Positions 1-56,028 of a stretch of DNA of 56,028 nt are shown here, in pieces. Position numbers and translations under genes: made by a program. The stretch lies in the IMG/VR virus record IMGVR_UViG_3300041809_000290, positions 1 through 56,028 of that record, one strand, 5' to 3'. This DNA is from a virus. Position 1 is the first letter of the stretch. The number at the start of each line of letters is the position of its first letter. The notes under the pieces are model-generated. The model was not told the origin of the DNA and made no database searches. It saw only the letters and a program-made list of their open reading frames with translations.

Positions 1-415
1 GGCTCAGGTCGCCGTACACGTGGCTCAGATTGCCGGACACGCCGCTCAGATTGCCGGACACGCCGCTCAGGTCGCCGTACACGTGGCTCAGGTCGCCGGA
101 CACGCCGCTCAGATTGCCGGACACGCCGCGCGGAGCTCCTTGGTGCTCCGAGCCTTCCTCATCAATCCAGTAGATTTTTGCCTCGATTCGAACTAGGACT
201 GCCTTCATACTCCCACCTCCCACCAATTCAATCTGCAAGAGTCGCAAGTAATTCTTCCGGGATTTGGGTGCTCCTCGATATGACAACTCATTATCAACAA
301 AGCCCTCCTCAAATCCCTCATCCGATGGGTCTAAATACCGCATAAGCTTCTCGCATGTTGCACAGCAATAGATCGCGCAAAACTTCCCGTCAAAGAGGTT
401 TGTTTGATAGTGCAT
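1..415 (-). CDS. Cys-motif protein with C-terminal heptapeptide repeats (partial)
   Basis: The frame is open from an ATG at 415 (GGGGA about 6 bases upstream) to the window edge, so the C-terminus is missing. The N-terminal half has a small Cys cluster (C13, C17, C18, C21; spacing CxxxCCxxC) that could bind zinc. The C-terminal half is a perfect 7-residue repeat of the type GVSGNLS / HVYGDLS encoded by the 21-bp repeats. A second, much stronger start lies in the same frame at 208 (GGAGG then GTGGGAGT before ATG), with no stop between the two. So this is either one fused protein or an upstream gene that lost its stop and runs into a separate repeat-protein gene. Function unknown; the heptads suggest a regular beta or solenoid-like stalk. 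Confidence 0.6.
   Translation of the reverse strand, partial: MHYQTNLFDGKFCAIYCCATCEKLMRYLDPSDEGFEEGFVDNELSYRGAPKSRKNYLRLLQIELVGGGSMKAVLVRIEAKIYWIDEEGSEHQGAPRGVSGNLSGVSGDLSHVYGDLSGVSGNLSGVSGNLSHVYGDLS
2..127 (-). repeat. 21-bp tandem repeats, six units
   Basis: Six consecutive 21-bp units begin at 2, 23, 44, 65, 86 and 107. Two main versions alternate, differing at a few positions. They encode 7-residue repeats on the minus strand, and the array continues past the window edge. Confidence 0.95.
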
Positions 416-506
416 TCTTGTCCCCGACGGAAAACCACGAAGACATCCGAATCACATATGTGGTTTCTGAGTCATCACGTCTTTATCAGTTAACACTGTA
501 GTCATA

Positions 507-899
507 TTAGTTTTCCTTTACCGAGTAGCCGTAGCGGGCGGCGATCTCACGCAAACGCCCATCGGTATAATATCCATCGCTATTTAACTGCCGAAGCATC
601 GCCAGCGGCACTTCCTTAGGCTCCGTAGGTGGCGGAATATACTCTGACAATAACACAGCGCATGTAGCACATTCTTTCCCATCAATTGATGGCCTGCCGC
701 ACTGAGGGCACCAAAGCTCCGCGCTCGGTCGGCGGGCGGAGAGTGCCTTTATTGCATCATCGATTTCGACCATCATTTCAATTAATAATCCCTCGCGATA
801 ATAATCATCAGGGATATCACAATCGTTGATTAATTCTTGAATGTATTCTCGGGTTTTCTTTAGTGGCTCGTCCGCCTCGCTCTTGGCGCTGTCACTCAT
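507..899 (-). CDS. small protein with CxxC zinc ribbon
   Basis: 130 residues. The start at 899 is chosen because AAAAAAGGAGGG lies 7 bases upstream; an upstream ATG at 905 sits on the ribosome binding site, and longer versions would include it. The N-terminal half is helical and acidic. Two CxxC pairs in the middle (CPQCG ... CATCA) form a likely zinc ribbon. The C-terminus looks like a short helix-turn-helix-type segment (LREIAARYGY). No family recognised; nucleic-acid binding is an inference from the ribbon. It is the next gene in the leftward run, and its promoter is probably the shared one near 3900. Confidence 0.72.
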   Translation of the reverse strand: MSDSAKSEADEPLKKTREYIQELINDCDIPDDYYREGLLIEMMVEIDDAIKALSARRPSAELWCPQCGRPSIDGKECATCAVLLSEYIPPPTEPKEVPLAMLRQLNSDGYYTDGRLREIAARYGYSVKEN

Positions 900-949
900 C
901 GTCATCCCTCCTTTTTTAAGCGTAATATGAAATCTATTGAAGATCACTC

Positions 950-1720
950 TCAATTTCTATTGTTGGAAATGACTTTATAACCAAGCTCTTCAACTCTATG
1001 TTTCATTATTTCTACTATTGGTTCCGGAACTGCCGGATTATGGTTAGTCCATGCTTCTGCAACTGCCCATAGAACTTTCTCTTCTACCTGTTTTGGATAA
1101 TTGGTTTTTAGTGAGGCCAACTCGGTTTCAAGAAGTTTTCGACAGCGCTGTTCTTCAAAATACGCCTCTTGCAAGCTAACATACTCTTTTGATGCCTCTG
1201 TCAATTCAGTTTGTATTTCCGCGATATGTTCCACTTGTTCTGTTTCGTATTGTGGCCGATTGGCTATATACTCTTCAATAACGGTAACAAAATCATCTAT
1301 AAAGTTATAAATCCAGGCATCTTGCGATTCTCCTTGAACTAGTCTACCCAACATTTTCACAACCAATGATCTTATCTCATTCTTCTCATTTACACCCCCA
1401 TTTAATTCGGTTATCTTAGTGCCTCCCTTTAATATTCTAGTTACTTCATCGGCTATTTCCCAAGGCCCATGATTCCATGATCTCCGAATCGATTCGAAAT
1501 AGTTCAGAGCTACGTCGATTCGGCTCTGAAGTTTATGCTCGCGCTTTGAGAGTCCTGTCGGAATAGTTACGGGTATCTTGGGGTTTAGGCTATATCTCGT
1601 TGCTGAATGACTCTCGTCTCTCTCAGGATTCTGATCGGTTAGAGTTCTACCTAAACGCTTAACTCTATTAAATATGGAAGGCGTCTTCCACGGTACTTTG
1701 TCTTCTCTTGTTTCATTCAT
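950..1720 (-). CDS. hypothetical protein with coiled coil
   Basis: 256 residues, preceded by GGGAGG 10 bases before the ATG. The N-terminal 60 residues are basic and probably disordered. A central helical region follows, and residues about 165-215 are Glu/Gln/Leu-rich and predict a coiled coil. There is no signal peptide, membrane segment or catalytic motif that I recognise. It lies directly downstream of the 58-codon gene at 1726-1902, whose last codons contain its ribosome binding site. Confidence 0.75.
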   Translation of the reverse strand: MNETREDKVPWKTPSIFNRVKRLGRTLTDQNPERDESHSATRYSLNPKIPVTIPTGLSKREHKLQSRIDVALNYFESIRRSWNHGPWEIADEVTRILKGGTKITELNGGVNEKNEIRSLVVKMLGRLVQGESQDAWIYNFIDDFVTVIEEYIANRPQYETEQVEHIAEIQTELTEASKEYVSLQEAYFEEQRCRKLLETELASLKTNYPKQVEEKVLWAVAEAWTNHNPAVPEPIVEIMKHRVEELGYKVISNNRN

Positions 1721-1725
1721 TTATT

Positions 1726-1902
1726 TTAATCCTCCCATATAGTAGTAATACTTATTTCCCAAAACAATATTCCAATATAGAGGGACCTCCATCGAGTTGA
1801 TTTTCTTTGATTTATTGAATCAATCATTCGGCTTTGAGTTATCTGAAATGATAATCCAAGAGTAATCACATGGGACCATCCTACCGACAGCATTCGTCTC
1901 AT
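1726..1902 (-). CDS. small hypothetical protein
   Basis: 58 residues. Start supported by GGAGGAAGACAA immediately before the ATG; the ATG overlaps the stop of the preceding reading frame (ATGA). The product is basic in the middle (NQRKSTRWR) and ends in a hydrophobic, aromatic stretch (LYIGILFW), possibly a membrane anchor. It fills the gap between two genes and ends 5 bases before the next start, which fits the dense packing of this run. Family not recognised. Confidence 0.55.
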   Translation of the reverse strand: MRRMLSVGWSHVITLGLSFQITQSRMIDSINQRKSTRWRSLYIGILFWEISITTIWED

Positions 1903-2112
1903 TTGTCTTCCTCCAAATCACAAGGTCTAAAATATTTGATAAGTCTTATGTTGTCATACTCATGTATAAATAGTTCACATTTTACGATAGTATATGAATG
2001 TATATTTGGTGCAACATGTGGTTTTAATATTTCGATCACCTTTACATGTCCTATAGAATGGGCAATCATGGTGCCTATAGACGACCCCTACTTTTATATC
2101 TTGTGGCCTCAT
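1899..2112 (-). pseudogene. small conserved phage protein, frame broken once
   Basis: A strong ribosome binding site (AAAGGAGGGCAT) precedes the ATG at 2112, which overlaps the stop of the upstream gene. Frame one starts well (DIKVGVVYRHHDCPF) but ends at 1975 after 45 codons with an unconvincing Cys-rich tail. The +1 frame then carries a coherent continuation (VKVIEILKPH ... IKYFRPCDLEEDK) ending at 1899. Together they give a protein of about 70 residues resembling small phage proteins of the pattern GxxVRHxD...VKVIEIL...VKCE...LIKYFRPCDL. The shift falls around 2040-2070. It may be a real mutation, a sequence error, or programmed +1 frameshifting. Confidence 0.6.
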
Positions 2113-2588
2113 ATGCCCTCCTTTGTTCTAAAGTCTCCCATTGCTTCATGCCATTTCTTCGATGTAGATTCTCGGGCGCACTTTATTTGATCCTCTGAAA
2201 GCAATCTTTCTAGCTCTCCATGATATATTGCTTGCCACATACTATGATTTTCTAGTGCATCTATTTGTTTCTCAAAGACTTCTACTTCAAAGTTATAATC
2301 CAACTCCTTATTTATGTCTCTCATGTATTTAAACACTATTTTTATATCCTCTATACTTGGTGAATTGTTAAACAAACGACTGCAATTACCATAATGTAAT
2401 CCAGCAATGGCACCACACTCCAAGCATACTCCTGTTGCACTTTCCTTTATATCTTTGTTTTGAGTGGTTAGAACAGAATGAATTAATTTCATTATGTCCG
2501 TTGTAGCCTCATTATATCCCCAAGCTTCATTCGGTAGCCAACTACGAACTATTCTTTGAACTTCTATCTCTATTTCTTTAAGGTTCAT
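2109..2588 (-). CDS. hypothetical protein with Cys/His cluster
   Basis: 159 residues. ATG 2588 is preferred because AAGGAG lies 8 bases upstream; a GTG at 2597 would overlap the ribosome binding site. Mostly helical and acidic, with a Cys/His group in the middle (CLECGAIAGLHYGNC) that may bind a metal. Starts inside the stop of the 55-residue gene upstream (ATGA) and its own stop overlaps the next start, so translation is probably coupled. Family not recognised. Confidence 0.72.
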   Translation of the reverse strand: MNLKEIEIEVQRIVRSWLPNEAWGYNEATTDIMKLIHSVLTTQNKDIKESATGVCLECGAIAGLHYGNCSRLFNNSPSIEDIKIVFKYMRDINKELDYNFEVEVFEKQIDALENHSMWQAIYHGELERLLSEDQIKCARESTSKKWHEAMGDFRTKEGI

Positions 2589-2752
2589 CGATTCCACTCC
2601 TTCCCATATATGCCATCAATTATTTCTATTATCATGTTGTGACGTTGATGTCGGTAAGCGTCTTTAATCTCTTCCGCCAATAATGGGTCTATTTCCAATT
2701 TGCTTTGTGAAGCCTCTCGCATGACGTCCACCATATCTTGAAGAGTAGTCAT
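2585..2752 (-). CDS. small hypothetical protein
   Basis: 55 residues, acidic and helical (MTTLQDMVDVMREASQ...). There is no clear ribosome binding site. The ATG lies two bases after the TAA of the upstream gene, and the stop overlaps the downstream start by four bases, so reinitiation or coupled translation is likely. The gene exactly fills an otherwise empty gap. Confidence 0.6.
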   Translation of the reverse strand: MTTLQDMVDVMREASQSKLEIDPLLAEEIKDAYRHQRHNMIIEIIDGIYGKEWNR

Positions 2753-2754
2753 GG

Positions 2755-3090
2755 TTATTCAGGTTTACGTTTAATCTCAAATGTCTCCCGCAATAGTGGC
2801 AGGAGGTTTTTGGGTGAATGTGCGTCGGTACTGTTTGCCAATTTCATGCATAGTTGTTTACATTCAATGTTCCTACCAAGAGGACGCAACGATTCTCGAA
2901 TAGCCGTGAACATGTCATTAGCCCACTTCTCACGTCCTGTTAAATAAAGTACTGGCTTGCCTTCTATTTTAGGAAGAGGTTTGTTTTTGGCATAACTTGA
3001 CGTGTCTCCTTGTTCCCTTCTTTGTTTGCGAAGAGCTTGGGCCTCACGTATCTTCTGTTTATGTGCTTCACTCATTCCACCTTTCTTCAT
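2755..3090 (-). CDS. basic hypothetical protein, possible nucleic-acid binder
   Basis: 111 residues. The ATG follows AAAGGAGGTCTCG and overlaps the upstream stop. The N-terminal 30 residues are strongly basic (SEAHKQKIREAQALRKQRREQ). This resembles the nuclease-associated modular motif SxExxxKIREAxxxR found in homing endonucleases and phage HNH proteins, but no nuclease domain follows. The rest is helical. Binding to DNA or RNA is an inference. Confidence 0.7.
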   Translation of the reverse strand: MKKGGMSEAHKQKIREAQALRKQRREQGDTSSYAKNKPLPKIEGKPVLYLTGREKWANDMFTAIRESLRPLGRNIECKQLCMKLANSTDAHSPKNLLPLLRETFEIKRKPE

Positions 3091-3308
3091 CGAGACCTCC
3101 TTTTGTCTTCATGGCCTATTTGTATTTCGACTGACCACATCAAAAATTCTATAATTATATGAAAGTGCCAAGCGGCCTTGCGATCGTATTCTATGATTAA
3201 ATCGTCCTCCTCATCTTCGCTGGTTCGAAGAGTTGGATGGATGTGAGCGAACATTGATATACCATATCCAACTTGATCTTGATAAGTTCCCACTTCAATG
3301 TTGAACAT
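3087..3308 (-). CDS. small acidic hypothetical protein
   Basis: 73 residues. ATG 3308 follows GAGGAGTGAAA, so the longer frame to 3338 is not used. The centre is acidic (TSEDEEDDLIIEYD) and the C-terminus basic. No family recognised. Its stop overlaps the next start by four bases. Confidence 0.68.
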   Translation of the reverse strand: MFNIEVGTYQDQVGYGISMFAHIHPTLRTSEDEEDDLIIEYDRKAAWHFHIIIEFLMWSVEIQIGHEDKRRSR

Positions 3309-3310
3309 TT

Positions 3311-3475
3311 TCACTCCTCTTTGATCTTCTCTAGCCACGCTTCAGCTTCATCGGCCGTTAAACCCAGGTTTTTTGCCAACCATAGGCGTGAAACCCATGC
3401 TATATCCATTGGTTCAGCATTTAATTTAACTTGTCGTGTACGTCCCCTTTTAATATAATGCAATCGGTACTCCAT
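3311..3475 (-). CDS. small hypothetical protein
   Basis: 54 residues. The ATG at 3475 has GAAGG about 10 bases upstream, and the stop lies 2 bases before the next start. The product has a basic N-terminus and a helical C-terminus (GLTADEAEAWLEKIKEE). Unknown function. Accepted because it is free of stops and exactly fills the gap between two well supported genes in the same direction. Confidence 0.62.
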   Translation of the reverse strand: MEYRLHYIKRGRTRQVKLNAEPMDIAWVSRLWLAKNLGLTADEAEAWLEKIKEE

Positions 3476-3487
3476 TACATTAAACCT

Positions 3488-3706
3488 TCATTCTGCTTCG
3501 TCTACAACTTCATATTTTATGTCTTCACTTATGACCAGTACTTTGTTATCTGGAAATAGCGCAGAAAATACGCCATCTATTTTGGCTTGTATTTCATCTG
3601 GAACACCAAACGGCACTGTTACGATAATTTTTGCTGATTTAGGAACCTTAACTACTTGAACTGATTTGAGTTCAAGCTCTTGCCCTTCATTGTTGATAAG
3701 TTTCAT
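3488..3706 (-). CDS. small hypothetical protein
   Basis: 72 residues. GGGAGG lies before the ATG with good spacing. Predicted alternating beta strands and one helix (VQVVKVPKSAKIIVTVPFG). No family recognised. The start overlaps the stop of the Cys-rich gene upstream. Confidence 0.7.
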   Translation of the reverse strand: MKLINNEGQELELKSVQVVKVPKSAKIIVTVPFGVPDEIQAKIDGVFSALFPDNKVLVISEDIKYEVVDEAE

Positions 3707-3876
3707 TTCTTATGCCTCCCTCGATTAGACTTTAGTTTAAACGGCTTTTTTGTTGAAGCATAACATAACGGCTTAGCTTCAGAGTTGGTGTTAGGAGTTA
3801 CGCAAACATCGCCGTGACGACAGTGAGCTTTCCATCGGCACTTGCATATCCGCTCACTTCCGTCAGGATTTTGCAT
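3703..3876 (-). CDS. Cys-rich mini-protein (left paralogue)
   Basis: 57 residues, first gene of the leftward run. AAAGGAGG lies 9 bases before the ATG. It has the spacing CxC-x5-C-x5-C (CKCRWKAHCRHGDVC), plus a later Cys, and a basic C-terminal tail. The same spacing and a Trp in the same place occur in the rightward gene at 3986-4159, so the two are probably paralogues that flank the divergent promoters. A zinc-binding regulatory role is plausible but unproven. Confidence 0.68.
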   Translation of the reverse strand: MQNPDGSERICKCRWKAHCRHGDVCVTPNTNSEAKPLCYASTKKPFKLKSNRGRHKK

Positions 3877-3900
3877 ACATCTATGCCTCCTTTAAACACC

Positions 3901-3929
3901 ATATTATCCATATAATTGTATTCCTTCAA
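3901..3929 (-). promoter_or_regulatory. leftward sigma70-like promoter
   Basis: On the minus strand TTGAAG (3929-3924), a 17-bp spacer, then TAATAT (3906-3901), about 25 bp upstream of the leftmost-run start at 3876. Likely drives the leftward small genes. Confidence 0.65.
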
Positions 3930-3936
3930 TCTTAAT

Positions 3937-3965
3937 TTGAATTAAATCTCAAAATTTGATAATAT
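3937..3965 (+). promoter_or_regulatory. rightward sigma70-like promoter
   Basis: TTGAAT at 3937-3942, a 17-bp spacer, TAATAT at 3960-3965. It mirrors the leftward promoter with the same -10 hexamer and the two -35 boxes only 7 bp apart, forming a compact divergent control region. Confidence 0.65.
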
Positions 3966-3985
3966 TAAAGGCCATTGGAGGCTTT

Positions 3986-4159
3986 ATGAATGGGAAAGAG
4001 CGTACAGGTGAACCTTTGTGTAGTTGTCAGTGGGCCTTAGACTGTCATAAAGGGCTAAAATGCCCTTCTCGGCAGCATCATGCATCTGAACTTCCTCCTG
4101 ATTGCTATCAAAATCGAAATCCTATTATACATGAGGAATTAAATTTACACAATAGTTAA
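3986..4159 (+). CDS. Cys-rich mini-protein (right paralogue)
   Basis: 57 residues. ATG 3986 follows TTGGAGGCTTT; upstream TTG codons are ignored because they overlap the promoter. It contains CxC-x5-C-x5-C (CSCQWALDCHKGLKC), matching the spacing of the leftward gene at 3703-3876, and a later Cys. The C-terminus is His/Asn/Glu-rich. Possible zinc-binding protein of unknown function, first gene of the rightward unit. Confidence 0.68.
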   Translation: MNGKERTGEPLCSCQWALDCHKGLKCPSRQHHASELPPDCYQNRNPIIHEELNLHNS

Positions 4160-4168
4160 ATTTAATGA

Positions 4169-4197
4169 TTGACACTATTAAATAATAGGTTTAGTAT
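4169..4197 (+). promoter_or_regulatory. sigma70-like promoter
   Basis: A perfect -35 TTGACA at 4169-4174, 17-bp spacer, TAGTAT at 4192-4197. It lies upstream of the gene starting at 4260. Confidence 0.65.
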
Positions 4198-4259
4198 CGG
4201 TGAATGGCATGATCCAACGGTGTTCGTATGAACACCTATTAAGAAGCATGGAGGCCAAA

Positions 4260-4664
4260 ATGGCAGTAGTCAAGACAAGAGAGCCACGACAGACTTTTCG
4301 AGGGCTTTCGATCAGCGCGGCAAATCCGATGGGGCGAAGGAGCGGTCATCGGGCTCCTCGATCTCTTCGGCGGCGCGGATTCAATCGAATCGAAGAATGC
4401 AAAGATGAGGATATCGCCAAGTACGTCTTCGGCCTCGATCTTCAAGGAGAGCGAAACGCTATCGATAAGAAAAGGATGGCCACTCTTAGGGGTCAAATCA
4501 CAAAGTTGGAGAAACAGGTAGTCAAAGATCCGAAGGATGATCAGCTTGAAAAGAATCGGGAAATTCAGATTCGTATCAACGCACTACAACACGATATAGA
4601 TTCCATGGAAGTTCCGGTTAAGAAGATAGAGGCCCTTGTTAAGGATTTTCGGAGCGCCGTATGA
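4260..4664 (+). CDS. hypothetical coiled-coil protein, N-terminus uncertain
   Basis: 134 residues from ATG 4260, preceded by GGAGGCCAAA. The last 90 residues are convincing: charged, helical, with a heptad pattern (LRGQITKLEKQ ... IRINALQHDIDSM). The first 45 residues in this frame are unusually rich in Arg, Pro and Gly. The -1 frame over 4263-4400 instead gives a Ser/Asp/Lys-rich stretch typical of a disordered N-terminus. Two compensating frame changes, or sequence errors, are possible. Could be a small head or scaffold-associated protein; not recognised. Confidence 0.6.
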   Translation: MAVVKTREPRQTFRGLSISAANPMGRRSGHRAPRSLRRRGFNRIEECKDEDIAKYVFGLDLQGERNAIDKKRMATLRGQITKLEKQVVKDPKDDQLEKNREIQIRINALQHDIDSMEVPVKKIEALVKDFRSAV

Positions 4665-4918
4665 AGTTGCGCGATATCCGAAATGGAGCTATCTATCCCA
4701 TCGACTCTTTAGTTCCCATGGATGGGCCTAATTCCGGCCCATATGTCATGACGGGTATCATCTCACGATCTTCGACTCCTATTCAGATTCCTTCAGAGTT
4801 TTGTGAGATCATTCTTGGTTCTAGGGACAGGCAAAGTGCTGAGATCCAAGCTCGCTATTTAGAAAATGCTCCTACCTTTTCAAACTTCACTCCTTCTCCA
4901 GAGGAGGATGACGACTAG
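4661..4918 (+). CDS. small hypothetical protein
   Basis: 85 residues. It starts in the stop of the previous gene (ATGA), so translation is coupled. The N-terminus predicts beta strands (MKLRDIRNGAIYPI) and the C-terminus is acidic (SPEEDDD). Last gene before the first 18-bp repeat array and its terminator. Confidence 0.7.
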   Translation: MKLRDIRNGAIYPIDSLVPMDGPNSGPYVMTGIISRSSTPIQIPSEFCEIILGSRDRQSAEIQARYLENAPTFSNFTPSPEEDDD

Positions 4919-4933
4919 ACTGCGAAACTGTCT

Positions 4934-5041
4934 GAGTAATCCAAGGGAAGAAAGCGGGTCATTGGGGATGATCAACATGTAGATGACGAGCGAGTCTTGT
5001 GTTCAAAGAAAACCAGAACCATTGAGCGCGCCCACCTTAAT
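4934..5041 (+). repeat. 18-bp degenerate tandem array A (six units)
   Basis: Units start at 4934, 4952, 4970, 4988, 5006 and 5024, exactly 18 bp apart. Consensus is roughly RAG-YRRR-YCA followed by 8 variable bases, for example GAGTAATCCA, AAGCGGGTCA, AAGAAAACCA. It lies between a stop codon and a terminator, is interrupted by stops on the plus strand and is not open on the minus strand. So it appears to be transcribed non-coding sequence. Same pattern as array B at 7026-7298. Confidence 0.7.
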
Positions 5042-5053
5042 TGGTGGGCTTTT
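5030..5053 (+). terminator. Rho-independent terminator
   Basis: Stem GCCCACC (5030-5036) pairs with GGTGGGC (5043-5049) around loop TTAATT, followed by TTTTA. Ends the unit that begins at 3986/4260. Confidence 0.85.
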
Positions 5054-5056
5054 ATA

Positions 5057-5085
5057 TTGAAATAAACTCAATTTATTCATAATAT
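5057..5085 (+). promoter_or_regulatory. sigma70-like promoter
   Basis: TTGAAA at 5057-5062, 17-bp spacer, TAATAT at 5080-5085, directly after the terminator and 20 bp before the start at 5105. Confidence 0.7.
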
Positions 5086-5104
5086 ACCAAAGGAAGGTGG
5101 TTTT

Positions 5105-5371
5105 ATGCAAAGCATTGAAGATATGTTAGGTCCTCCAATTTTTATAAACGATGTCAATACAAAGTGGTGGCATGATCATCGTGTAAATGAATTATTAATG
5201 CTTAACAGTTTGACTCAACAATTCTCTGCTTGGATAGTAAGATTCGGGGATGGTCAGATTGAACGCGTTTTAGTTACTGAGCCAGACCATGAAGTCATGC
5301 ATTCAACTAAAAACTACAATGAAATGGAAATTGCTATTCTTGAATTAAAACACCAAAAGGAGGGAATATGA
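5105..5371 (+). CDS. hypothetical protein
   Basis: 88 residues with AAGGAAGGTGG before the ATG. Aromatic in the N-terminal half (WWHDHRVNELL), with a segment predicted as beta strands (SAWIVRFGDGQIERVLV). No family recognised. First gene behind the promoter at 5057; its stop overlaps the start of the membrane protein gene. Confidence 0.72.
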   Translation: MQSIEDMLGPPIFINDVNTKWWHDHRVNELLMLNSLTQQFSAWIVRFGDGQIERVLVTEPDHEVMHSTKNYNEMEIAILELKHQKEGI

Positions 5372-5556
5372 ACTTATTCCAATATCTTATTATGGTAGGC
5401 TTAATCACATCTATTCTCGGATTTGTTCTTATGTTTGTTCATAAATATTTTATTTCCAACAGCATCATCTATAAATTGACAAAGTATCGTTATATAGTAC
5501 TTATCATTGGTTGCACGTTGTGCATGATCTACAATTTACGTTGTCTGATAGTTTAG
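5368..5556 (+). CDS. small membrane protein, two transmembrane segments
   Basis: 62 residues. Residues about 4-26 and 42-61 are hydrophobic helices, separated by a short basic loop (YKLTKYRY). AAAAGGAGGG precedes the ATG. A holin-like or exclusion role would be possible for such a protein, but nothing in the sequence decides this. Confidence 0.72.
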   Translation: MNLFQYLIMVGLITSILGFVLMFVHKYFISNSIIYKLTKYRYIVLIIGCTLCMIYNLRCLIV

Positions 5557-5569
5557 GAGGTATAATTTG

Positions 5570-5821
5570 GTGTTTAAGGTAGGCGAAATAGTAAAATGCA
5601 TTGACAGTTCGTTTCTTAAAGATGAGGACAAGTCTCACTTCGATCAATGGCTTGTTGAAGGCAACATTTATACGGTTCGAAATCTATGTTTGATGCCAAA
5701 TCATGATCCTGGAATTTATTTAAATGAAATCAGGGGCCACGTTGCACATTGTCTGGAAACAGATTGTGAAATGGAATATTGCTTTAATCCAAACAGGTTT
5801 CAAAGAATAGGAGGGGAATGA
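5570..5821 (+). CDS. SH3-like small phage protein (paralogue of 43562-43906)
   Basis: 83 residues from GTG 5570, 9 bases after AGGAGG; a TTG at 5567 is an alternative. The pattern VGEIVKCID ... VEGNIYTVRNL ... FNPNRFQRI resembles a family of short phage proteins with an N-terminal beta barrel and a C-terminal F-x-P-x-RF. The gene at 43562 shows the same layout (IGEVVICVD ... CGHMYTIRDI ... AATRFEKM). Function unknown. Confidence 0.7.
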   Translation: MFKVGEIVKCIDSSFLKDEDKSHFDQWLVEGNIYTVRNLCLMPNHDPGIYLNEIRGHVAHCLETDCEMEYCFNPNRFQRIGGE

Positions 5822-6048
5822 TGAATTCAGATGATGAACTAATTGAGGAGGAAGATTCTCTCGCTAATGCTGCTGGAATTACACCTCCGGACATTCTTTT
5901 AAAGGGAGACAATATTGCGCCGAAAGTCACACATCCTTGGGACTATATTCATTTATCCAAAGTAGAACGCAAGGGAAAGACCTATGAGGAATTGCAAGAA
6001 ATTCGCAAAGAAAAATGGTATGAATTGAATAACAAATCCGTTATATGA
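5818..6048 (+). CDS. acidic hypothetical protein
   Basis: 76 residues. Starts in the previous stop with AGGAGGGGA upstream. The N-terminal 15 residues are acidic and the C-terminus basic and helical (KTYEELQEIRKEKWYEL). Its last codons lie in a local duplication that supplies the stop codon, so the ancestral C-terminus may have been different. Confidence 0.62.
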   Translation: MMNSDDELIEEEDSLANAAGITPPDILLKGDNIAPKVTHPWDYIHLSKVERKGKTYEELQEIRKEKWYELNNKSVI

Positions 6049-6063
6049 ATAACAAATCCGTTA
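6026..6063 (+). repeat. tandem duplication, 18-bp copies with 20-bp period
   Basis: TGAATAACAAATCCGTTA occurs at 6026-6043 and again at 6046-6063. The second copy provides the TGA of the preceding gene. Confidence 0.85.
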
Positions 6064-6125
6064 CTCCTGGCTATCTCAAGTATAGATCCATCTTCTGAAA
6101 TTGAAATCACGAAGGAGGAACCAAA

Positions 6126-7031
6126 ATGAAGCATGTATTTTATCATGGAGCAGACTTAGATGGATGGTGTGCTGGATTTATTTGTTCTCTAGGGTTGCGT
6201 GCAGAGGGTGTAGAGTATGAACTACATTCTTATGATTATGGAAATTCGTTTCCTCACAACGAAGTGGACCTCAAGAAGGATTCGTTGATATTTACGGATG
6301 TAGTTCCTAGTCCTTATGACAATCTTTTGCGTATATGCCAAGAAGGATATGATATTACAATTATCGATCATCACAAATCTTTAATAGAGTTCGTGCAATC
6401 ACAATTGACTTCATTTGATATCAAAGGACTTTTAAGTGATCAAGTTTCAGCTTGCATGCTTGCGTGGAAATACTATTTCCCTTCTTTAACTGTTCCTGAG
6501 TATATTAAACTACTTAGTTTATATGATACTTGGAACAATAAAGACAAAGAACTTTGGGACAACCGTATCATGCCATTTCAATTGGGTTCTCGGGTACATG
6601 CTAAAAATCCCTCAATTGATAACAATTTTTGGAATGATCTTCAGGACCATCGTTATGATTCTGAACGCATAAACAAAATTATTAATGACGGTATAGTATG
6701 CATGGATTACAAAAAACAAGATGATGAGAAGAACTGCCATCTGTCATTCAATGGAACGATGGTTGATTTTCCTAGTTATCGTTGTATTTGTTTAAACACT
6801 GGTTTTTGTGGTTCACAAACTTTTGAAAGCAAATGGAATGAAAATGATTATGACATTATGCTCGCGTATAATTACAACGGCCATGGATTTTCGGTTAGTC
6901 TTTATACTACCAAAGATATTGATGTATCAAAAATAGCGGTATCATATGGAGGAGGAGGCCACAAACAAGCAGCAGGATTTAGAGTTAAATCTGTTGAGAT
7001 AAAGGATGGTATTATAATATTTACTAAGTAA
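6126..7031 (+). CDS. DHH-DHHA1 family phosphoesterase
   Basis: 301 residues, with GAAGGAGG before the ATG. Motifs of the DHH superfamily are in order: HGADLDG (residues 7-13), D58 in FTDVV, IDHH (80-83), and a C-terminal DHHA1 glycine motif GGGGHKQAAGF near residue 275. This combination is that of NrnB/NrnA-like oligoribonucleases and cyclic-dinucleotide phosphodiesterases, which need Mn2+. In a phage it may recycle short RNA or DNA pieces. Degrading a nucleotide alarm signal of the host is another possibility and is only inferred. Array B begins at its last codons. Confidence 0.9.
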   Translation: MKHVFYHGADLDGWCAGFICSLGLRAEGVEYELHSYDYGNSFPHNEVDLKKDSLIFTDVVPSPYDNLLRICQEGYDITIIDHHKSLIEFVQSQLTSFDIKGLLSDQVSACMLAWKYYFPSLTVPEYIKLLSLYDTWNNKDKELWDNRIMPFQLGSRVHAKNPSIDNNFWNDLQDHRYDSERINKIINDGIVCMDYKKQDDEKNCHLSFNGTMVDFPSYRCICLNTGFCGSQTFESKWNENDYDIMLAYNYNGHGFSVSLYTTKDIDVSKIAVSYGGGGHKQAAGFRVKSVEIKDGIIIFTK

Positions 7032-7298
7032 TGTCTATGATAGTAAGAATTCCAATCAAAGAGAGCGCGCCAGTTGCTTTGAGTAATCCAACGTCTATGA
7101 GCGGACCAAATAGTGTGAGTAAACCAATAGTGGTGAGTGTGTCAGGCAGTTTAGAGTAAACCAGAAGTAGTGAGCGGGTCAAAAGTGGTGAGACATCCAA
7201 AAAGGAAGAACGAACCAAGAATGAAAAGACGACCAATTAGCTAAAGTGAGCCTAACATCGATGAGAAATCCAGCGAGAGAAAGCGTATTTTGATTAAA
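7026..7298 (+). repeat. 18-bp degenerate tandem array B (about 15 units)
   Basis: Units begin at 7026, 7045, 7063, 7081, 7099, 7117, 7135, 7154, 7172, 7190, 7208, 7226, 7244, 7263 and 7281. Spacing is 18 bp, with three units of 19. Consensus RAG-YRRR-YCA-N8, for example GAGTAAACCA, GAGCGGACCA, GAGCGGGTCA. Plus-strand frames are broken by TAA/TAG inside units. One minus-strand frame is open, but array A is not, so it is probably non-coding. It fills most of a 387-base gene-free stretch and runs straight into a terminator. Confidence 0.75.
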
Positions 7299-7324
7299 GC
7301 CCGATTAGTTATCGGGCTTTTTTA
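7296..7324 (+). terminator. Rho-independent terminator
   Basis: Stem AAAGCCCGAT (7296-7305) and ATCGGGCTTT (7311-7320) around TAGTT, followed by a T run. Ends the unit containing the DHH gene and array B. Confidence 0.9.
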
Positions 7325-7348
7325 ATTCCGTGTCATCATCACGGAATT
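7324..7348. repeat. 25-bp palindrome, copy 1
   Basis: AATTCCGTG, 7-base centre TCATCAT, CACGGAATT: a perfect 9-bp inverted repeat. It lies between a terminator and the presumed promoter at 7366. Three more copies lie at 17957, 37500 and 55557. Confidence 0.85.
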
Positions 7349-7365
7349 GATTCTATTATAGAAGG

Positions 7366-7395
7366 TTGCTAATCGGACAATCCATGTGGTATCAT
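7366..7395 (+). promoter_or_regulatory. possible promoter for the head operon
   Basis: TTGCTA at 7366-7371 and TATCAT at 7390-7395 with 18 bp between them. Weaker match than the others, but placed after a terminator and 23 bp before the first late gene. Confidence 0.4.
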
Positions 7396-7418
7396 TATTC
7401 GAATAGGAGAAGCGCGTG

Positions 7419-8153
7419 ATGCTCAGATTAGTGGTTCCCGTTGAATCTCGTTTAATGAAATCCCGACAACAAAATTCAACTCAAGGAGTTCGACTTGTCG
7501 TCAACGAGGATTCATGCAAGATTGAGAGCAAGCAAAGCACGACCCGTTGGAAGAATATTGAAAAAAGCCATCAATCAACAATTGTATTACAACGGGGATC
7601 AAGACCATCCCAAAAACAAGTTGCGTTATTGTCGAAGAATAATAGTCGATTACAGAGTAAATGCGAGAATGCGATCATTGAAAAACTCGCAGAGATCGAA
7701 CACGATAGATGGAGTGGGCAAGCTAGAACTGCTTTAGATAAAATGGATAATGAACGAAGAACGAGATGGGATAAATTGTCCAAGACTCCATATGATAAAT
7801 TAACAGAGGAAATGAAACAAAAATATAGGGATCAAGTTTATGAATATTGGCCTATAATTAAATCATTTATTTTATCGATGATGGGCAGGAAATTTAAGAA
7901 AAGTTTAACTGATTTGTGGGTTGTTCCTCGAAGTCCTGGTATGTCTGTTGAAAATCATTCCAAGAAAACATTTAGAGTAATTGATGACAAACAATCGCTG
8001 TTTGACACTGACGAAGAACAACAGAAGAAGCAAGAGAAGAACAATACTGAATTGAAGATAATAAACAAGCATCGTAAGAAGGCCGTGAACCACCAAATTC
8101 AACAATCAAGAACTTCTATTGATCCCGTATATGCGCCAGAGCAAATGTATTAG
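7419..8153 (+). CDS. phage protein with IEHDRW motif; N-terminal frame unsure
   Basis: 244 residues from ATG 7419, with AGGAGA upstream. The middle part (KLAEIEHDRWSGQ ... TPYDKL ... VYEYWPII, residues about 87-145) resembles a small widespread phage family with an AEIEHxRW motif of unknown function. That family usually starts close to the motif, so the 85 residues before it are unexpected. Over 7495-7737 the +1 frame gives an 80-residue basic product (RPVGRILKKAINQQLYY) that looks equally protein-like. Two genes may overlap here, or a frameshift may be present. The C-terminal 50 residues are charged and probably disordered. Confidence 0.6.
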   Translation: MLRLVVPVESRLMKSRQQNSTQGVRLVVNEDSCKIESKQSTTRWKNIEKSHQSTIVLQRGSRPSQKQVALLSKNNSRLQSKCENAIIEKLAEIEHDRWSGQARTALDKMDNERRTRWDKLSKTPYDKLTEEMKQKYRDQVYEYWPIIKSFILSMMGRKFKKSLTDLWVVPRSPGMSVENHSKKTFRVIDDKQSLFDTDEEQQKKQEKNNTELKIINKHRKKAVNHQIQQSRTSIDPVYAPEQMY

Positions 8154-8164
8154 GAGGGTTTGAA

Positions 8165-8731
8165 ATGGAACGACCTGGATGGGCAGACACTAAACCATGG
8201 GAAAAGTTTCCTGAGGATGTACGGGCTGACATTAGGATTAATGATAACTATATCAAGGACTTGGCTCCATACATTGCACATGAAATGTTGGTGGACGCTT
8301 ATCTCAATGCGGCGGACGAGAACACTCGTCATGATATAAATATAGTTGGAATGTACGAAGGATTTTGTGGGGCTGATAAGTTTTCTTTGTATTATAATCG
8401 TCCTCGTAAAATTCTTGATGAGACGTTGCTGTGTCCTAGACGGTTGGAGAGCCTTTCAGGGGAAATGTTTCCAGGTCGCGACCATTGGGCGAGAATAGGC
8501 GATTGGCGTTGCTGTAGTTTCTGTGGGTCTATGCACCCTGATGATGTGATAGAGGCTGTTAAGAAGTTTGGAACAACTATCGTAAGTACTTGTGATAAAT
8601 CCTACAAACGATATATACATTTGCCGAATACACCTAATGCGGGATTCGGTCCTATTAAATTTTATACCATGCACTTCAGCGATGAACAACGTAAGGCATT
8701 TAATGATTTGCTATTTAGTAGCGATCTGTAA
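8165..8731 (+). CDS. conserved phage hypothetical protein with CCSFCG motif
   Basis: 188 residues; AGGAGGGTTTGAA precedes the ATG. N-terminal helical region; at about residue 117 a motif WRCCSFCGSMHPDDV, which recurs in phage hypothetical proteins of similar size and may hold a metal. C-terminal half rich in aromatic residues and Gly (FGPIKFYTMHFSDEQ). The enzyme or structural role is unknown. It lies between the IEHDRW gene and the MuF-like gene. Confidence 0.72.
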   Translation: MERPGWADTKPWEKFPEDVRADIRINDNYIKDLAPYIAHEMLVDAYLNAADENTRHDINIVGMYEGFCGADKFSLYYNRPRKILDETLLCPRRLESLSGEMFPGRDHWARIGDWRCCSFCGSMHPDDVIEAVKKFGTTIVSTCDKSYKRYIHLPNTPNAGFGPIKFYTMHFSDEQRKAFNDLLFSSDL

Positions 8732-8739
8732 AGGTAAAT

Positions 8740-9825
8740 ATGTCGAAACTTGTTATTGAAGTTGAAGATCCTCTTGTTGATTCCCAGGACAAATACGAAA
8801 AGGCAGTAGAGTCTTTGTCCAAGGCTCTTGGAATCAAACAATTTAAGGAAGAGTCTCATGAGCACGCCGAAACAACACCTTATAATTCATTAAAGGAACT
8901 AACTGATGATACTGTCAACGAGGTTCAACGTAAGCTATTCAGATTTTATACCGAAATAAGAGAGCAATGGATTTCGAGATCAATAAAGAAAGCAAAGGAC
9001 GGACGTATACTAAAACTAAATGGCAAGATATATTTAAATCCGAAGACTGGGAAGCCTTTAACAATATCTGAATGGAACGCAATAAAGAAGGATATCGATA
9101 ATCTCACTTCATGGATATTTGGAAATTATGATGAATCTCTTGTGAAGCGGGCTTTAGCTCTTGGGAGGATTCTACAAGGATTTGATACAATTGAAGAACG
9201 AATTGACTCGTCTATCGAAGACCTTGATATACCAAGAGTGATAAATTCTATAACGCATGATGAACTATATCGTGATATTATTAACTATGGAATGATCCAT
9301 ACTGGCGAATTAATAACCGATTTGACAAATAGGGCACGCAAGAAAATAGTCCAGGTGATTATGGATTCTTATAACAATAAGTCAACATCGAGAGAATTAA
9401 CTCAGGATTTATTCGATGCGTTCTCTACACTAAATAGGGATTGGCGACGAATCGCTGAGACTGAATTAGCATACAATTTTAATTCCGGCTATATGCTTGC
9501 CGAACTTGAACAATTGCCAGAAGGACAAGACTACGTATTTATGGAAGGTATTGCAGGAGGAGGCGCTTGTCCATTCTGTGCAAATAATGTGGATAGGAAA
9601 GAATTCGTATTGCTTAAATCCGCTCCCAAGGGTGGGGGCGATGTTGTTGAGATAGATGGTGACGAATATACGGCAATATGGCCGGGGAAGACTAATGAAA
9701 ATAGGTCAAGGTCTATGTGGAGGGTTTGCGTCATAAATCATCCGAATTGTTTGTGTACGTACATTAAGATCGATTATAGATCGGACGACTTTAGCAAGAG
9801 ATTGCGGGAAGTCGTTGAGCAATGA
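8740..9825 (+). CDS. MuF-like minor head protein
   Basis: 361 residues. The helical N-terminal two thirds are followed by the characteristic end of Mu gpF / SPP1 gp7-like head morphogenesis proteins: RIAETELAYNFNSGYM, then Cys-containing CPFCANNV and a terminal HPNCLCTY. These proteins sit at the portal inside the prohead and are made next to the portal gene. Here no portal gene precedes it within the window, so the portal may be encoded elsewhere. The weak ribosome binding site (AAAGGTAAAT) is close to the start. It opens the head gene order. Confidence 0.85.
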   Translation: MSKLVIEVEDPLVDSQDKYEKAVESLSKALGIKQFKEESHEHAETTPYNSLKELTDDTVNEVQRKLFRFYTEIREQWISRSIKKAKDGRILKLNGKIYLNPKTGKPLTISEWNAIKKDIDNLTSWIFGNYDESLVKRALALGRILQGFDTIEERIDSSIEDLDIPRVINSITHDELYRDIINYGMIHTGELITDLTNRARKKIVQVIMDSYNNKSTSRELTQDLFDAFSTLNRDWRRIAETELAYNFNSGYMLAELEQLPEGQDYVFMEGIAGGGACPFCANNVDRKEFVLLKSAPKGGGDVVEIDGDEYTAIWPGKTNENRSRSMWRVCVINHPNCLCTYIKIDYRSDDFSKRLREVVEQ

Positions 9826-9852
9826 TAGACTTAAATTAATAGGAGATAATAA

Positions 9853-10437
9853 ATGAACTTTCTAAGTCTATTCGGACGATACTTAGTAGCTAGAAGCGGC
9901 GGAATGGTTGAATCTCCCTGGATGATGGCTGCTGTTGACATGGGAGACTGTTTCTTAGGTACTGTTAATCCAACTACGTTAGCTGCATCAGGAACGATGC
10001 AGATACTATTGTCGATCCCCGTTGGTGTAGCTGCACACGTAAAAGATATGATGTGCAATTTAAACCAAGCATATTCTGTAGCGATAAGCTATTTAAGCGG
10101 AGCATGGGCTAAAACAGGACAACAACCTGTACTGAATTTAAATCTTGCAAACTATGGAGCATTGAAATCTCCCAAATGTTCGCTATGGTCTGGTTACACA
10201 GGTTCTCCTACATTAAATCCAATATTCACGGCAAATCTTCCTGCTACTGTAGGACATGAGAACTTGCTGTCGGGCGAGAATGAGAAGATAATCAAGGGCG
10301 GTGGTGCTGGAGCCCCTGGAACTTTTATGGATTACTTAATAGTTATAACCAATACTTCTGCTAGTTCCATGACTAACCCGTTCTTTAAATTGAGATGGGT
10401 TGAGGACGTGGATACTACTAATACTGCTGGACCGTAA
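9853..10437 (+). CDS. hypothetical virion-associated protein
   Basis: 194 residues; AATAGGAGATAATAA precedes the ATG. Rich in Gly, Ala, Ser and Asn with many predicted beta strands and little charge, as in head decoration or structural proteins. No family recognised. Its place between the MuF-like and scaffold/capsid genes supports a head role, but that is inference. Confidence 0.7.
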   Translation: MNFLSLFGRYLVARSGGMVESPWMMAAVDMGDCFLGTVNPTTLAASGTMQILLSIPVGVAAHVKDMMCNLNQAYSVAISYLSGAWAKTGQQPVLNLNLANYGALKSPKCSLWSGYTGSPTLNPIFTANLPATVGHENLLSGENEKIIKGGGAGAPGTFMDYLIVITNTSASSMTNPFFKLRWVEDVDTTNTAGP

Positions 10438-10474
10438 TGCGCGATAAAGCGCTACGAGTATAAAGGAGAACTCT

Positions 10475-10831
10475 ATGAGTGACACTGTTGATTCCAGCGC
10501 TCCGGTGACTTCCGATCCGGCAGCGGCCGCTTCCGATCCTTCTGTGTCTTCCGCTGCCCCCGCTACGGATGAGGCTGCTACGGATGCTGCGGCCGATTCC
10601 AGCGCTCCGGCTGCCGACGCTTCCGCTGCTCCGACTGACCAAGGAGGTTCCCCTGTGTTGACCGCCGAATCTTCCGCTGCGGTAGTTTCTGATCCGAATA
10701 ATGCTCCTGTGGCTTCTCCGTCTTACACTCTGGAGCAGAGGGTGTCGCAACTCGAAGGCGCAGTGAAGCATCTTGCTGCACAGGTAGGACAGGTTCAAAT
10801 CGAAGTTCTATTTCCTTCGCTCGGGTCGTGA
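10475..10831 (+). CDS. Ala/Ser/Asp-rich disordered protein with C-terminal coiled coil
   Basis: 118 residues. Residues 1-80 are almost only Ala, Ser, Asp, Pro, Thr and Val, so disordered. Residues 83-112 form a short coiled coil (LEQRVSQLEGAVKHL). GC content and codon use are much richer in G/C than in the neighbours, as in the capsid and scaffold genes. AAAGGAG lies upstream. Possibly a structural linker or scaffold-like protein; unknown. Confidence 0.7.
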   Translation: MSDTVDSSAPVTSDPAAAASDPSVSSAAPATDEAATDAAADSSAPAADASAAPTDQGGSPVLTAESSAAVVSDPNNAPVASPSYTLEQRVSQLEGAVKHLAAQVGQVQIEVLFPSLGS

Positions 10832-10899
10832 GTGTTCCTGCCTCGCGTGCTGCTTGGGGGATCGGTAGTACGCGGGGATTTTAATTCAAGGAGGTTCTT

Positions 10900-11100
10900 A
10901 TGCTATTGGTTATATTAATGAAGTCTGATGGTGTCAAAGAACCTCCCTATCCCAAAGGCAAACGAAAAGTTAAACTCGTAATGAATGAATGGAAGCATGG
11001 TAAACTTCACAGCGGTTCTAAGAAAGGTCCTAAAGTAAAATCACAAAAGCAGGCCGTGGCTATAGCATTGGAAGAGCAAAGAAATCATCCAAACAAGTAA
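10900..11100 (+). CDS. DUF6496-like small basic protein
   Basis: 66 residues with AAGGAGG before the ATG. The pattern KGKRKVKLVMNEWKHGKLHSGSK followed by KVKSQKQAVAIALEE matches the DUF6496 type seen in phages and bacteria (VMxEFKxGKLHSGS...GPKVKxRKQAIAIALSE). Strongly basic, likely nucleic-acid binding, function unknown. Confidence 0.8.
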   Translation: MLLVILMKSDGVKEPPYPKGKRKVKLVMNEWKHGKLHSGSKKGPKVKSQKQAVAIALEEQRNHPNK

Positions 11101-11107
11101 GGATAAT

Positions 11108-11278
11108 ATGGACAATAAGTTTCCGGTTAAATTGGTCATATCCCCGAATGCTCAATATGAAGAAAGGCGTTGCCAGAAGTGCAATGCATTACTACTTCGA
11201 GAACTGCACAAGAGTATTCGGGAACCACATAGCATTGAAATAAAATGTCGTCGTTGCGGCACTATTTGTCTATTATAG
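11108..11278 (+). CDS. Com-like zinc-ribbon protein
   Basis: 56 residues. AAGGATAAT precedes the ATG, 7 bases after the previous stop. Two CxxC pairs (C22, C25 and C47, C50) flank a short hydrophobic linker: RCQKCNALLLRE ... IEIKCRRCGT. This is the layout of Mu Com, a zinc protein that binds mRNA to switch on translation of mom. No mom-like gene is visible nearby, so it may control another gene or be a structural ribbon only. Confidence 0.8.
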   Translation: MDNKFPVKLVISPNAQYEERRCQKCNALLLRELHKSIREPHSIEIKCRRCGTICLL

Positions 11279-11339
11279 GAAGGTGATTGCTAGTTAAGTA
11301 CGTTTGGACGTACTCTTAAATAAGAAGAGCCTCATAGAG

Positions 11340-11371
11340 GGCCGTCGAGTTAACACTCGGCGGTCTTTTTA
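11340..11371 (+). terminator. Rho-independent terminator
   Basis: An 11-bp stem (11340-11350 with 11355-11365, two G-U pairs) with loop TAAC and a run of five T. It stands only about 25 bp before the protease start, so it separates or attenuates the protease-scaffold-capsid unit. A smaller hairpin (GTACG/CGTAC) lies at 11299-11313. Confidence 0.85.
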
Positions 11372-11394
11372 TTTTGGCGATGATGGAGATTGAC

Positions 11395-12354
11395 ATGGAA
11401 GACTTGTTTAAGGATATGAGCGAGAATTTCAATGATCTCTGCTATGCTCCATTCGGCACGGGACAAGTTTTAATTAAAGGTGTTAAAGAAGATGGCGAGA
11501 TGATAATCTATGCCGAAGCTTCTAATGAAGGATTGGATCAAGAAGGCGAAACTGTATTACAAAAAGCTTTGATGGAGAATAAGTATTATTATTTGGACCA
11601 TGGCGTAATCAGTTGGAATCATCAACATAGAACATTGGGAGATCCAAGATTTATTATCGGGGAGCCTCTTGATGTCCGATTTAATACCGAAGACCGTAGG
11701 ACCCTATTAAAGGGCCGTCTCTATGATCAGAACGACATTGCTCTTGGCGTCTGGAAGAACATTCAATCAAAAGCTCGTCTTGGAGCTTCGGTAGGTGGAG
11801 GAATACTTAACAAGAGCAAAGAAGGAACAATAAACAAGGTACTTTGGAATGACACCGCTCTGACACATGCGCCGATGTTGGATTCTACGATAGGTTCAGT
11901 AACTCAAGTACCATACAAAGAGTTCATGAAAGCCTTAATGGCCGGAAGCGGAGTTAACGCGGCTCTTTATACCGGCGGTCGTGCGCTAACTTCCGAGACT
12001 ACTCGAAGAAATCGTCGATATCAGGCTGCATTTCATAATCGTAAATTATATAACAATGATGATGGTGACAGCAATGGTGAGATGCGTCGTAAGATGAACA
12101 ATCGAGAAGATGTAAAAGGTGAATACGATCATGTAGATAATTCTTCCTATAAAGATGACCCGAGATTACTCTACGGTATGGCCAGAACTTTATTTGATGC
12201 ACTTCTCCTCGAAATTAACAATGGTCAAATTGAAGATTGGAAGGATATTCATGAATTTATTAATAGTCAGAATTTACCGGACGACGTATTGACACTAATC
12301 ACAGGTTTCATTGCTCGAAATGTCCCTGGCCTTACTTGGTCAAGGGATAAATAA
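11395..12354 (+). CDS. prohead maturation protease (serine type)
   Basis: 319 residues from ATG 11395, with GGAG 6 bases upstream; ATGs at 11380 and 11383 have no ribosome binding site. The pattern resembles prohead proteases of the XkdF/U35 kind: strands around YAEASNEGLDQEGE, a His-rich segment NHQH (H76, H78) and a Ser motif RLGASVGGG (S132), likely the catalytic His and Ser. It would cleave scaffold and capsid protein in the prohead. Residues 180-200 (ALMAGSGVNAALYTGGRALT) are nearly the same as residues 29-47 of the capsid protein downstream, and the following C-terminal domain is Asp/Arg-rich. This suggests a shared targeting or cleavage peptide. Confidence 0.85.
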   Translation: MEDLFKDMSENFNDLCYAPFGTGQVLIKGVKEDGEMIIYAEASNEGLDQEGETVLQKALMENKYYYLDHGVISWNHQHRTLGDPRFIIGEPLDVRFNTEDRRTLLKGRLYDQNDIALGVWKNIQSKARLGASVGGGILNKSKEGTINKVLWNDTALTHAPMLDSTIGSVTQVPYKEFMKALMAGSGVNAALYTGGRALTSETTRRNRRYQAAFHNRKLYNNDDGDSNGEMRRKMNNREDVKGEYDHVDNSSYKDDPRLLYGMARTLFDALLLEINNGQIEDWKDIHEFINSQNLPDDVLTLITGFIARNVPGLTWSRDK

Positions 12355-12366
12355 ATGGAGGATCAT

Positions 12367-13344
12367 ATGGATAAGGTGAAGGTGAAGAAGGACGGAGACA
12401 AGACGAAGAAGTCTTCGCCGGTCTCGACTCTTCGCAAAGCGTTTCTTGATTCCGCTGCCGAAATGGCCAAGTCTCTTGATTCGGTTGGCGACGGGGATGA
12501 TTCGCGCAAAGCGATGAGAATTTCTAGGTCCCAAGAGACCACCCATGGTAAAGATCAGAAGCTTGGTTCCAAGATCAAAATGGACACCGAGGACGATGGT
12601 CTTGATGAGCATGTCGCCGACGATCGTGCCAATCAGGACACGGATGAGTGGGACGACGAGGAGGAGTTTACTCAGGACAAGGAAGAGGGTGACAAGGAAG
12701 AGGACGAGGAGGATTCCAGTTCCGACTCTGGCGACGATGATGAGGATTTTGACAAGAACGAAGTCAAGCAAAGAATCAAGGATGAGGGGAACGACGCAAA
12801 GCTTAGTCGTGCTATGAAGAAGAATCACATCAAGAAGTCGAAGTCTCTTATCGACGAGCTTTCCGCCGATGACGAGGTTTCGGAAGCGCTTGATGTGTCT
12901 CCCTTCCTTAAACGACTTACGAAGGGTCTTTCCGATCGGTTGGAATCGATGCAAGAATCTCTTGCTAAGTCGCAGCAAGAGGACATCAAGTCGCATCTTC
13001 GGCCGATGGCCAAGAGCATACAGGCTCTAGGTGAGATGGTAACTGCTGTATTCGATAGCGTCGAAGTTATTGGATCGCAGCCTCAGAAGTCTGCTTCGCT
13101 TCTGAAATCTCAGCACGACCGGTTCTATGGCTCGCCTGAGAAGAAGGAAGGTGATAAGGATAGCGCGGCGGACATGGAAGTGCTCGAAAAGTCTATGGAT
13201 ATGCAAAAGGTGCTCACCATTTCTTCGCAGATTTTCGATCCGAAGACCTGCGCAAAGATTCAGGGGCGTCTTAATAAAGGCATCCCACTTGAACCCGAGT
13301 GGATTGCCAAAATTCTCAAGAATGCCGCGAAGGAGGATAAATAA
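12367..13344 (+). CDS. acidic head scaffold protein
   Basis: 325 residues. ATG 12367 lies 5 bases after GGAGG; the ATG at 12355 overlaps that site. Long Asp/Glu/Ser tracts (residues about 75-130), then a Lys/helical part and a coiled-coil region (LSDRLESMQESLAKSQQEDI). The position between protease and capsid protein, high charge and lack of fold-like core are typical of scaffold or core proteins, which are removed by the protease. Codon use is GC-rich, unlike the AT-rich tail genes. Confidence 0.82.
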   Translation: MDKVKVKKDGDKTKKSSPVSTLRKAFLDSAAEMAKSLDSVGDGDDSRKAMRISRSQETTHGKDQKLGSKIKMDTEDDGLDEHVADDRANQDTDEWDDEEEFTQDKEEGDKEEDEEDSSSDSGDDDEDFDKNEVKQRIKDEGNDAKLSRAMKKNHIKKSKSLIDELSADDEVSEALDVSPFLKRLTKGLSDRLESMQESLAKSQQEDIKSHLRPMAKSIQALGEMVTAVFDSVEVIGSQPQKSASLLKSQHDRFYGSPEKKEGDKDSAADMEVLEKSMDMQKVLTISSQIFDPKTCAKIQGRLNKGIPLEPEWIAKILKNAAKEDK

Positions 13345-13346
13345 TC

Positions 13347-14795
13347 ATGGATCTTATCAACAGTTTTGACATGGGGTACGAGGGGTTCTCTCGTGCGAAT
13401 GAGGAGACCCTTGAGGCTCTGTCTAAGGCTCTTCAGGCCGGATCGGGTGTCAACGCTGCCTCCTTCACCGGTGGTCGTGCGTTAACTCCGGAAAGTCTGG
13501 ATTCGGTTCTTGTTTCGGTTCTTCATACCACGGAGGAAGCACGTCTCTTCCAGCGGCTCAAGAAGAATCCGGTCAAGTCCGTGGTTCACCAGTGGAATTA
13601 CCGCTCTGATGTAGGACCTGACTACGCAGGGTGGACCTCGGAAGGTGGTACTGCGGTTTCGACCGACCAGACCATCGCTCGTAACTATGTGACCGCGAAG
13701 TACCTTCAGACGATGCGGACCGTTACGTTACAGGCTGCCACTTCCAACATGCTCGAGGACGCAATCGCGATCGAACAGGAAGCGGGCGCTCTGTGGCTCG
13801 TCCGAAATATCGAGAAGGCGATGTTCAAGGGTAACTCCACGAACAACACCTATGAGCCGGATGGTCTTGAATCTCAGCTTACGGGACAGATACAGGGTAG
13901 CGGTGCTACTTCTGGCGGTCTCGCTAATGCTGCCAACATCATCGACCTTCGTGGCGCCGATGCTACTTCCGCGATTTTCGAAAACGCCATCAACAACGGC
14001 GCGAAAATAATCAGGCAGAACTTCGGTGTTCCGACTCACTGCTTCACTTCTATATCGGTTATGACCGATGTGCAGCAACTTCTTCGCGATCGTATACGTT
14101 TCGGTGCTGGCGCCAATCTCGGTTCGGCCATCTTCAACGAATATCCGACTCCCTTTGGTAAGTTTGAACTTGTTGACGATGTGTTTAACGTGGAAGGCAC
14201 CACTCCTGACGTGTCGGCTGTTTCAGGTATTCCGGGAACGACCACTGCGTTGACGATGGCTTCGCCTACTATTAACGTTGATGCAAACTCCCAGTTTGCT
14301 AATACGGATGCGGGCAACTACTTCTACCAAGTTTCCCCTCTCAATCAGTACGGACCTGGTGCGGCGGTTAATACGACCGTTGCCGCTGCTGCCGTTTCTG
14401 GTTCGAACGTCAGTATCAACATAACGCAGCAGCCGGTTCCGGCCGCTACCGCGTTCAAGGTCTATCGGTCGCAGAAAGGAGCTACCTCCGCTACCAGTGG
14501 AGCGGGGTGTCTCTATATGTTTACCGTAGCCTTGGCCAACCTCACTGGAAGCAACATCATCGATGAGAACAGCTATCTTCCCGGTACTTCGAGCGTTTAC
14601 ATCCTGAATCTCAACCCGGTATATAACGCGATCGAATGGGTGCAGTTTCTTCCGATGATGAAGTTTGACCTTTACCCTACCAACGCGGCCGTCTACCCGT
14701 TCCTGATGCTGCTCTTCGGTGCTCTCGCTCTCAAGAAACCGAATCAGCATATAAGGATAAAGAACGTCAGCCCGTCCACCCTTGGGTGGTTCTAA
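13347..14795 (+). CDS. major capsid protein (HK97-type)
   Basis: 482 residues; AAGGAGGATAAATAATC precedes the ATG. N-terminal arm with the motif LQAGSGVNAASFTGGRALTP, frequent in the N-terminal region of large-phage capsid proteins, then TTEEARLFQRLKK and a long core with GWTSEGGTA and a helix-rich segment. Residues about 315-410 are Thr/Ala/Val-rich and look like an inserted immunoglobulin-like or fibronectin-like domain. GC-rich, biased codons and a strong terminator behind the gene fit very high expression. Residues before about 30 may be removed by the protease. Confidence 0.92.
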   Translation: MDLINSFDMGYEGFSRANEETLEALSKALQAGSGVNAASFTGGRALTPESLDSVLVSVLHTTEEARLFQRLKKNPVKSVVHQWNYRSDVGPDYAGWTSEGGTAVSTDQTIARNYVTAKYLQTMRTVTLQAATSNMLEDAIAIEQEAGALWLVRNIEKAMFKGNSTNNTYEPDGLESQLTGQIQGSGATSGGLANAANIIDLRGADATSAIFENAINNGAKIIRQNFGVPTHCFTSISVMTDVQQLLRDRIRFGAGANLGSAIFNEYPTPFGKFELVDDVFNVEGTTPDVSAVSGIPGTTTALTMASPTINVDANSQFANTDAGNYFYQVSPLNQYGPGAAVNTTVAAAAVSGSNVSINITQQPVPAATAFKVYRSQKGATSATSGAGCLYMFTVALANLTGSNIIDENSYLPGTSSVYILNLNPVYNAIEWVQFLPMMKFDLYPTNAAVYPFLMLLFGALALKKPNQHIRIKNVSPSTLGWF

Positions 14796-14824
14796 TCTCT
14801 AGCGATTAAATAACAGCCAACAAG

Positions 14825-14857
14825 CGGCCCTGGGAAACTAAACACCAGGGCCGTTTT
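14825..14857 (+). terminator. Rho-independent terminator after capsid gene
   Basis: Stem CGGCCCTGG (14825-14833) and CCAGGGCCG (14845-14853), loop of 11, then TTTT. Likely partial, limiting read-through from the capsid gene into the neck genes. Confidence 0.85.
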
Positions 14858-14878
14858 GGCACAGGTCAGGAGGACCAG

Positions 14879-15784
14879 ATGAACTATCTTCGTGATTCAT
14901 TTGCACGTCTCAAAGGATTTAGGCGTTTGTATCAACGAAAGTATGCGTTTTGCCGACAGGCCATCATTCCTGTTGGGAACGCCGGACTTTGGTCTTGTCC
15001 GGGAATCTGGAAGGGCGACAAGATAAGTTCTATTGATTATTTCCCTACTACTTCTATGGTAGCACCGAGTGGATCAATAACTAACTCGGAAACTTCTATT
15101 GCTAAACTTTACATGCCGCCTAACTCTCTTCAAGCCGGAGCTGGATTTATGCTTACTGCTTATGGAACCGTTACCTCGACGGTTGCCAATAGCATAACCA
15201 TAAATATAAGAATTGGAACAACCACTTTAACTGGGACGATACCCCTTGCATTTGCGGCAACAGGTACTACCTCCGCTTCTAGTGCTCCATTTCAGATAAA
15301 CGCATTTATCGTAATTAGAACTACGGGTGCGAGCGGTACCATTCTTGGCCATGGTGCAGCTATTACCAATACTACGGCGGGCGCCACTCAGGCATTCTCT
15401 CTCGCTCAGGTTCTCGGAACTGCGACGAGCGTGGCCGTTAATACTACCGTATCCAATCTTATCGAGCTTACATGCGTTACGGGAGCGTCTACTACTGCGG
15501 TAACGTTCCAAAATGTATGCTTTGAATATTCGGCCGCGGTCGATCTGACTCCGTTCTGTCAAGGCGCCACTCCCGAATCTTCTATAATGGGGCCGCTCGC
15601 CACTGTTCCCGGAGTTGTTGTTGCTACTCAAACCGGCGTAGGGTCCATTAATCAGGTGAATGGTTCCATCGATATGACTCCTCTTCCTTTCAATTTGATG
15701 TCGGGAAACGCTACCGTCCAATGGGAGTCGTATATAGATAGAGTTTCACTCGCAACCTCATCTTCGCCTGAGCTTCTAGAGTAG
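14879..15784 (+). CDS. beta-rich virion protein, possible capsid decoration
   Basis: 301 residues; TCAGGAGGACCAG precedes the ATG. The basic N-terminal 30 residues are followed by about 250 residues very rich in Thr, Ser, Ala, Val and Gly, with repeating strand patterns, typical of beta-sandwich virion proteins. No enzyme motif. The place just after the capsid gene suggests a head decoration or stabilising protein. Family not recognised. Confidence 0.75.
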   Translation: MNYLRDSFARLKGFRRLYQRKYAFCRQAIIPVGNAGLWSCPGIWKGDKISSIDYFPTTSMVAPSGSITNSETSIAKLYMPPNSLQAGAGFMLTAYGTVTSTVANSITINIRIGTTTLTGTIPLAFAATGTTSASSAPFQINAFIVIRTTGASGTILGHGAAITNTTAGATQAFSLAQVLGTATSVAVNTTVSNLIELTCVTGASTTAVTFQNVCFEYSAAVDLTPFCQGATPESSIMGPLATVPGVVVATQTGVGSINQVNGSIDMTPLPFNLMSGNATVQWESYIDRVSLATSSSPELLE

Positions 15785-15795
15785 GAGAACAACAG

Positions 15796-16329
15796 ATGTC
15801 AGCCACAGTTGTATTAGCTGAAAGCAATGGACCCTCTGCTTCTAGGGTAGAGACTTTAAATCCACCCAATCTCAATATGGGAAGCGCTGATGCAGTTGGG
15901 CTGTCACCTGTTACTTATCCTATAACAGCAAAAGCCAATGGTTGTTCTTACGAAAAGTGGGAACGACTTCAAGTTCAAGCTTTGGGGGGAAGTAACCAAG
16001 TAGACAATTTTGAAGTTTGGTTATCCAGCTTAGGAGGGGGTTATTTAACTGGTGAGGGCATGGTCTGCAACCTCGCTACATCAGGATATGCGGCCGCGAC
16101 GTATCCTTCTGGTGGACCGTCCGGAAATCCATCCACGGTAGCGCTCAATACAATGCCGATCGCCCAACCTTCGGGACCCAATTTGGGTATAGGTGGAAGT
16201 CTTGCTGGAGTAATAAGTGCCGTTCCTGCATATTCTGATTTCATGGTATTGCAAACTACAGTTACGGCCTCTACGCCTGCTGGGAACTCCAATACCAAGA
16301 CTATCACGATACAATGGAACGAGATGTAG
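15796..16329 (+). CDS. beta-rich virion protein
   Basis: 177 residues, GTAGGAGAACAAC before the ATG. Low charge, Gly/Ser/Pro/Thr-rich, strands throughout (FMVLQTTVTASTP...TKTITIQW near the end). Looks like a structural protein, possibly a second decoration protein. Followed by a terminator. Confidence 0.7.
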   Translation: MSATVVLAESNGPSASRVETLNPPNLNMGSADAVGLSPVTYPITAKANGCSYEKWERLQVQALGGSNQVDNFEVWLSSLGGGYLTGEGMVCNLATSGYAAATYPSGGPSGNPSTVALNTMPIAQPSGPNLGIGGSLAGVISAVPAYSDFMVLQTTVTASTPAGNSNTKTITIQWNEM

Positions 16330-16343
16330 AGTTTGGTTGAAAT

Positions 16344-16373
16344 ATGTGGGAGAGTAAAATCTCCCACATTTTA
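16344..16373 (+). terminator. Rho-independent terminator
   Basis: Perfect 10-bp stem ATGTGGGAGA (16344-16353) / TCTCCCACAT (16360-16369), 6-base loop, then TTTT. Confidence 0.8.
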
Positions 16374-16397
16374 AACTAGAGAACCTTGGAGTTTCAA

Positions 16398-16796
16398 ATG
16401 AACAACTTGTCCATATTTATTAAGTTAAAGGGTGATAGCAATCTCAATCCCAATCCTATAGAGTTCTATGACATATTTAAACATAGGCATGAAGTTGATA
16501 CCATAATATTTTTATTTGATTTTAACTCTTATCTTGTAAATATAGAGGAAGGATATTTTTGTATAAACGGTGGACGAAAAGTACAAATGTCAAATTGTAA
16601 TAACTTTGAAAATAGAACTTTAGTATATGCCAAGAAGCATTCTAAAGAAGTTGATATAGGTTCAGAAGAAGAAGTTCGACCCATTCTTATTAATTATTTA
16701 ATTGGAATAGGCGGAGAATTAAACGGCGAACCTGAAATAGTAGCCATACAGTTCACGGAAGATGGAACGGTATGGAGTTGGAGAAATAAAAGATGA
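16398..16796 (+). CDS. hypothetical protein
   Basis: 132 residues; ATG 16398 follows TTGGAG by 6 bases. Mixed alpha/beta composition, rich in Asn, Ile and Glu. Ends VAIQFTEDGTVWSWRNKR. No family recognised. Its stop overlaps the start of the adaptor gene (ATGA), so the two are translated together. Confidence 0.7.
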   Translation: MNNLSIFIKLKGDSNLNPNPIEFYDIFKHRHEVDTIIFLFDFNSYLVNIEEGYFCINGGRKVQMSNCNNFENRTLVYAKKHSKEVDIGSEEEVRPILINYLIGIGGELNGEPEIVAIQFTEDGTVWSWRNKR

Positions 16797-17953
16797 ACCG
16801 AATATTGGTTGCCATAGGCAACGCTAACATACTTGAAATACTAGAGCAGTATACTCAAATAAAAATATATGTATCGGTAAATGGTGGAACCACGTACAAT
16901 GAACTCACCACCCCTGCCACTAGAATAACAATTAATTCCTATCAAGCTGAATATTATTATGATGATTTAACGGTATATACTGGAGTACCGCAAGTCTATT
17001 ATACCAGTTCATTTTATAATCCGGTCGGTCCCCTTGAGAGTGCTCAATCTGCGCCTCAAATAAATAGTCTGCAAAATACTCAAGTTGGATTTAGTTTCGA
17101 CAATTATATACCTCCTCCTAACGAGTGGGGCAAAATATTGACGGCGGATGATCTTCGATATACCTATATGTGGGGAATCGATATGACATCTTCCGATGTA
17201 GAACAGACTAACTTTCAAGACTCACAACTCGACTTCTATATTCGAGAATCCGTGGGAGATTGGGAACGATTGCTTGATTTTGATATAATGAAGCACGTTT
17301 ATAAAACTGACGATCCAATCCTAGATCCTATTAGTAAGTATCATCGCTCGAAATATTGGAGAGGCGGTGTAGATTACACTGATGAAGATGATTCGTATCC
17401 TTATGACCCGATGCAATGGCAGAATTTTGGATTCTTGCAGTTGAGACATCAACCTATTGTATCCGTTGAACGTTGTATATTTAAAAATCCTGTAGGTGGA
17501 CAAATGATGGATTTGATTGCTATGCAGTGGATTCGAATTAATAAAAAGGCCGGGCAATTAAACTTCTACCCCACTAACGGAGCGCCATACGGTCCGTTCG
17601 CTAGTGGAGTATTGCCATGGAGGTTGTTTGGTGGAAGATATTCAAATGCATATTATGTTAACTATACAACGGGATTTCCGACATCTGAGTTTGTTCCTGA
17701 TGACCTTCGGTCGGTAATCGGGAAATGGGCAGTTATTAAAATAATGTCAACAGTTGGTGATGGACTTCTGGCCGGATTTAGTTCTCAAAGTGTTAGTCTT
17801 GATGGAATATCGGAGAGTTTTTCTAGCACGCAAAGCGCTACGTCTGCTTTCTTTGGAGCTAGAATAATGCAGATGCAAAGGGAAATCAAGGATTGGCTTG
17901 ATAACAATAGGTCTAAATACGGCAAAATCCCGCTTAGTTTTACGGGATTCTAA
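16793..17953 (+). CDS. head-tail adaptor protein with N-terminal beta domain
   Basis: 386 residues. Residues 1-105 are strand-rich and resemble a fibronectin III-like module (YVSVNGGTTYNEL ... YYTSSFYN). The remaining 280 residues are the conserved part of phage neck or adaptor proteins: RLLDFDIMKH, YRSKYW-type aromatic clusters, LRHQPIVSVERC, and a C-terminal helix segment with DDLRSVIGKWAVIKIMSTVGD and RIMQMQREIKDWL. Such proteins bridge the portal and neck. The order before other neck genes supports this. The N-terminal module may be exposed for adsorption. Confidence 0.7.
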   Translation: MNRILVAIGNANILEILEQYTQIKIYVSVNGGTTYNELTTPATRITINSYQAEYYYDDLTVYTGVPQVYYTSSFYNPVGPLESAQSAPQINSLQNTQVGFSFDNYIPPPNEWGKILTADDLRYTYMWGIDMTSSDVEQTNFQDSQLDFYIRESVGDWERLLDFDIMKHVYKTDDPILDPISKYHRSKYWRGGVDYTDEDDSYPYDPMQWQNFGFLQLRHQPIVSVERCIFKNPVGGQMMDLIAMQWIRINKKAGQLNFYPTNGAPYGPFASGVLPWRLFGGRYSNAYYVNYTTGFPTSEFVPDDLRSVIGKWAVIKIMSTVGDGLLAGFSSQSVSLDGISESFSSTQSATSAFFGARIMQMQREIKDWLDNNRSKYGKIPLSFTGF

Positions 17954-17956
17954 CGC

Positions 17957-17981
17957 AATTCCGTGTCATCGTCACGGAATT
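17957..17981. repeat. 25-bp palindrome, copy 2
   Basis: AATTCCGTG, centre TCATCGT, CACGGAATT; perfect 9-bp arms. Stands 4 bases after the adaptor stop and before the ribosome binding site of the next gene. Confidence 0.85.
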
Positions 17982-17998
17982 AGCAAGGGGAGGTTTTT

Positions 17999-18478
17999 AT
18001 GGCAAAGGTTACGTATCAGAATCAAGATGGTGCTCTCGATAATGTAGCTCACTTCGGCTGCATGTGCGCTAGTATTTACAATTACAAGTCCCTGTTCATG
18101 GGAATTGACACCAGCATTCAAGAACTAAACGATATCTGGAATAAGGCTATTGCTGCCGGAATAATTGACGGAAATAAACTTGATTCCACCTATCTTGAAG
18201 TTGAGAGCCCACAAGGTCTTATAGATTTAATTGGCCTTCCTCTTCAATACGTGGATCGGCATATCACCAATATCAATGAGCCTATCCCTCCTAATACCTA
18301 TGTACTTAACGAATATTTCAGACAGTCAAATGGATTCCACCACTTCTGTAGTGGAGGTTTGGACGGGGTTCTTCTATTCGATCCTATTTATTCTTGGGAC
18401 GGGTCGAAGAACATAGGATCGCAAACAGTAATGCACGGTGTGCTCTTAGAGCGCAGATTCTATACGATCGTGGGTTAA
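17999..18478 (+). CDS. possible papain/C39-like cysteine peptidase
   Basis: 159 residues; GGGGAGGTTTTT before the ATG. Near the N-terminus GCMCAS (C21, C23), later HHFCSG (H114, H115) and FDPI (D128). Cys, His and Asp in this order are the arrangement of C39-like and related thiol peptidases or amidases. Some phage and spirochaete proteins of unknown function (DUF261-like) have a similar look. It sits among neck genes, so it could be a virion-associated cell wall or maturation enzyme. Function not certain; the Cys could also be structural. Confidence 0.55.
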   Translation: MAKVTYQNQDGALDNVAHFGCMCASIYNYKSLFMGIDTSIQELNDIWNKAIAAGIIDGNKLDSTYLEVESPQGLIDLIGLPLQYVDRHITNINEPIPPNTYVLNEYFRQSNGFHHFCSGGLDGVLLFDPIYSWDGSKNIGSQTVMHGVLLERRFYTIVG

Positions 18479-18482
18479 TTAA

Positions 18483-19640
18483 ATGTCGGGCGGCGGCGGA
18501 ACAAGTTGGAAACTTAGAACCTATCAGACTGTCTCTCGTTACGAGGCAGCCTTAGCTAGGCATGCCCAATGGTGTAGGTGGGTCAAGGTACTGACATGTC
18601 CTTGCATAACAGACACAACCAATCAACCTCTAGCTGATTGTCCAATATGTAAAGGACGAGGGGAACTATTCTCCTCTCCTGGTCCATTTTTAATCATTGA
18701 TGAAGATGCATATCCTGATTATTATGGAAGAATTAACATTCAAAATGGACCATTTATAACTGGTACGCCTTCGGTTTATCAAGTCATAAATACTCAAAAT
18801 AATCAATATAATGAAATCGCTCTAGGAACTCAGCCGATTGGAAATGGATATATACAATTAGCATTTCCATGGCCTAGCCCATCTACCAAGTTGTTCGCAA
18901 ACTATGCGTTCGATCAATATACGACAGTTACAAACGAGAATTCTACAGTGATACGCAGTTGTATATTACAAACAACCGGAACCGCATTTAATTATAAGGG
19001 TAGAACTTATTATGGCGACATAGCAAATGTAATAAGTGTATTTAATTCTACTAAGAACGAATATTACACTGTTTTGAATATATCTCAACAGTATATATAT
19101 CTTACGGGAATGGGATCTTGGTCTTCTGGTGATACCTTGCAAGTATCCTACACATTCATGCAACCGTTCCAATTTGTTATACACTCGGTTAGTCCACAAC
19201 GATCTTGGAGAGACGGGTTTATTGCCGACTCTTCTGATGCAGTAATTCAATCTCCCTATTATTATCCAATATTTGCGAACGATCTAATAACTGCTCTTAG
19301 TATGGATGTCGAGGGGACGGAAATAATAGATCCTAGAATAAATTCGGGAAATAACTGGGATATAATTAAATCTGTTTATGACGTTGATACTATTTACGCC
19401 ATTATTGATCATTCTGGAAAATCATATGATCCCATTGCTTCTGTTATGGTATTGAATAGGACTGAGCTTCATTGGATAAATCCGAAGCCAAATGTTAGAT
19501 ATACCGTAAAATTTAAATACCATCCTACTTTTATGGGATTACCTAGTATGGATACTGCAAGAAGCGCTGAGAACAAGAAGTTTGTTAATAGAATTAACGC
19601 TAAACTAAGAGATAAGATGAATAATCAGGTGGTATTCTAA
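18483..19640 (+). CDS. neck/virion structural protein with zinc-ribbon-like start
   Basis: 385 residues. The N-terminus carries two CxC/CxxC pairs (LTCPCITD ... DCPICKGRGE), like the start of DnaJ-type zinc modules. The rest is a long beta-rich region with many Tyr, Asn and Thr. The C-terminus is basic (NRINAKLRDKM). Ribosome binding site poor; translation may be coupled to the gene 4 bases upstream. Position between head and tail genes suggests a neck or head completion protein. Not matched to a named family. Confidence 0.68.
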   Translation: MSGGGGTSWKLRTYQTVSRYEAALARHAQWCRWVKVLTCPCITDTTNQPLADCPICKGRGELFSSPGPFLIIDEDAYPDYYGRINIQNGPFITGTPSVYQVINTQNNQYNEIALGTQPIGNGYIQLAFPWPSPSTKLFANYAFDQYTTVTNENSTVIRSCILQTTGTAFNYKGRTYYGDIANVISVFNSTKNEYYTVLNISQQYIYLTGMGSWSSGDTLQVSYTFMQPFQFVIHSVSPQRSWRDGFIADSSDAVIQSPYYYPIFANDLITALSMDVEGTEIIDPRINSGNNWDIIKSVYDVDTIYAIIDHSGKSYDPIASVMVLNRTELHWINPKPNVRYTVKFKYHPTFMGLPSMDTARSAENKKFVNRINAKLRDKMNNQVVF

Positions 19641-20563
19641 TGGCCGAAGATATTCATGTTTCAATTGAAGACTTCTTCCCTTCGTTCTTCGATTTACATG
19701 AAGGAGTGAATGCAACTCCACTACCTCATCTTGATCAAGTTATTAATACAATAGCTCAAGAAGTTCTGGTTACGTGGCGTAAATTTACTATGGGAGAGCC
19801 GATACCGGGTACTCCTCGAGTAATTAATTCGAGAGGAGATTATACTAAATCCATAATATTATTTGATCAAGGTGAAAATAGAATAATAGAGTCTAAAGGT
19901 CCATGGACAGGCTGGATTGAAAAAGGTCATGGAGAGATCGATTTGAAGCCAGGGCTTTTGCATGGACCGAAAGCACGAATGGGGAAAAAAGGACCCTACA
20001 CTATTGTTTCATTTAGAAGTGGAGTACCAACCACTCTTCGTTCTAATGATCCTATGCCTCCTCCTATATATCGACATATGAAAAAGATAACCAATGCTAT
20101 CGATGAAGCATATGCGTCAGGAGAATCCGCGCAACCTGGAACCTCTCGCGTTATTGGCAAGAAATTTGAAATAGTCAAAAACTCGAAGGGTATACTTGAA
20201 AAGAGAGTTGCAAACAATTACAGGTGGGGCTACAGGTTGCCCAAGGAAGCGGGTGGAAACCCTGAAACAAAACAAGTACAAGGTGGAACGTTTCATTACA
20301 ATGGAACTACCTATCAAGTAGCAAAGGGAGCTTATACTTGGAAGTCGGGTAAGCACTCTAACATGGTTAGAATGGATACTACAGCCGGATTAAAAAGGAC
20401 ATCGGAGTATCGAACATTCCGAGTTGTTTCATATAAGTCAGACCCTAGGTCATGGATAATTCCCGAACTTGCACCGCTCCCAATTCGAGAAAAGGTTATA
20501 GAAGCTATAACTCCAAAGGCAAATGAAATAATTCGAACAACACTAGAGGAAGACTTGAGATGA
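19640..20563 (+). CDS. neck or tail completion protein
   Basis: 307 residues, start overlapping the previous stop (TAATG) with AGGTGG upstream. Basic, with N-terminal helices then a region GPWTGWIEKGHGEIDLKPGLLHG typical of HK97 gp10-like / head-tail joining proteins (WxxxVExG). Between head and tail modules. Assignment is by pattern and position. Confidence 0.62.
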   Translation: MAEDIHVSIEDFFPSFFDLHEGVNATPLPHLDQVINTIAQEVLVTWRKFTMGEPIPGTPRVINSRGDYTKSIILFDQGENRIIESKGPWTGWIEKGHGEIDLKPGLLHGPKARMGKKGPYTIVSFRSGVPTTLRSNDPMPPPIYRHMKKITNAIDEAYASGESAQPGTSRVIGKKFEIVKNSKGILEKRVANNYRWGYRLPKEAGGNPETKQVQGGTFHYNGTTYQVAKGAYTWKSGKHSNMVRMDTTAGLKRTSEYRTFRVVSYKSDPRSWIIPELAPLPIREKVIEAITPKANEIIRTTLEEDLR

Positions 20564-21354
20564 TAACGAAGAGTTTAACTTCACAGATATCTTCCTCTAT
20601 TGTCGCTTCTGGATCAACACAGAATATTCAAGTTGTTGAAGTTAGAAACCCTGAGTTTATATTGCCACCTATTATATCATGGTATTTTAAGCAGCTAGAT
20701 TTGGCCAATTTACACCCGAACTTTCCCACAGTTCGAGTTGGAAATACCCATCCATTTGCCATGTTATTATATCAAGAAGTTCAAGGTCAAGATTTGGATT
20801 TAAGTGTATTCCCTTCAATAACTGTGATTGACAGTTCATCGTCTCAAATTGCCATGGAGTTAGGAAATGGGCAAACTAATGGGACTTTATATAATTCAGG
20901 AGGTGCTTCCGTATTGTATCCTGTGTTTAGACAAGGTATAGTAAATGGCCAATTTAAAACATCAATGGCAAATGTAGCTCTTCTTGATGCGGCAATGAAT
21001 TCAATTGGATATGTTAATTATACAAGTACTCGTTACGTGTCGCAACATAACATAGATATAAATATATGGGCAGAGAATAAGGACTTCGTGAGTGAACTAT
21101 TCGATCTGGTTAGCCACTTCTTTATCGATAACAAAATCGCTCTTCATGAATCGCAAGGTCTTCAATTAATAGAGGCGTTCAATGGACGTAGGTCTGGAGA
21201 TATTAACTTGGATTTTGGAAAACTTCTATATGGTGCTGTTTTAACTGTCCCAATGATGATAGAACACCATTCATACAACTTTACGATTAATAATCCGACC
21301 ATCATAACTTCGGTTGATGACACTACGGTATATCCTGGATTTACTCACGTATAA
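20560..21354 (+). CDS. probable tail terminator or neck protein
   Basis: 264 residues, starts in the previous stop (ATGA). Mixed alpha/beta, with an RRSGDINLDFGKLLYGAV segment. The position immediately before the sheath and a small gene is that of tail terminator proteins in myoviruses. No motif proves it. Confidence 0.55.
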   Translation: MITKSLTSQISSSIVASGSTQNIQVVEVRNPEFILPPIISWYFKQLDLANLHPNFPTVRVGNTHPFAMLLYQEVQGQDLDLSVFPSITVIDSSSSQIAMELGNGQTNGTLYNSGGASVLYPVFRQGIVNGQFKTSMANVALLDAAMNSIGYVNYTSTRYVSQHNIDINIWAENKDFVSELFDLVSHFFIDNKIALHESQGLQLIEAFNGRRSGDINLDFGKLLYGAVLTVPMMIEHHSYNFTINNPTIITSVDDTTVYPGFTHV

Positions 21355-21365
21355 AGGAGAGTTAT

Positions 21366-21614
21366 ATGTCTGACAAAGAGGAAATTAAAGTTGAAGTACC
21401 TAAAGTAGATTCGCAGAGACCTGCTATTAAACCACCGGTAGAAATGATTCATAGGGATAATTATTTCAATACTTATCACCCTGATTTCGATGTTGTTCTT
21501 CGTGCTTATATTTCGGAAACTTCTCATGCTACAATTAAAAGTAAAGAAGAGTGGGATGCGCTTGTAGAAAAGCACGTTCCTGAAATTGTTAATACTAAGA
21601 AGGTGGAGGAATAA
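21366..21614 (+). CDS. small hypothetical protein upstream of sheath
   Basis: 82 residues, AAAGGAGAGTTAT before the ATG. Charged, with a Pro/Glu-rich N-terminus and a helical C-terminus (KEEWDALVEKHVPEI). The last codons contain the sheath ribosome binding site. Unknown function. Confidence 0.7.
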   Translation: MSDKEEIKVEVPKVDSQRPAIKPPVEMIHRDNYFNTYHPDFDVVLRAYISETSHATIKSKEEWDALVEKHVPEIVNTKKVEE

Positions 21615-21615
21615 A

Positions 21616-23334
21616 ATGGCTATAAGCAACGGTAATATTCCCTTTAACAACTTTAGTAGCGGTGGAATTTTATCAAGCCATATTATCCCAGGTGCTTACT
21701 CTCATATAGTTGCCAACGTAGGTTCGGCTGGAGTAGTGCAAGGTAACGTTGGCGTTATCATGGGTCAGTGCACGCAAGGTCAACCACAAGTACTTATGCA
21801 ATTTAATTCTCCCACCCAAGCCGAGCAGACTTTAGGTAGCGGAGAACTTTGTGATGCTGTTCGAATGGCATTCAATCCGTCCCCGAATTATACTCCGCAA
21901 GCTATATATGCCATGCGGGTAAATAGTGCAACTCAATCAACTTTGAATTTATCAAATGCTATTCCTAACGTAGTAATAGCTCTTACCAGTGCTGACTATG
22001 GTTTGATCACGCAACAAGTGAACATAACTATATCCGCCGGTACGAACGTAGGACAAAAGCTCGTTATTAACTTCCAAAACAACACCCAAACATTTGACAA
22101 TACGTATAGATCGTCTCTTACTCTAACTCACGCCACTGCCACTGTATCGATAACCACCAATAGTGGGACTAATACGATGGTATTGAGTGTGGGAACTTAC
22201 ACCATACAGCTTGCCAACTATCCAACCCTCGCTGCTCTTGCTGCTTATATAAACACTCTGACCGGATACACGGCCGTTGTGACCGCCGGTCAATCGAACG
22301 CGAGCCCTCTTCTTCTGGATAGCACTGCATCGGCGCAGAGCTTGCTCGGAGGTTATGTTTGCACTAGCAATATGCAGGCTGTTATAGATACGATTAACAA
22401 CAATTGCATTTACGCTACGGCAGTGGCTGCCAATGGCGCGAACAATAGAACCGCCCCATCCAACATCGCCACCACCTATTTCGGTACTGGTACTGACGGA
22501 ACGTACACGGCTACCGATTGGACTAATGCACTGACGGCAATGACCGCATACAATGTGAACTTCATAGCAACTCCCAATTCGAGCGCAAGTGTCTGGGCAT
22601 CGATTAGTGCACATGTAACCTCTATGTGCGCTCCTAGCGGAAGAAAGGAGCGTCAATTCCTTTGTGGAAATGCTTATGGAACTACTGATACTCAAAGGGT
22701 CACGGATGCACAAACTCTGAATAGTCAATATGGAATGTACGTGGTTCAGGGATTCACTCAGTACAATATAAACGGAATCGCAACCCAATATGGGGCCGGA
22801 TATACTGCATGTCTTCTTTTGGGGATAATTTGTTCAACTGCAATAAATATGCCCCTTACTTCAAAGACTTTAAACGTAATTTCCTTGGAAGCAAACCTTC
22901 CTACGTCCAGAGTTGAGCCGCTTCTCTCGAATGGTTGTTGCGTAGTTAACTACGACGCGAGCGGACTTCCCAAGATAGTTCGTCAACTTAATTCGTATCA
23001 GACGGCCAACTTACTTTGGAACGAGTGGAGTTCAGTGCGAGAAATGAATTATGTTTCGCTCGACCTTCGAAATTACCTACAGAATCTTTATGTCGGGCAA
23101 CCTGGGTCTAACTTCTCACAGGGTGTTATCATAGGGGCGGTAACTGCTCGTTTAAAGTACTATGTCTCTCAAGGAATCTTCACGGCTGATAACACTGGAA
23201 AGTCATTCTGGAATATTCAAATATCGTTGAATGGATCGGTTCTTACTATAGACTACGATGCCTATATAACTTTGCCAATCAACTTCGTGTTTCTCACTCA
23301 ACACTTCCACGATGTCGTTCAGGCCGTGTCTTAA
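21616..23334 (+). CDS. tail sheath protein
   Basis: 572 residues from ATG 21616 (GGTGGAGGAATAAA upstream). The N-terminal part has a strand-rich start typical of sheath proteins (SSHIIPGAYSHIVANVGS). A large central domain follows with low charge. The C-terminal domain has the sheath pattern VREMNYVSLDLRNYLQNLYVG, NFSQGVIIGAVTARL and a final strand segment ITLPINFVFLTQHF. The sheath contracts to drive the tube into the host. Followed directly by the tube gene, as in other myoviruses. Confidence 0.92.
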   Translation: MAISNGNIPFNNFSSGGILSSHIIPGAYSHIVANVGSAGVVQGNVGVIMGQCTQGQPQVLMQFNSPTQAEQTLGSGELCDAVRMAFNPSPNYTPQAIYAMRVNSATQSTLNLSNAIPNVVIALTSADYGLITQQVNITISAGTNVGQKLVINFQNNTQTFDNTYRSSLTLTHATATVSITTNSGTNTMVLSVGTYTIQLANYPTLAALAAYINTLTGYTAVVTAGQSNASPLLLDSTASAQSLLGGYVCTSNMQAVIDTINNNCIYATAVAANGANNRTAPSNIATTYFGTGTDGTYTATDWTNALTAMTAYNVNFIATPNSSASVWASISAHVTSMCAPSGRKERQFLCGNAYGTTDTQRVTDAQTLNSQYGMYVVQGFTQYNINGIATQYGAGYTACLLLGIICSTAINMPLTSKTLNVISLEANLPTSRVEPLLSNGCCVVNYDASGLPKIVRQLNSYQTANLLWNEWSSVREMNYVSLDLRNYLQNLYVGQPGSNFSQGVIIGAVTARLKYYVSQGIFTADNTGKSFWNIQISLNGSVLTIDYDAYITLPINFVFLTQHFHDVVQAVS

Positions 23335-23394
23335 AGGGACTGATATGATGTTACTCCTGAACGAATATGGCAAATAAAGAAAGGAGAGTAAATT

Positions 23395-23871
23395 ATGACC
23401 AAGCTCGTGGCCGGGGGTAGTGAGGTACAGATTCAAATCATCCAAAACGCAAGCGGGCCTGCCATCCCCCTCGGCCTTGTGACTGGAGCCTCATTCGATG
23501 AGGACTTCGGAATACAAGGTGCTAGGGTAATCGGATATTTAGGCCCAGTATCGTATGATTCTCAGGATTATTCGTGCATGATTAATCTAGGGACTTACGT
23601 TCCTCAAACTCAGGGATCTAGCAATTCGAATGCTCCTTACCCTGATGGAGGACAAAAGACCCTCGCGGATTATCTTCCGACTCGTGCACAAATTCAATCG
23701 AACAACGGAGTTCCTGGAGGGTTTAATACTTTACAGTTTGTAAATACGGCTACTGGAGCTATAGTAAATCAGTTTGAAAATGTGATAATAGCAAGCGATG
23801 GTACTCAAATATCTCCCAATAGTTACCTAACGAACAACGTTAGGCTTATGGCCGTCGAACGTTCAATATAA
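23395..23871 (+). CDS. tail tube protein
   Basis: 158 residues; GAAAGGAGAGTAAATT before the ATG. Strand-rich with the tube-type N-terminal half (VTGASFDEDFGIQGARVIGYLGPVSYDSQDYSC). Size and position right after the sheath and before the tail chaperones fit the contractile tail tube. Confidence 0.85.
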   Translation: MTKLVAGGSEVQIQIIQNASGPAIPLGLVTGASFDEDFGIQGARVIGYLGPVSYDSQDYSCMINLGTYVPQTQGSSNSNAPYPDGGQKTLADYLPTRAQIQSNNGVPGGFNTLQFVNTATGAIVNQFENVIIASDGTQISPNSYLTNNVRLMAVERSI

Positions 23872-23881
23872 GGAGTAAATC

Positions 23882-24250
23882 ATGTCCACTTCATTTGGTG
23901 AAGAGAAAACTTATACAATAGGAAGAACGATTCTTAAAGAGAGTGATCTGAAAATAAAATTCACTTATAATGACGAAGTATTTACCCTTCATTATCCCAA
24001 CCCTGGCGAAAAGGCTCTGATAGAAGTGGACGTAGCCAGAAGACTTAGCGGGGTTCCTAGAGATTCTGTAGACCCTGAACAAGCGTCTCTTATAACGGCC
24101 ACTTGCTATGTGTCAGATTTATATATAAAGGACGAATGTCCCGAGTGGTTTAAACCTTGGGAATGCTACGATGAAATGTTAATTGCAAAGTTGTATAGGG
24201 AATACCTTAGCTTTCGAGACAAATTACAAAACAGATTTAGCAAACCTTGA
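23882..24250 (+). CDS. tail assembly chaperone, short form (gpG-like)
   Basis: 122 residues with AAGGAGTAAATC upstream. Between tube and tape measure, where phages encode a pair of chaperones that coat the tape measure during tail assembly. It ends with a TGA at 24248 inside a second open frame (+1) that continues without its own start. The codon before the stop is CCT, then TGA C, a context that can give +1 shifting. Confidence 0.85.
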   Translation: MSTSFGEEKTYTIGRTILKESDLKIKFTYNDEVFTLHYPNPGEKALIEVDVARRLSGVPRDSVDPEQASLITATCYVSDLYIKDECPEWFKPWECYDEMLIAKLYREYLSFRDKLQNRFSKP

Positions 24251-24560
24251 CTATGATAAGGCGGCAGAATTAAATGCGATTGACATTTGGATATGCTTAC
24301 ATTTTAGGAAGCTGCCGACTGAGAAGGTAGTTCAGGACCTTAGTGATGAAGCTAAGATCCTACTATTCAAGGGATTTTTAAATGCTCCAAGTCGTGAAGA
24401 ACTTCAATTGCTTTATGCTAAGCAATTACAGAACGAAAAGGAGCAGTTTGCAAATGAATCATTAAGAAAGATGGGATATTCTGACGCACAAATTAAAGAG
24501 ATAAGGGAAGAGTTAAGAACCAGACCGGTAGAAATCGACCCTTATCTTGTAGGTGGTTAA
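24183..24560 (+). CDS. tail assembly chaperone, frameshift extension (gpT-like part)
   Basis: Open in the +1 frame relative to the chaperone; it has no ATG and no ribosome binding site near its beginning (only a TTG at 24183). It overlaps the first gene by 68 bases. If shifting happens at CCT TGA C (24245-24251), the fusion is 122 plus 103 residues, joining KP to DYDKAAELNAIDIW. An alternative site is TTT CGA at 24212. The extension is helical and charged (LLYAKQLQNEKEQFANESLRKM), like gpT parts. Most phages use -1; here the geometry needs +1 or -2. Confidence 0.8.
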   Translation: MQSCIGNTLAFETNYKTDLANLDYDKAAELNAIDIWICLHFRKLPTEKVVQDLSDEAKILLFKGFLNAPSREELQLLYAKQLQNEKEQFANESLRKMGYSDAQIKEIREELRTRPVEIDPYLVGG

Positions 24561-24561
24561 T

Positions 24562-26505
24562 ATGCCTGATATAGTCGCCCGTATAGTATTACAAGCTTCA
24601 GGTGGTAATCAGGCCGCTAACGAAATTAAGAAAGTTGGTGAAGCTGCACGCGAAGCTCGACGTGATTCTGCGGGGGGATTTGGAGCATCCATCGGTGGCA
24701 ACGCCGGTGGAGGAGGTTACGAGCGGTCTTCCTCTGGATTATATATACCTAGTGGCATGGACGCTCTACGACAAGAACACAAAGAGTTTCTTGACATCAC
24801 TAGAAAATATGGAAAAAAAAATCCGACTAAAGCACCTGAAAGAAATGTTGGTGCGGGACGCGCAAGCGACGGGCGAGAAAACACAGGATTCGGATTTATT
24901 CGTGGTGCCGCTCAAGGAGTAGAAGACATCGGATCTGGAGATTTAATAGGCGGAGCAGGAACGGGAATAGCTGGATTATCAAGAATGTTGGGTGGCGCTG
25001 CCGGCGCCATTGCTCTTGCTGCCGGACTTAGCATATATGCGGGAAATAAACTAGCTACTAATTCTACTGAGTGGGGAGGGCAATTTAATAAATCTAGTGC
25101 TAGATTAGGCTATAATTTGTCTGATCTTGTTGGAATAGGTAAGAATTTTAAATCTGGTATGGTTGGAAAAGCTCAAGGAACTGGTATGGGCGACCAGATA
25201 CTCCAATTTATGAATGCATTAGGAGAATTTGGTGGATCTAAAATAAAAGAATCTGATTTATTTAATACGGATAAATCAAATCATGCCAATGTTTTGTCTC
25301 AAGCATTTTATGAAGGTGTTGATCCAACAATACAAGCTCGATATATTGCTCTTAAACAGCATGGTGGAATGGGTTATGGAGAACTATTTGGAACTAATGG
25401 TAGAAATGGAATTTCTGATATGCCAGGAATTTCACAAGCAAACAAAGGAAGATTTATAACAGATATTAGTAATATAGTTGAACAAGCAATGTCGATGGGA
25501 ATTAAGAAAGGGTCTTCAACTTTGCTTAGTCAATCCTATGCCGTTGGAATAAACAATCTAATGCAATTTGGACATGCTTCTATAGAAGGAGCGGAATCAA
25601 TATATAATAAACAAATTGGATTTCAAAGATCCATTGGTGGTGGCATTAAATCGGCCGAGCAAGCTTGGTCTTTTATGCAATTCAGAAGGAATGGCGACAG
25701 TTACACCGATACGTTGATGAGAGCTATGAACGCCAGTCCTGATGAAACATATGAAAGAATAAGAACAATGTTTCCTAATGATATAGATGGACAAAGAATT
25801 GCTCTAATGCAAACTTTAGGAGTCAATGTAGAAGAGGCACAGAGAATAATTGATTCTCATATGGGATCGGAAGAAGCAGCTAATCGTAAAATGGATCGTA
25901 ATATTCCATCTATAAATGCTGCGAAAATTTTGACATTGACTCCTCCTGATGTTGGATCAGATTATTTACGAAATCAACGATCAACAGAAGGGGGTCTAAA
26001 GGCTATAGGAGAAGCGCTATCTAATGTATTTGGAAATGTCCGAGAATCAATAGCTCACCCTTATGACAACAGAATGTCCACTCCCGTTGGAAGGGTTGTT
26101 TCGTCGTTAAGAGACATGAATTGGTCAGTGGGATTACCGTCCGCATTATCACAGGCATATAATAAAACAAAAGTCATACCTGGGTCTGCAATGGAGGATC
26201 TGTCCGCGCAAATGAGCCTCTACAATACAAAGCAACTTCCTGATAGTTATTTAAATATGAAAGGGGCAGGTGGAAAGACAGAATCAAGTGCGTTTGCTAC
26301 TTTAAACAATTTATTTAAGAATGTACCCGATTTATTTACTAATAAGATAGACCAGAAGGAATTCCAAACAAACTTAATGCAAGGTCAGAAGCCTGATTAT
26401 ATACCTGATATGATTTCTGTGCTTAATGAATTGCGAAGTGAACTTCGAACTCATTATCATCAGACGGTGACTGATGAGGGTAGAGTTCAGGTGGAATCCA
26501 AATGA
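24562..26505 (+). CDS. tail tape measure protein
   Basis: 647 residues from ATG 24562 (AGGTGGTTAAT upstream). Gly/Ala-rich N-terminus, a hydrophobic Gly/Ala segment (residues about 135-165, LGGAAGAIALAAGLSIYAG) and long helical stretches. Position after the chaperones is diagnostic. By the usual 0.15 nm per residue the tail would be near 95-100 nm, an inference. Fairly short for a myovirus. Confidence 0.85.
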   Translation: MPDIVARIVLQASGGNQAANEIKKVGEAAREARRDSAGGFGASIGGNAGGGGYERSSSGLYIPSGMDALRQEHKEFLDITRKYGKKNPTKAPERNVGAGRASDGRENTGFGFIRGAAQGVEDIGSGDLIGGAGTGIAGLSRMLGGAAGAIALAAGLSIYAGNKLATNSTEWGGQFNKSSARLGYNLSDLVGIGKNFKSGMVGKAQGTGMGDQILQFMNALGEFGGSKIKESDLFNTDKSNHANVLSQAFYEGVDPTIQARYIALKQHGGMGYGELFGTNGRNGISDMPGISQANKGRFITDISNIVEQAMSMGIKKGSSTLLSQSYAVGINNLMQFGHASIEGAESIYNKQIGFQRSIGGGIKSAEQAWSFMQFRRNGDSYTDTLMRAMNASPDETYERIRTMFPNDIDGQRIALMQTLGVNVEEAQRIIDSHMGSEEAANRKMDRNIPSINAAKILTLTPPDVGSDYLRNQRSTEGGLKAIGEALSNVFGNVRESIAHPYDNRMSTPVGRVVSSLRDMNWSVGLPSALSQAYNKTKVIPGSAMEDLSAQMSLYNTKQLPDSYLNMKGAGGKTESSAFATLNNLFKNVPDLFTNKIDQKEFQTNLMQGQKPDYIPDMISVLNELRSELRTHYHQTVTDEGRVQVESK

Positions 26506-28016
26506 GTAATGCCGACACAAAATATGGAGGGTCTTCCAGCGGTCCGGGAGCTATATATCGTAAGACCAAGGTAGAGGTTACGTGGGTAGCTTGGGATTGG
26601 GACTCAAATCAACCCAAAGACCCTAAAGATATAACTATAATGGCACTATCATTTCAATGGCTAAAATCAATTAAAAATCCAGCTTCTCGATGTGTACTAA
26701 CGATGCTACCACAATTCTCTGACAGTAATTACTTGGATTTAATGAATCCTATGGACGTTATACAGATATATGAGTTTGATACTTTAAAGTTTCAGGGATA
26801 TATAACTAGAATCGGTGCATCAGGAGAGATACTTCCGGATGGAACTCCAAGTCGCAGGGTGTCTCTTTATATATCGTCATTTGGAGAATTAATATCTAAT
26901 GCAAATCTTGGGGTTTCGTTGTTCCTACAAAGTGGATGGAATAGCGTTCCTGGCGGAACTTATGTTAAGGTGGGAGTACAAATAGCACAATTTGTTGCAT
27001 CACTAGCAACCGTTATGAACAATAACCAGCCATATTCCTCGGCACTTATTTCGGTTATCGATGAATGGCTTAACTTTGTTAGCGAGGTCGGCGCTCCTAG
27101 TTTCGTAACATATTTCAATTATTGGATAAACTACCAAACTGGAATGGTTGGTCAAGCTATATATAATACTCCAAGCGATCCATACTTATTTAGTCCTCAA
27201 GATAATAACATAAATCTATTGCAGATAATATATAAATATACACAAATGCCATTTAATGAACTATTTATGGATTGTGGGCCTCGTAAAATATACAGTGAGA
27301 CAGACCCATTATTATCAAATGTAGTATCAACTGACTTAGTTAATAATTATGATTATTTAATAAATAGGGCTACTCTATTCGATGGAACAATAAACGATTA
27401 TGGAACCACATGCAATTTGTGGTCTAAATTAATTGATAAAGTCGTTCCATCCTCCTATATTAAAAGATTTGATCTAAATAAAACTATGGAGGAAAGCTAT
27501 TCCTTATATTTAGTGGCACCGGCCATATTTAATCCAGAAGATTTTGCTCTAATCGCGATGGGAACTCCAGTTATAGACCCTGTTGCCCTCAATAAATATT
27601 TACTTCGAGAACTTCATCAGAACTTATTTTATAAATCCAATATGCCATATCCAAGATATCAAGATTTACAATTGTTAAATGATTCTACACCTATAACGAT
27701 TATACAAGAATCAAAATATAAAGCACAGACATTAATGAATTGGTTTCAATATAACGATCAATTTTTATCTGGAGTCGTTAGAATAGAAGTTCCTAGCGAT
27801 GAGACAATAGACCCTAGAATAGGCGAGAAGATTAGCTTTGATAACATTAATGATGCCTATTTTTATGTAGAAGGAGTGTCTCACACTTGGACTTATGGAG
27901 GGGAAATAACTTCTGATTTAACGCTAACAAGAGGATTTGGAATTAATGGTCCAATAAGTCTCAAGGATAAGATATTTAAGAGAGGCATATTTGCCTTGGG
28001 GAATGGATTCTCATGA
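26502..28016 (+). CDS. baseplate hub protein (gp27/gpD-like)
   Basis: 504 residues, starts in the previous stop (ATGA). Strand-rich start (VEVTWVAWDWD, a SFQWLKSIKNPASRCVLTM segment), a large middle, and a C-terminal part VPSDETIDPRIGEKISF...FYVEGVSHTWTYGG, as in hub proteins of the T4 gp27 / P2 gpD fold, which end in strands that present the spike. Next to the spike gene. Confidence 0.72.
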   Translation: MSNADTKYGGSSSGPGAIYRKTKVEVTWVAWDWDSNQPKDPKDITIMALSFQWLKSIKNPASRCVLTMLPQFSDSNYLDLMNPMDVIQIYEFDTLKFQGYITRIGASGEILPDGTPSRRVSLYISSFGELISNANLGVSLFLQSGWNSVPGGTYVKVGVQIAQFVASLATVMNNNQPYSSALISVIDEWLNFVSEVGAPSFVTYFNYWINYQTGMVGQAIYNTPSDPYLFSPQDNNINLLQIIYKYTQMPFNELFMDCGPRKIYSETDPLLSNVVSTDLVNNYDYLINRATLFDGTINDYGTTCNLWSKLIDKVVPSSYIKRFDLNKTMEESYSLYLVAPAIFNPEDFALIAMGTPVIDPVALNKYLLRELHQNLFYKSNMPYPRYQDLQLLNDSTPITIIQESKYKAQTLMNWFQYNDQFLSGVVRIEVPSDETIDPRIGEKISFDNINDAYFYVEGVSHTWTYGGEITSDLTLTRGFGINGPISLKDKIFKRGIFALGNGFS

Positions 28017-28651
28017 GAAACACAAATGTAGGTCAAGCTTATTCGAGTAGGTCTATTGCGAGGGCATCTCAGTCTGGAATAGAATTTCTGCAAAAACTTC
28101 CTCATTCAGACAAAGTTGAAGTCACTCTTTGTGTAGTAAATGCAGTTAATCCTCAAGAAATGACTTGTGATTTGGTCACTTCAAACGGATCGATAAAACA
28201 GCATGTTCCGATACTTGCTAAATGTGGATTAGATGACGCAACGGCTTCACAAATATGGGGAGAGTTCGAACTTCCCGCGGTACACAGTACTGTCGTGGTC
28301 CTATTTATTTTGGGTAAGGAATCGTTCCCTGTAATAATTGGAACATTATATCCGTTCGCCACTAATTTATTTCAAGCAGGACAGACACCTGTTAATAGTT
28401 CTAGCAAACAATTTACAAAGTCTTTACTTCAAAAAGGTCTTGATGCAAAAACTTATAGAAGGATATTTAAGAGTGGTACTTCTATTGAGGTACAATCGAA
28501 TGGTACAATAGTAGTAGAGACTCCTAGTGGAGGATACTTTGAACTTAACGAAACAAACCAGACGTTTGTAGTAAAAGATGCCCAAGGAAATATAATACAA
28601 TCTAGTGGGACTTCAATAACGTTGAACGGAAATTTGACGGTGAGCCAATGA
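28013..28651 (+). CDS. baseplate spike protein (gpV/gp45-like)
   Basis: 212 residues, start overlapping the hub stop. OB-fold type pattern (DKVEVTLCVVNAVNPQEMTCDL, ...ILAKCGLDDATASQIWGEFELPAVHSTVVVLFILG), then a C-terminal repetitive strand region (SIEVQSNGTIVVETPSGGYFEL, ...TSITLNGNLTV) as in the triple beta-helix needle of gpV-type spikes that pierce the outer membrane. Suggests a Gram-negative host. Confidence 0.8.
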   Translation: MRNTNVGQAYSSRSIARASQSGIEFLQKLPHSDKVEVTLCVVNAVNPQEMTCDLVTSNGSIKQHVPILAKCGLDDATASQIWGEFELPAVHSTVVVLFILGKESFPVIIGTLYPFATNLFQAGQTPVNSSSKQFTKSLLQKGLDAKTYRRIFKSGTSIEVQSNGTIVVETPSGGYFELNETNQTFVVKDAQGNIIQSSGTSITLNGNLTVSQ

Positions 28652-29019
28652 AGAAGTTGTTTGATGCAAATGGAACTTTCTCTTATGGTTCCAATGTATA
28701 CGGAAGTGTGCAGCCTTCCGTTGTTTCAAGTCCGTCCACAAAAGTTAAGTCCCAAGGAAAACAACTTAATTTTGGACCATTAAACATATTAATTCCGGCT
28801 GGTATTACGGATGTGTCAGGATGTTCTTCTACGTCTCCCACACCTGCTACTATTAATCCGGGATCTACAAAAATAAAATCTGGAGCAGCTTTCGCGGTGT
28901 TAGATGGGGACAGCGTGAACGTTTCCGGAGTTGCTGGATTGAATGGTGGAAGTGCTTGTACTTTACAGACGTTTTCTGTTACGGCAAAAGCAAGTCAGAT
29001 AAAGACACAAGGTAATTAA
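28648..29019 (+). CDS. possible spike-tip (PAAR-like) or baseplate protein
   Basis: 123 residues, overlapping the spike stop. Gly/Ser/Thr/Pro-rich with strand repeats (LNILIPAGITDVSGC, SGAAFAVLDGDSVNVSGV) and two Cys. Such short proteins encoded next to the spike often cap its tip. No His ligands of a classical PAAR are seen, so this is tentative. Confidence 0.5.
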   Translation: MKKLFDANGTFSYGSNVYGSVQPSVVSSPSTKVKSQGKQLNFGPLNILIPAGITDVSGCSSTSPTPATINPGSTKIKSGAAFAVLDGDSVNVSGVAGLNGGSACTLQTFSVTAKASQIKTQGN

Positions 29020-30693
29020 ATGAGCGACAATCTTTTGATAAAGAGCTTCCTCTTCGAAGTCGTTCATACTCAAGATAGCACCATTTTGTCCTCATTTACA
29101 CTAGTTCTTCCTCCTCAACGATTAACCATTAGGGAACCGCAACGAGTTAGTATTGTAAAGACGTTTGGAAATGCTTTTGTAGATGACTATGGCGCTGACA
29201 ATATAGAAATGACGATTAGTGGCATGTCAGGTACAGCGTTGGCGCTTCCTACATTTCAACCTTCTGGTCAGGCTGCACAGAATCCTATTGTTATAACTGG
29301 AGATCAGCAAAATCCTGGAAATTCACAAACTACTGGTGTAACTGCGGTTCCAGCTTCCACATTAAATAACAATCAAGGATTTACTTCACAATCTGCATTT
29401 TATACATTCCGTGATTCCATAATTAGATATAAAGACAATGTTGATTTTGATCAGTATGAACTAAGAGTATACGATTTGGGAGATGGCCAAGCTTACAAAT
29501 GTATTTTGCTGGATTTCACCTTAGATCGTACATCAGATTTACCGTTTAGATATCCGTTCACCATTCGGCTTTTTGTTTATGCTAGAATGGGAACCAAAGA
29601 TGTTGCTAAAGCTACTCCTATATCCACTGCAAAGAACCCCATATTTTCATTAACAAATATAACTAATGCCTTAAATTCGATGAACAATGCGTTCCCATTA
29701 TTTCAAACAATTCAAAATATAAAGAATCAGGTATCTTTGATAACTCAACAAGTATCACAATTGGAAGGGGCTTTTACCAATTGGTTAAGTGAAGGCCAGT
29801 CTGTAATTGAGTCTCCATTGTGGCTGGCAAAGACATTGATTGCTTCGTTTAAGCAACTTAATGAATTTGTATACTCTGCGTATACAATGGGTCTTATGAC
29901 TGTTCAAAGCTACATGAGTGCAAAGGAAGTTATAAACGATCAGTGGGAAAATGCTCTTAGTGTTTATGGGTATGCGATAAGTAATACCCCATCTTCGACC
30001 GCATCTCTTGTACTGTCTACTCTTAAAGGAATGGATTATACAACGAATCCTTCAGTTCCATTGCCGACATCAAATACAATTAATTTTACTTATACCGGTC
30101 TTTTACAATACACTGTTCAGGGAGCCGACACATTACAGAGCATTGCACAATCTCAATTGGGAAATTCTAATGACTGGATATATATTGCCTGGGTTAATCC
30201 TGGAATAGCCTCAAATGCCGATCTTGTAGTAGGATCTAAAATATTCATACCTATTCAAAAGAGTCAACAAAACGTAGCAAAAGATCAATTTATTATATCT
30301 GAAAATATTCAGACCGATACGTATGGCACTGATATAATGTTAGACTCTCAGGGAAATATCATAGTTTCTGAGGGTGGGGACCTAGCAGTAATTTCTGGAA
30401 TGAAGAATCTACTCCAGGCATTAAACATAAGATTGAATACACTTGCCGGTAGCATGATAAAACAAACGGCATTTGGTTTAGTCAATTCAGTCGGATTACC
30501 CGGTACAGCATATGCATTAAATTATGCGGTAGTTAACTTTAAGGACACTTTAATTCAAGATCCTAGAGTTGCTAGTGTTAGCAACGTACAAGCCAATACT
30601 CAGGGCGACGCTATATTCATGTCAGCAAATATAACTCCCGTTAGTGGGGATTACACACTTCCGATAAATACGTCCATAGGATTAGGAGTTTAA
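29020..30693 (+). CDS. baseplate protein: LysM (gp53-like) plus gp25-like fusion
   Basis: 557 residues. N-terminal strands (SFLFEVVHTQDSTILSSFTLVLPPQRL), central helical segment, a LysM-type module near residues 365-412 (YTVQGADTLQSIAQSQLG...WVNPGI...VVGSKIFIP), then a C-terminal gp25/GPW-like wedge domain (GTDIMLDSQGNIIVSEGGDLAVISGMKNLLQALNIRLNT). LysM is common in tail proteins that connect tube and baseplate; gp25 is a wedge protein with lysozyme-like name only. Having both in one chain is a fusion, since they are usually separate genes. Confidence 0.8.
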   Translation: MSDNLLIKSFLFEVVHTQDSTILSSFTLVLPPQRLTIREPQRVSIVKTFGNAFVDDYGADNIEMTISGMSGTALALPTFQPSGQAAQNPIVITGDQQNPGNSQTTGVTAVPASTLNNNQGFTSQSAFYTFRDSIIRYKDNVDFDQYELRVYDLGDGQAYKCILLDFTLDRTSDLPFRYPFTIRLFVYARMGTKDVAKATPISTAKNPIFSLTNITNALNSMNNAFPLFQTIQNIKNQVSLITQQVSQLEGAFTNWLSEGQSVIESPLWLAKTLIASFKQLNEFVYSAYTMGLMTVQSYMSAKEVINDQWENALSVYGYAISNTPSSTASLVLSTLKGMDYTTNPSVPLPTSNTINFTYTGLLQYTVQGADTLQSIAQSQLGNSNDWIYIAWVNPGIASNADLVVGSKIFIPIQKSQQNVAKDQFIISENIQTDTYGTDIMLDSQGNIIVSEGGDLAVISGMKNLLQALNIRLNTLAGSMIKQTAFGLVNSVGLPGTAYALNYAVVNFKDTLIQDPRVASVSNVQANTQGDAIFMSANITPVSGDYTLPINTSIGLGV

Positions 30694-30694
30694 T

Positions 30695-31774
30695 ATGGGA
30701 TATCCTGTTAAAACATTTGATCAAATAGTTGCAAGCATGATTGCTTATATAGTGGCAAACTCCACCACTATAACTGACTTTAATGCCGGATCAATAATTA
30801 GGTCGTTTTGTGAGGCAACAGGTCTTGTGGGAGAAGAGATATATGTGGCTTTATATTTGGGATTCCAAAGACAACTTGCAAACATTCCACAGTATGTATT
30901 TAATTTAGTTCAAAAGGTCGGAACAGTCGCTTCCGTGAACTTAGTATTTGGATGTTCTGTGTCTGCTCCTCAGGCTTACCCAATACCGATAGGAACTCAG
31001 GTACAGACTGCATCTGGAATAGTATTTAGTACAACTTCTGCTGGAAGTATTCCTCAAGGATCTACCGTATCCGGTTCTATTCCCGCAGTATCTAATGCGA
31101 TAGGTTATTCAAATAATGTTGCCGCTAACACTCTTACTTCTTTAATAGGAAGCGTCAACGGAATTAACTCCGTTACTAATCCTAATTCCGCTACGGGAGG
31201 AACCGATTCGGAGACTCCTTACCAATATAACCAAAGGTTCCAGGCTTATATAGAAGGATTGGGAGTATCAAATATAGCTGGTTTAATATTTGGTGCTCTT
31301 TCTGTTACTGGAATAACCTCCGCCTCTGTTATAGAGAACTTTCCGCCAGTATCAAATGTAAACGTAAGTTTATACATTGATAATGGACAAGTGGGTGGAG
31401 TTAGTGCTGCGACTATAGCTCAAGTTCAATCCATAATAAATGGAAATGGAAGCACTTCAAATCCAGGGTATAGAGCAGCTGGAGTAAATGTGGTTGTTTA
31501 TGCACCTTCGATTGTAACTATCAATGTGGTAGGAACGGTTCATTTAATATCTGGAGCAAATCAAACGGTCGTATTTAATAGTATAAATACAGCTTTGACA
31601 AACTATATTAATTCATTAGGAGTGGGAGCAAACGTAATATACAATGAACTAATATCGGCAGTAATGGGAGTATATGGAGTTGCAAATTGCGTGATATCTT
31701 CCCCATCAAGCGACACCACTATTCTTCCTTCACAGGTTGGAAGAGTTGGCACTATAACATTTACTCCTAATTGA
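30695..31774 (+). CDS. baseplate J-like wedge protein (gp6/Mu gp47-like)
   Basis: 359 residues; GGAG upstream. Start TFDQIVASMIAYIVANSTTITDFNAGSIIRSFCEATG is the typical J-family N-terminus, followed by the mid motif GGTDSETPYQYNQRF and strand-rich C-terminus. Wedge protein forming the baseplate ring. Order after the gp25-like gene is conserved in myoviruses. Confidence 0.88.
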   Translation: MGYPVKTFDQIVASMIAYIVANSTTITDFNAGSIIRSFCEATGLVGEEIYVALYLGFQRQLANIPQYVFNLVQKVGTVASVNLVFGCSVSAPQAYPIPIGTQVQTASGIVFSTTSAGSIPQGSTVSGSIPAVSNAIGYSNNVAANTLTSLIGSVNGINSVTNPNSATGGTDSETPYQYNQRFQAYIEGLGVSNIAGLIFGALSVTGITSASVIENFPPVSNVNVSLYIDNGQVGGVSAATIAQVQSIINGNGSTSNPGYRAAGVNVVVYAPSIVTINVVGTVHLISGANQTVVFNSINTALTNYINSLGVGANVIYNELISAVMGVYGVANCVISSPSSDTTILPSQVGRVGTITFTPN

Positions 31775-31786
31775 TAGGATATAGAA

Positions 31787-32539
31787 ATGAACGTAATAAC
31801 CGAAATAAATCAATCTGCAATTTCAAGTGCTATAAATAAGGGGGATAATGATCTTCCTTATATAACCGTCATCGGAAGTGCAGATTTTGTTCCTAATCCA
31901 ACAATAGTCACGTCTGCTGATTTCAAATGCGGTGCACTGTGCAATGAGCTTGAATACGCTCGACTTGTTGCAGGTTATTACGTAGGATCAATGAATCCTG
32001 CTCAAGCTACAGGTAATGAATTAAATTCAATAATAAACGCTTTTATTAATTTGCCTAGAAATGGGGCAACTGAAACCGATTCTATGTATCTCGATAGGTT
32101 TTTAGCAATAGTGGCCCAAAATTCATTTCCAAATAGATGTACTCCTGGAGCAATTTTAAATGCATTATCTTACTTTATTAATATTGGTAGTATTCAGATA
32201 GTAGAGCCATTTAATACTAATAATCTATATTTTGAGGTTAGATTTTCCGGAACGCAGGCAATAACTAGTACATTGACTTTTGATAATGATTTTATAGGAT
32301 TTCTTAATAACAATTATATTGGTGGTGTTAACTCAGGTGTAATAATAACTTATATATACAATATAATACAAAGAATAAAGGCCGCAGGTGTAAGTTTTGT
32401 GGTCTATACAGTATCTTTAAATTCAATAACTTCTACCACTTATTTTAAAATAGGTTCAAGACAGTTCTCAGTATTTAGTAAGTGCGATTTCTTGAACGTC
32501 AGGTCTATTACGAACACAATATCTGCTTATTTCACTTGA
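31787..32539 (+). CDS. baseplate or tail-fibre-connecting protein
   Basis: 250 residues; TAGGATATAGAA upstream. Between the J-like wedge and the fibre gene, where gpI-like proteins connect fibre to baseplate. Asn-, Ile- and Thr-rich, mixed strands and helices. No specific family seen. Confidence 0.6.
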   Translation: MNVITEINQSAISSAINKGDNDLPYITVIGSADFVPNPTIVTSADFKCGALCNELEYARLVAGYYVGSMNPAQATGNELNSIINAFINLPRNGATETDSMYLDRFLAIVAQNSFPNRCTPGAILNALSYFINIGSIQIVEPFNTNNLYFEVRFSGTQAITSTLTFDNDFIGFLNNNYIGGVNSGVIITYIYNIIQRIKAAGVSFVVYTVSLNSITSTTYFKIGSRQFSVFSKCDFLNVRSITNTISAYFT

Positions 32540-32563
32540 TAATATCGATTGGGGTTTATCACA

Positions 32564-32572
32564 TGGTATACT
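32564..32572 (+). promoter_or_regulatory. possible extended -10 promoter before tail fibre
   Basis: TGGTATACT (extended -10, TATACT at 32567-32572) about 30 bp before the fibre start. No good -35 box at the expected place. Weak. Confidence 0.3.
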
Positions 32573-32603
32573 TTAATGAGAAGAACGATGGAGGAAACTC
32601 ATC

Positions 32604-34712
32604 ATGGTCCTTAACGCAAGTAGAGCTATAAAAGCTGCACAGTTTTACTCTGGAGAACAAGCTACCAGCGCTGATTTTAATTTTATGGCACAAGAGACCT
32701 ATCAAAATGAAGTTGAACTTTTGGCGATGCTCGCTAATAACGAAGATGTGGATGATGTCTCCACTTCGGATACTGTTATAGCCGGTTTAATTGCTACAAC
32801 AATATCAAATTTAAACGTTACACTAACTGCCGGATGCGCGGTATCTTTCTCGGGATCTTATTGGTCCAATAATACCTGGGGATGGGTTTCCGGCGCTGGA
32901 AACATATTTGGGGTTATTAATCCATCGGATCAGGTTCTTGCATTTGGATCTAATTCTGGAACTTACACCAGATATGATATCGTCGAGATTCAACCAGTAT
33001 TAAATAGTTATAATTCTTCATCTCGACAGTTTATAGACCCTGTTACGCAGCAAGTATCGACAAATAATGTTAATACAAGATATGAATTTGGAATTAATAT
33101 AGTAATTAAACCAGGAAATGCTTCGGTTCAAAATACCTATCCGACTACTGATCCTGGATACATTAAAGTTATGGAAGTGGCTATACCTGTGGGGGCTACA
33201 ACTCCAAGTTATGTATATGACTCTCGAAACACTGGATTATGGAATGGCAATAATGGCGGTACAAGGTGCAGTAAAGATTTGTTTTATTATATTGCACAAA
33301 ATGCTGCAAGTTCTCCTTTTACCACTTCGTTGCCATTGGCATCGGCAAATAGAGGAAGAATGTATATTTTTCAAAAAACCGATAGTAGTGCAAATACCGT
33401 TACTGTAACTGTTACTGGAGCCGATACTATCAATGGATCGGTCACTTCAATTGTTCTGTCTTCACAATGGGATTACGTTGTTCTTCGTGCTATTAATTCA
33501 GGAAATTATATTGTCATCGCTAATGGAATTGGGCAATGGAAATCTGCATTAACAAAGCCGTTGGGTGCAGGTTGGCCGATAGCACTAAATGCTTCTGCCG
33601 TGTTGGGGTCGGCAAACGGAATTGATGCGGCATCGGTTATTCAGTATGGAATAGGGACACTAAGCCCTCCGAGCATAACAAATCTTAACCAATATTTGCC
33701 TGGGGGATTTTATTTAACTACTAATGCTTGTACGGGTGCACCAGGAGGGCTGGCTCACTACTTTGAAGTAATAATTGTTACTGTAAGTACTACACAATCT
33801 GTACAATACGCATTTGATACTTCCACATTAATATTATATAAAAGATACTATTCGGGTGGGGCAGGCACTTGGGGCACGATTTATGATTCAGTATCTCTGC
33901 CTCTCGGGACCAACTGGCCCGCAGTCCTTGCAGGCGCTCTCGGGACCAACTGGCCCGCAGTCCTTGCAGGCGCTCTCGGGACCAACTGGCCCGCAGTCCT
34001 TGCAGGCGGGACGATGGGCTCCGGGTCCGGAGCAGGAGGCACGATCCCCAACGGCCCGTGGACCAGCTATACGTTCTGGTCGAGCGGAGTCGGCCCGAAT
34101 ACCGTCATCCTGCCGCCTATCTCCAGCATGCAAGTAGGCAATAGGGTCACGGTGTACACTGGGGCCGCGGTTACGACTATAAACGCGGCCGGATCGGACC
34201 ATCTTGGATATTATGGCGGATCGTATGGGACTTCTTTTGTTCTCCAGGCGTGCGGCGACTATGTTACTCTCGAATACAACCCGGCGGGCCTATGGGCCGT
34301 CGTCGCGACGAACGGACCGGAACTTGAAGCATCTTATAGCGGTTCAATAACAACCGGAACTCCTGGTTCAGGTGTACCTTATAATATAGGAAATATTGTT
34401 TTAGTTCCTGGAGTTTACGATTTATTAATGACGGGGGACGTAGACGCTGAAACAGGTTACGCTACAACTATGTCCCTGTTAGCCGCTTTGTCTACATCTT
34501 CTTCTAGTATATCTGACAATGATCTGGCCGGGGAGGCACTAGTTGGAATGCAAAGTGCGAATGTAGGCGAAGTTCGAGGGTCAATAACTAAATTAAAAAG
34601 AGTTATTATCACTACATCAACAACTTATTATTTAATATTTTTATTATATGGTAACAGTCCTCCACTTGCTTATTATAGAAACTTTAGAATAAGTGCAAGA
34701 AGATTGGCATAA
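32604..34712 (+). CDS. tail fibre protein
   Basis: 702 residues; GGAGGAAACTCATC before the ATG. N-terminal region helical (SGEQATSADFNFMAQETYQNEVE), like baseplate-binding ends of fibres; middle strand-rich; residues about 433-470 made of three 12-residue repeats (LGTNWPAVLAGA) and a following Gly-rich stretch; C-terminal domain strand-rich. About 33890-34325 is much richer in G+C than the flanks and uses different codons, so this part of the fibre looks newly recombined. Host-range determinant. Confidence 0.8.
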   Translation: MVLNASRAIKAAQFYSGEQATSADFNFMAQETYQNEVELLAMLANNEDVDDVSTSDTVIAGLIATTISNLNVTLTAGCAVSFSGSYWSNNTWGWVSGAGNIFGVINPSDQVLAFGSNSGTYTRYDIVEIQPVLNSYNSSSRQFIDPVTQQVSTNNVNTRYEFGINIVIKPGNASVQNTYPTTDPGYIKVMEVAIPVGATTPSYVYDSRNTGLWNGNNGGTRCSKDLFYYIAQNAASSPFTTSLPLASANRGRMYIFQKTDSSANTVTVTVTGADTINGSVTSIVLSSQWDYVVLRAINSGNYIVIANGIGQWKSALTKPLGAGWPIALNASAVLGSANGIDAASVIQYGIGTLSPPSITNLNQYLPGGFYLTTNACTGAPGGLAHYFEVIIVTVSTTQSVQYAFDTSTLILYKRYYSGGAGTWGTIYDSVSLPLGTNWPAVLAGALGTNWPAVLAGALGTNWPAVLAGGTMGSGSGAGGTIPNGPWTSYTFWSSGVGPNTVILPPISSMQVGNRVTVYTGAAVTTINAAGSDHLGYYGGSYGTSFVLQACGDYVTLEYNPAGLWAVVATNGPELEASYSGSITTGTPGSGVPYNIGNIVLVPGVYDLLMTGDVDAETGYATTMSLLAALSTSSSSISDNDLAGEALVGMQSANVGEVRGSITKLKRVIITTSTTYYLIFLLYGNSPPLAYYRNFRISARRLA
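33903..34008 (+). repeat. 36-bp tandem repeats within the tail fibre gene
   Basis: Three units (starts 33903, 33939, 33975; the third 34 bp) with apparently identical sequence. They encode three copies of LGTNWPAVLAGA. A diverged relative (LGAGWPIAL) is encoded near 33560. In-frame number changes would lengthen or shorten the fibre. Confidence 0.92.
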
Positions 34713-34719
34713 AATTATG

Positions 34720-35106
34720 TTAAAATATCTTTGCAACATGTTTATATGTAAAATAAATCTCATCTTTATTCTCCAAAAATCCGTATATTGGTGTTTCTCC
34801 TGTAATAGTGGCATGATCACATTCATGCCGGTAGCCCAATTCAATGTTACTAAATCTAATACCAGCATTAATTATATAAAGACTTTCCCACGGAGCAAAG
34901 AGTCCATTATTCAAAGAAGATTCCCAAGTTTCTACAGAACCTCCTATAAAAATGTGATTATCAAGCAGTTGTGCTTCTATTCCAAGAGTAGTTTGATAAG
35001 TATTCGAGGGGTACTGTGTAATCGGAGAATAAGCATTCGAGGCTGCTCCCTCATTATAATTCAGTGTCCCCACCGAGAGCAGATACGCCAGAGCGAGCCA
35101 TGTCAT
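34720..35106 (-). CDS. exported protein, outer-membrane-like
   Basis: 128 residues, the only leftward gene in the late region, converging on the fibre gene with 7 bases between. AAGGAGG precedes the ATG. The first 18-20 residues look like a short signal peptide (MTWLALAYLLSVG). The rest alternates strands: GIEAQLLDNHIFIGGSVETW, GIRFSNIELGYRHECDH, as in small beta-barrel or periplasmic proteins found in some phages. A conversion or superinfection role is conceivable (inference). Own promoter at 35138-35166. Confidence 0.75.
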   Translation of the reverse strand: MTWLALAYLLSVGTLNYNEGAASNAYSPITQYPSNTYQTTLGIEAQLLDNHIFIGGSVETWESSLNNGLFAPWESLYIINAGIRFSNIELGYRHECDHATITGETPIYGFLENKDEIYFTYKHVAKIF

Positions 35107-35137
35107 ATAGTCCTCCTTGTATATCTTATTAAGACAT

Positions 35138-35166
35138 ACAATATCATTAAATATAAATTAATACAA
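35138..35166 (-). promoter_or_regulatory. leftward promoter for the exported protein
   Basis: On the minus strand TTGTAT (35166-35161), 17-bp spacer, TATTGT (35143-35138), about 32 bp before the start at 35106. AT-rich neighbourhood. Confidence 0.5.
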
Positions 35167-35233
35167 GTAACTATAAATTTAATAAATATATTAAATTGGC
35201 ATGGTTTAAGCTATGATTTGAAAGGCGGTATGT

Positions 35234-35986
35234 ATGGGGTCTGACACTGTGTTTAAATACTGGGAATTTTGGGCCTCCATAGGGTTAACTCTGATATTAA
35301 TAATATCCGCATTGGTAGGGTTTTTAAAATCTGGTGGCACACTGCAAGCCGGAAAGCTTACTCTTAAACCGTATCGAAAGGGAGACGATTCAAGAGTAAA
35401 TCCACATCAATTTTGCCCTCATGCTAAAGACATACTAAAGGTGGTTATGAAAACTACCGAGTATTGTGAAACCAAACATTACATGAGGGACGAATTAATT
35501 GATACTCAAATGAGGTACTTTGATGAGAAGGAAATTGAATTAAAGGGATATCTTCAGAAAGTATTTATTGATGCTTTACAAATAGCCGTTCCTATTCAAG
35601 AGGATCTTGTTCAAAATCAAGAATACATTAATTATAACTTAGCTCTCATGGGACTAAGTAGAGAAATAAGAGAATATGTTAAAATAGCCATACTAAAGAA
35701 CCATTTTATATCTGACAATGATACTGAATGGCAGGAGCGTAAACGAAGATACAAGACTTCTATCATACAGAAGGGGGTAGATTTCCTTAATATATATTGG
35801 AGAGGAAGTACTATTCCTCGCTATAAACTTTATGAGGCTAACCATAGCGATGAAAGTATCGCAGAAATAAATAAGACAATCGATGATATGTTTGAATACG
35901 CGAGAACATGTGCCGTCGAGAATGACAATAAAATAAATAAGGTTAAGGATGAATATGAAGAATTCTTAAAGTCAAACATCGGCTAA
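35234..35986 (+). CDS. membrane-anchored hypothetical protein
   Basis: 250 residues; AAAGGCGG before the ATG. Residues about 12-31 form one transmembrane helix, the remainder is a charged, helical soluble domain. There is a single Cys/His segment (HQFCPHAKD). Unknown function. Beginning of the small membrane-protein block after the tail genes, where lysis functions are often found. Confidence 0.7.
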   Translation: MGSDTVFKYWEFWASIGLTLILIISALVGFLKSGGTLQAGKLTLKPYRKGDDSRVNPHQFCPHAKDILKVVMKTTEYCETKHYMRDELIDTQMRYFDEKEIELKGYLQKVFIDALQIAVPIQEDLVQNQEYINYNLALMGLSREIREYVKIAILKNHFISDNDTEWQERKRRYKTSIIQKGVDFLNIYWRGSTIPRYKLYEANHSDESIAEINKTIDDMFEYARTCAVENDNKINKVKDEYEEFLKSNIG

Positions 35987-35997
35987 TGGAGCGTTAA

Positions 35998-36336
35998 ATG
36001 AAGAAAACAATTCGAACCTTTAATGTTTGGATACGAGACACAGGATCTTGGATTATGCTTCTACTATCCGCTTCAGCAGGTATTATGTTGGCAAGTTTTC
36101 CCCATCTTGCCAGACAAAATCTAAAGCCCTCTAGATTGATAGCGACCATTGTAGTTGCTATTGTGTCTGCCGGTGGATTAGTAACGTTTGAATCGGTACG
36201 AAAGAGCGACCGAACAGTACGATCTTTACACCTTTGGCATCGAATGGGGTCTATGTTCATGGCTGGATTAAGTTCGGTCGCCTTGACTGACTCTATATTT
36301 GAAGCTATTACTCGAATATTTGGTAGCATTAATTAA
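35998..36336 (+). CDS. small membrane protein
   Basis: 112 residues, GGAG 6 bases before the ATG. Two hydrophobic helices (residues about 17-35 and 48-66) and a third weaker one near 85-100, basic loops. Could be a holin, but no family match is claimed. Confidence 0.65.
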   Translation: MKKTIRTFNVWIRDTGSWIMLLLSASAGIMLASFPHLARQNLKPSRLIATIVVAIVSAGGLVTFESVRKSDRTVRSLHLWHRMGSMFMAGLSSVALTDSIFEAITRIFGSIN

Positions 36337-36349
36337 TAAACTGAATATG

Positions 36350-36378
36350 TTGACAAACGAAGTTAAATTAGTTAATAT
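36350..36378 (+). promoter_or_regulatory. strong sigma70-like promoter
   Basis: Perfect TTGACA (36350-36355), 17-bp spacer, TAATAT (36373-36378), 42 bp before the start at 36421. Confidence 0.75.
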
Positions 36379-36420
36379 AATAGGTACATCGGTTTCAAAG
36401 ACAAATCATAAGGAGGTTCT

Positions 36421-36726
36421 ATGTCAGATGTTGTAAAGGCTAAGTCTTGGATCGTGGTGTTCTTCAGCACCATATGGTCCTGGATTGTAACCGTGGCTAA
36501 AGAAGTGATCGTATGGTACGGAGAGGCCAAGGCGTTCGTTCAGAAGGTGCTTCGTCTGTTCGACCAGCCCAATTCCAACCCGACCAAGATCAGTTCGCGA
36601 AGGGTGCTTTGTGGCGTCTTTGCGTTCTTCGCTGTACGGCAATTGCTTCATGGTGACTGGTCAGGTTTCCTGATGGCACTCGTGGGAGCCGTTGTCGTAG
36701 CTATTCTCATTGCTCTCAAGCCCTAA
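36421..36726 (+). CDS. small membrane protein
   Basis: 101 residues; AAGGAGGTTCT before the ATG. Two hydrophobic segments: about 7-28 (aromatic, WIVVFFSTIWSWIV) and 78-98, with a basic connecting part. GC-rich codons, like the highly expressed genes. Possible lysis or membrane function. Confidence 0.68.
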   Translation: MSDVVKAKSWIVVFFSTIWSWIVTVAKEVIVWYGEAKAFVQKVLRLFDQPNSNPTKISSRRVLCGVFAFFAVRQLLHGDWSGFLMALVGAVVVAILIALKP

Positions 36727-36734
36727 TTACAGTT

Positions 36735-37124
36735 ATGTCCGACGTACAGATTGATCCACCTAAACAGGTACAACCTGTACGTCGGCGATTTGGAATATTT
36801 CATGATCCTCTTGGAGATGTTTCGAGTAAACGAGTCCAATCGTTTAGTGCATTTTTAGAAGCGGTATTTGCTCCATTGTGGGCACCTATAATTCAAGACA
36901 TTCTTCAAAAGCATTATGGAACACAAGTCCAAATCCCCATATTAGGCATAATGGCACTTTTGTTAAGTTATTCAGCAGCACTTCAAGGAATAGCTTGGGG
37001 AAATGAAAGCAGGATGAATTCATCAGGGTATCAACCTCCGATGAATTATAATTCAATAGGGGCTATTTCAACTCAATCAAATACCAAATTATTTGATCCC
37101 AAGGCTACTACTTTAGAGAATTAA
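36735..37124 (+). CDS. hypothetical protein with hydrophobic segment
   Basis: 129 residues. No clear ribosome binding site; the start lies 8 bases after the previous stop. Pro-rich N-terminus, a hydrophobic stretch at about 68-88 (IPILGIMALLLSYSAAL), Asn/Ser-rich end. Unknown function. Confidence 0.6.
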   Translation: MSDVQIDPPKQVQPVRRRFGIFHDPLGDVSSKRVQSFSAFLEAVFAPLWAPIIQDILQKHYGTQVQIPILGIMALLLSYSAALQGIAWGNESRMNSSGYQPPMNYNSIGAISTQSNTKLFDPKATTLEN

Positions 37125-37133
37125 GGAGGAGGT

Positions 37134-37430
37134 ATGAAATGTCAACGGATTCTAGTACTGGTTCTAAGTTTAGCCCTCATCTCATCGTGGTGCCATGCAT
37201 CGCCTGCGCAGTCCTCGGAATCCTCATCGGCTTCGGAGCAAGCAAAGCAGCAGGCAGCTTCTTTAGCGGCGCAGGCATTATTGGACAGTCAGCAAGCGCT
37301 CAAAGAGTCGAAGCAACTGATCAAAGAGCAATCGACAACGATAGTGTGGCTTTCAATAGGCTGTGCCGTACTTTCAATCTCGACTCTAACGGCCGCATCC
37401 GCAGCAGTAATTAGTGCCATTAAGCACTAA
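37134..37430 (+). CDS. small secreted or membrane protein, possible spanin-like
   Basis: 98 residues; AAGGAGGAGGT before the ATG. Signal-like N-terminus (ILVLVLSLALISSWCHA), a Ser/Ala/Gln-rich coiled coil (residues about 32-65) and a C-terminal hydrophobic segment (73-95). A second frame (ATG 37139, 91 codons) is also open and shares the ribosome binding site with 7-base spacing. Rz/Rz1-like genes overlap in this way, but neither product has a clear lipobox. Confidence 0.6.
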   Translation: MKCQRILVLVLSLALISSWCHASPAQSSESSSASEQAKQQAASLAAQALLDSQQALKESKQLIKEQSTTIVWLSIGCAVLSISTLTAASAAVISAIKH

Positions 37431-37450
37431 TCTATTCGGTAGATCGAAAC

Positions 37451-37480
37451 AAACCCGGTTGTTTAACCGGGTTTATTTAT
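37451..37480 (+). terminator. Rho-independent terminator
   Basis: Perfect 10-bp stem AAACCCGGTT (37451-37460) / AACCGGGTTT (37465-37474), loop GTTT, then ATTTAT. Confidence 0.8.
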
Positions 37481-37499
37481 ATACATTACAAAGACATAC

Positions 37500-37524
37500 A
37501 ATTTCGTGTCATCATCACGGAATC
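37500..37524. repeat. 25-bp palindrome, copy 3 (imperfect)
   Basis: AATTTCGTG, centre TCATCAT, CACGGAATC; two bases differ from the perfect copies at 7324 and 17957. Directly upstream of the promoter at 37528. Confidence 0.75.
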
Positions 37525-37527
37525 ATA

Positions 37528-37556
37528 TTGACGTGGAATAAATTTAACGATATAAC
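37528..37556 (+). promoter_or_regulatory. sigma70-like promoter for the sigma-like gene
   Basis: TTGACG (37528-37533), 17-bp spacer, TATAAC (37551-37556), 42 bp before ATG 37599; starts 3 bases after palindrome copy 3. Confidence 0.7.
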
Positions 37557-37598
37557 AATACAGTGACGTCTAAACATTACACTCTAGGAGAGCAACAG

Positions 37599-38966
37599 AT
37601 GATTGCCACGACTAAGGAAGTTAATGGAATTAGTCAAGACTTGGTAAAGTTCTCTTATCATTTTGCATATCGAATGAAGAGATTTATTCATGCCGAAGTA
37701 GAGGATTTAAGCCAGGAACTTTTAACTCGCACTTTGGAGTACATTTATAAACAACCGACAGCTGTTAAGAAGGCCACGATAACAACATTTAAATCCCATT
37801 GTCTTAGCCTTATGTCGTGGACGGCAAGAAAGATGTTATCTGAAAAGTGCAGTCAAAAAAAAGGCCACGCCATATCTCGTGCTAAACAACGTATAGATGG
37901 GTTATGCTTTGATAATTCTCAGGGTCTAATAGATAGAAATAAGCTTCCTGACATTTGTCAATATTCGTCCAATCAATCAGTAACCACATGTAAGATTCCA
38001 ATTGTGGATTATGCTGAAAGTCGATATGATGACTTTGATAGGTTGGTATTAAAATTGGACATAAACAGGATAAAATCAGTGCTTAGTTCCGATGAATTAT
38101 CTGTTGTCAATCTTTTGGAACAAGGGTTTCGAGGAAGAGAAATAAATAAGATAATGTCAGGAAGTCATGGGTACGCACATTTCATGTTAAAGAATCTTCG
38201 ATCAAAATTAACGGCTATTAAAGATATTTACTTTAATGACTTGACATTCAAACAAATTAAACATAATATTAAATCTGCATCAATAAATGAGGGTCTTTTG
38301 ATCCCCAAAGAACATGAAGGAGGTTGCAATATGGCGACCACGAAGAAGACTCCGGATAAAAAGAAGGCGCCTGCAAAGAAGGCTCCGAGCAAAGATCCCA
38401 AGGCCAAGAAAGAGGTTGCGAAGAAGGCTCCTGCGAAGGCTTCCGCAAATGCCCCTGTTACCAAGGCAAAGCCCAAGGCAAAGGAGAGGGCTCCTCGCGT
38501 GCCGGGAAAGAGCGAAAAGATAGTTGCATTCATTCAGCCGTTCCTCGATAAGGGAAAGTTGTCGAGGCGCGAAATCGCCGTCAAGGTGGCTGAGAAGTTC
38601 GATCTTACGGAAGGAACTTCGTACATCTATGTCACTCGACAAGCCAACGAGGGCAACTCTCCCAAGAAGAAGACTGCGAGCAAGCCTTCTGAAAAGAAGA
38701 CTCCATCAAAGACTTCGAACAAGAAGGCGCCTGCAAAGACTCCGGCCAAGCCCAAATCGAAGAAAGCCAAAATCGAAGAAGAGGAATACGAAGAGGAAGA
38801 GGCCCCTGCTCCTAAGAAGAAGTCGTCAAAGGCAAAAGCGAAGACTGCAAAGTCAAAGGGAAAGCCCAAGGATGAAGAGGGGGATGAGGATCTTCTTGAG
38901 GACCCCTTCGCCGATGAGGACGACGCTGAGGAGGAAGAGGAAGAGTTCGATCCGGAATCGGACTGA
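37599..38966 (+). CDS. sigma-factor-like protein in frame with H1-like domain
   Basis: 455 residues if read to the end. ATG 37599 lies 8 bases after AGGAG; a GTG at 37563 is only 7 bases behind the -10 box. Residues about 10-220 look like a sigma70/ECF factor: a region-2-like helix block (FSYHFAYRMKRFIHAEVEDLSQELL...) and a region-4-like end (LSSDELSVVNLLEQGFRGREINKIM). From residue 245 on the same frame becomes the Lys/Pro/Ala-rich protein described separately. No stop codon separates them. A phage sigma factor could switch transcription to its own late promoters; this is inferred. Confidence 0.65.
   Translation: MIATTKEVNGISQDLVKFSYHFAYRMKRFIHAEVEDLSQELLTRTLEYIYKQPTAVKKATITTFKSHCLSLMSWTARKMLSEKCSQKKGHAISRAKQRIDGLCFDNSQGLIDRNKLPDICQYSSNQSVTTCKIPIVDYAESRYDDFDRLVLKLDINRIKSVLSSDELSVVNLLEQGFRGREINKIMSGSHGYAHFMLKNLRSKLTAIKDIYFNDLTFKQIKHNIKSASINEGLLIPKEHEGGCNMATTKKTPDKKKAPAKKAPSKDPKAKKEVAKKAPAKASANAPVTKAKPKAKERAPRVPGKSEKIVAFIQPFLDKGKLSRREIAVKVAEKFDLTEGTSYIYVTRQANEGNSPKKKTASKPSEKKTPSKTSNKKAPAKTPAKPKSKKAKIEEEEYEEEEAPAPKKKSSKAKAKTAKSKGKPKDEEGDEDLLEDPFADEDDAEEEEEEFDPESD
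38331..38966 (+). CDS. histone-H1-like Lys/Ala/Pro-rich protein with acidic tail (internal start)
   Basis: 211 residues from ATG 38331, which has a strong own site (GAAGGAGGTTGCAAT). Residues 1-60 are KKAPAKK-type repeats, 65-110 a small globular, possibly winged-helix-like region (SEKIVAFIQPFLDKGKLSRREIAVKVAEKF), then another basic stretch and a Glu/Asp-rich end. Codons are GC-rich, unlike the sigma-like part before it, so it is probably an abundant, separately made nucleoid-like DNA-binding protein. The upstream frame enters it without a stop. Confidence 0.7.
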   Translation: MATTKKTPDKKKAPAKKAPSKDPKAKKEVAKKAPAKASANAPVTKAKPKAKERAPRVPGKSEKIVAFIQPFLDKGKLSRREIAVKVAEKFDLTEGTSYIYVTRQANEGNSPKKKTASKPSEKKTPSKTSNKKAPAKTPAKPKSKKAKIEEEEYEEEEAPAPKKKSSKAKAKTAKSKGKPKDEEGDEDLLEDPFADEDDAEEEEEEFDPESD

Positions 38967-38998
38967 TACACGTAATAAAAAGTTCTCATGGAGAATCG

Positions 38999-39030
38999 GA
39001 CCGCTTTCAAATCTGGAAGCGGTCTTTTAT
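38999..39030 (+). terminator. Rho-independent terminator
   Basis: 10-bp stem GACCGCTTTC (38999-39008) / GGAAGCGGTC (39015-39024), one G-U pair, then TTTTATTTT. Confidence 0.85.
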
Positions 39031-39035
39031 TTTAC

Positions 39036-39064
39036 TTGAATTATTCCAAATAATCGGATAAGAT
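39036..39064 (+). promoter_or_regulatory. sigma70-like promoter for replication genes
   Basis: TTGAAT (39036-39041), 17-bp spacer, TAAGAT (39059-39064). It begins right behind the terminator and would transcribe the structured leader at 39101-39231. Confidence 0.65.
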
Positions 39065-39137
39065 ATAGAGTGATAGAGCAAGACGCTTGGGAACGTTATG
39101 CTTCATCCTAGCCTAGCCTTCCGAGATTGGGCATTAT

Positions 39138-39231
39138 GAAGAGTATTTGAGGGGCTAGCGTAGGCGCGTTGTTCTCGGCAACGCGAAAGGATGACCAAGC
39201 ATCCGTTACGCTAGCCCCTCGTTTATTCTTC
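39138..39231 (+). ncRNA. structured RNA with three-way junction in leader of replication operon
   Basis: A perfect 14-bp helix joins GAGGGGCTAGCGTA (39149-39162) and TACGCTAGCCCCTC (39207-39220), extended outward by GAAGA/TCTTC-type pairs (39138-39142 with 39227-39231). Inside it are two hairpins: CGCGTTG (39165-39171) with CAACGCG (39179-39185), and GGATG (39189-39193) with CATCC (39200-39204). A further helix CTTCAT (39101-39106) / ATGAAG (39136-39141) competes with the outer part. No T run follows, so not a plain terminator. Candidate leader RNA, riboregulator, separate small RNA or origin element. Confidence 0.7.
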
Positions 39232-39251
39232 AAATAATTTAGGAGCGGTTG

Positions 39252-40358
39252 ATGAGTTTATCACAATTGCAAATAAACTGTCTTCATGAAATTATTAATG
39301 AATACTTGATAAGAGGGGAAATTAACCATACAAACGCATATATTCTAGACTTTTTAATTTCTAAGCCCCTGCATCGGTTTGAAGTTATGGATCTTGCATA
39401 TCATTGTGGAGTATCTAGGGCGGTAATGTTTAGACAACTTGCTTTATTTAAACAATTAGGATTATTAACTTATACGAAATATCATACTATAGGATCTACT
39501 AATAAACGTATTTATAAATTTAAAGCTGGTACAAAACTGATTAGACAATTTAATTCTAAAATGCAGTTTATCGAAAAGATTCTTGATGTGCATAAAGAGG
39601 AAATTAAATCAAAAACAGGTAGAGAAATTGGTAGTAAGCGTATCGAGATTGATACAGTTATTCGAAATCCTGATGACCCGAATATGCAAAAAAAGTACTC
39701 AAATGAGACAGTTGAAATTCATAAAAACCCTAGTAAAAGAGTGAAATTGGGACCTAACCGTCTCATTTCGGAATCTAGGTCTATAAGACCAGGGTATATA
39801 TATAGTTCTTCTATGGATAATATTAGTAAGAATAAGAATAAAGATAGTAAGATTAATAGTAAAATAAATAAGCGCGCGCCAAAATTAAATGAACTGCTGT
39901 ATCAGTCTGTTATAGATGATATGAATGAAGTTGGTAGATTAACAAAAGCAAAGTTCCGTTTAATACCAGATACAATTAAATTAATAAAAGCTCTATTTGA
40001 GTCCGGTTACACCTTAGACGATTTTAAGGCAGCACATCGCGGCATCCATTCGACATCTCAAGTCTGGTATTTAAAACGTGGATTGTATAATCCCCAATTT
40101 CTATATCAACCTAAAAACTTCGAGAAGTTTACAGTGCTTAGTGTTTCAGAGCAGGAAGCTGAAGATGTTGAGAATGATGTGACAAGAATAAGCGATAAAG
40201 AATTAGCTAAGAAGATAGTAGACAAAACTGCATCAAGCGAGGAGATTGACGAATATTGGCGTAGAGCCCCCAAACGTAGGAAGGAAGAGGAGATAGAGAA
40301 GGAGCGAATCCGTAAACATTTTGGCGTTAAGAAGCCGAAGCCCATACATACTTTCTAG
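39252..40358 (+). CDS. replication initiation-like protein with winged helix
   Basis: 368 residues from ATG 39252, with TAGGAGCGGTTG upstream (39249 is a TTG in the same frame). The N-terminal 90 residues look like a winged helix (LHRFEVMDLAYHCGVSRAVMFRQLALFKQLGLLTY). The long middle is basic and Asn/Ser/Lys-rich (linker), and the C-terminal part is helical with a charged end. Placed first in the replication operon before the helicase loader, as lambda O- or DnaD-like initiators are. The DNA-binding role is inferred. Confidence 0.65.
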   Translation: MSLSQLQINCLHEIINEYLIRGEINHTNAYILDFLISKPLHRFEVMDLAYHCGVSRAVMFRQLALFKQLGLLTYTKYHTIGSTNKRIYKFKAGTKLIRQFNSKMQFIEKILDVHKEEIKSKTGREIGSKRIEIDTVIRNPDDPNMQKKYSNETVEIHKNPSKRVKLGPNRLISESRSIRPGYIYSSSMDNISKNKNKDSKINSKINKRAPKLNELLYQSVIDDMNEVGRLTKAKFRLIPDTIKLIKALFESGYTLDDFKAAHRGIHSTSQVWYLKRGLYNPQFLYQPKNFEKFTVLSVSEQEAEDVENDVTRISDKELAKKIVDKTASSEEIDEYWRRAPKRRKEEEIEKERIRKHFGVKKPKPIHTF

Positions 40359-40369
40359 GAGACAGTTAA

Positions 40370-41155
40370 ATGACCAAGTTTAATCAAGAGCTTAGGAATC
40401 AGGTTGAAGAGTTAAAGCACAACATCATAGGGCGCTGCAAAATATGCCACGGCAAAGGTACTATCACTGATTCTCATGATGACCAAATGTATTCGAATTG
40501 TAAGTGCAAGATTATATTCAGATATTTGTCCCGTTTAACAAAGGCACTCATTCCTTCGGATTATTGGGCGCTTGATTATGATGACTTACAGTTAAGCGAC
40601 GAGGTTCGTGATAAGACAAGCACGTTTATTGCACACCTGGATCGAGCCCATAAATTGGGTCTTGGTTTAATATTCCAGGGAAATAACGGAGTGGGCAAGA
40701 CCTCTGTAGCTTGTGAGATCGGGAAAGCCGCAATCGTTCAGGGATTTTCGGTGAGATACTTTACGCTTGCCGCTTATGTCGATGCTACCTTCGCTAAGAA
40801 TGAGGATTTAATTGACTACTATGAGCAAGGGCAATTTCTAATCATCGACGAGGTTGATAAGTGCTCTAATAAAATTAAGGTAATGATGGATAATCTATTC
40901 AGGCGTTTATTTAATATGCGCAAGGTTGTCATATGTGCGACTAACGCTGATAGGGATACTTTGGACGCTCTACTCGGAAAGTCCATTGTGTCTTTATTAA
41001 AGAGACATTGTATGCGTTTAATATTCGACGGTGAGGACTATAGTGAGGTTGTGGAGGACAACTTTGAAAGTAGATTGCTTGGAGAATTTAATTATTATGC
41101 ACCCGCAATTAAAAAGATGGCTTACGATTTTGAGAAGTTTGATTTAAATCGTTAA
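40370..41155 (+). CDS. DnaC-like helicase loader (AAA+ ATPase)
   Basis: 261 residues. N-terminal zinc module (C23, C26, C44, C46), Walker A GNNGVGKTS (104-112), Walker B LIIDE (157-161), sensor region (VVICATNAD). This is the DnaC/DnaI/IstB type that puts the DnaB helicase on DNA. The helicase gene follows after 19 bases, which fits a functional pair. Confidence 0.9.
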   Translation: MTKFNQELRNQVEELKHNIIGRCKICHGKGTITDSHDDQMYSNCKCKIIFRYLSRLTKALIPSDYWALDYDDLQLSDEVRDKTSTFIAHLDRAHKLGLGLIFQGNNGVGKTSVACEIGKAAIVQGFSVRYFTLAAYVDATFAKNEDLIDYYEQGQFLIIDEVDKCSNKIKVMMDNLFRRLFNMRKVVICATNADRDTLDALLGKSIVSLLKRHCMRLIFDGEDYSEVVEDNFESRLLGEFNYYAPAIKKMAYDFEKFDLNR

Positions 41156-41174
41156 ACAAAGGTAGGTTTATTAA

Positions 41175-42608
41175 ATGAGCAGCGTTGAAACCTTTGTGGA
41201 GCGGAATTACCGCTCAGAGGACATAGAACTAGAACTAGCGGCATTTATATGCAAGCAGTCTAGTGAATTTATATCCGGTCTGGAGCCTGAATGGTTTAGT
41301 AGCATAATCATCGCAAATATAATTAAAGTTGAACGGGAGATTAGGACCCCGATAACTAAAGACGTTCTTGACGTTAAACTGAGGGCGGCGAAGTACATTA
41401 AGAAAGATGAGCAAGAATTATATGATGATACGATTGACAAGATTTATTCGATTCGACCTAGTGTGTTAACTGAGAGGGCGTTCAAGGCAAATAGGGAAAC
41501 CCTGATTGAATTGTTTGAGGGTCGCACTATGCTTCAGGGCATGAAGTCTGTAATTAAGAATATTAAACGTATGACCGTGACTGAAATAAAACAGCAACTT
41601 CAAACTATAAGCACTGGTGTGAGAGTTAAGGACGGAATTAATGGCGGAAATTATGTTGATAATTTTGAGGATAGATATGAAAGCATCGTTAAGAAGCAGG
41701 AGTTTGCAAAAGATGGAAATAGCGCTGGCGTATTAACCGGGATTCACGCATTCGATTCTATGACGGGCGGTTTAATGCCGGGGGAGTTTGGAGTAATAGG
41801 TGGTCGTTCAGGAATAGGAAAGACCGCTATGCTCGAGTGCTTAGGGACAAGCGCTTGGCGAGATTTCGGGAAGAATGTTTTATTTGTATCCGGGGAGATG
41901 CCGAGGTTTGATGTCGAGTTGAGATTTGATTCAAACATAGCTGGAGTTTCTAGCAGCAAGTTTAGAATGGGCGATTTAACTCAAAAGGAAATGGATGCGT
42001 GGCGTAGGAAGGTTGAGGAAGAGGGTGAGGTTCATCAGAACTTTTTGGAGGTTGTGTCATTCCCGAGAAACTTTACAGCGGCAGACATTGAAGGGTGCGC
42101 ATTAAATATTCAGGATAAATACGGTGCGCCTATTAATTTAATACTGCTTGACTATCTTAACATAATGAATCCAATACATAGTCATGGATCTTCAAAAGAG
42201 TGGTCGGCGCAGTCCGATGTCTGTTGGGAAGTGAAGGTACTAACATCCACATTAAATGATACTTGCGCTTTATGGACTGCAAATCAATTAATTGATGAGG
42301 CGATAGACGCCGAGGCTTTGAGCTTGGGGGACTTTAAATATGCGAGGGCTATCACCGAGACCGCCCCTGTCGTAGTTGGTCTCGTGCAGACGGAATCTGA
42401 TCGAGATGATGATGTAATTCAATTGCAAGTTTTAAAGATGCGTAATGCCGAACTTCCAACGAGGGCTATTGTGTTGCATCCGGACATGGACCATATGCGA
42501 ATATTCCAGGAGCAGTCGCATGAAATTAAAGACTTTGCATTGTGGGACGAGGACGATACTCGTGCTATGCCAAAAAAGAAGCGCAAGCACGACTTTGCAA
42601 AGGATTAA
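41175..42608 (+). CDS. replicative DNA helicase (DnaB-like)
   Basis: 477 residues; AGGTAGG upstream. N-terminal helical domain (1-150), linker, RecA-like ATPase with Walker A GGRSGIGKT (209-217), Walker B-like LILLDYLNI, and the DnaB-type KARYA-like segment near the end (DFKYARAI... LQVLKMRNAE). Hexameric helicase working with the loader before it and primase after it. It ends in a basic tail KKKRKHD. Confidence 0.93.
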   Translation: MSSVETFVERNYRSEDIELELAAFICKQSSEFISGLEPEWFSSIIIANIIKVEREIRTPITKDVLDVKLRAAKYIKKDEQELYDDTIDKIYSIRPSVLTERAFKANRETLIELFEGRTMLQGMKSVIKNIKRMTVTEIKQQLQTISTGVRVKDGINGGNYVDNFEDRYESIVKKQEFAKDGNSAGVLTGIHAFDSMTGGLMPGEFGVIGGRSGIGKTAMLECLGTSAWRDFGKNVLFVSGEMPRFDVELRFDSNIAGVSSSKFRMGDLTQKEMDAWRRKVEEEGEVHQNFLEVVSFPRNFTAADIEGCALNIQDKYGAPINLILLDYLNIMNPIHSHGSSKEWSAQSDVCWEVKVLTSTLNDTCALWTANQLIDEAIDAEALSLGDFKYARAITETAPVVVGLVQTESDRDDDVIQLQVLKMRNAELPTRAIVLHPDMDHMRIFQEQSHEIKDFALWDEDDTRAMPKKKRKHDFAKD

Positions 42609-42612
42609 ATAA

Positions 42613-43578
42613 ATGATCGACTATTTGGCGTTGCTCGATAAATATAATATTGGAATTGACCGACATGCTGGAGAGGATGAAGTATTTATTGATACGTGTC
42701 CTTATCATGATGAGAATACGCCCTCCCTTGCATTTAATATTAAGACGGGCGTCTTTTATTGCCACGGCTGCAAGGAGGCGGGAACTTTTGAAAAGCTCCT
42801 TGCCGATTATACAGGAATGTCTAGAGTTGATGCAAAGCAGGAATTGTTAAGCTTAGAGACGGCGGATAATTTAATTGATGAATTAAATGATTCCATTGAG
42901 GAATTGGACAGGGAAGAAGTCAAGAAGGAGCTAAAATATCTCTCGATAAAGAGTTTCCATAAAATATATAAACCACTTGAATTATGTCCAAAATCTTGGC
43001 AATATGTAGTTGATAGGGGATTTAAGCCAAACACAATACGGGAGTTCGATTTTAGATACGGCGGTAAATCTGGTCGGTGGGCAGAGCGAGTAATCATACC
43101 GATTTACAATGAGGGTGGGAAATTGCTGTCGTTTACAGGACGTACTTTAATCAAGGGCAAGAATCCCAAGTACAAGAATGTGAAAGGGCGTTCGAATCTT
43201 CGGGCGCTCTATGGTCTTAATAATCTGCTTGTTAAATATAATATAGGCAAGTCCAAGTTTCCCTACCTCATGGTCGAGGAAGGCACCTTAGACGCGAGCT
43301 ACCTTCAGCAATTTGGGATTTTGGCAGTATCCACTACTGGAACTAACGAATTAAAGCCCCATCAAGTTTATTTATTAAAACGATATGCGGATATGGTGGT
43401 ATTAAACTATGATGGAGACCGAGCAGGCGACAAGGCATTTGAAATTAATCGCGGTTTATTGACAAAATATCTGCCTGTGGTTGAATTGAAGATTCCAGGT
43501 GGGAAAGATCCTAACGACCTTCGACCCTCAGAGGTTCAGAAGGTGTATAAGGAGTATTTAAATGCAAGCACCATTTGA
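42613..43578 (+). CDS. DNA primase (DnaG-like)
   Basis: 321 residues. N-terminal CHC2-type zinc module (C29, H32, C50, C53: CPYHDENTPS ... YCHGC). The catalytic half shows Toprim motifs EEGTLDA and DGDRAG. Shorter than bacterial DnaG, with the C-terminal helicase-binding domain missing, as in many phage primases. Weak ribosome binding site, 4 bases after the helicase stop, so coupled expression. Confidence 0.93.
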   Translation: MIDYLALLDKYNIGIDRHAGEDEVFIDTCPYHDENTPSLAFNIKTGVFYCHGCKEAGTFEKLLADYTGMSRVDAKQELLSLETADNLIDELNDSIEELDREEVKKELKYLSIKSFHKIYKPLELCPKSWQYVVDRGFKPNTIREFDFRYGGKSGRWAERVIIPIYNEGGKLLSFTGRTLIKGKNPKYKNVKGRSNLRALYGLNNLLVKYNIGKSKFPYLMVEEGTLDASYLQQFGILAVSTTGTNELKPHQVYLLKRYADMVVLNYDGDRAGDKAFEINRGLLTKYLPVVELKIPGGKDPNDLRPSEVQKVYKEYLNASTI

Positions 43579-43906
43579 AATTGGAGAAGTGGTGATTTGC
43601 GTGGACGCCGCCGACATCTCTTCGCCACCGTGGCATCCTCTCGAGTGCGGTCATATGTACACAATTAGGGACATTGCACGGTTTGATGGGCCTGATGTGG
43701 TGCACGATAAGAACATACATAAAAATTGTAAGTGGGTCGTCTGGCTCATGGAAATTCACAATATGAGCAATAGAGCTGCCGCTATGGCTCTTGGTATTAA
43801 TCCAATAAGTAATAATGAGCTAGGATATGCGGCAACTCGCTTTGAGAAGATGGATTCTGAAATGCTCGAAGAAACGATTGATGTTAAGGCAGAGGAGGTC
43901 GCGTAA
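43562..43906 (+). CDS. SH3-like small phage protein (paralogue of 5570-5821)
   Basis: 114 residues; starts inside the last codons of the primase gene, GGAG 7 bases upstream. IGEVVICVD, then HMYTIRDI and a C-terminal RFEKM. Same order of motifs as the gene at 5570. The C-terminal 20 residues are acidic. Unknown function. Confidence 0.72.
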   Translation: MQAPFEIGEVVICVDAADISSPPWHPLECGHMYTIRDIARFDGPDVVHDKNIHKNCKWVVWLMEIHNMSNRAAAMALGINPISNNELGYAATRFEKMDSEMLEETIDVKAEEVA

Positions 43907-44154
43907 TGAACTTGTATCTGTGTTCTAATCAAATTGGAGACTATTATGTAATTGCAGAAGATCCAACTTCCGCCCAAATTAAATTGGAGCGCTTATTGGG
44001 TGGCGGTGGTGTGGAGGGAAGCGGTTACGGACTTAGTTTTGAACGAAAGGTTGAGAATATAAAGCTTCTTGCAATAGCAATAACGTTTGATAAGGATAAA
44101 CGGCCAGAATTTACTGGTAAATATTTAATATTAAATGAGGAAGCTACAAAATGA
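43906..44154 (+). CDS. small hypothetical protein
   Basis: 82 residues. The start overlaps the previous stop (TAATG), with AGAGGAGG upstream. Strands at the N-terminus and a Gly run (GGGGVEGSGYG) in the middle. Could bind a ligand through this loop, but no family is recognised. Confidence 0.7.
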   Translation: MNLYLCSNQIGDYYVIAEDPTSAQIKLERLLGGGGVEGSGYGLSFERKVENIKLLAIAITFDKDKRPEFTGKYLILNEEATK

Positions 44155-44816
44155 AAATAATTGATCAATCCTGTCAAATATTGTCTAATAACTATTTTGA
44201 TAATGATAAGAAATTCATTGAAATGTCGGGTAGGGTGGCTTATAAATCTGAGGACAAAATATCAGATGATTCCGCCGATCAGTTTATTAAAATGATTGTT
44301 CTAAAGGGACACGAGGCTGTTCTCGAACATTCTTCGATGAGTGTTAAGTTTATTACTGATCGTGGCGTGAGTCACGAACTAATTCGACATCGAATAGCGA
44401 GTTTTACACAGGAGTCAACGAGGTATTGTGATTACTCGAAGGACAAATTTAATCGACAAATAACTTATATACGTCCAGTTTGGGTAGATTCTTTAGTTGT
44501 ATCAATCAACACAGAAGAGAACTGGAAGTCTACAAGTACAAATTATTTGTGGTATCAGTCAATGCGCGAGGCTGAGAACTTTTATTTTGAATTACTGTCA
44601 AAAGGGTGGAGTCCTCAACAAGCTAGGAGCGTTCTACCAAACAGTCTAAAGACTGAAATAGTGGTTACTGCTAACTTCAGAGAATGGCGACATATATTTA
44701 AACTTAGGGCCATATCGAAGGCTGCACATCCTCAGATGAGGGATCTTATTATTCCATTGTATCGATATTGTCGGCACAATTGCCCAAGTGTGTTTGATAT
44801 GGGGGATGTAGAATGA
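44151..44816 (+). CDS. thyX: flavin-dependent thymidylate synthase ThyX
   Basis: 221 residues; start inside the previous stop. The ThyX signature RHRIASFTQESTR (79-91) matches RHRxxSxxxxSxR, and further conserved pieces (VLEHSSMSVKF, ... FREWRHIFKLR) are present. It makes dTMP from dUMP using FAD, NADPH and methylene-tetrahydrofolate, supplying precursors for phage DNA. Length is normal for the family. Confidence 0.95.
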   Translation: MKIIDQSCQILSNNYFDNDKKFIEMSGRVAYKSEDKISDDSADQFIKMIVLKGHEAVLEHSSMSVKFITDRGVSHELIRHRIASFTQESTRYCDYSKDKFNRQITYIRPVWVDSLVVSINTEENWKSTSTNYLWYQSMREAENFYFELLSKGWSPQQARSVLPNSLKTEIVVTANFREWRHIFKLRAISKAAHPQMRDLIIPLYRYCRHNCPSVFDMGDVE

Positions 44817-44992
44817 TTCACTATCGTGTTGACTTGGTTCCTAGGGAACGACAAGCTCTCATAGACTCAATCGGTATTAGAATTGGGAGTGGGGATATGG
44901 CCGACGATATATATTTTCAGAATTTAATTTATAAACTTAGAAGTGCTGAGGTAATTAATAAAGTTAGGAGAGCAGATAATGGCAAAGACTGA
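44813..44992 (+). CDS. small hypothetical protein
   Basis: 59 residues. ATG 44813 overlaps the thyX stop (ATGA), and the gene's end overlaps the DUF3310 gene start by 14 bases. Basic (pattern VPRERQALIDSIG ... INKVRR), probably helical. Accepted because it closes the gap with coupled starts and stops. Function unknown. Confidence 0.6.
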   Translation: MIHYRVDLVPRERQALIDSIGIRIGSGDMADDIYFQNLIYKLRSAEVINKVRRADNGKD

Positions 44993-45218
44993 ACCTATTT
45001 CTGGTTGTGTCGATCTTTTGATAGTTCATCCCCAACATTACAATCAAACAAAATTTGAAGTATGGGACGTTTTGGATGCGTGGTTTCCTCATGATCCCCT
45101 TCTCTGGCAAGCAGTGAAATATATTGCGCGCGCTCCATTTAAGGGTAACTCAGTTCAAGACATAGGAAAGGCCCTAAACTACCTACAACGTTGGATAGAT
45201 AAGGAGCAATCAAAATGA
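44979..45218 (+). CDS. DUF3310-like nucleotide-kinase-associated protein
   Basis: 79 residues. Recognisable pattern HPQHYN ... FEVWDVLDAW ... QAVKYIARAPFKGN ... DIGKALNYLQRWID, i.e. the HPxHY...EvxDv...KYixR...KG...D..KA..YL.R type of DUF3310. These small proteins occur in phage nucleotide metabolism regions, sometimes joined to MazG-like or kinase genes. The MazG-like gene follows directly. Confidence 0.88.
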   Translation: MAKTEPISGCVDLLIVHPQHYNQTKFEVWDVLDAWFPHDPLLWQAVKYIARAPFKGNSVQDIGKALNYLQRWIDKEQSK

Positions 45219-45859
45219 CATTCAATCACTATCAAGAGCAGGCTAAGAAAACCGCTATATTTCCTAACTTTGTTTATGACATTTCGTTTAATTCCATTGA
45301 ATTTACGGAGCAACCGTCAATCAAAATTATTTATCCTACTCTTGGATTAATTGGAGAGAGCGCAGAACTTTATGAGAAGATGCATTATTTTACAATAGAA
45401 GCCTCAACGACTTCGGTATCAGAAGTGCATTCTAAAATTATTCTTGAGTTATCAGACGTACTTTGGTGCATTTCTATTCTTGCCGATATACTGGGGCATA
45501 AGCTTTCTACTGTTGCTCAATTTCGTGGTGAGGACAATGAGGAATTAACTTTTGATTCTTGGATAAAAGATCATATAGCATTTGAAAGACACGGTGCTAA
45601 TACCATAGTTGATGACTTGTTGTATTCGACTGGATTATTTGCAGAATGTGTTAAGAAGATATTAAGAGATCAAGGTGGAATAATTGACAAAATAAGTGGA
45701 GAGAGGTTGTTTGAAATCCTGCATAATTGTCTAGTTTATATCGGAACTATCTCAGTTAAAATAAATTCAACATTCAATCATATTGCAATAAAAAATCTGG
45801 AGAAGTTGGAATCTCGAAAGGAACGTGGAGTATTAAACGGTTCAGGGGACACTCGATGA
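45215..45859 (+). CDS. MazG-like nucleotide pyrophosphohydrolase
   Basis: 214 residues; starts inside the DUF3310 stop. MazG-type helices: YPTLGLIGESAELYEKM with the EExxE-like acidic group, then ELSDVLWCISILAD (ExxD). The end NLEKLESRKERGVLNGSGD is shared by many phage MazG proteins. MazG enzymes hydrolyse NTPs or ppGpp; in phages they are thought to adjust nucleotide pools or host stress signals. Confidence 0.88.
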   Translation: MTFNHYQEQAKKTAIFPNFVYDISFNSIEFTEQPSIKIIYPTLGLIGESAELYEKMHYFTIEASTTSVSEVHSKIILELSDVLWCISILADILGHKLSTVAQFRGEDNEELTFDSWIKDHIAFERHGANTIVDDLLYSTGLFAECVKKILRDQGGIIDKISGERLFEILHNCLVYIGTISVKINSTFNHIAIKNLEKLESRKERGVLNGSGDTR

Positions 45860-46737
45860 CCAAAGAGGTCGCGCTCAGGTTTGATACGCATGTCGATATT
45901 GACATGCAAAAGACGGTGAACTTTCTTGAAGAGTCCAGGAAGGTAGTTCGAAGTTTATTTGAACAAAATCCTAAGCTTGCTATACAGGCTTTGAATCAGG
46001 TATCAGCGATAGAGGCAATGTCACATAAAATAAAACTTGATGAACTTCAACAACAAGCGATGATATCTAAGGTGTCTATGCAACGAGAAATAGGGACCCT
46101 TTTAATGCCATTAGTAAAACGAGGGCCAAAATTAAATAATAGTAAGAATCCAAGCCTCAAGGATTTAGGAATTAGCGAGGATGAATCAAAGGTGTGGCAA
46201 AAGTATGCTACTCTTCCAGAGTATGCATGGAATTTTGCTCTTAAACAGCAGTTGTTTCCTCGGAAGACTTATTTACTTACAGAGATTAAAAGATTTGTAG
46301 AGATTAGGGATTACTTAGATATGATGGAGGATGTGCGAGTCGATCAACTTGCGCTAAAGGAGTATTTTGTTAAAGGTTATGTATTGGCAGATGTGAAGGC
46401 AGATCTTGAACAAAATGATATTCAGACTAAATCAGAGCGTAAGGCTAAGTCTTCTGTCGGTAAACAGGCTTGGAAGTATGAACAAGAGTCTCAAGAGGAA
46501 GAAGAGGTCGTTGATGATTCTATTGTGGAAAATATGGTCGATCTTCTTGTTGCAAATAGCGAGGCGTTCGAGCATATAGTAGACGAATCAGTGGCCTTTT
46601 TTGAGCAGATCAAATCTGCTAAGATAACTAAGTCCGATCGAGAAAACATAGAGATATCTATGGATCGGTTAATCGAGTGCAGTAAGCAAATGTTCAAGGC
46701 TTATAGAAGAGCAAGGAAGGTATTGAAATGGCAGTGA
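45856..46737 (+). CDS. possible DNA-binding partner of the tubulin-like GTPase
   Basis: 293 residues; start in the previous stop. A helical N-terminal half contains MQREIGTLLMPLVKRGP ... PSLKDLGISEDESKVWQKYATLPE, resembling a helix-turn-helix segment found in phage and plasmid proteins of this type. The C-terminal half is helical with a Glu tract (QESQEEEEVVDD) and ends basic. It overlaps the tubulin-like gene by 10 bases, so translation is coupled. A TubR/ParB-like adaptor that ties DNA to the filament is a hypothesis. Confidence 0.65.
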   Translation: MTKEVALRFDTHVDIDMQKTVNFLEESRKVVRSLFEQNPKLAIQALNQVSAIEAMSHKIKLDELQQQAMISKVSMQREIGTLLMPLVKRGPKLNNSKNPSLKDLGISEDESKVWQKYATLPEYAWNFALKQQLFPRKTYLLTEIKRFVEIRDYLDMMEDVRVDQLALKEYFVKGYVLADVKADLEQNDIQTKSERKAKSSVGKQAWKYEQESQEEEEVVDDSIVENMVDLLVANSEAFEHIVDESVAFFEQIKSAKITKSDRENIEISMDRLIECSKQMFKAYRRARKVLKWQ

Positions 46738-47840
46738 TTCAATTCATCATCGGTCTAGGGCAGTGTGGTAATCGTCTTGCTAAGACATTTTCAGAGGAAT
46801 TCGAGGCGCCTTGTTGTTTCCTAAATTTGGCAACTATTGATTATGCACAATCAGGATTCCCAAAGTCCGCCATTCTTGCTATTGATGAGAATGGAACCGG
46901 AAGAGATCCGGAGGTTGGGGAACGATTGGCTCAAGAGCATAAGCCTCAGATATTAAAGTTCTTGGAACGACAATTTCCAGAATTAGATAAAGGCGATCGT
47001 GTCCTCGTTTGCGTAGGGTTGGGAGGGGGAAGCGGAAGTGGTCTTTTGTCTTTAGTGCTCAGTTGGCTATTTAGTAAAAAGTCTGAAGTGCTTCTTGTAG
47101 CTACTCTTCCTCAAGATAGTGAAAGTCTTCCTGCTAAACCAAACGCTTTGTCGAGTTTAAACACAATAATAAAGAAGTATTTGAAGCCTAAGAAACTTAC
47201 CTTGCTTGTTGTTGACAACCAATTTGCCTTGGAACGTTACGGCACAGAGGACGATGACATCGATGAAGACTCTGGTAATTATTGGTTTAAGGTAAATAGA
47301 GGAATTGTCAAGTCATTGGTACGATATAGAAATCTTACGGATATGGAGCAGTACTTAAATGCTGTTGAAATATCAAGTGGAATCGGAAGCTTTGATGAAC
47401 GAGAGCTTATCAGAGTGCTATTTTATAAGGGAGGAATAATAGACATCAGGGAATTGGTGTGTAATAAATTGGATTTAGATTTAATAAGTAGTGCAAAGTT
47501 TAGATCATTAATATTTGGAAATCTTGATATAGGTACTACTAAGATGTATGCGGTTGCCGTTGGATTTCCTTATTCAATGCGTAATGATCCGAATGTTCCT
47601 GAATTTCTTGATATGATATATAAAAAGTTATCTAAGATAACTCATACTACGTTTGTTTTGAGATCAAGCCACTTTAATAAAAAAAGTAAGGCTATACATG
47701 TGAATGTGTTGTTGTCGGGTCTCACCCAAAGTAAAGGGTTAAATAAAATAATAAAGCATACGGCTAAAGATGTTGCAAAGTATAATTCTAAGGCTGATAT
47801 TGAGAAACTTGATTTAACGGGAATTAAGTTTAAGGGGTAA
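46728..47840 (+). CDS. tubulin/FtsZ-superfamily GTPase (PhuZ/TubZ-like)
   Basis: 370 residues; GAAGGTATTGAA before the ATG. N-terminal IGLGQCGNR (8-16) corresponds to the first nucleotide-binding loop, GLGGGSGSG (97-105) is the tubulin signature GGGTGSG with a Ser for Thr, and TLLVVDNQFAL (158-168) matches the FtsZ strand with IPND-like loop. SFDERELIRVL (221-231) fits the T7 loop with D223 and E226 in place of the two catalytic acids. Thus a GTP-hydrolysing filament former is likely. Phage tubulins (PhuZ, phage TubZ) centre or segregate phage DNA. No C-terminal KNN-like tail can be asserted. Confidence 0.88.
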   Translation: MAVIQFIIGLGQCGNRLAKTFSEEFEAPCCFLNLATIDYAQSGFPKSAILAIDENGTGRDPEVGERLAQEHKPQILKFLERQFPELDKGDRVLVCVGLGGGSGSGLLSLVLSWLFSKKSEVLLVATLPQDSESLPAKPNALSSLNTIIKKYLKPKKLTLLVVDNQFALERYGTEDDDIDEDSGNYWFKVNRGIVKSLVRYRNLTDMEQYLNAVEISSGIGSFDERELIRVLFYKGGIIDIRELVCNKLDLDLISSAKFRSLIFGNLDIGTTKMYAVAVGFPYSMRNDPNVPEFLDMIYKKLSKITHTTFVLRSSHFNKKSKAIHVNVLLSGLTQSKGLNKIIKHTAKDVAKYNSKADIEKLDLTGIKFKG

Positions 47841-47842
47841 GT

Positions 47843-48334
47843 ATGGACACTGCCAAAAGCGTTATTACTGTTCATATAGGCGATAAGACTTATGCGGAAG
47901 CTATTGAAAACAATATTCAACCTTCCTCGCTTACTCCGGAGAATTTAAAGAATGGTCTTGCTAAGGCTGTGGGCAAAAGAGCATTTTATGCGGCTCTTCG
48001 AGCCGATGGTAAGAAAATGGCCGCGTCGATAGATACCGACTTTGACTTTTGGAAGGCTACAAAGTTTAATTCAATAGCCCAACTTCCTCAATATAAAAAA
48101 GCTGCGCAAAAGGTTATCGACATGCAGATCATGATTCGATATCCCAAATCATATAAAGCGCATTTAAGGAGGCAACGAGAGATTTCATACGTTAATGAAA
48201 GGCTTCTTGTGCTTGTTACTGCTTATGAGAACTTAATATCAGCATTGCAAAGTATTGCGAAGCTGACCATAAGCGAACTAAACATATTCAGCAGCGGTGC
48301 TGGATCCGAATCAAGTGGGGATTTTAATGACTGA
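47843..48334 (+). CDS. hypothetical protein downstream of tubulin
   Basis: 163 residues; starts 2 bases after the tubulin stop, with AAGGGGTAAGT upstream. N-terminal strands (SVITVHIGDKTYAEAI), basic helical centre (LRRQREISYVNERLL), acidic tail. No family recognised. Its adjacency may mean that it belongs to the same filament system. Confidence 0.7.
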   Translation: MDTAKSVITVHIGDKTYAEAIENNIQPSSLTPENLKNGLAKAVGKRAFYAALRADGKKMAASIDTDFDFWKATKFNSIAQLPQYKKAAQKVIDMQIMIRYPKSYKAHLRRQREISYVNERLLVLVTAYENLISALQSIAKLTISELNIFSSGAGSESSGDFND

Positions 48335-48350
48335 TAGAAAGGAGACAACG

Positions 48351-49706
48351 ATGAAGGGAAAGAGCACTGGTTCTACGAGGGTTCGACCGGCGAAAAAGAC
48401 TTCGACTAGGAAGTCAGACGCGAATGATTTCACCGATGATGAAGTTGTTCGCGAGTCTCAGCAAGCCACTCAATCGAGTGGAAATTACATTCGAGTTAAG
48501 GAAGGAGAGAAGGCCCCGATTTATTTCCTTAGCTCTAAGTTCGAGCAGGGCTATGAGCATTGGATTGACATAGGAGGTAGTCCAAATCGAATTCCTTGTG
48601 CGGGTGGCATGAAAGGAAAGGGCTATGCCGCTGATGACTGTCCTCTTTGTGCTTTAGCGCAAGAGCATTTTAATTCCGCAAAGAAATTGGCAAGTGCCGG
48701 TAAGTCTTCTGCGGCAAAGGCTGAGAAGGATCTAGCATTTAAGATTAGAGCTAAATATGCAATGTACTTCATCGCAGCTAAGGGCGAGCGCAACGTAGTA
48801 TCTGTAAAGGGCGAGAAGCAATTCAAAATAGAATTTGATAATGCACAGGTTGGTCTTCTCTCATTGACTAAGGCCAATCGGGATGCTTTTGCTGCGTGTA
48901 AGGCAAAGTACGATTATATAGTTCAGAATAAGGATCTATTTAATCGATATATAATTTTTGATAAGCGCAAGCGTGGAGAAGACGAGTTCTCGTCGGTAGA
49001 ATTTATACCTGCGAAGAAACCTTCCGAAAAGCCCGACGTAGAGATACCGGAGGATGTTGATCTTGACAGCGTTTTTGAAGTTGACATGGCTCAAATTAAA
49101 AAGGTTGCCAAGGCATTCCGCGCTGGTGATTTTGAAGAGGAAGACGATTCGAATGTGGACCTCGAAGATGAAGATGAGGAGGATGAGGACTCTCTTGAAG
49201 AGTTAGATTCAGACGATGATGACTCTGAAGAAGAGGACGAGGACTCCGAAGAGGAAGAAGAGGATGAGGAGGAAGAGCCTACGCCTCGGAAACAGGCTAA
49301 ATCAAAAAAGAAGCCTCCTGTGAAGAAGCATTCGAAATCGAGGGATGTTGAGGAGGAAGAGGATTCGGATGAAGAGGAAGTGGAGGATGAAGACTTCGCT
49401 GACGTTGAAGAGGACGAAGACGGCGATGAAGAATCCGAAGAGGAAGGGGATGACGAAGACTTCCTCGGTAAAATAACGGATGATTTTGAAGACGATGACC
49501 CCGAGGAAACGCCCAAGAAGCGAAAGACTCGAGAAGAGAAGACGACCAAGAAGGTAATAGGAAAGAAGCCCGGTCCTGTATCGGGTTTCAAGAATCGGGG
49601 GCCTGCGAAAGAAGCTCCTGAGAAGAGGAGAGGACGGCCGACGAAGAGTACTCCTCCTCTACCAGCAAAGGCCAAGGCTATATTAAAGGCCAAGCATCGA
49701 GGATAA
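48351..49706 (+). CDS. single-stranded DNA-binding protein, gp32-like, with acidic tail
   Basis: 451 residues from ATG 48351 (AAAGGAGACAACG); a GTG at 48297 would lie in the previous gene. OB-fold-type region about 45-240 with zinc-site Cys C83, C97 and C100 (DCPLC), as in phage SSBs with a zinc ribbon. Residues about 255-400 are Asp/Glu/Ser tracts that presumably contact partner proteins. The last 60 residues are basic with an AT-hook-like RRGRPTK near 426. The acidic part is much longer than in T4 gp32. GC-rich codons suggest high expression. Confidence 0.8.
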   Translation: MKGKSTGSTRVRPAKKTSTRKSDANDFTDDEVVRESQQATQSSGNYIRVKEGEKAPIYFLSSKFEQGYEHWIDIGGSPNRIPCAGGMKGKGYAADDCPLCALAQEHFNSAKKLASAGKSSAAKAEKDLAFKIRAKYAMYFIAAKGERNVVSVKGEKQFKIEFDNAQVGLLSLTKANRDAFAACKAKYDYIVQNKDLFNRYIIFDKRKRGEDEFSSVEFIPAKKPSEKPDVEIPEDVDLDSVFEVDMAQIKKVAKAFRAGDFEEEDDSNVDLEDEDEEDEDSLEELDSDDDDSEEEDEDSEEEEEDEEEEPTPRKQAKSKKKPPVKKHSKSRDVEEEEDSDEEEVEDEDFADVEEDEDGDEESEEEGDDEDFLGKITDDFEDDDPEETPKKRKTREEKTTKKVIGKKPGPVSGFKNRGPAKEAPEKRRGRPTKSTPPLPAKAKAILKAKHRG

Positions 49707-49719
49707 TTTGATTTAATAG

Positions 49720-49739
49720 GCCCTCTCGTATGAGAGGGC
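49720..49739 (+). terminator. hairpin after SSB gene (weak terminator)
   Basis: Perfect 8-bp stem GCCCTCTC (49720-49727) / GAGAGGGC (49732-49739), loop GTAT. No good T run follows, so it may be an attenuator or RNA end-stabiliser. Confidence 0.5.
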
Positions 49740-49762
49740 TAATTACTTTGAGGGAGGTTACT

Positions 49763-50059
49763 ATGGGTGATCCACAAGAGATGCATGATGAGGATTATGA
49801 TGATCCAAGAAAGAGCAAAATGAACTTTAGTGAAGCTCTTGATTGTTTAAAAGTTCATGTTAAGGTTGCACGTCAAGGATGGAATGGAAAGGGTATGTAT
49901 ATTGAATTGGTAGGATCTCATCAATGGTATAGAACTACTGGAGAGGAAGGATTGACCAATTCCTCGTTTATTGCCATGAAGACTGCACAGAACACCTATA
50001 TTCCTTGGCTTGCATCTCAGATGGACATGCTCGCTGAAGATTGGTGCGTGGTAGAGTGA
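49763..50059 (+). CDS. DUF2829 protein, Tad2-like Thoeris inhibitor candidate
   Basis: 98 residues from ATG 49763 (GGGAGGTTACT); an upstream ATG at 49730 lies in the hairpin. Family pattern: MNFSEALDCLK (20-30), VARQGWNGKGM (35-45), IAMKTAQ (70-76), PWLASQMDMLAEDW (81-94). DUF2829 proteins include Tad2, which counteracts Thoeris by sequestering the cyclic ADP-ribose-type signal (gcADPR). The ligand here is not known. The N-terminal 18 acidic residues are additional. Confidence 0.88.
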   Translation: MGDPQEMHDEDYDDPRKSKMNFSEALDCLKVHVKVARQGWNGKGMYIELVGSHQWYRTTGEEGLTNSSFIAMKTAQNTYIPWLASQMDMLAEDWCVVE

Positions 50060-50060
50060 A

Positions 50061-50270
50061 ATGAGCGGACGTTACTGCAAGTGTGGAGCGCCCGCTGATT
50101 ACACAGGGGCGGAATCGTATAGTTACACTTTATATCTGCCTGTTAATAATGGAATGCCGATTGTGGTTTATGCAATTTGTGGGCATGGGAAGATTGTAGT
50201 TAACAGATCGATGGAGCTGGATAAGCAAGCATATTATCTTGAAAGATCCAACGTAGCAACGTTTTCTTAA
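50061..50270 (+). CDS. small hypothetical protein
   Basis: 69 residues; start 1 base after the previous stop without a good ribosome binding site. An N-terminal CxCGxP motif (RYCKCGAPADY) and a later Cys/His (ICGHGK) might bind one metal. Otherwise strand-rich. Could be an accessory of the neighbouring DUF2829 gene. Unknown. Confidence 0.62.
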   Translation: MSGRYCKCGAPADYTGAESYSYTLYLPVNNGMPIVVYAICGHGKIVVNRSMELDKQAYYLERSNVATFS

Positions 50271-50293
50271 TAGTAAATTAGGAGGTTTATTAA

Positions 50294-51289
50294 ATGGCAA
50301 CTCTTAAGGAACTTGAATCCGCAGTAAATAAAGGAGTAGGAACAAATTTAGTAACTCATTTAACCACTAAAGGCGCTAAAGTAGTTAAATCAGGTTTAAG
50401 CACAGGTTCAATGTGTTTAAACTATGCTCTTAGCGGAACTCCGAACATAGGATTTGCCTATGGTAGAATGGTAGAACTGTTTGGTCCGGAGAGTTCTGGC
50501 AAGACTACTTTGGCATTACACTGCATTGTCGAAGCACAACGTCTTAAACTTCCTTGTATTTATATAGATGCCGAAAATGCTCTTGACCCAATTTACATGG
50601 GCGCCGTGGGAATTGATTTAGACAATTTATCCATTGTACAACCAGATTATGGAGAGCAAGGTTTGCAAGCGGTGGAACATGCATTAAAGAACGGATATCG
50701 TTTAATTGTGGTTGATTCAGTGGCTATGTTAACTCCGAAGGCCGAACTTGAAGGTGATATTGGTGATGCTCATATTGGGCAGCAAGCTAGAATGATGGGT
50801 CAAGCTATACGTAAAATATCTAACATAACGAACAAGAAACAAGCGGTAGTTTTATTTATTAATCAAATCCGATATAAAATAGGAGTAATGTTTGGCAATC
50901 CCGAGACGGTCCCCGGCGGAATGGCACTTAAATTTGCGGCGTCTTATCGTTTGGAGATAAGAAGTCCTCGTGGTGATAAGATTGAAACGAAGGACGCTGT
51001 TGAAGGTAACACTGAAACGGGAACAAGGACCAATGTAAAAGTAATTAAGAATAAATGCTATATACCATTCCGAAAAGCGTCATACGAGATCGCTTATGGA
51101 AAAGGCATTGATAGAGTTCGTGATGCTGTTAATTACCTTGAAATGATTGGCAAGTTTAGCGATGGATCAATAGTATTTAATAAACATCGATTTAATAAGA
51201 AGAAGTTATATGAGGAAATGAAGACAAACAAAGAATGCCGGCAATTCGTGGTCAACATAATCAAGGAAGAAGCGAAAGGAACACATTAA
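50294..51289 (+). CDS. RecA-like recombinase
   Basis: 331 residues; TTAGGAGGTTTATTAA upstream. Walker A GPESSGKT (64-71), Walker B LIVVDSVA, RecA signature ALKFAASYRLEIR and the loop region GQQARMMGQAIRKI ... NQIRYKIGVMFGNPETVPGG, all in RecA order. The C-terminal domain is basic. It forms filaments on single-stranded DNA and drives recombination-dependent replication together with the SbcCD-like pair behind it. Confidence 0.95.
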   Translation: MATLKELESAVNKGVGTNLVTHLTTKGAKVVKSGLSTGSMCLNYALSGTPNIGFAYGRMVELFGPESSGKTTLALHCIVEAQRLKLPCIYIDAENALDPIYMGAVGIDLDNLSIVQPDYGEQGLQAVEHALKNGYRLIVVDSVAMLTPKAELEGDIGDAHIGQQARMMGQAIRKISNITNKKQAVVLFINQIRYKIGVMFGNPETVPGGMALKFAASYRLEIRSPRGDKIETKDAVEGNTETGTRTNVKVIKNKCYIPFRKASYEIAYGKGIDRVRDAVNYLEMIGKFSDGSIVFNKHRFNKKKLYEEMKTNKECRQFVVNIIKEEAKGTH

Positions 51290-52419
51290 TGATTATCATA
51301 TCCGACCTTCATACCGGTAATAAACATGACACTATTAAAAAGGGTTGGACCGACAATCGATCATTTGACTTGTTGGCTCGAGGCAAAGAAGCCATAGATG
51401 CAGCAAGACGACTTAAAAGCTCTGCTATGGCCATAGCGGGAGACATATATCAAAGTTCAAAGCCCGAACCTGATTCCATTGATATTTTGTTTAGATTACT
51501 TAGTTATGCACAGGAGCAGGATATATTTGTTTATATAATTCCTGGGAATCATGATTGGAGTCTAAAATATAATTCGCTTATTTATATGAATGCTCGATTA
51601 ATTAGAGGAATACGTGTAATACTAAAACCTACTATTGTAACTATTGAAAATTCCACTGTCGCATTTTTGCCTCATGTCTCACCAAGAGAATACGCCTCAT
51701 ATGATAGTTATATGGATTATGCTAAGAAATTAACGCAAAAGGATAAACCGAAGTCAAAGCCAATAGACTTGGTGATAGGACATGGACTTTTGGAAGGTGC
51801 TGTAGACGCGAATGACAATTCAGATATAGAGAGTGGGAATGCTATTAAATTCAAGATGTCAGAGTTTTGGAATTATCGAATGGGAGTTTTCGGTCACGTG
51901 CACAAGGCTCAGAATATAGGAAAGAATTGGTATACTGGTCCTGTGGTAACAAACACGTTTGGAGAAGTTGATAAGAAATATTATATTGAAACTAAACAAG
52001 ATCATACAGTACAATTGGTTCCATTTAAAACTTCGGAGGAAATATACAAAACATTTAACATCAATGTATTTGAGAAGTTTAAACTAAATGAGCAAAAAGT
52101 GGCTATTGCAGCAAAGAATAAATTAATACGATTAAATATTGCTACTGATGACTTGAACATTGTTCCTAAACAAGAAATTGAAGACATGTTTAACAAATAT
52201 GGAACTGTAATGCAGTTAAACATAGAAGTTAAGCGGAAGGATAATGGACCACAAGAATTAAACGATATAGAATGCGCGAATATAATTAAAAAGTCTGATT
52301 ATGGATCGATATTTAAGAAATATGTAAAATCAAAGAAACTTTTAAAGTCAGAATCGGATTTAGTGATTAAATTGGGAACATCATTAATACGAGAATGTAC
52401 TTCTAATAAAGGGAAATGA
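51289..52419 (+). CDS. SbcD/Mre11-like nuclease subunit
   Basis: 376 residues from ATG 51289, overlapping the recA-like stop (TAATG). Metallophosphatase motifs: SDLHTG (D6, H8), GDIYQ, GNHDW, GHGLLEG and FGHVHKAQ. In T4 the pair gp47/gp46 has the same function: resecting DNA ends and feeding RecA-type recombination. The SbcC-like partner starts 1 base after the stop. Confidence 0.93.
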   Translation: MIIISDLHTGNKHDTIKKGWTDNRSFDLLARGKEAIDAARRLKSSAMAIAGDIYQSSKPEPDSIDILFRLLSYAQEQDIFVYIIPGNHDWSLKYNSLIYMNARLIRGIRVILKPTIVTIENSTVAFLPHVSPREYASYDSYMDYAKKLTQKDKPKSKPIDLVIGHGLLEGAVDANDNSDIESGNAIKFKMSEFWNYRMGVFGHVHKAQNIGKNWYTGPVVTNTFGEVDKKYYIETKQDHTVQLVPFKTSEEIYKTFNINVFEKFKLNEQKVAIAAKNKLIRLNIATDDLNIVPKQEIEDMFNKYGTVMQLNIEVKRKDNGPQELNDIECANIIKKSDYGSIFKKYVKSKKLLKSESDLVIKLGTSLIRECTSNKGK

Positions 52420-52420
52420 T

Positions 52421-54436
52421 ATGCTTACATCAATTGAAGCCAAGAACTTTTTATCGTATTCGCATGTTAAATTGTCGATAAACAAGAAGCAGCATACTAC
52501 CCTTGTTTTAGGGGACGTAGGATCCGGTAAATCATCTCTATTTGAAATGATTTGTTGGGGTTTGTATGGTTGTGGTCGAACTAATGTATTATCAGAAGTT
52601 AAACGAATTGGAATAGAAGGTGATACGTTTGTTGAATTAAACTTTGAGAAGATAAAGGGATATGAAAAACCCCTTAAAATAGTTCGTGGATTGAAGACTG
52701 ATAATTCAGGGTATTTACAAGTATGGTATGACGGACAAGTACTTGACAAGGGTGGGGCAAAAGTAGCTTCCAATAATTCGGCACAAGAAACCATTAATAA
52801 TATATTTAGTGCAACTCGTGAAGAGTATTTATTGTCATCGTTCTTTGGTCTTGGTACAAATGATTTATTATTTAAAGCCTATCCTTCTGAGAAATTAGAC
52901 ATATTGCAAAAATTTGTAGGTATAGACGTTTGTAATGAAATAAATTCAACGGCACTTAAATATAGTAAGGACAAGCACAAAACAGCAGAATTAATAGAGA
53001 CCCAAATAACTACGCTTCTTAATTCTATTAGCGATATTAAGGACAGAAAGCAGGAGTTAAAGAAGGCGATTACGAATGCTCAATCTGTTCATACTGAATT
53101 AAATAGACTATATGTAGTTCGCGTTGATTTGCTTAAACAAGAATCAAGATATCAAAGTATAGTTCGTCAATCGACTGGAGACAAATTAAAACGAGAATCG
53201 CTTATTAATAAACACGAGAACGACATGTCTGCATTAAACACTGCAAAGATAGGGATTAGTGTTTCTAAGAAATCACTTGTAGATTGCATAAAACGTAAGG
53301 ATAAATTGGAATCTAAGATATCTGAATTTAAATATACTCCTGAAGTTATGTCTAACAAGATAACAGAGAACAGTAGTAATATGGCCGAAATTAGAGGTCA
53401 AATTAATTTATATAAAGTTGCCGATATAACGGACAGTATGATGAAATGTCCTCTTTGTTCAGCTGATTTGGACAAGAATCATAAAATAAGTATTAAGAAG
53501 ACGTTGATTAAATTGCAGAAACGTTTAGACGAATTGCAGTCTGAAACATTAGAGCTTGGAAAACTGAATACAAGTCTCATTGAGTATTCAGCTAAATTAA
53601 TAAAAGTTAAATCCAAAATTAAAACACTTAATGATGAGATCAAAGAGGGAAATGAGGATATAAAGAATTTAATGAAGTCAATATCTTCGCAAACGATAGC
53701 TATTAGAAAAATAGACAATAGAATTGTAGAGACCAAAGAGGAGCTTCGTAATCACAATAAATTGCTCGCAAAAATAAGCGATCTAGATGAATCAATTAGC
53801 AAATGGCAAATCAAGAGTGGTGGTTTGGATTCCCATGTTAAGGATTTAAGAGATCAATATAGGAAGATGAAATCAACCATGGAGAAAGTGGATAATGAAT
53901 TGAAACCAAAGGTAGATAAACTTCGCAAGGAGGCAATAGCCTATAAGTTTATAGCGGAGGCGTTCTCAAAGTATAATATTCCTAATCAATTGTTAAAAAG
54001 TGTAAAGCATATAATCGAAATAAAGGCTACTCAGATATTTAATAAGTTTGATAATGGAGAGATTCGAATTGACGATATTCCAGGAGAGAAGCCGGGGATA
54101 GATTTCTATTTGGTCACAAGTGAAGGCAAGAAGCCCTATCATTTACTATCAACAGGGGAACAGACACTTGTTTATTTGTCCGTTAGAATTGCGATGTCTA
54201 TAGTTCTTAGCAATATTAAGAACAATAATATTAAATTCTTGGTGCTTGATGAAATTGCAGGAAATCTTGACCCTGATAAGAGGGATATTTTGGCTGGAGT
54301 AGTTGATGGTATGCTGAGGCAGATGTACGAACAAGTATTTGTAACCTCACATGTCGAATTACCTGATGTGTTTGATTCGACTATTAACGTTAAGAAGAAG
54401 GGTGCTGTGTCGAGAATAGAAGGAGGATTAGAATGA
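52421..54436 (+). CDS. SbcC/Rad50-like ATPase subunit
   Basis: 671 residues. Walker A GDVGSGKSS (31-39), long coiled coils, zinc hook CPLC (C343 to C346) in the middle, signature-type STGEQTLVYLSVRI and Walker B FLVLDEIAGNLDPD (around D610). Complete SMC-like organisation of Rad50. Works with the nuclease subunit directly upstream in processing replication and recombination ends. Confidence 0.94.
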   Translation: MLTSIEAKNFLSYSHVKLSINKKQHTTLVLGDVGSGKSSLFEMICWGLYGCGRTNVLSEVKRIGIEGDTFVELNFEKIKGYEKPLKIVRGLKTDNSGYLQVWYDGQVLDKGGAKVASNNSAQETINNIFSATREEYLLSSFFGLGTNDLLFKAYPSEKLDILQKFVGIDVCNEINSTALKYSKDKHKTAELIETQITTLLNSISDIKDRKQELKKAITNAQSVHTELNRLYVVRVDLLKQESRYQSIVRQSTGDKLKRESLINKHENDMSALNTAKIGISVSKKSLVDCIKRKDKLESKISEFKYTPEVMSNKITENSSNMAEIRGQINLYKVADITDSMMKCPLCSADLDKNHKISIKKTLIKLQKRLDELQSETLELGKLNTSLIEYSAKLIKVKSKIKTLNDEIKEGNEDIKNLMKSISSQTIAIRKIDNRIVETKEELRNHNKLLAKISDLDESISKWQIKSGGLDSHVKDLRDQYRKMKSTMEKVDNELKPKVDKLRKEAIAYKFIAEAFSKYNIPNQLLKSVKHIIEIKATQIFNKFDNGEIRIDDIPGEKPGIDFYLVTSEGKKPYHLLSTGEQTLVYLSVRIAMSIVLSNIKNNNIKFLVLDEIAGNLDPDKRDILAGVVDGMLRQMYEQVFVTSHVELPDVFDSTINVKKKGAVSRIEGGLE

Positions 54437-54669
54437 GTATAGATGTGAAAAAGATAGTTGCTAATTTAAAATTTGAACAAAAGGATGCTATTTATTGTCA
54501 AAAAAGATGGGATGAAATAACACACGAATTAGAGGCGTCTGGATTAATTGATAATCATACGGGCATGAGCCAACTTGGTAAGTACTTAATATCATTAATA
54601 ATTAAACGAGATTTGGACATATATAATATTAAGAAATATATCTATGAACATTTTGGGGAGAATATATAA
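54433..54669 (+). CDS. small hypothetical protein
   Basis: 78 residues, starting in the previous stop (ATGA) after AGGAGG. Helical and charged (FEQKDAIYCQKRWDEITHELEASGL, ...IIKRDLDIYNIKKYI). No family recognised. Probably coupled to the recombination genes. Confidence 0.68.
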   Translation: MSIDVKKIVANLKFEQKDAIYCQKRWDEITHELEASGLIDNHTGMSQLGKYLISLIIKRDLDIYNIKKYIYEHFGENI

Positions 54670-55038
54670 ATGATTGAGGACAAAGATGAAAACACAGTAC
54701 GGTCATTAATTATTAAAGCTTTATCATCAAATACACCAAAAGATGGATGGGGAGAACCAAGACAATTGATTCCAGAGAACTTGGATACTGAAATTTTGGC
54801 TGATCACTACTTAATTTATAAAGATAAGATAGAATATTATTTTATGGGATATAAACTTGGAGAGGAGAATAAGAAATGGCCTACACTTGGATGTATTCTA
54901 ATGATGACTCGGACTGGTCGTTCAAAGTCTCCAAGAAAAGTGGTGGTGTTTGCGCGTGGCCTAAATGTTCAAGTTCATTTGGCTTGGGAGCACATCATTG
55001 CGTTCCTCGCGGGTTTATGGCGACGAGACCAATTGTAG
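54670..55038 (+). CDS. hypothetical protein that runs into the HNH gene
   Basis: 122 residues as read, starting directly after the previous stop. The first 70 residues (TPKDGWGEPRQLIP ... DHYLIYKDKIEYYFMGYKLGEENKK) look like a plausible small protein. The remaining 50 overlap the HNH gene in another frame over 163 bases and look like a shadow of it (Arg/Val/Leu-rich, no structure). The natural stop near 54870 seems lost by mutation or by a frameshift. Function unknown. Confidence 0.5.
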   Translation: MIEDKDENTVRSLIIKALSSNTPKDGWGEPRQLIPENLDTEILADHYLIYKDKIEYYFMGYKLGEENKKWPTLGCILMMTRTGRSKSPRKVVVFARGLNVQVHLAWEHIIAFLAGLWRRDQL

Positions 55039-55235
55039 AGAATGGCATATTGTTATGCAATAAACATCATACATTAGTGGAGAATTGTAAAGGAACGACC
55101 AAGTACGAGCAGATTATAGGAATTTTGATCGGATTGGATGTGTATCTAGCCTTAAAAGAATTAGCCCAAAGCAGCTTGAAGACAGAAGACATAGAGGATA
55201 ATATGGTTATTAGTAGCGACGTTTGGTTGGAGTAA
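54876..55235 (+). CDS. HNH-family endonuclease-like protein
   Basis: 119 residues; GGAGAGGAGAATAAGAA before the ATG. Zinc Cys pairs C26/C31, then AHHCVPRG (H40, H41) and ILLCNKHHTLVEN (C61, H64, H65), which is the HNH order of histidines and Asn. Small HNH proteins of phages either nick DNA in packaging or are homing nucleases. Here, among recombination genes, its job is not known. The start overlaps the preceding gene by 163 bases. Confidence 0.78.
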   Translation: MAYTWMYSNDDSDWSFKVSKKSGGVCAWPKCSSSFGLGAHHCVPRGFMATRPIVENGILLCNKHHTLVENCKGTTKYEQIIGILIGLDVYLALKELAQSSLKTEDIEDNMVISSDVWLE

Positions 55236-55237
55236 CT

Positions 55238-55558
55238 ATGGCAGATAAAAGCTGGAAAGCCTTTGAACGAGTTGTGGCTAGATTCTTTGGGACAGAGCGC
55301 AATCCGTTGTCTGGAGAGAACAGCCGGCATCATACTAATTCCGATTCATTGCATCCTACTTTATATATCGAATGCAAGCGCGACCTAAGTATATTTCCTA
55401 AAAAGCTCATTGATTTAATTATGGATACGGAGGAGAAGGCTTCACAGGAAGGCAAGATTCCTATTATTGCATTAAAACAACACAGGCGTAAGGGTTTTTA
55501 TATGCTCATTCATAGTGCTGATGTTTTGGACGTGGCTTCAGAAGTAGTAGAAGAATAA
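55238..55558 (+). CDS. PD-(D/E)XK-like nuclease, Holliday-junction-resolvase type
   Basis: 106 residues from ATG 55238 (TTGGAGTAACT). WKAFERVVARFFG then LSGENSRHHTNSD with D36, LYIECKRD with E45 and K47, and a later IPIIALKQHRRKGF. This matches the acidic-acidic-ExK core of small phage resolvase-like nucleases. Likely cuts branched DNA before packaging. The stop codon lies inside the following palindrome. Confidence 0.82.
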   Translation: MADKSWKAFERVVARFFGTERNPLSGENSRHHTNSDSLHPTLYIECKRDLSIFPKKLIDLIMDTEEKASQEGKIPIIALKQHRRKGFYMLIHSADVLDVASEVVEE

Positions 55559-55581
55559 TTCCGTGACGACGACACGGAATT
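55557..55581. repeat. 25-bp palindrome, copy 4 (centre reversed)
   Basis: AATTCCGTG, centre ACGACGA, CACGGAATT. The centre is close to the reverse complement of the TCATC(A/G)T centre in the other copies, so this copy is inverted. It overlaps the end of the resolvase gene (TAA 55556-55558). Confidence 0.85.
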
Positions 55582-55595
55582 AGAAGGTAGATTAA

Positions 55596-56028
55596 ATGAA
55601 TGATCTAATTGAATTATCTAAGAGTTATAAATACATCATCATTGATTATGCCAATCTTATTGCTCGTTCGTATTTTGGCATGTCTCAATTGTCATACAAT
55701 GGTAAGAAGACCGGAGGAATATTTGGTCTTGCTAGAACTTATTTCAATTTGCATACTGAGTTTCCTAAGTCTCAAATAATATTTTTAATGGAGGGTTCTC
55801 AAAATAGGCGTAAGGAGCTTTACAATAAATATAAGAGCAATAGAATCAAGAATGAAGGTTTTATCGGCGCATTGGTAGATGGGCAGAAATTTATTAGGAA
55901 TGTTGATGCTCAGTGGATGTCTCATACTGGTCTCGAGGCTGATGATATTGCTGCCTATATAGTGGAGACAGCGCCTAAGAAGAGCAACATATTACTCGTA
56001 TCTAATGATGCGGATTGGGGTGTCTTAT
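55596..56028 (+). CDS. 5'-3' exonuclease, FEN family (partial)
   Basis: Starts at ATG 55596 (AAGGTAGATTAA upstream) and runs beyond the window (144 codons seen). IIIDYANLIARSYFG (metal Asp 17), a helix with basic residues (NRRKELYNKYKSNR), LEADDIAAYIVE and LLVSNDADWG are the ordered FEN/PolI 5'-nuclease motifs (T5 D15, T4 RNaseH type). Removes RNA primers or flaps during replication. Confidence 0.92.
   Translation, partial: MNDLIELSKSYKYIIIDYANLIARSYFGMSQLSYNGKKTGGIFGLARTYFNLHTEFPKSQIIFLMEGSQNRRKELYNKYKSNRIKNEGFIGALVDGQKFIRNVDAQWMSHTGLEADDIAAYIVETAPKKSNILLVSNDADWGVL

What the first reader, a model, noticed from the sequence alone, without database searches (positions are those of the whole stretch)
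45856..48334. Phage tubulin-like GTPase with adjacent possible DNA-binding gene: candidate new segregation system
The gene at 46728 has the ordered tubulin/FtsZ elements GQCGNR, GLGGGSGSG and an acidic T7-like loop. It overlaps by 10 bases a 293-residue gene with a helix-turn-helix-like segment, and an unknown 163-residue gene follows. TubZRC plasmids and PhuZ phages have related layouts, but neither neighbour looks like a known TubR. The cluster lies inside a nucleotide metabolism and replication operon of what seems an ordinary myovirus, not next to nucleus-forming jumbo phage genes.
Basis: partly seen in the sequence, partly recalled or inferred. Interest (0 to 1): 0.82.

Follow-up and report, generated by a model that had tools for sequence, protein, structure and literature searches.

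The report
Divergent phage tubulin in replication operon
A bacterial virus of an ordinary tailed type carries a real but very divergent relative of tubulin among its DNA-replication genes, probably to move or place its DNA in the host cell, although no matching DNA anchor could be shown.

Summary
ORF 46728-47840 (370 aa) is a tubulin/FtsZ-superfamily GTPase: Pfam Tubulin 4.3e-13, above the curated cut-off; best solved-structure relative Bacillus TubZ; Foldseek matches to CetZ, TubZ and FtsZ at about 1e-15 to 1e-12. The motifs of loops T1, T3, T4, T6 and T7 are present. It is neither a PhuZ (6 bits against phiKZ PhuZ) nor a close TubZ. tblastn finds no relative in 50,697 phage or 72,556 plasmid records. 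Distant relatives (21-26% identity) exist in uncultivated phage contigs: a 344-aa form near a terminase gene, and a group of mostly 420-485-aa forms with conserved neighbours, one of whose likely members is already named 'FtsZ' in UniProt. The phage is an SPO1-type-capsid myovirus, and the gene lies in a tightly packed ThyX-MazG-...-RecA operon. The 'new segregation system' part is not established. The 293-aa neighbour is all-helical and shares a domain with phage proteins that often carry adenine-methyltransferase domains. It resembles no solved DNA-binding fold, is not beside any other tubulin found, and no repeat array resembling tubC flanks the operon. Most likely a GTP-driven filament that places phage DNA or replication centres. 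New variant of a known kind (phage tubulins), function inferred only.

The parts
46728..47840 (+). tubulin/FtsZ-superfamily GTPase, 370 aa (phage tubulin)
   Evidence: Pfam PF00091 4.3e-13, 50.4 bits against cut-off 33; PDB phmmer TubZ 8e-11; Foldseek CetZ/TubZ/FtsZ
46752..46775 (+). T1 loop GLGQCGNR (residues 9-16)
   Evidence: alignment A1 invariant G9, G11, G14; position
46893..46910 (+). T3 loop GTGRDP (residues 56-61)
   Evidence: aligned in A1; G56 invariant; shared with TubZ in the HMMER alignment
47016..47042 (+). T4 tubulin signature GLGGGSGSG (residues 97-105)
   Evidence: only match in the window, 0 in 100 shuffles
47211..47219 (+). T6 motif VDN (residues 162-164)
   Evidence: N164 invariant in A1
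47391..47405 (+). T7 loop FDERE (D223, E226), the acidic residues that complete the GTPase site of the next subunit
   Evidence: D223 invariant, E226 nearly invariant in A1
47733..47837 (+). basic C-terminal tail (last 35 aa, net charge +5), low-confidence in the model
45856..46737 (+). 293-aa all-helical protein, overlapping the tubulin gene by 10 bases; candidate partner
45997..46260 (+). domain (about residues 48-135) shared with phage proteins related to phrog_33995, several carrying MT-A70/Dam/N6_N4 methyltransferase domains; helix-turn-helix-like at residues 101-132
47843..48334 (+). 163-aa protein, weak match to phrog_1069 (unknown function)
45215..45859 (+). MazG-like pyrophosphatase, start-stop overlap (ATGA) with the 293-aa gene
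   Evidence: PHROG 2e-23
44151..44816 (+). ThyX thymidylate synthase
   Evidence: Pfam 1.7e-44
48351..49706 (+). protein with CxxC-type motif and long acidic then basic tails (likely start 48351; listed ORF from GTG 48297)
   Evidence: sequence; no confident family
50294..51289 (+). RecA/UvsX-like recombinase
   Evidence: tblastn to phage recombinases, 42-51% identity among the best-listed records

Best explanation
The 370-aa protein is a divergent phage tubulin. Shown: tubulin-superfamily sequence and predicted fold, with the motifs of loops T1, T3, T4, T6 and T7 intact, T7 acidic pair included. Inferred from the family: it binds GTP, assembles head-to-tail into protofilaments and hydrolyses GTP through D223/E226 of the neighbouring subunit, so filaments turn over or treadmill. 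Inferred from its place inside the replication/nucleotide operon: it is made together with the replication proteins and moves or centres the replicating phage DNA or replication centre during infection, as PhuZ does for the phage nucleus and TubZ for plasmids. How it grips its cargo is unknown; the overlapping 293-aa helical protein is the first candidate for the adaptor (about 0.3).
For: Pfam Tubulin over cut-off; PDB profile order TubZ 4.8e-29, CetZ 2.1e-22, FtsZ about 3e-18; AF2 model with confident GTPase core and Foldseek hits to tubulin-fold proteins in all 50 listed PDB matches; conserved active-site residues across 11 diverse homologues; coding signal and translational overlaps with MazG-like and 293-aa genes; replication/nucleotide context; precedents PhuZ and TubZ (PMC7950403, PMC9178275).
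Against: No polymerisation data. C-terminal half of the model is low-confidence (pLDDT below 50 in much of 173-240 and 334-370). Relatives in other phages sit near a terminase gene or in another conserved neighbourhood, not in replication operons, so context does not fix the role. No adaptor or centromere-like DNA found.
Confidence: 0.5

Rival explanations
1. A TubZRC-like partition module of a plasmid-type prophage: the filament segregates phage genomes between daughter cells during lysogeny, with the 293-aa protein in the role of TubR.
For: Best solved-structure relative is TubZ; a co-transcribed neighbour with a helix-turn-helix-like segment; the record is a fragment, so lysogeny genes or a centromere could lie outside it.
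Against: Neighbour has no TubR or other DNA-binding fold match and belongs to a domain family found with methyltransferases; no iterated repeats in 43.0-50.4 kb; motor and adaptor order is reversed relative to the usual downstream adaptor (PMC8026635); no repressor, integrase or other partition gene was recognised among the window proteins scanned.
Confidence: 0.17
2. It acts on the host: the phage tubulin co-assembles with or poisons host FtsZ to block division during infection.
For: Superfamily match also covers FtsZ; phages commonly block host division (general knowledge).
Against: A full set of T-loops and T7 acids suggests an autonomous GTPase polymer rather than a short inhibitor; only 26 bits to the FtsZ equivalog model, cut-off 295.
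Confidence: 0.13
3. It organises virion assembly: the filament carries capsids or tails, or scaffolds packaging, as PhuZ filaments carry capsids.
For: The closest phage relative lies a few genes upstream of a terminase large subunit gene.
Against: In this phage the gene is in the replication operon, well downstream of the recognised tail and baseplate genes.
Confidence: 0.12
4. Two unrelated neighbours: the 293-aa protein is a regulator or part of DNA modification/metabolism and has nothing to do with the tubulin.
For: Domain shared with proteins carrying methyltransferase domains; none of the other tubulin loci found has it. This rival concerns the pairing only and can be true together with the best explanation.
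Against: The 10-base overlap implies translational coupling.
Confidence: 0.6

Closest known systems
TubZ of Bacillus plasmids and Clostridium phage c-st (type III partition, TubZRC)
   Same: Best sequence and profile match among solved structures; similar length; GTPase motifs in the same order; basic C-terminal tail.
   Different: No TubR-like protein, no tubC-like repeats near the operon; the partner candidate is upstream and all-helical; lies in a replication operon of a myovirus.
PhuZ of Chimalliviridae (phiKZ and relatives)
   Same: Phage-encoded tubulin; phrog_4733 touches residues 70-154 at 2.2e-4.
   Different: Direct comparison with phiKZ PhuZ gives only 6 bits; BFVD matches to PhuZ far weaker (1.6e-7) than to the uncultured-phage FtsZ-like protein (2.7e-16); no detectable chimallin in the window.
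Uncultivated-phage FtsZ-like proteins (UniProt A0A6J5RW92; IMG/VR loci L007, L029, L092 and others)
   Same: Closest fold match in BFVD; share T4, T6 and T7 motifs; phage-borne.
   Different: Mostly longer (about 420-485 aa) with Pro/Ala-rich N-terminal extensions; different conserved neighbourhood; 21-26% identity to this protein.
CetZ / FtsZ
   Same: Tubulin fold; Foldseek CetZ 1.5e-15.
   Different: Far below the FtsZ equivalog cut-off; not a cell-division gene context.

Membership tests
Tubulin/FtsZ superfamily | GTPase domain above curated profile cut-off | tested here: met
   50.4 bits against 33; repeated
Tubulin/FtsZ superfamily | T1, T3, T4 and T6 nucleotide motifs and T7 acidic residues in order | tested here: met
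Tubulin/FtsZ superfamily | Two-domain tubulin fold | tested here: met
   Foldseek to CetZ/TubZ/FtsZ over most of the length, E 1e-15 to 1e-11; TM about 0.4-0.5 and low confidence after residue 172, so the C-terminal domain is only roughly modelled
Tubulin/FtsZ superfamily | GTP-dependent polymerisation | not testable with these tools
   needs biochemistry
TubZRC (type III) partition system | TubZ motor | tested here: inconclusive
   TubZ is the best solved relative, but Pfam TubZ-like_C did not match this protein and other superfamily members also match
TubZRC (type III) partition system | TubR winged-HTH adaptor encoded next to the motor | tested here: not met
   293-aa neighbour: all-helical, no solved fold at E <= 0.001, phmmer to PDB shows no TubR
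TubZRC (type III) partition system | tubC/tubS array of repeated adaptor sites | tested here: not met
   no such repeats in 43.0-50.4 kb and no candidate tandem array beside the operon; the rest of the genome is not available
PhuZ (Chimalliviridae) | Close sequence relation to PhuZ | tested here: not met
   6.1 bits against phiKZ PhuZ; weak phrog_4733 match only
PhuZ (Chimalliviridae) | Phage nucleus genes (chimallin, multi-subunit RNAP) | tested here: inconclusive
   none detected in the window, but the record is a 56-kb fragment
FtsZ | Above the FtsZ equivalog cut-off | tested here: not met
   26.4 bits against 295.2

The most novel reading that the evidence does not exclude
A third, unnamed class of phage cytoskeleton: tubulins of phages outside the nucleus-forming family that place replicating DNA, here with a new helical DNA-associated adaptor encoded in a gene overlapping the motor gene, working without TubR, tubC or a phage nucleus.
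Probability: 0.2. Interest if true: 0.8.

Novelty: new variant of a known kind. Interest (0 to 1): 0.52.

Why it matters
Phage tubulins are described in the papers read here as two groups, TubZ of c-st and PhuZ of jumbo phages, found only in large-genome phages (PMC7950403). A TubZ-leaning tubulin within the replication operon of an SPO1-type myovirus, together with relatives in uncultivated phage contigs, suggests that tubulin-based placement of phage DNA or particles is broader than the nucleus-forming phages and does not need a phage nucleus. That can be tested directly by expressing the protein.

Tried and rejected
tblastn of the tubulin in phages and plasmids: nothing. Pattern searches from single proteins in viral contigs: no relatives. 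A motif pattern with a third-position Thr gave no additional tubulins. Searched the tubulin-bearing loci for the 293-aa protein and, in part of them, the 163-aa and other neighbours: none. Considered ParB or TubR identity for the 293-aa protein from its LGIS..ES..WQ motif: rejected as unsupported, since relatives are proteins with methyltransferase or unknown partners and the model matches nothing solved. Considered a centromere: the only repeated families between 43.0 and 50.4 kb are coding repeats of the acidic tail at 49.1-49.5 kb and short, mostly two-copy chance matches. Tree: long branches; grouping of this protein with L055 has 87/85 support and is suggestive only; PhuZ placement is not interpretable. 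Phage Dolphis, a relative by capsid and sheath, has no tubulin.

Full report
Observation. The middle one, 46728-47840, 370 aa, has T1 GLGQCGNR, T3 GTGRDP, T4 GLGGGSGSG, T6 VDN and T7 FDERE in order. The T4 motif as DNA pattern occurs once in 56 kb and in none of 100 shuffles. Codon use is coding-like in that frame only, for all three genes. The upstream gene overlaps the tubulin gene by 10 bases and itself overlaps the MazG-like gene by four (ATGA); the downstream gene starts two bases after the tubulin stop. This is a tightly packed polycistron.

Identity. Pfam Tubulin/FtsZ GTPase matches at 4.3e-13, above its curated cut-off; the FtsZ equivalog model does not reach its cut-off. Among solved structures a single-sequence search gives Bacillus TubZ first (8e-11), and a profile made with 10 relatives gives TubZ 4.8e-29, CetZ 2.1e-22, FtsZ from about 3e-18. 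The AlphaFold2 model has a confident nucleotide-binding half and a weak C-terminal half (mean pLDDT 64.8); Foldseek still aligns it along nearly its whole length with CetZ, TubZ and FtsZ (E 1.5e-15 and weaker). In the viral structure library the best match is a 452-aa 'FtsZ Cell division GTPase' of an uncultured tailed phage (2.7e-16), with PhuZ of phage Noxifer at 1.6e-7. Directly compared with phiKZ PhuZ it scores 6 bits. It is a genuine but very divergent phage tubulin, neither a PhuZ nor a close TubZ.

Relatives. tblastn finds nothing in 50,697 phage and 72,556 plasmid records. Scanning IMG/VR with the T4 motif and testing the hits by phmmer found relatives in two sorts of contig: a 344-aa protein (L055/L126, 23% identity) upstream of a terminase large subunit gene, also on a 99-kb contig, and a group of proteins mostly 420-485 aa long (plus a 381-aa form, L033), many on large contigs, with a conserved neighbourhood in many of them. 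The best structural match, A0A6J5RW92, is probably of this group by length, so such proteins are already in databases under a generic FtsZ name. A tblastn with one of them against cultured phages hit only phage G, weakly. One chromosomal relative is in the Candidatus Tariuqbacter MAG, beside alaS- and hflX-like genes as I read them; close matches occur in only two of 39 genomes of that phylum. In a tree the window protein joins L055 with 87/85 support, but branches are very long.

The neighbour. The 293-aa protein has no confident Pfam, NCBIfam or PHROG family. Its central segment fits a motif, LGI[ST]..[EQ]S..WQ...A..PE, that occurs in 33 IMG/VR stretches. Outside the searched motif the similarity is still above shuffles: four of 33 relatives beat the best of 967 shuffled sequences, and a profile of the upstream parts scores the real sequence 12.2 bits against 12.3 for the best and 8.0 for the second of about 2,000 shuffles. 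Relatives match phrog_33995, and five of the eight full-length relatives tested continue into MT-A70, Dam or N6_N4 methyltransferase domains. The model is entirely helical with a helix-turn-helix-like stretch at 101-132, but no solved structure matches (best E 0.22). It could bind DNA, as methyltransferase-associated domains may, but nothing here shows it, and it is not next to any other tubulin found.

The phage. Major capsid and sheath are 25-31% identical to those of 86-95-kb myoviruses such as Bordetella PHB04, Pseudomonas Dolphis and Touem01, and also match SPO1-type Bacillus phages. Sheath, baseplate and capsid-protease families match. Replication genes are a DnaC-like loader, DnaB, primase, RecA/UvsX-like and SbcCD. 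No chimallin was detected. The record is a 56-kb linear fragment, so absence of lysogeny or nucleus genes is not proof.

Mechanism. Shown: fold family, intact active-site motifs, operon position. Inferred: GTP-driven protofilaments, T7-dependent hydrolysis and dynamic turnover (about 0.8 given the motifs); a role in moving or centring phage DNA or the replication centre (about 0.5); the 293-aa protein as adaptor (about 0.3). Rivals are prophage partition, host FtsZ interference and virion assembly. The neighbour-is-unrelated rival concerns only the pairing.

Verdict. The tubulin call is right; the 'new segregation system' remains a hypothesis. It is a new variant of a known kind.

Noticed in passing
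window 37563-38966 +: One open frame holds an N-terminal protein without family match and, from an internal in-frame ATG at 38331 with a strong ribosome-binding site, a Lys/Ala/Pro-rich histone-H1-like protein; there is no stop between them.
   Followed up: partly
window 33901-34008: Perfect tandem repeat of 36 bases, three copies, inside ORF 32604-34712.
   Followed up: no
window 48351-49706 +: Protein with a CPLC-type motif followed by a long acidic and then basic tail, next to RecA; possibly a single-stranded-DNA-binding protein, no confident family match.
   Followed up: no
window 7416-8153 +: Weak RyR-domain match (1.7e-5, just under cut-off) next to a DHH/DHHA1-domain protein at 6126-7031.
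   Followed up: no
L080, L029, L104, L148 and others (IMG/VR): A group of mostly 420-485-aa phage tubulins with Pro/Ala-rich N-terminal extensions and a conserved neighbourhood (a 638-aa protein that looks portal-like but has no PHROG match, a GtrB-like glycosyltransferase match and further genes without a match), nearly absent from cultured phages.
   Followed up: partly
L151 7965-9074; G001:C83:230-1261: Candidatus Tariuqbacter chromosomes carry, besides FtsZ, a 369-aa tubulin-like protein and a 785-aa open frame with a tubulin domain; close matches in only two of 39 genomes of the phylum.
   Followed up: partly
L162-L194 (IMG/VR): A helical domain family (related to phrog_33995, no Pfam match in seven of the eight segments tested and only a sub-cut-off DUF1491 hit in the eighth) is often fused N-terminally to MT-A70, Dam or N6_N4 methyltransferases in phage contigs.
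   Followed up: partly
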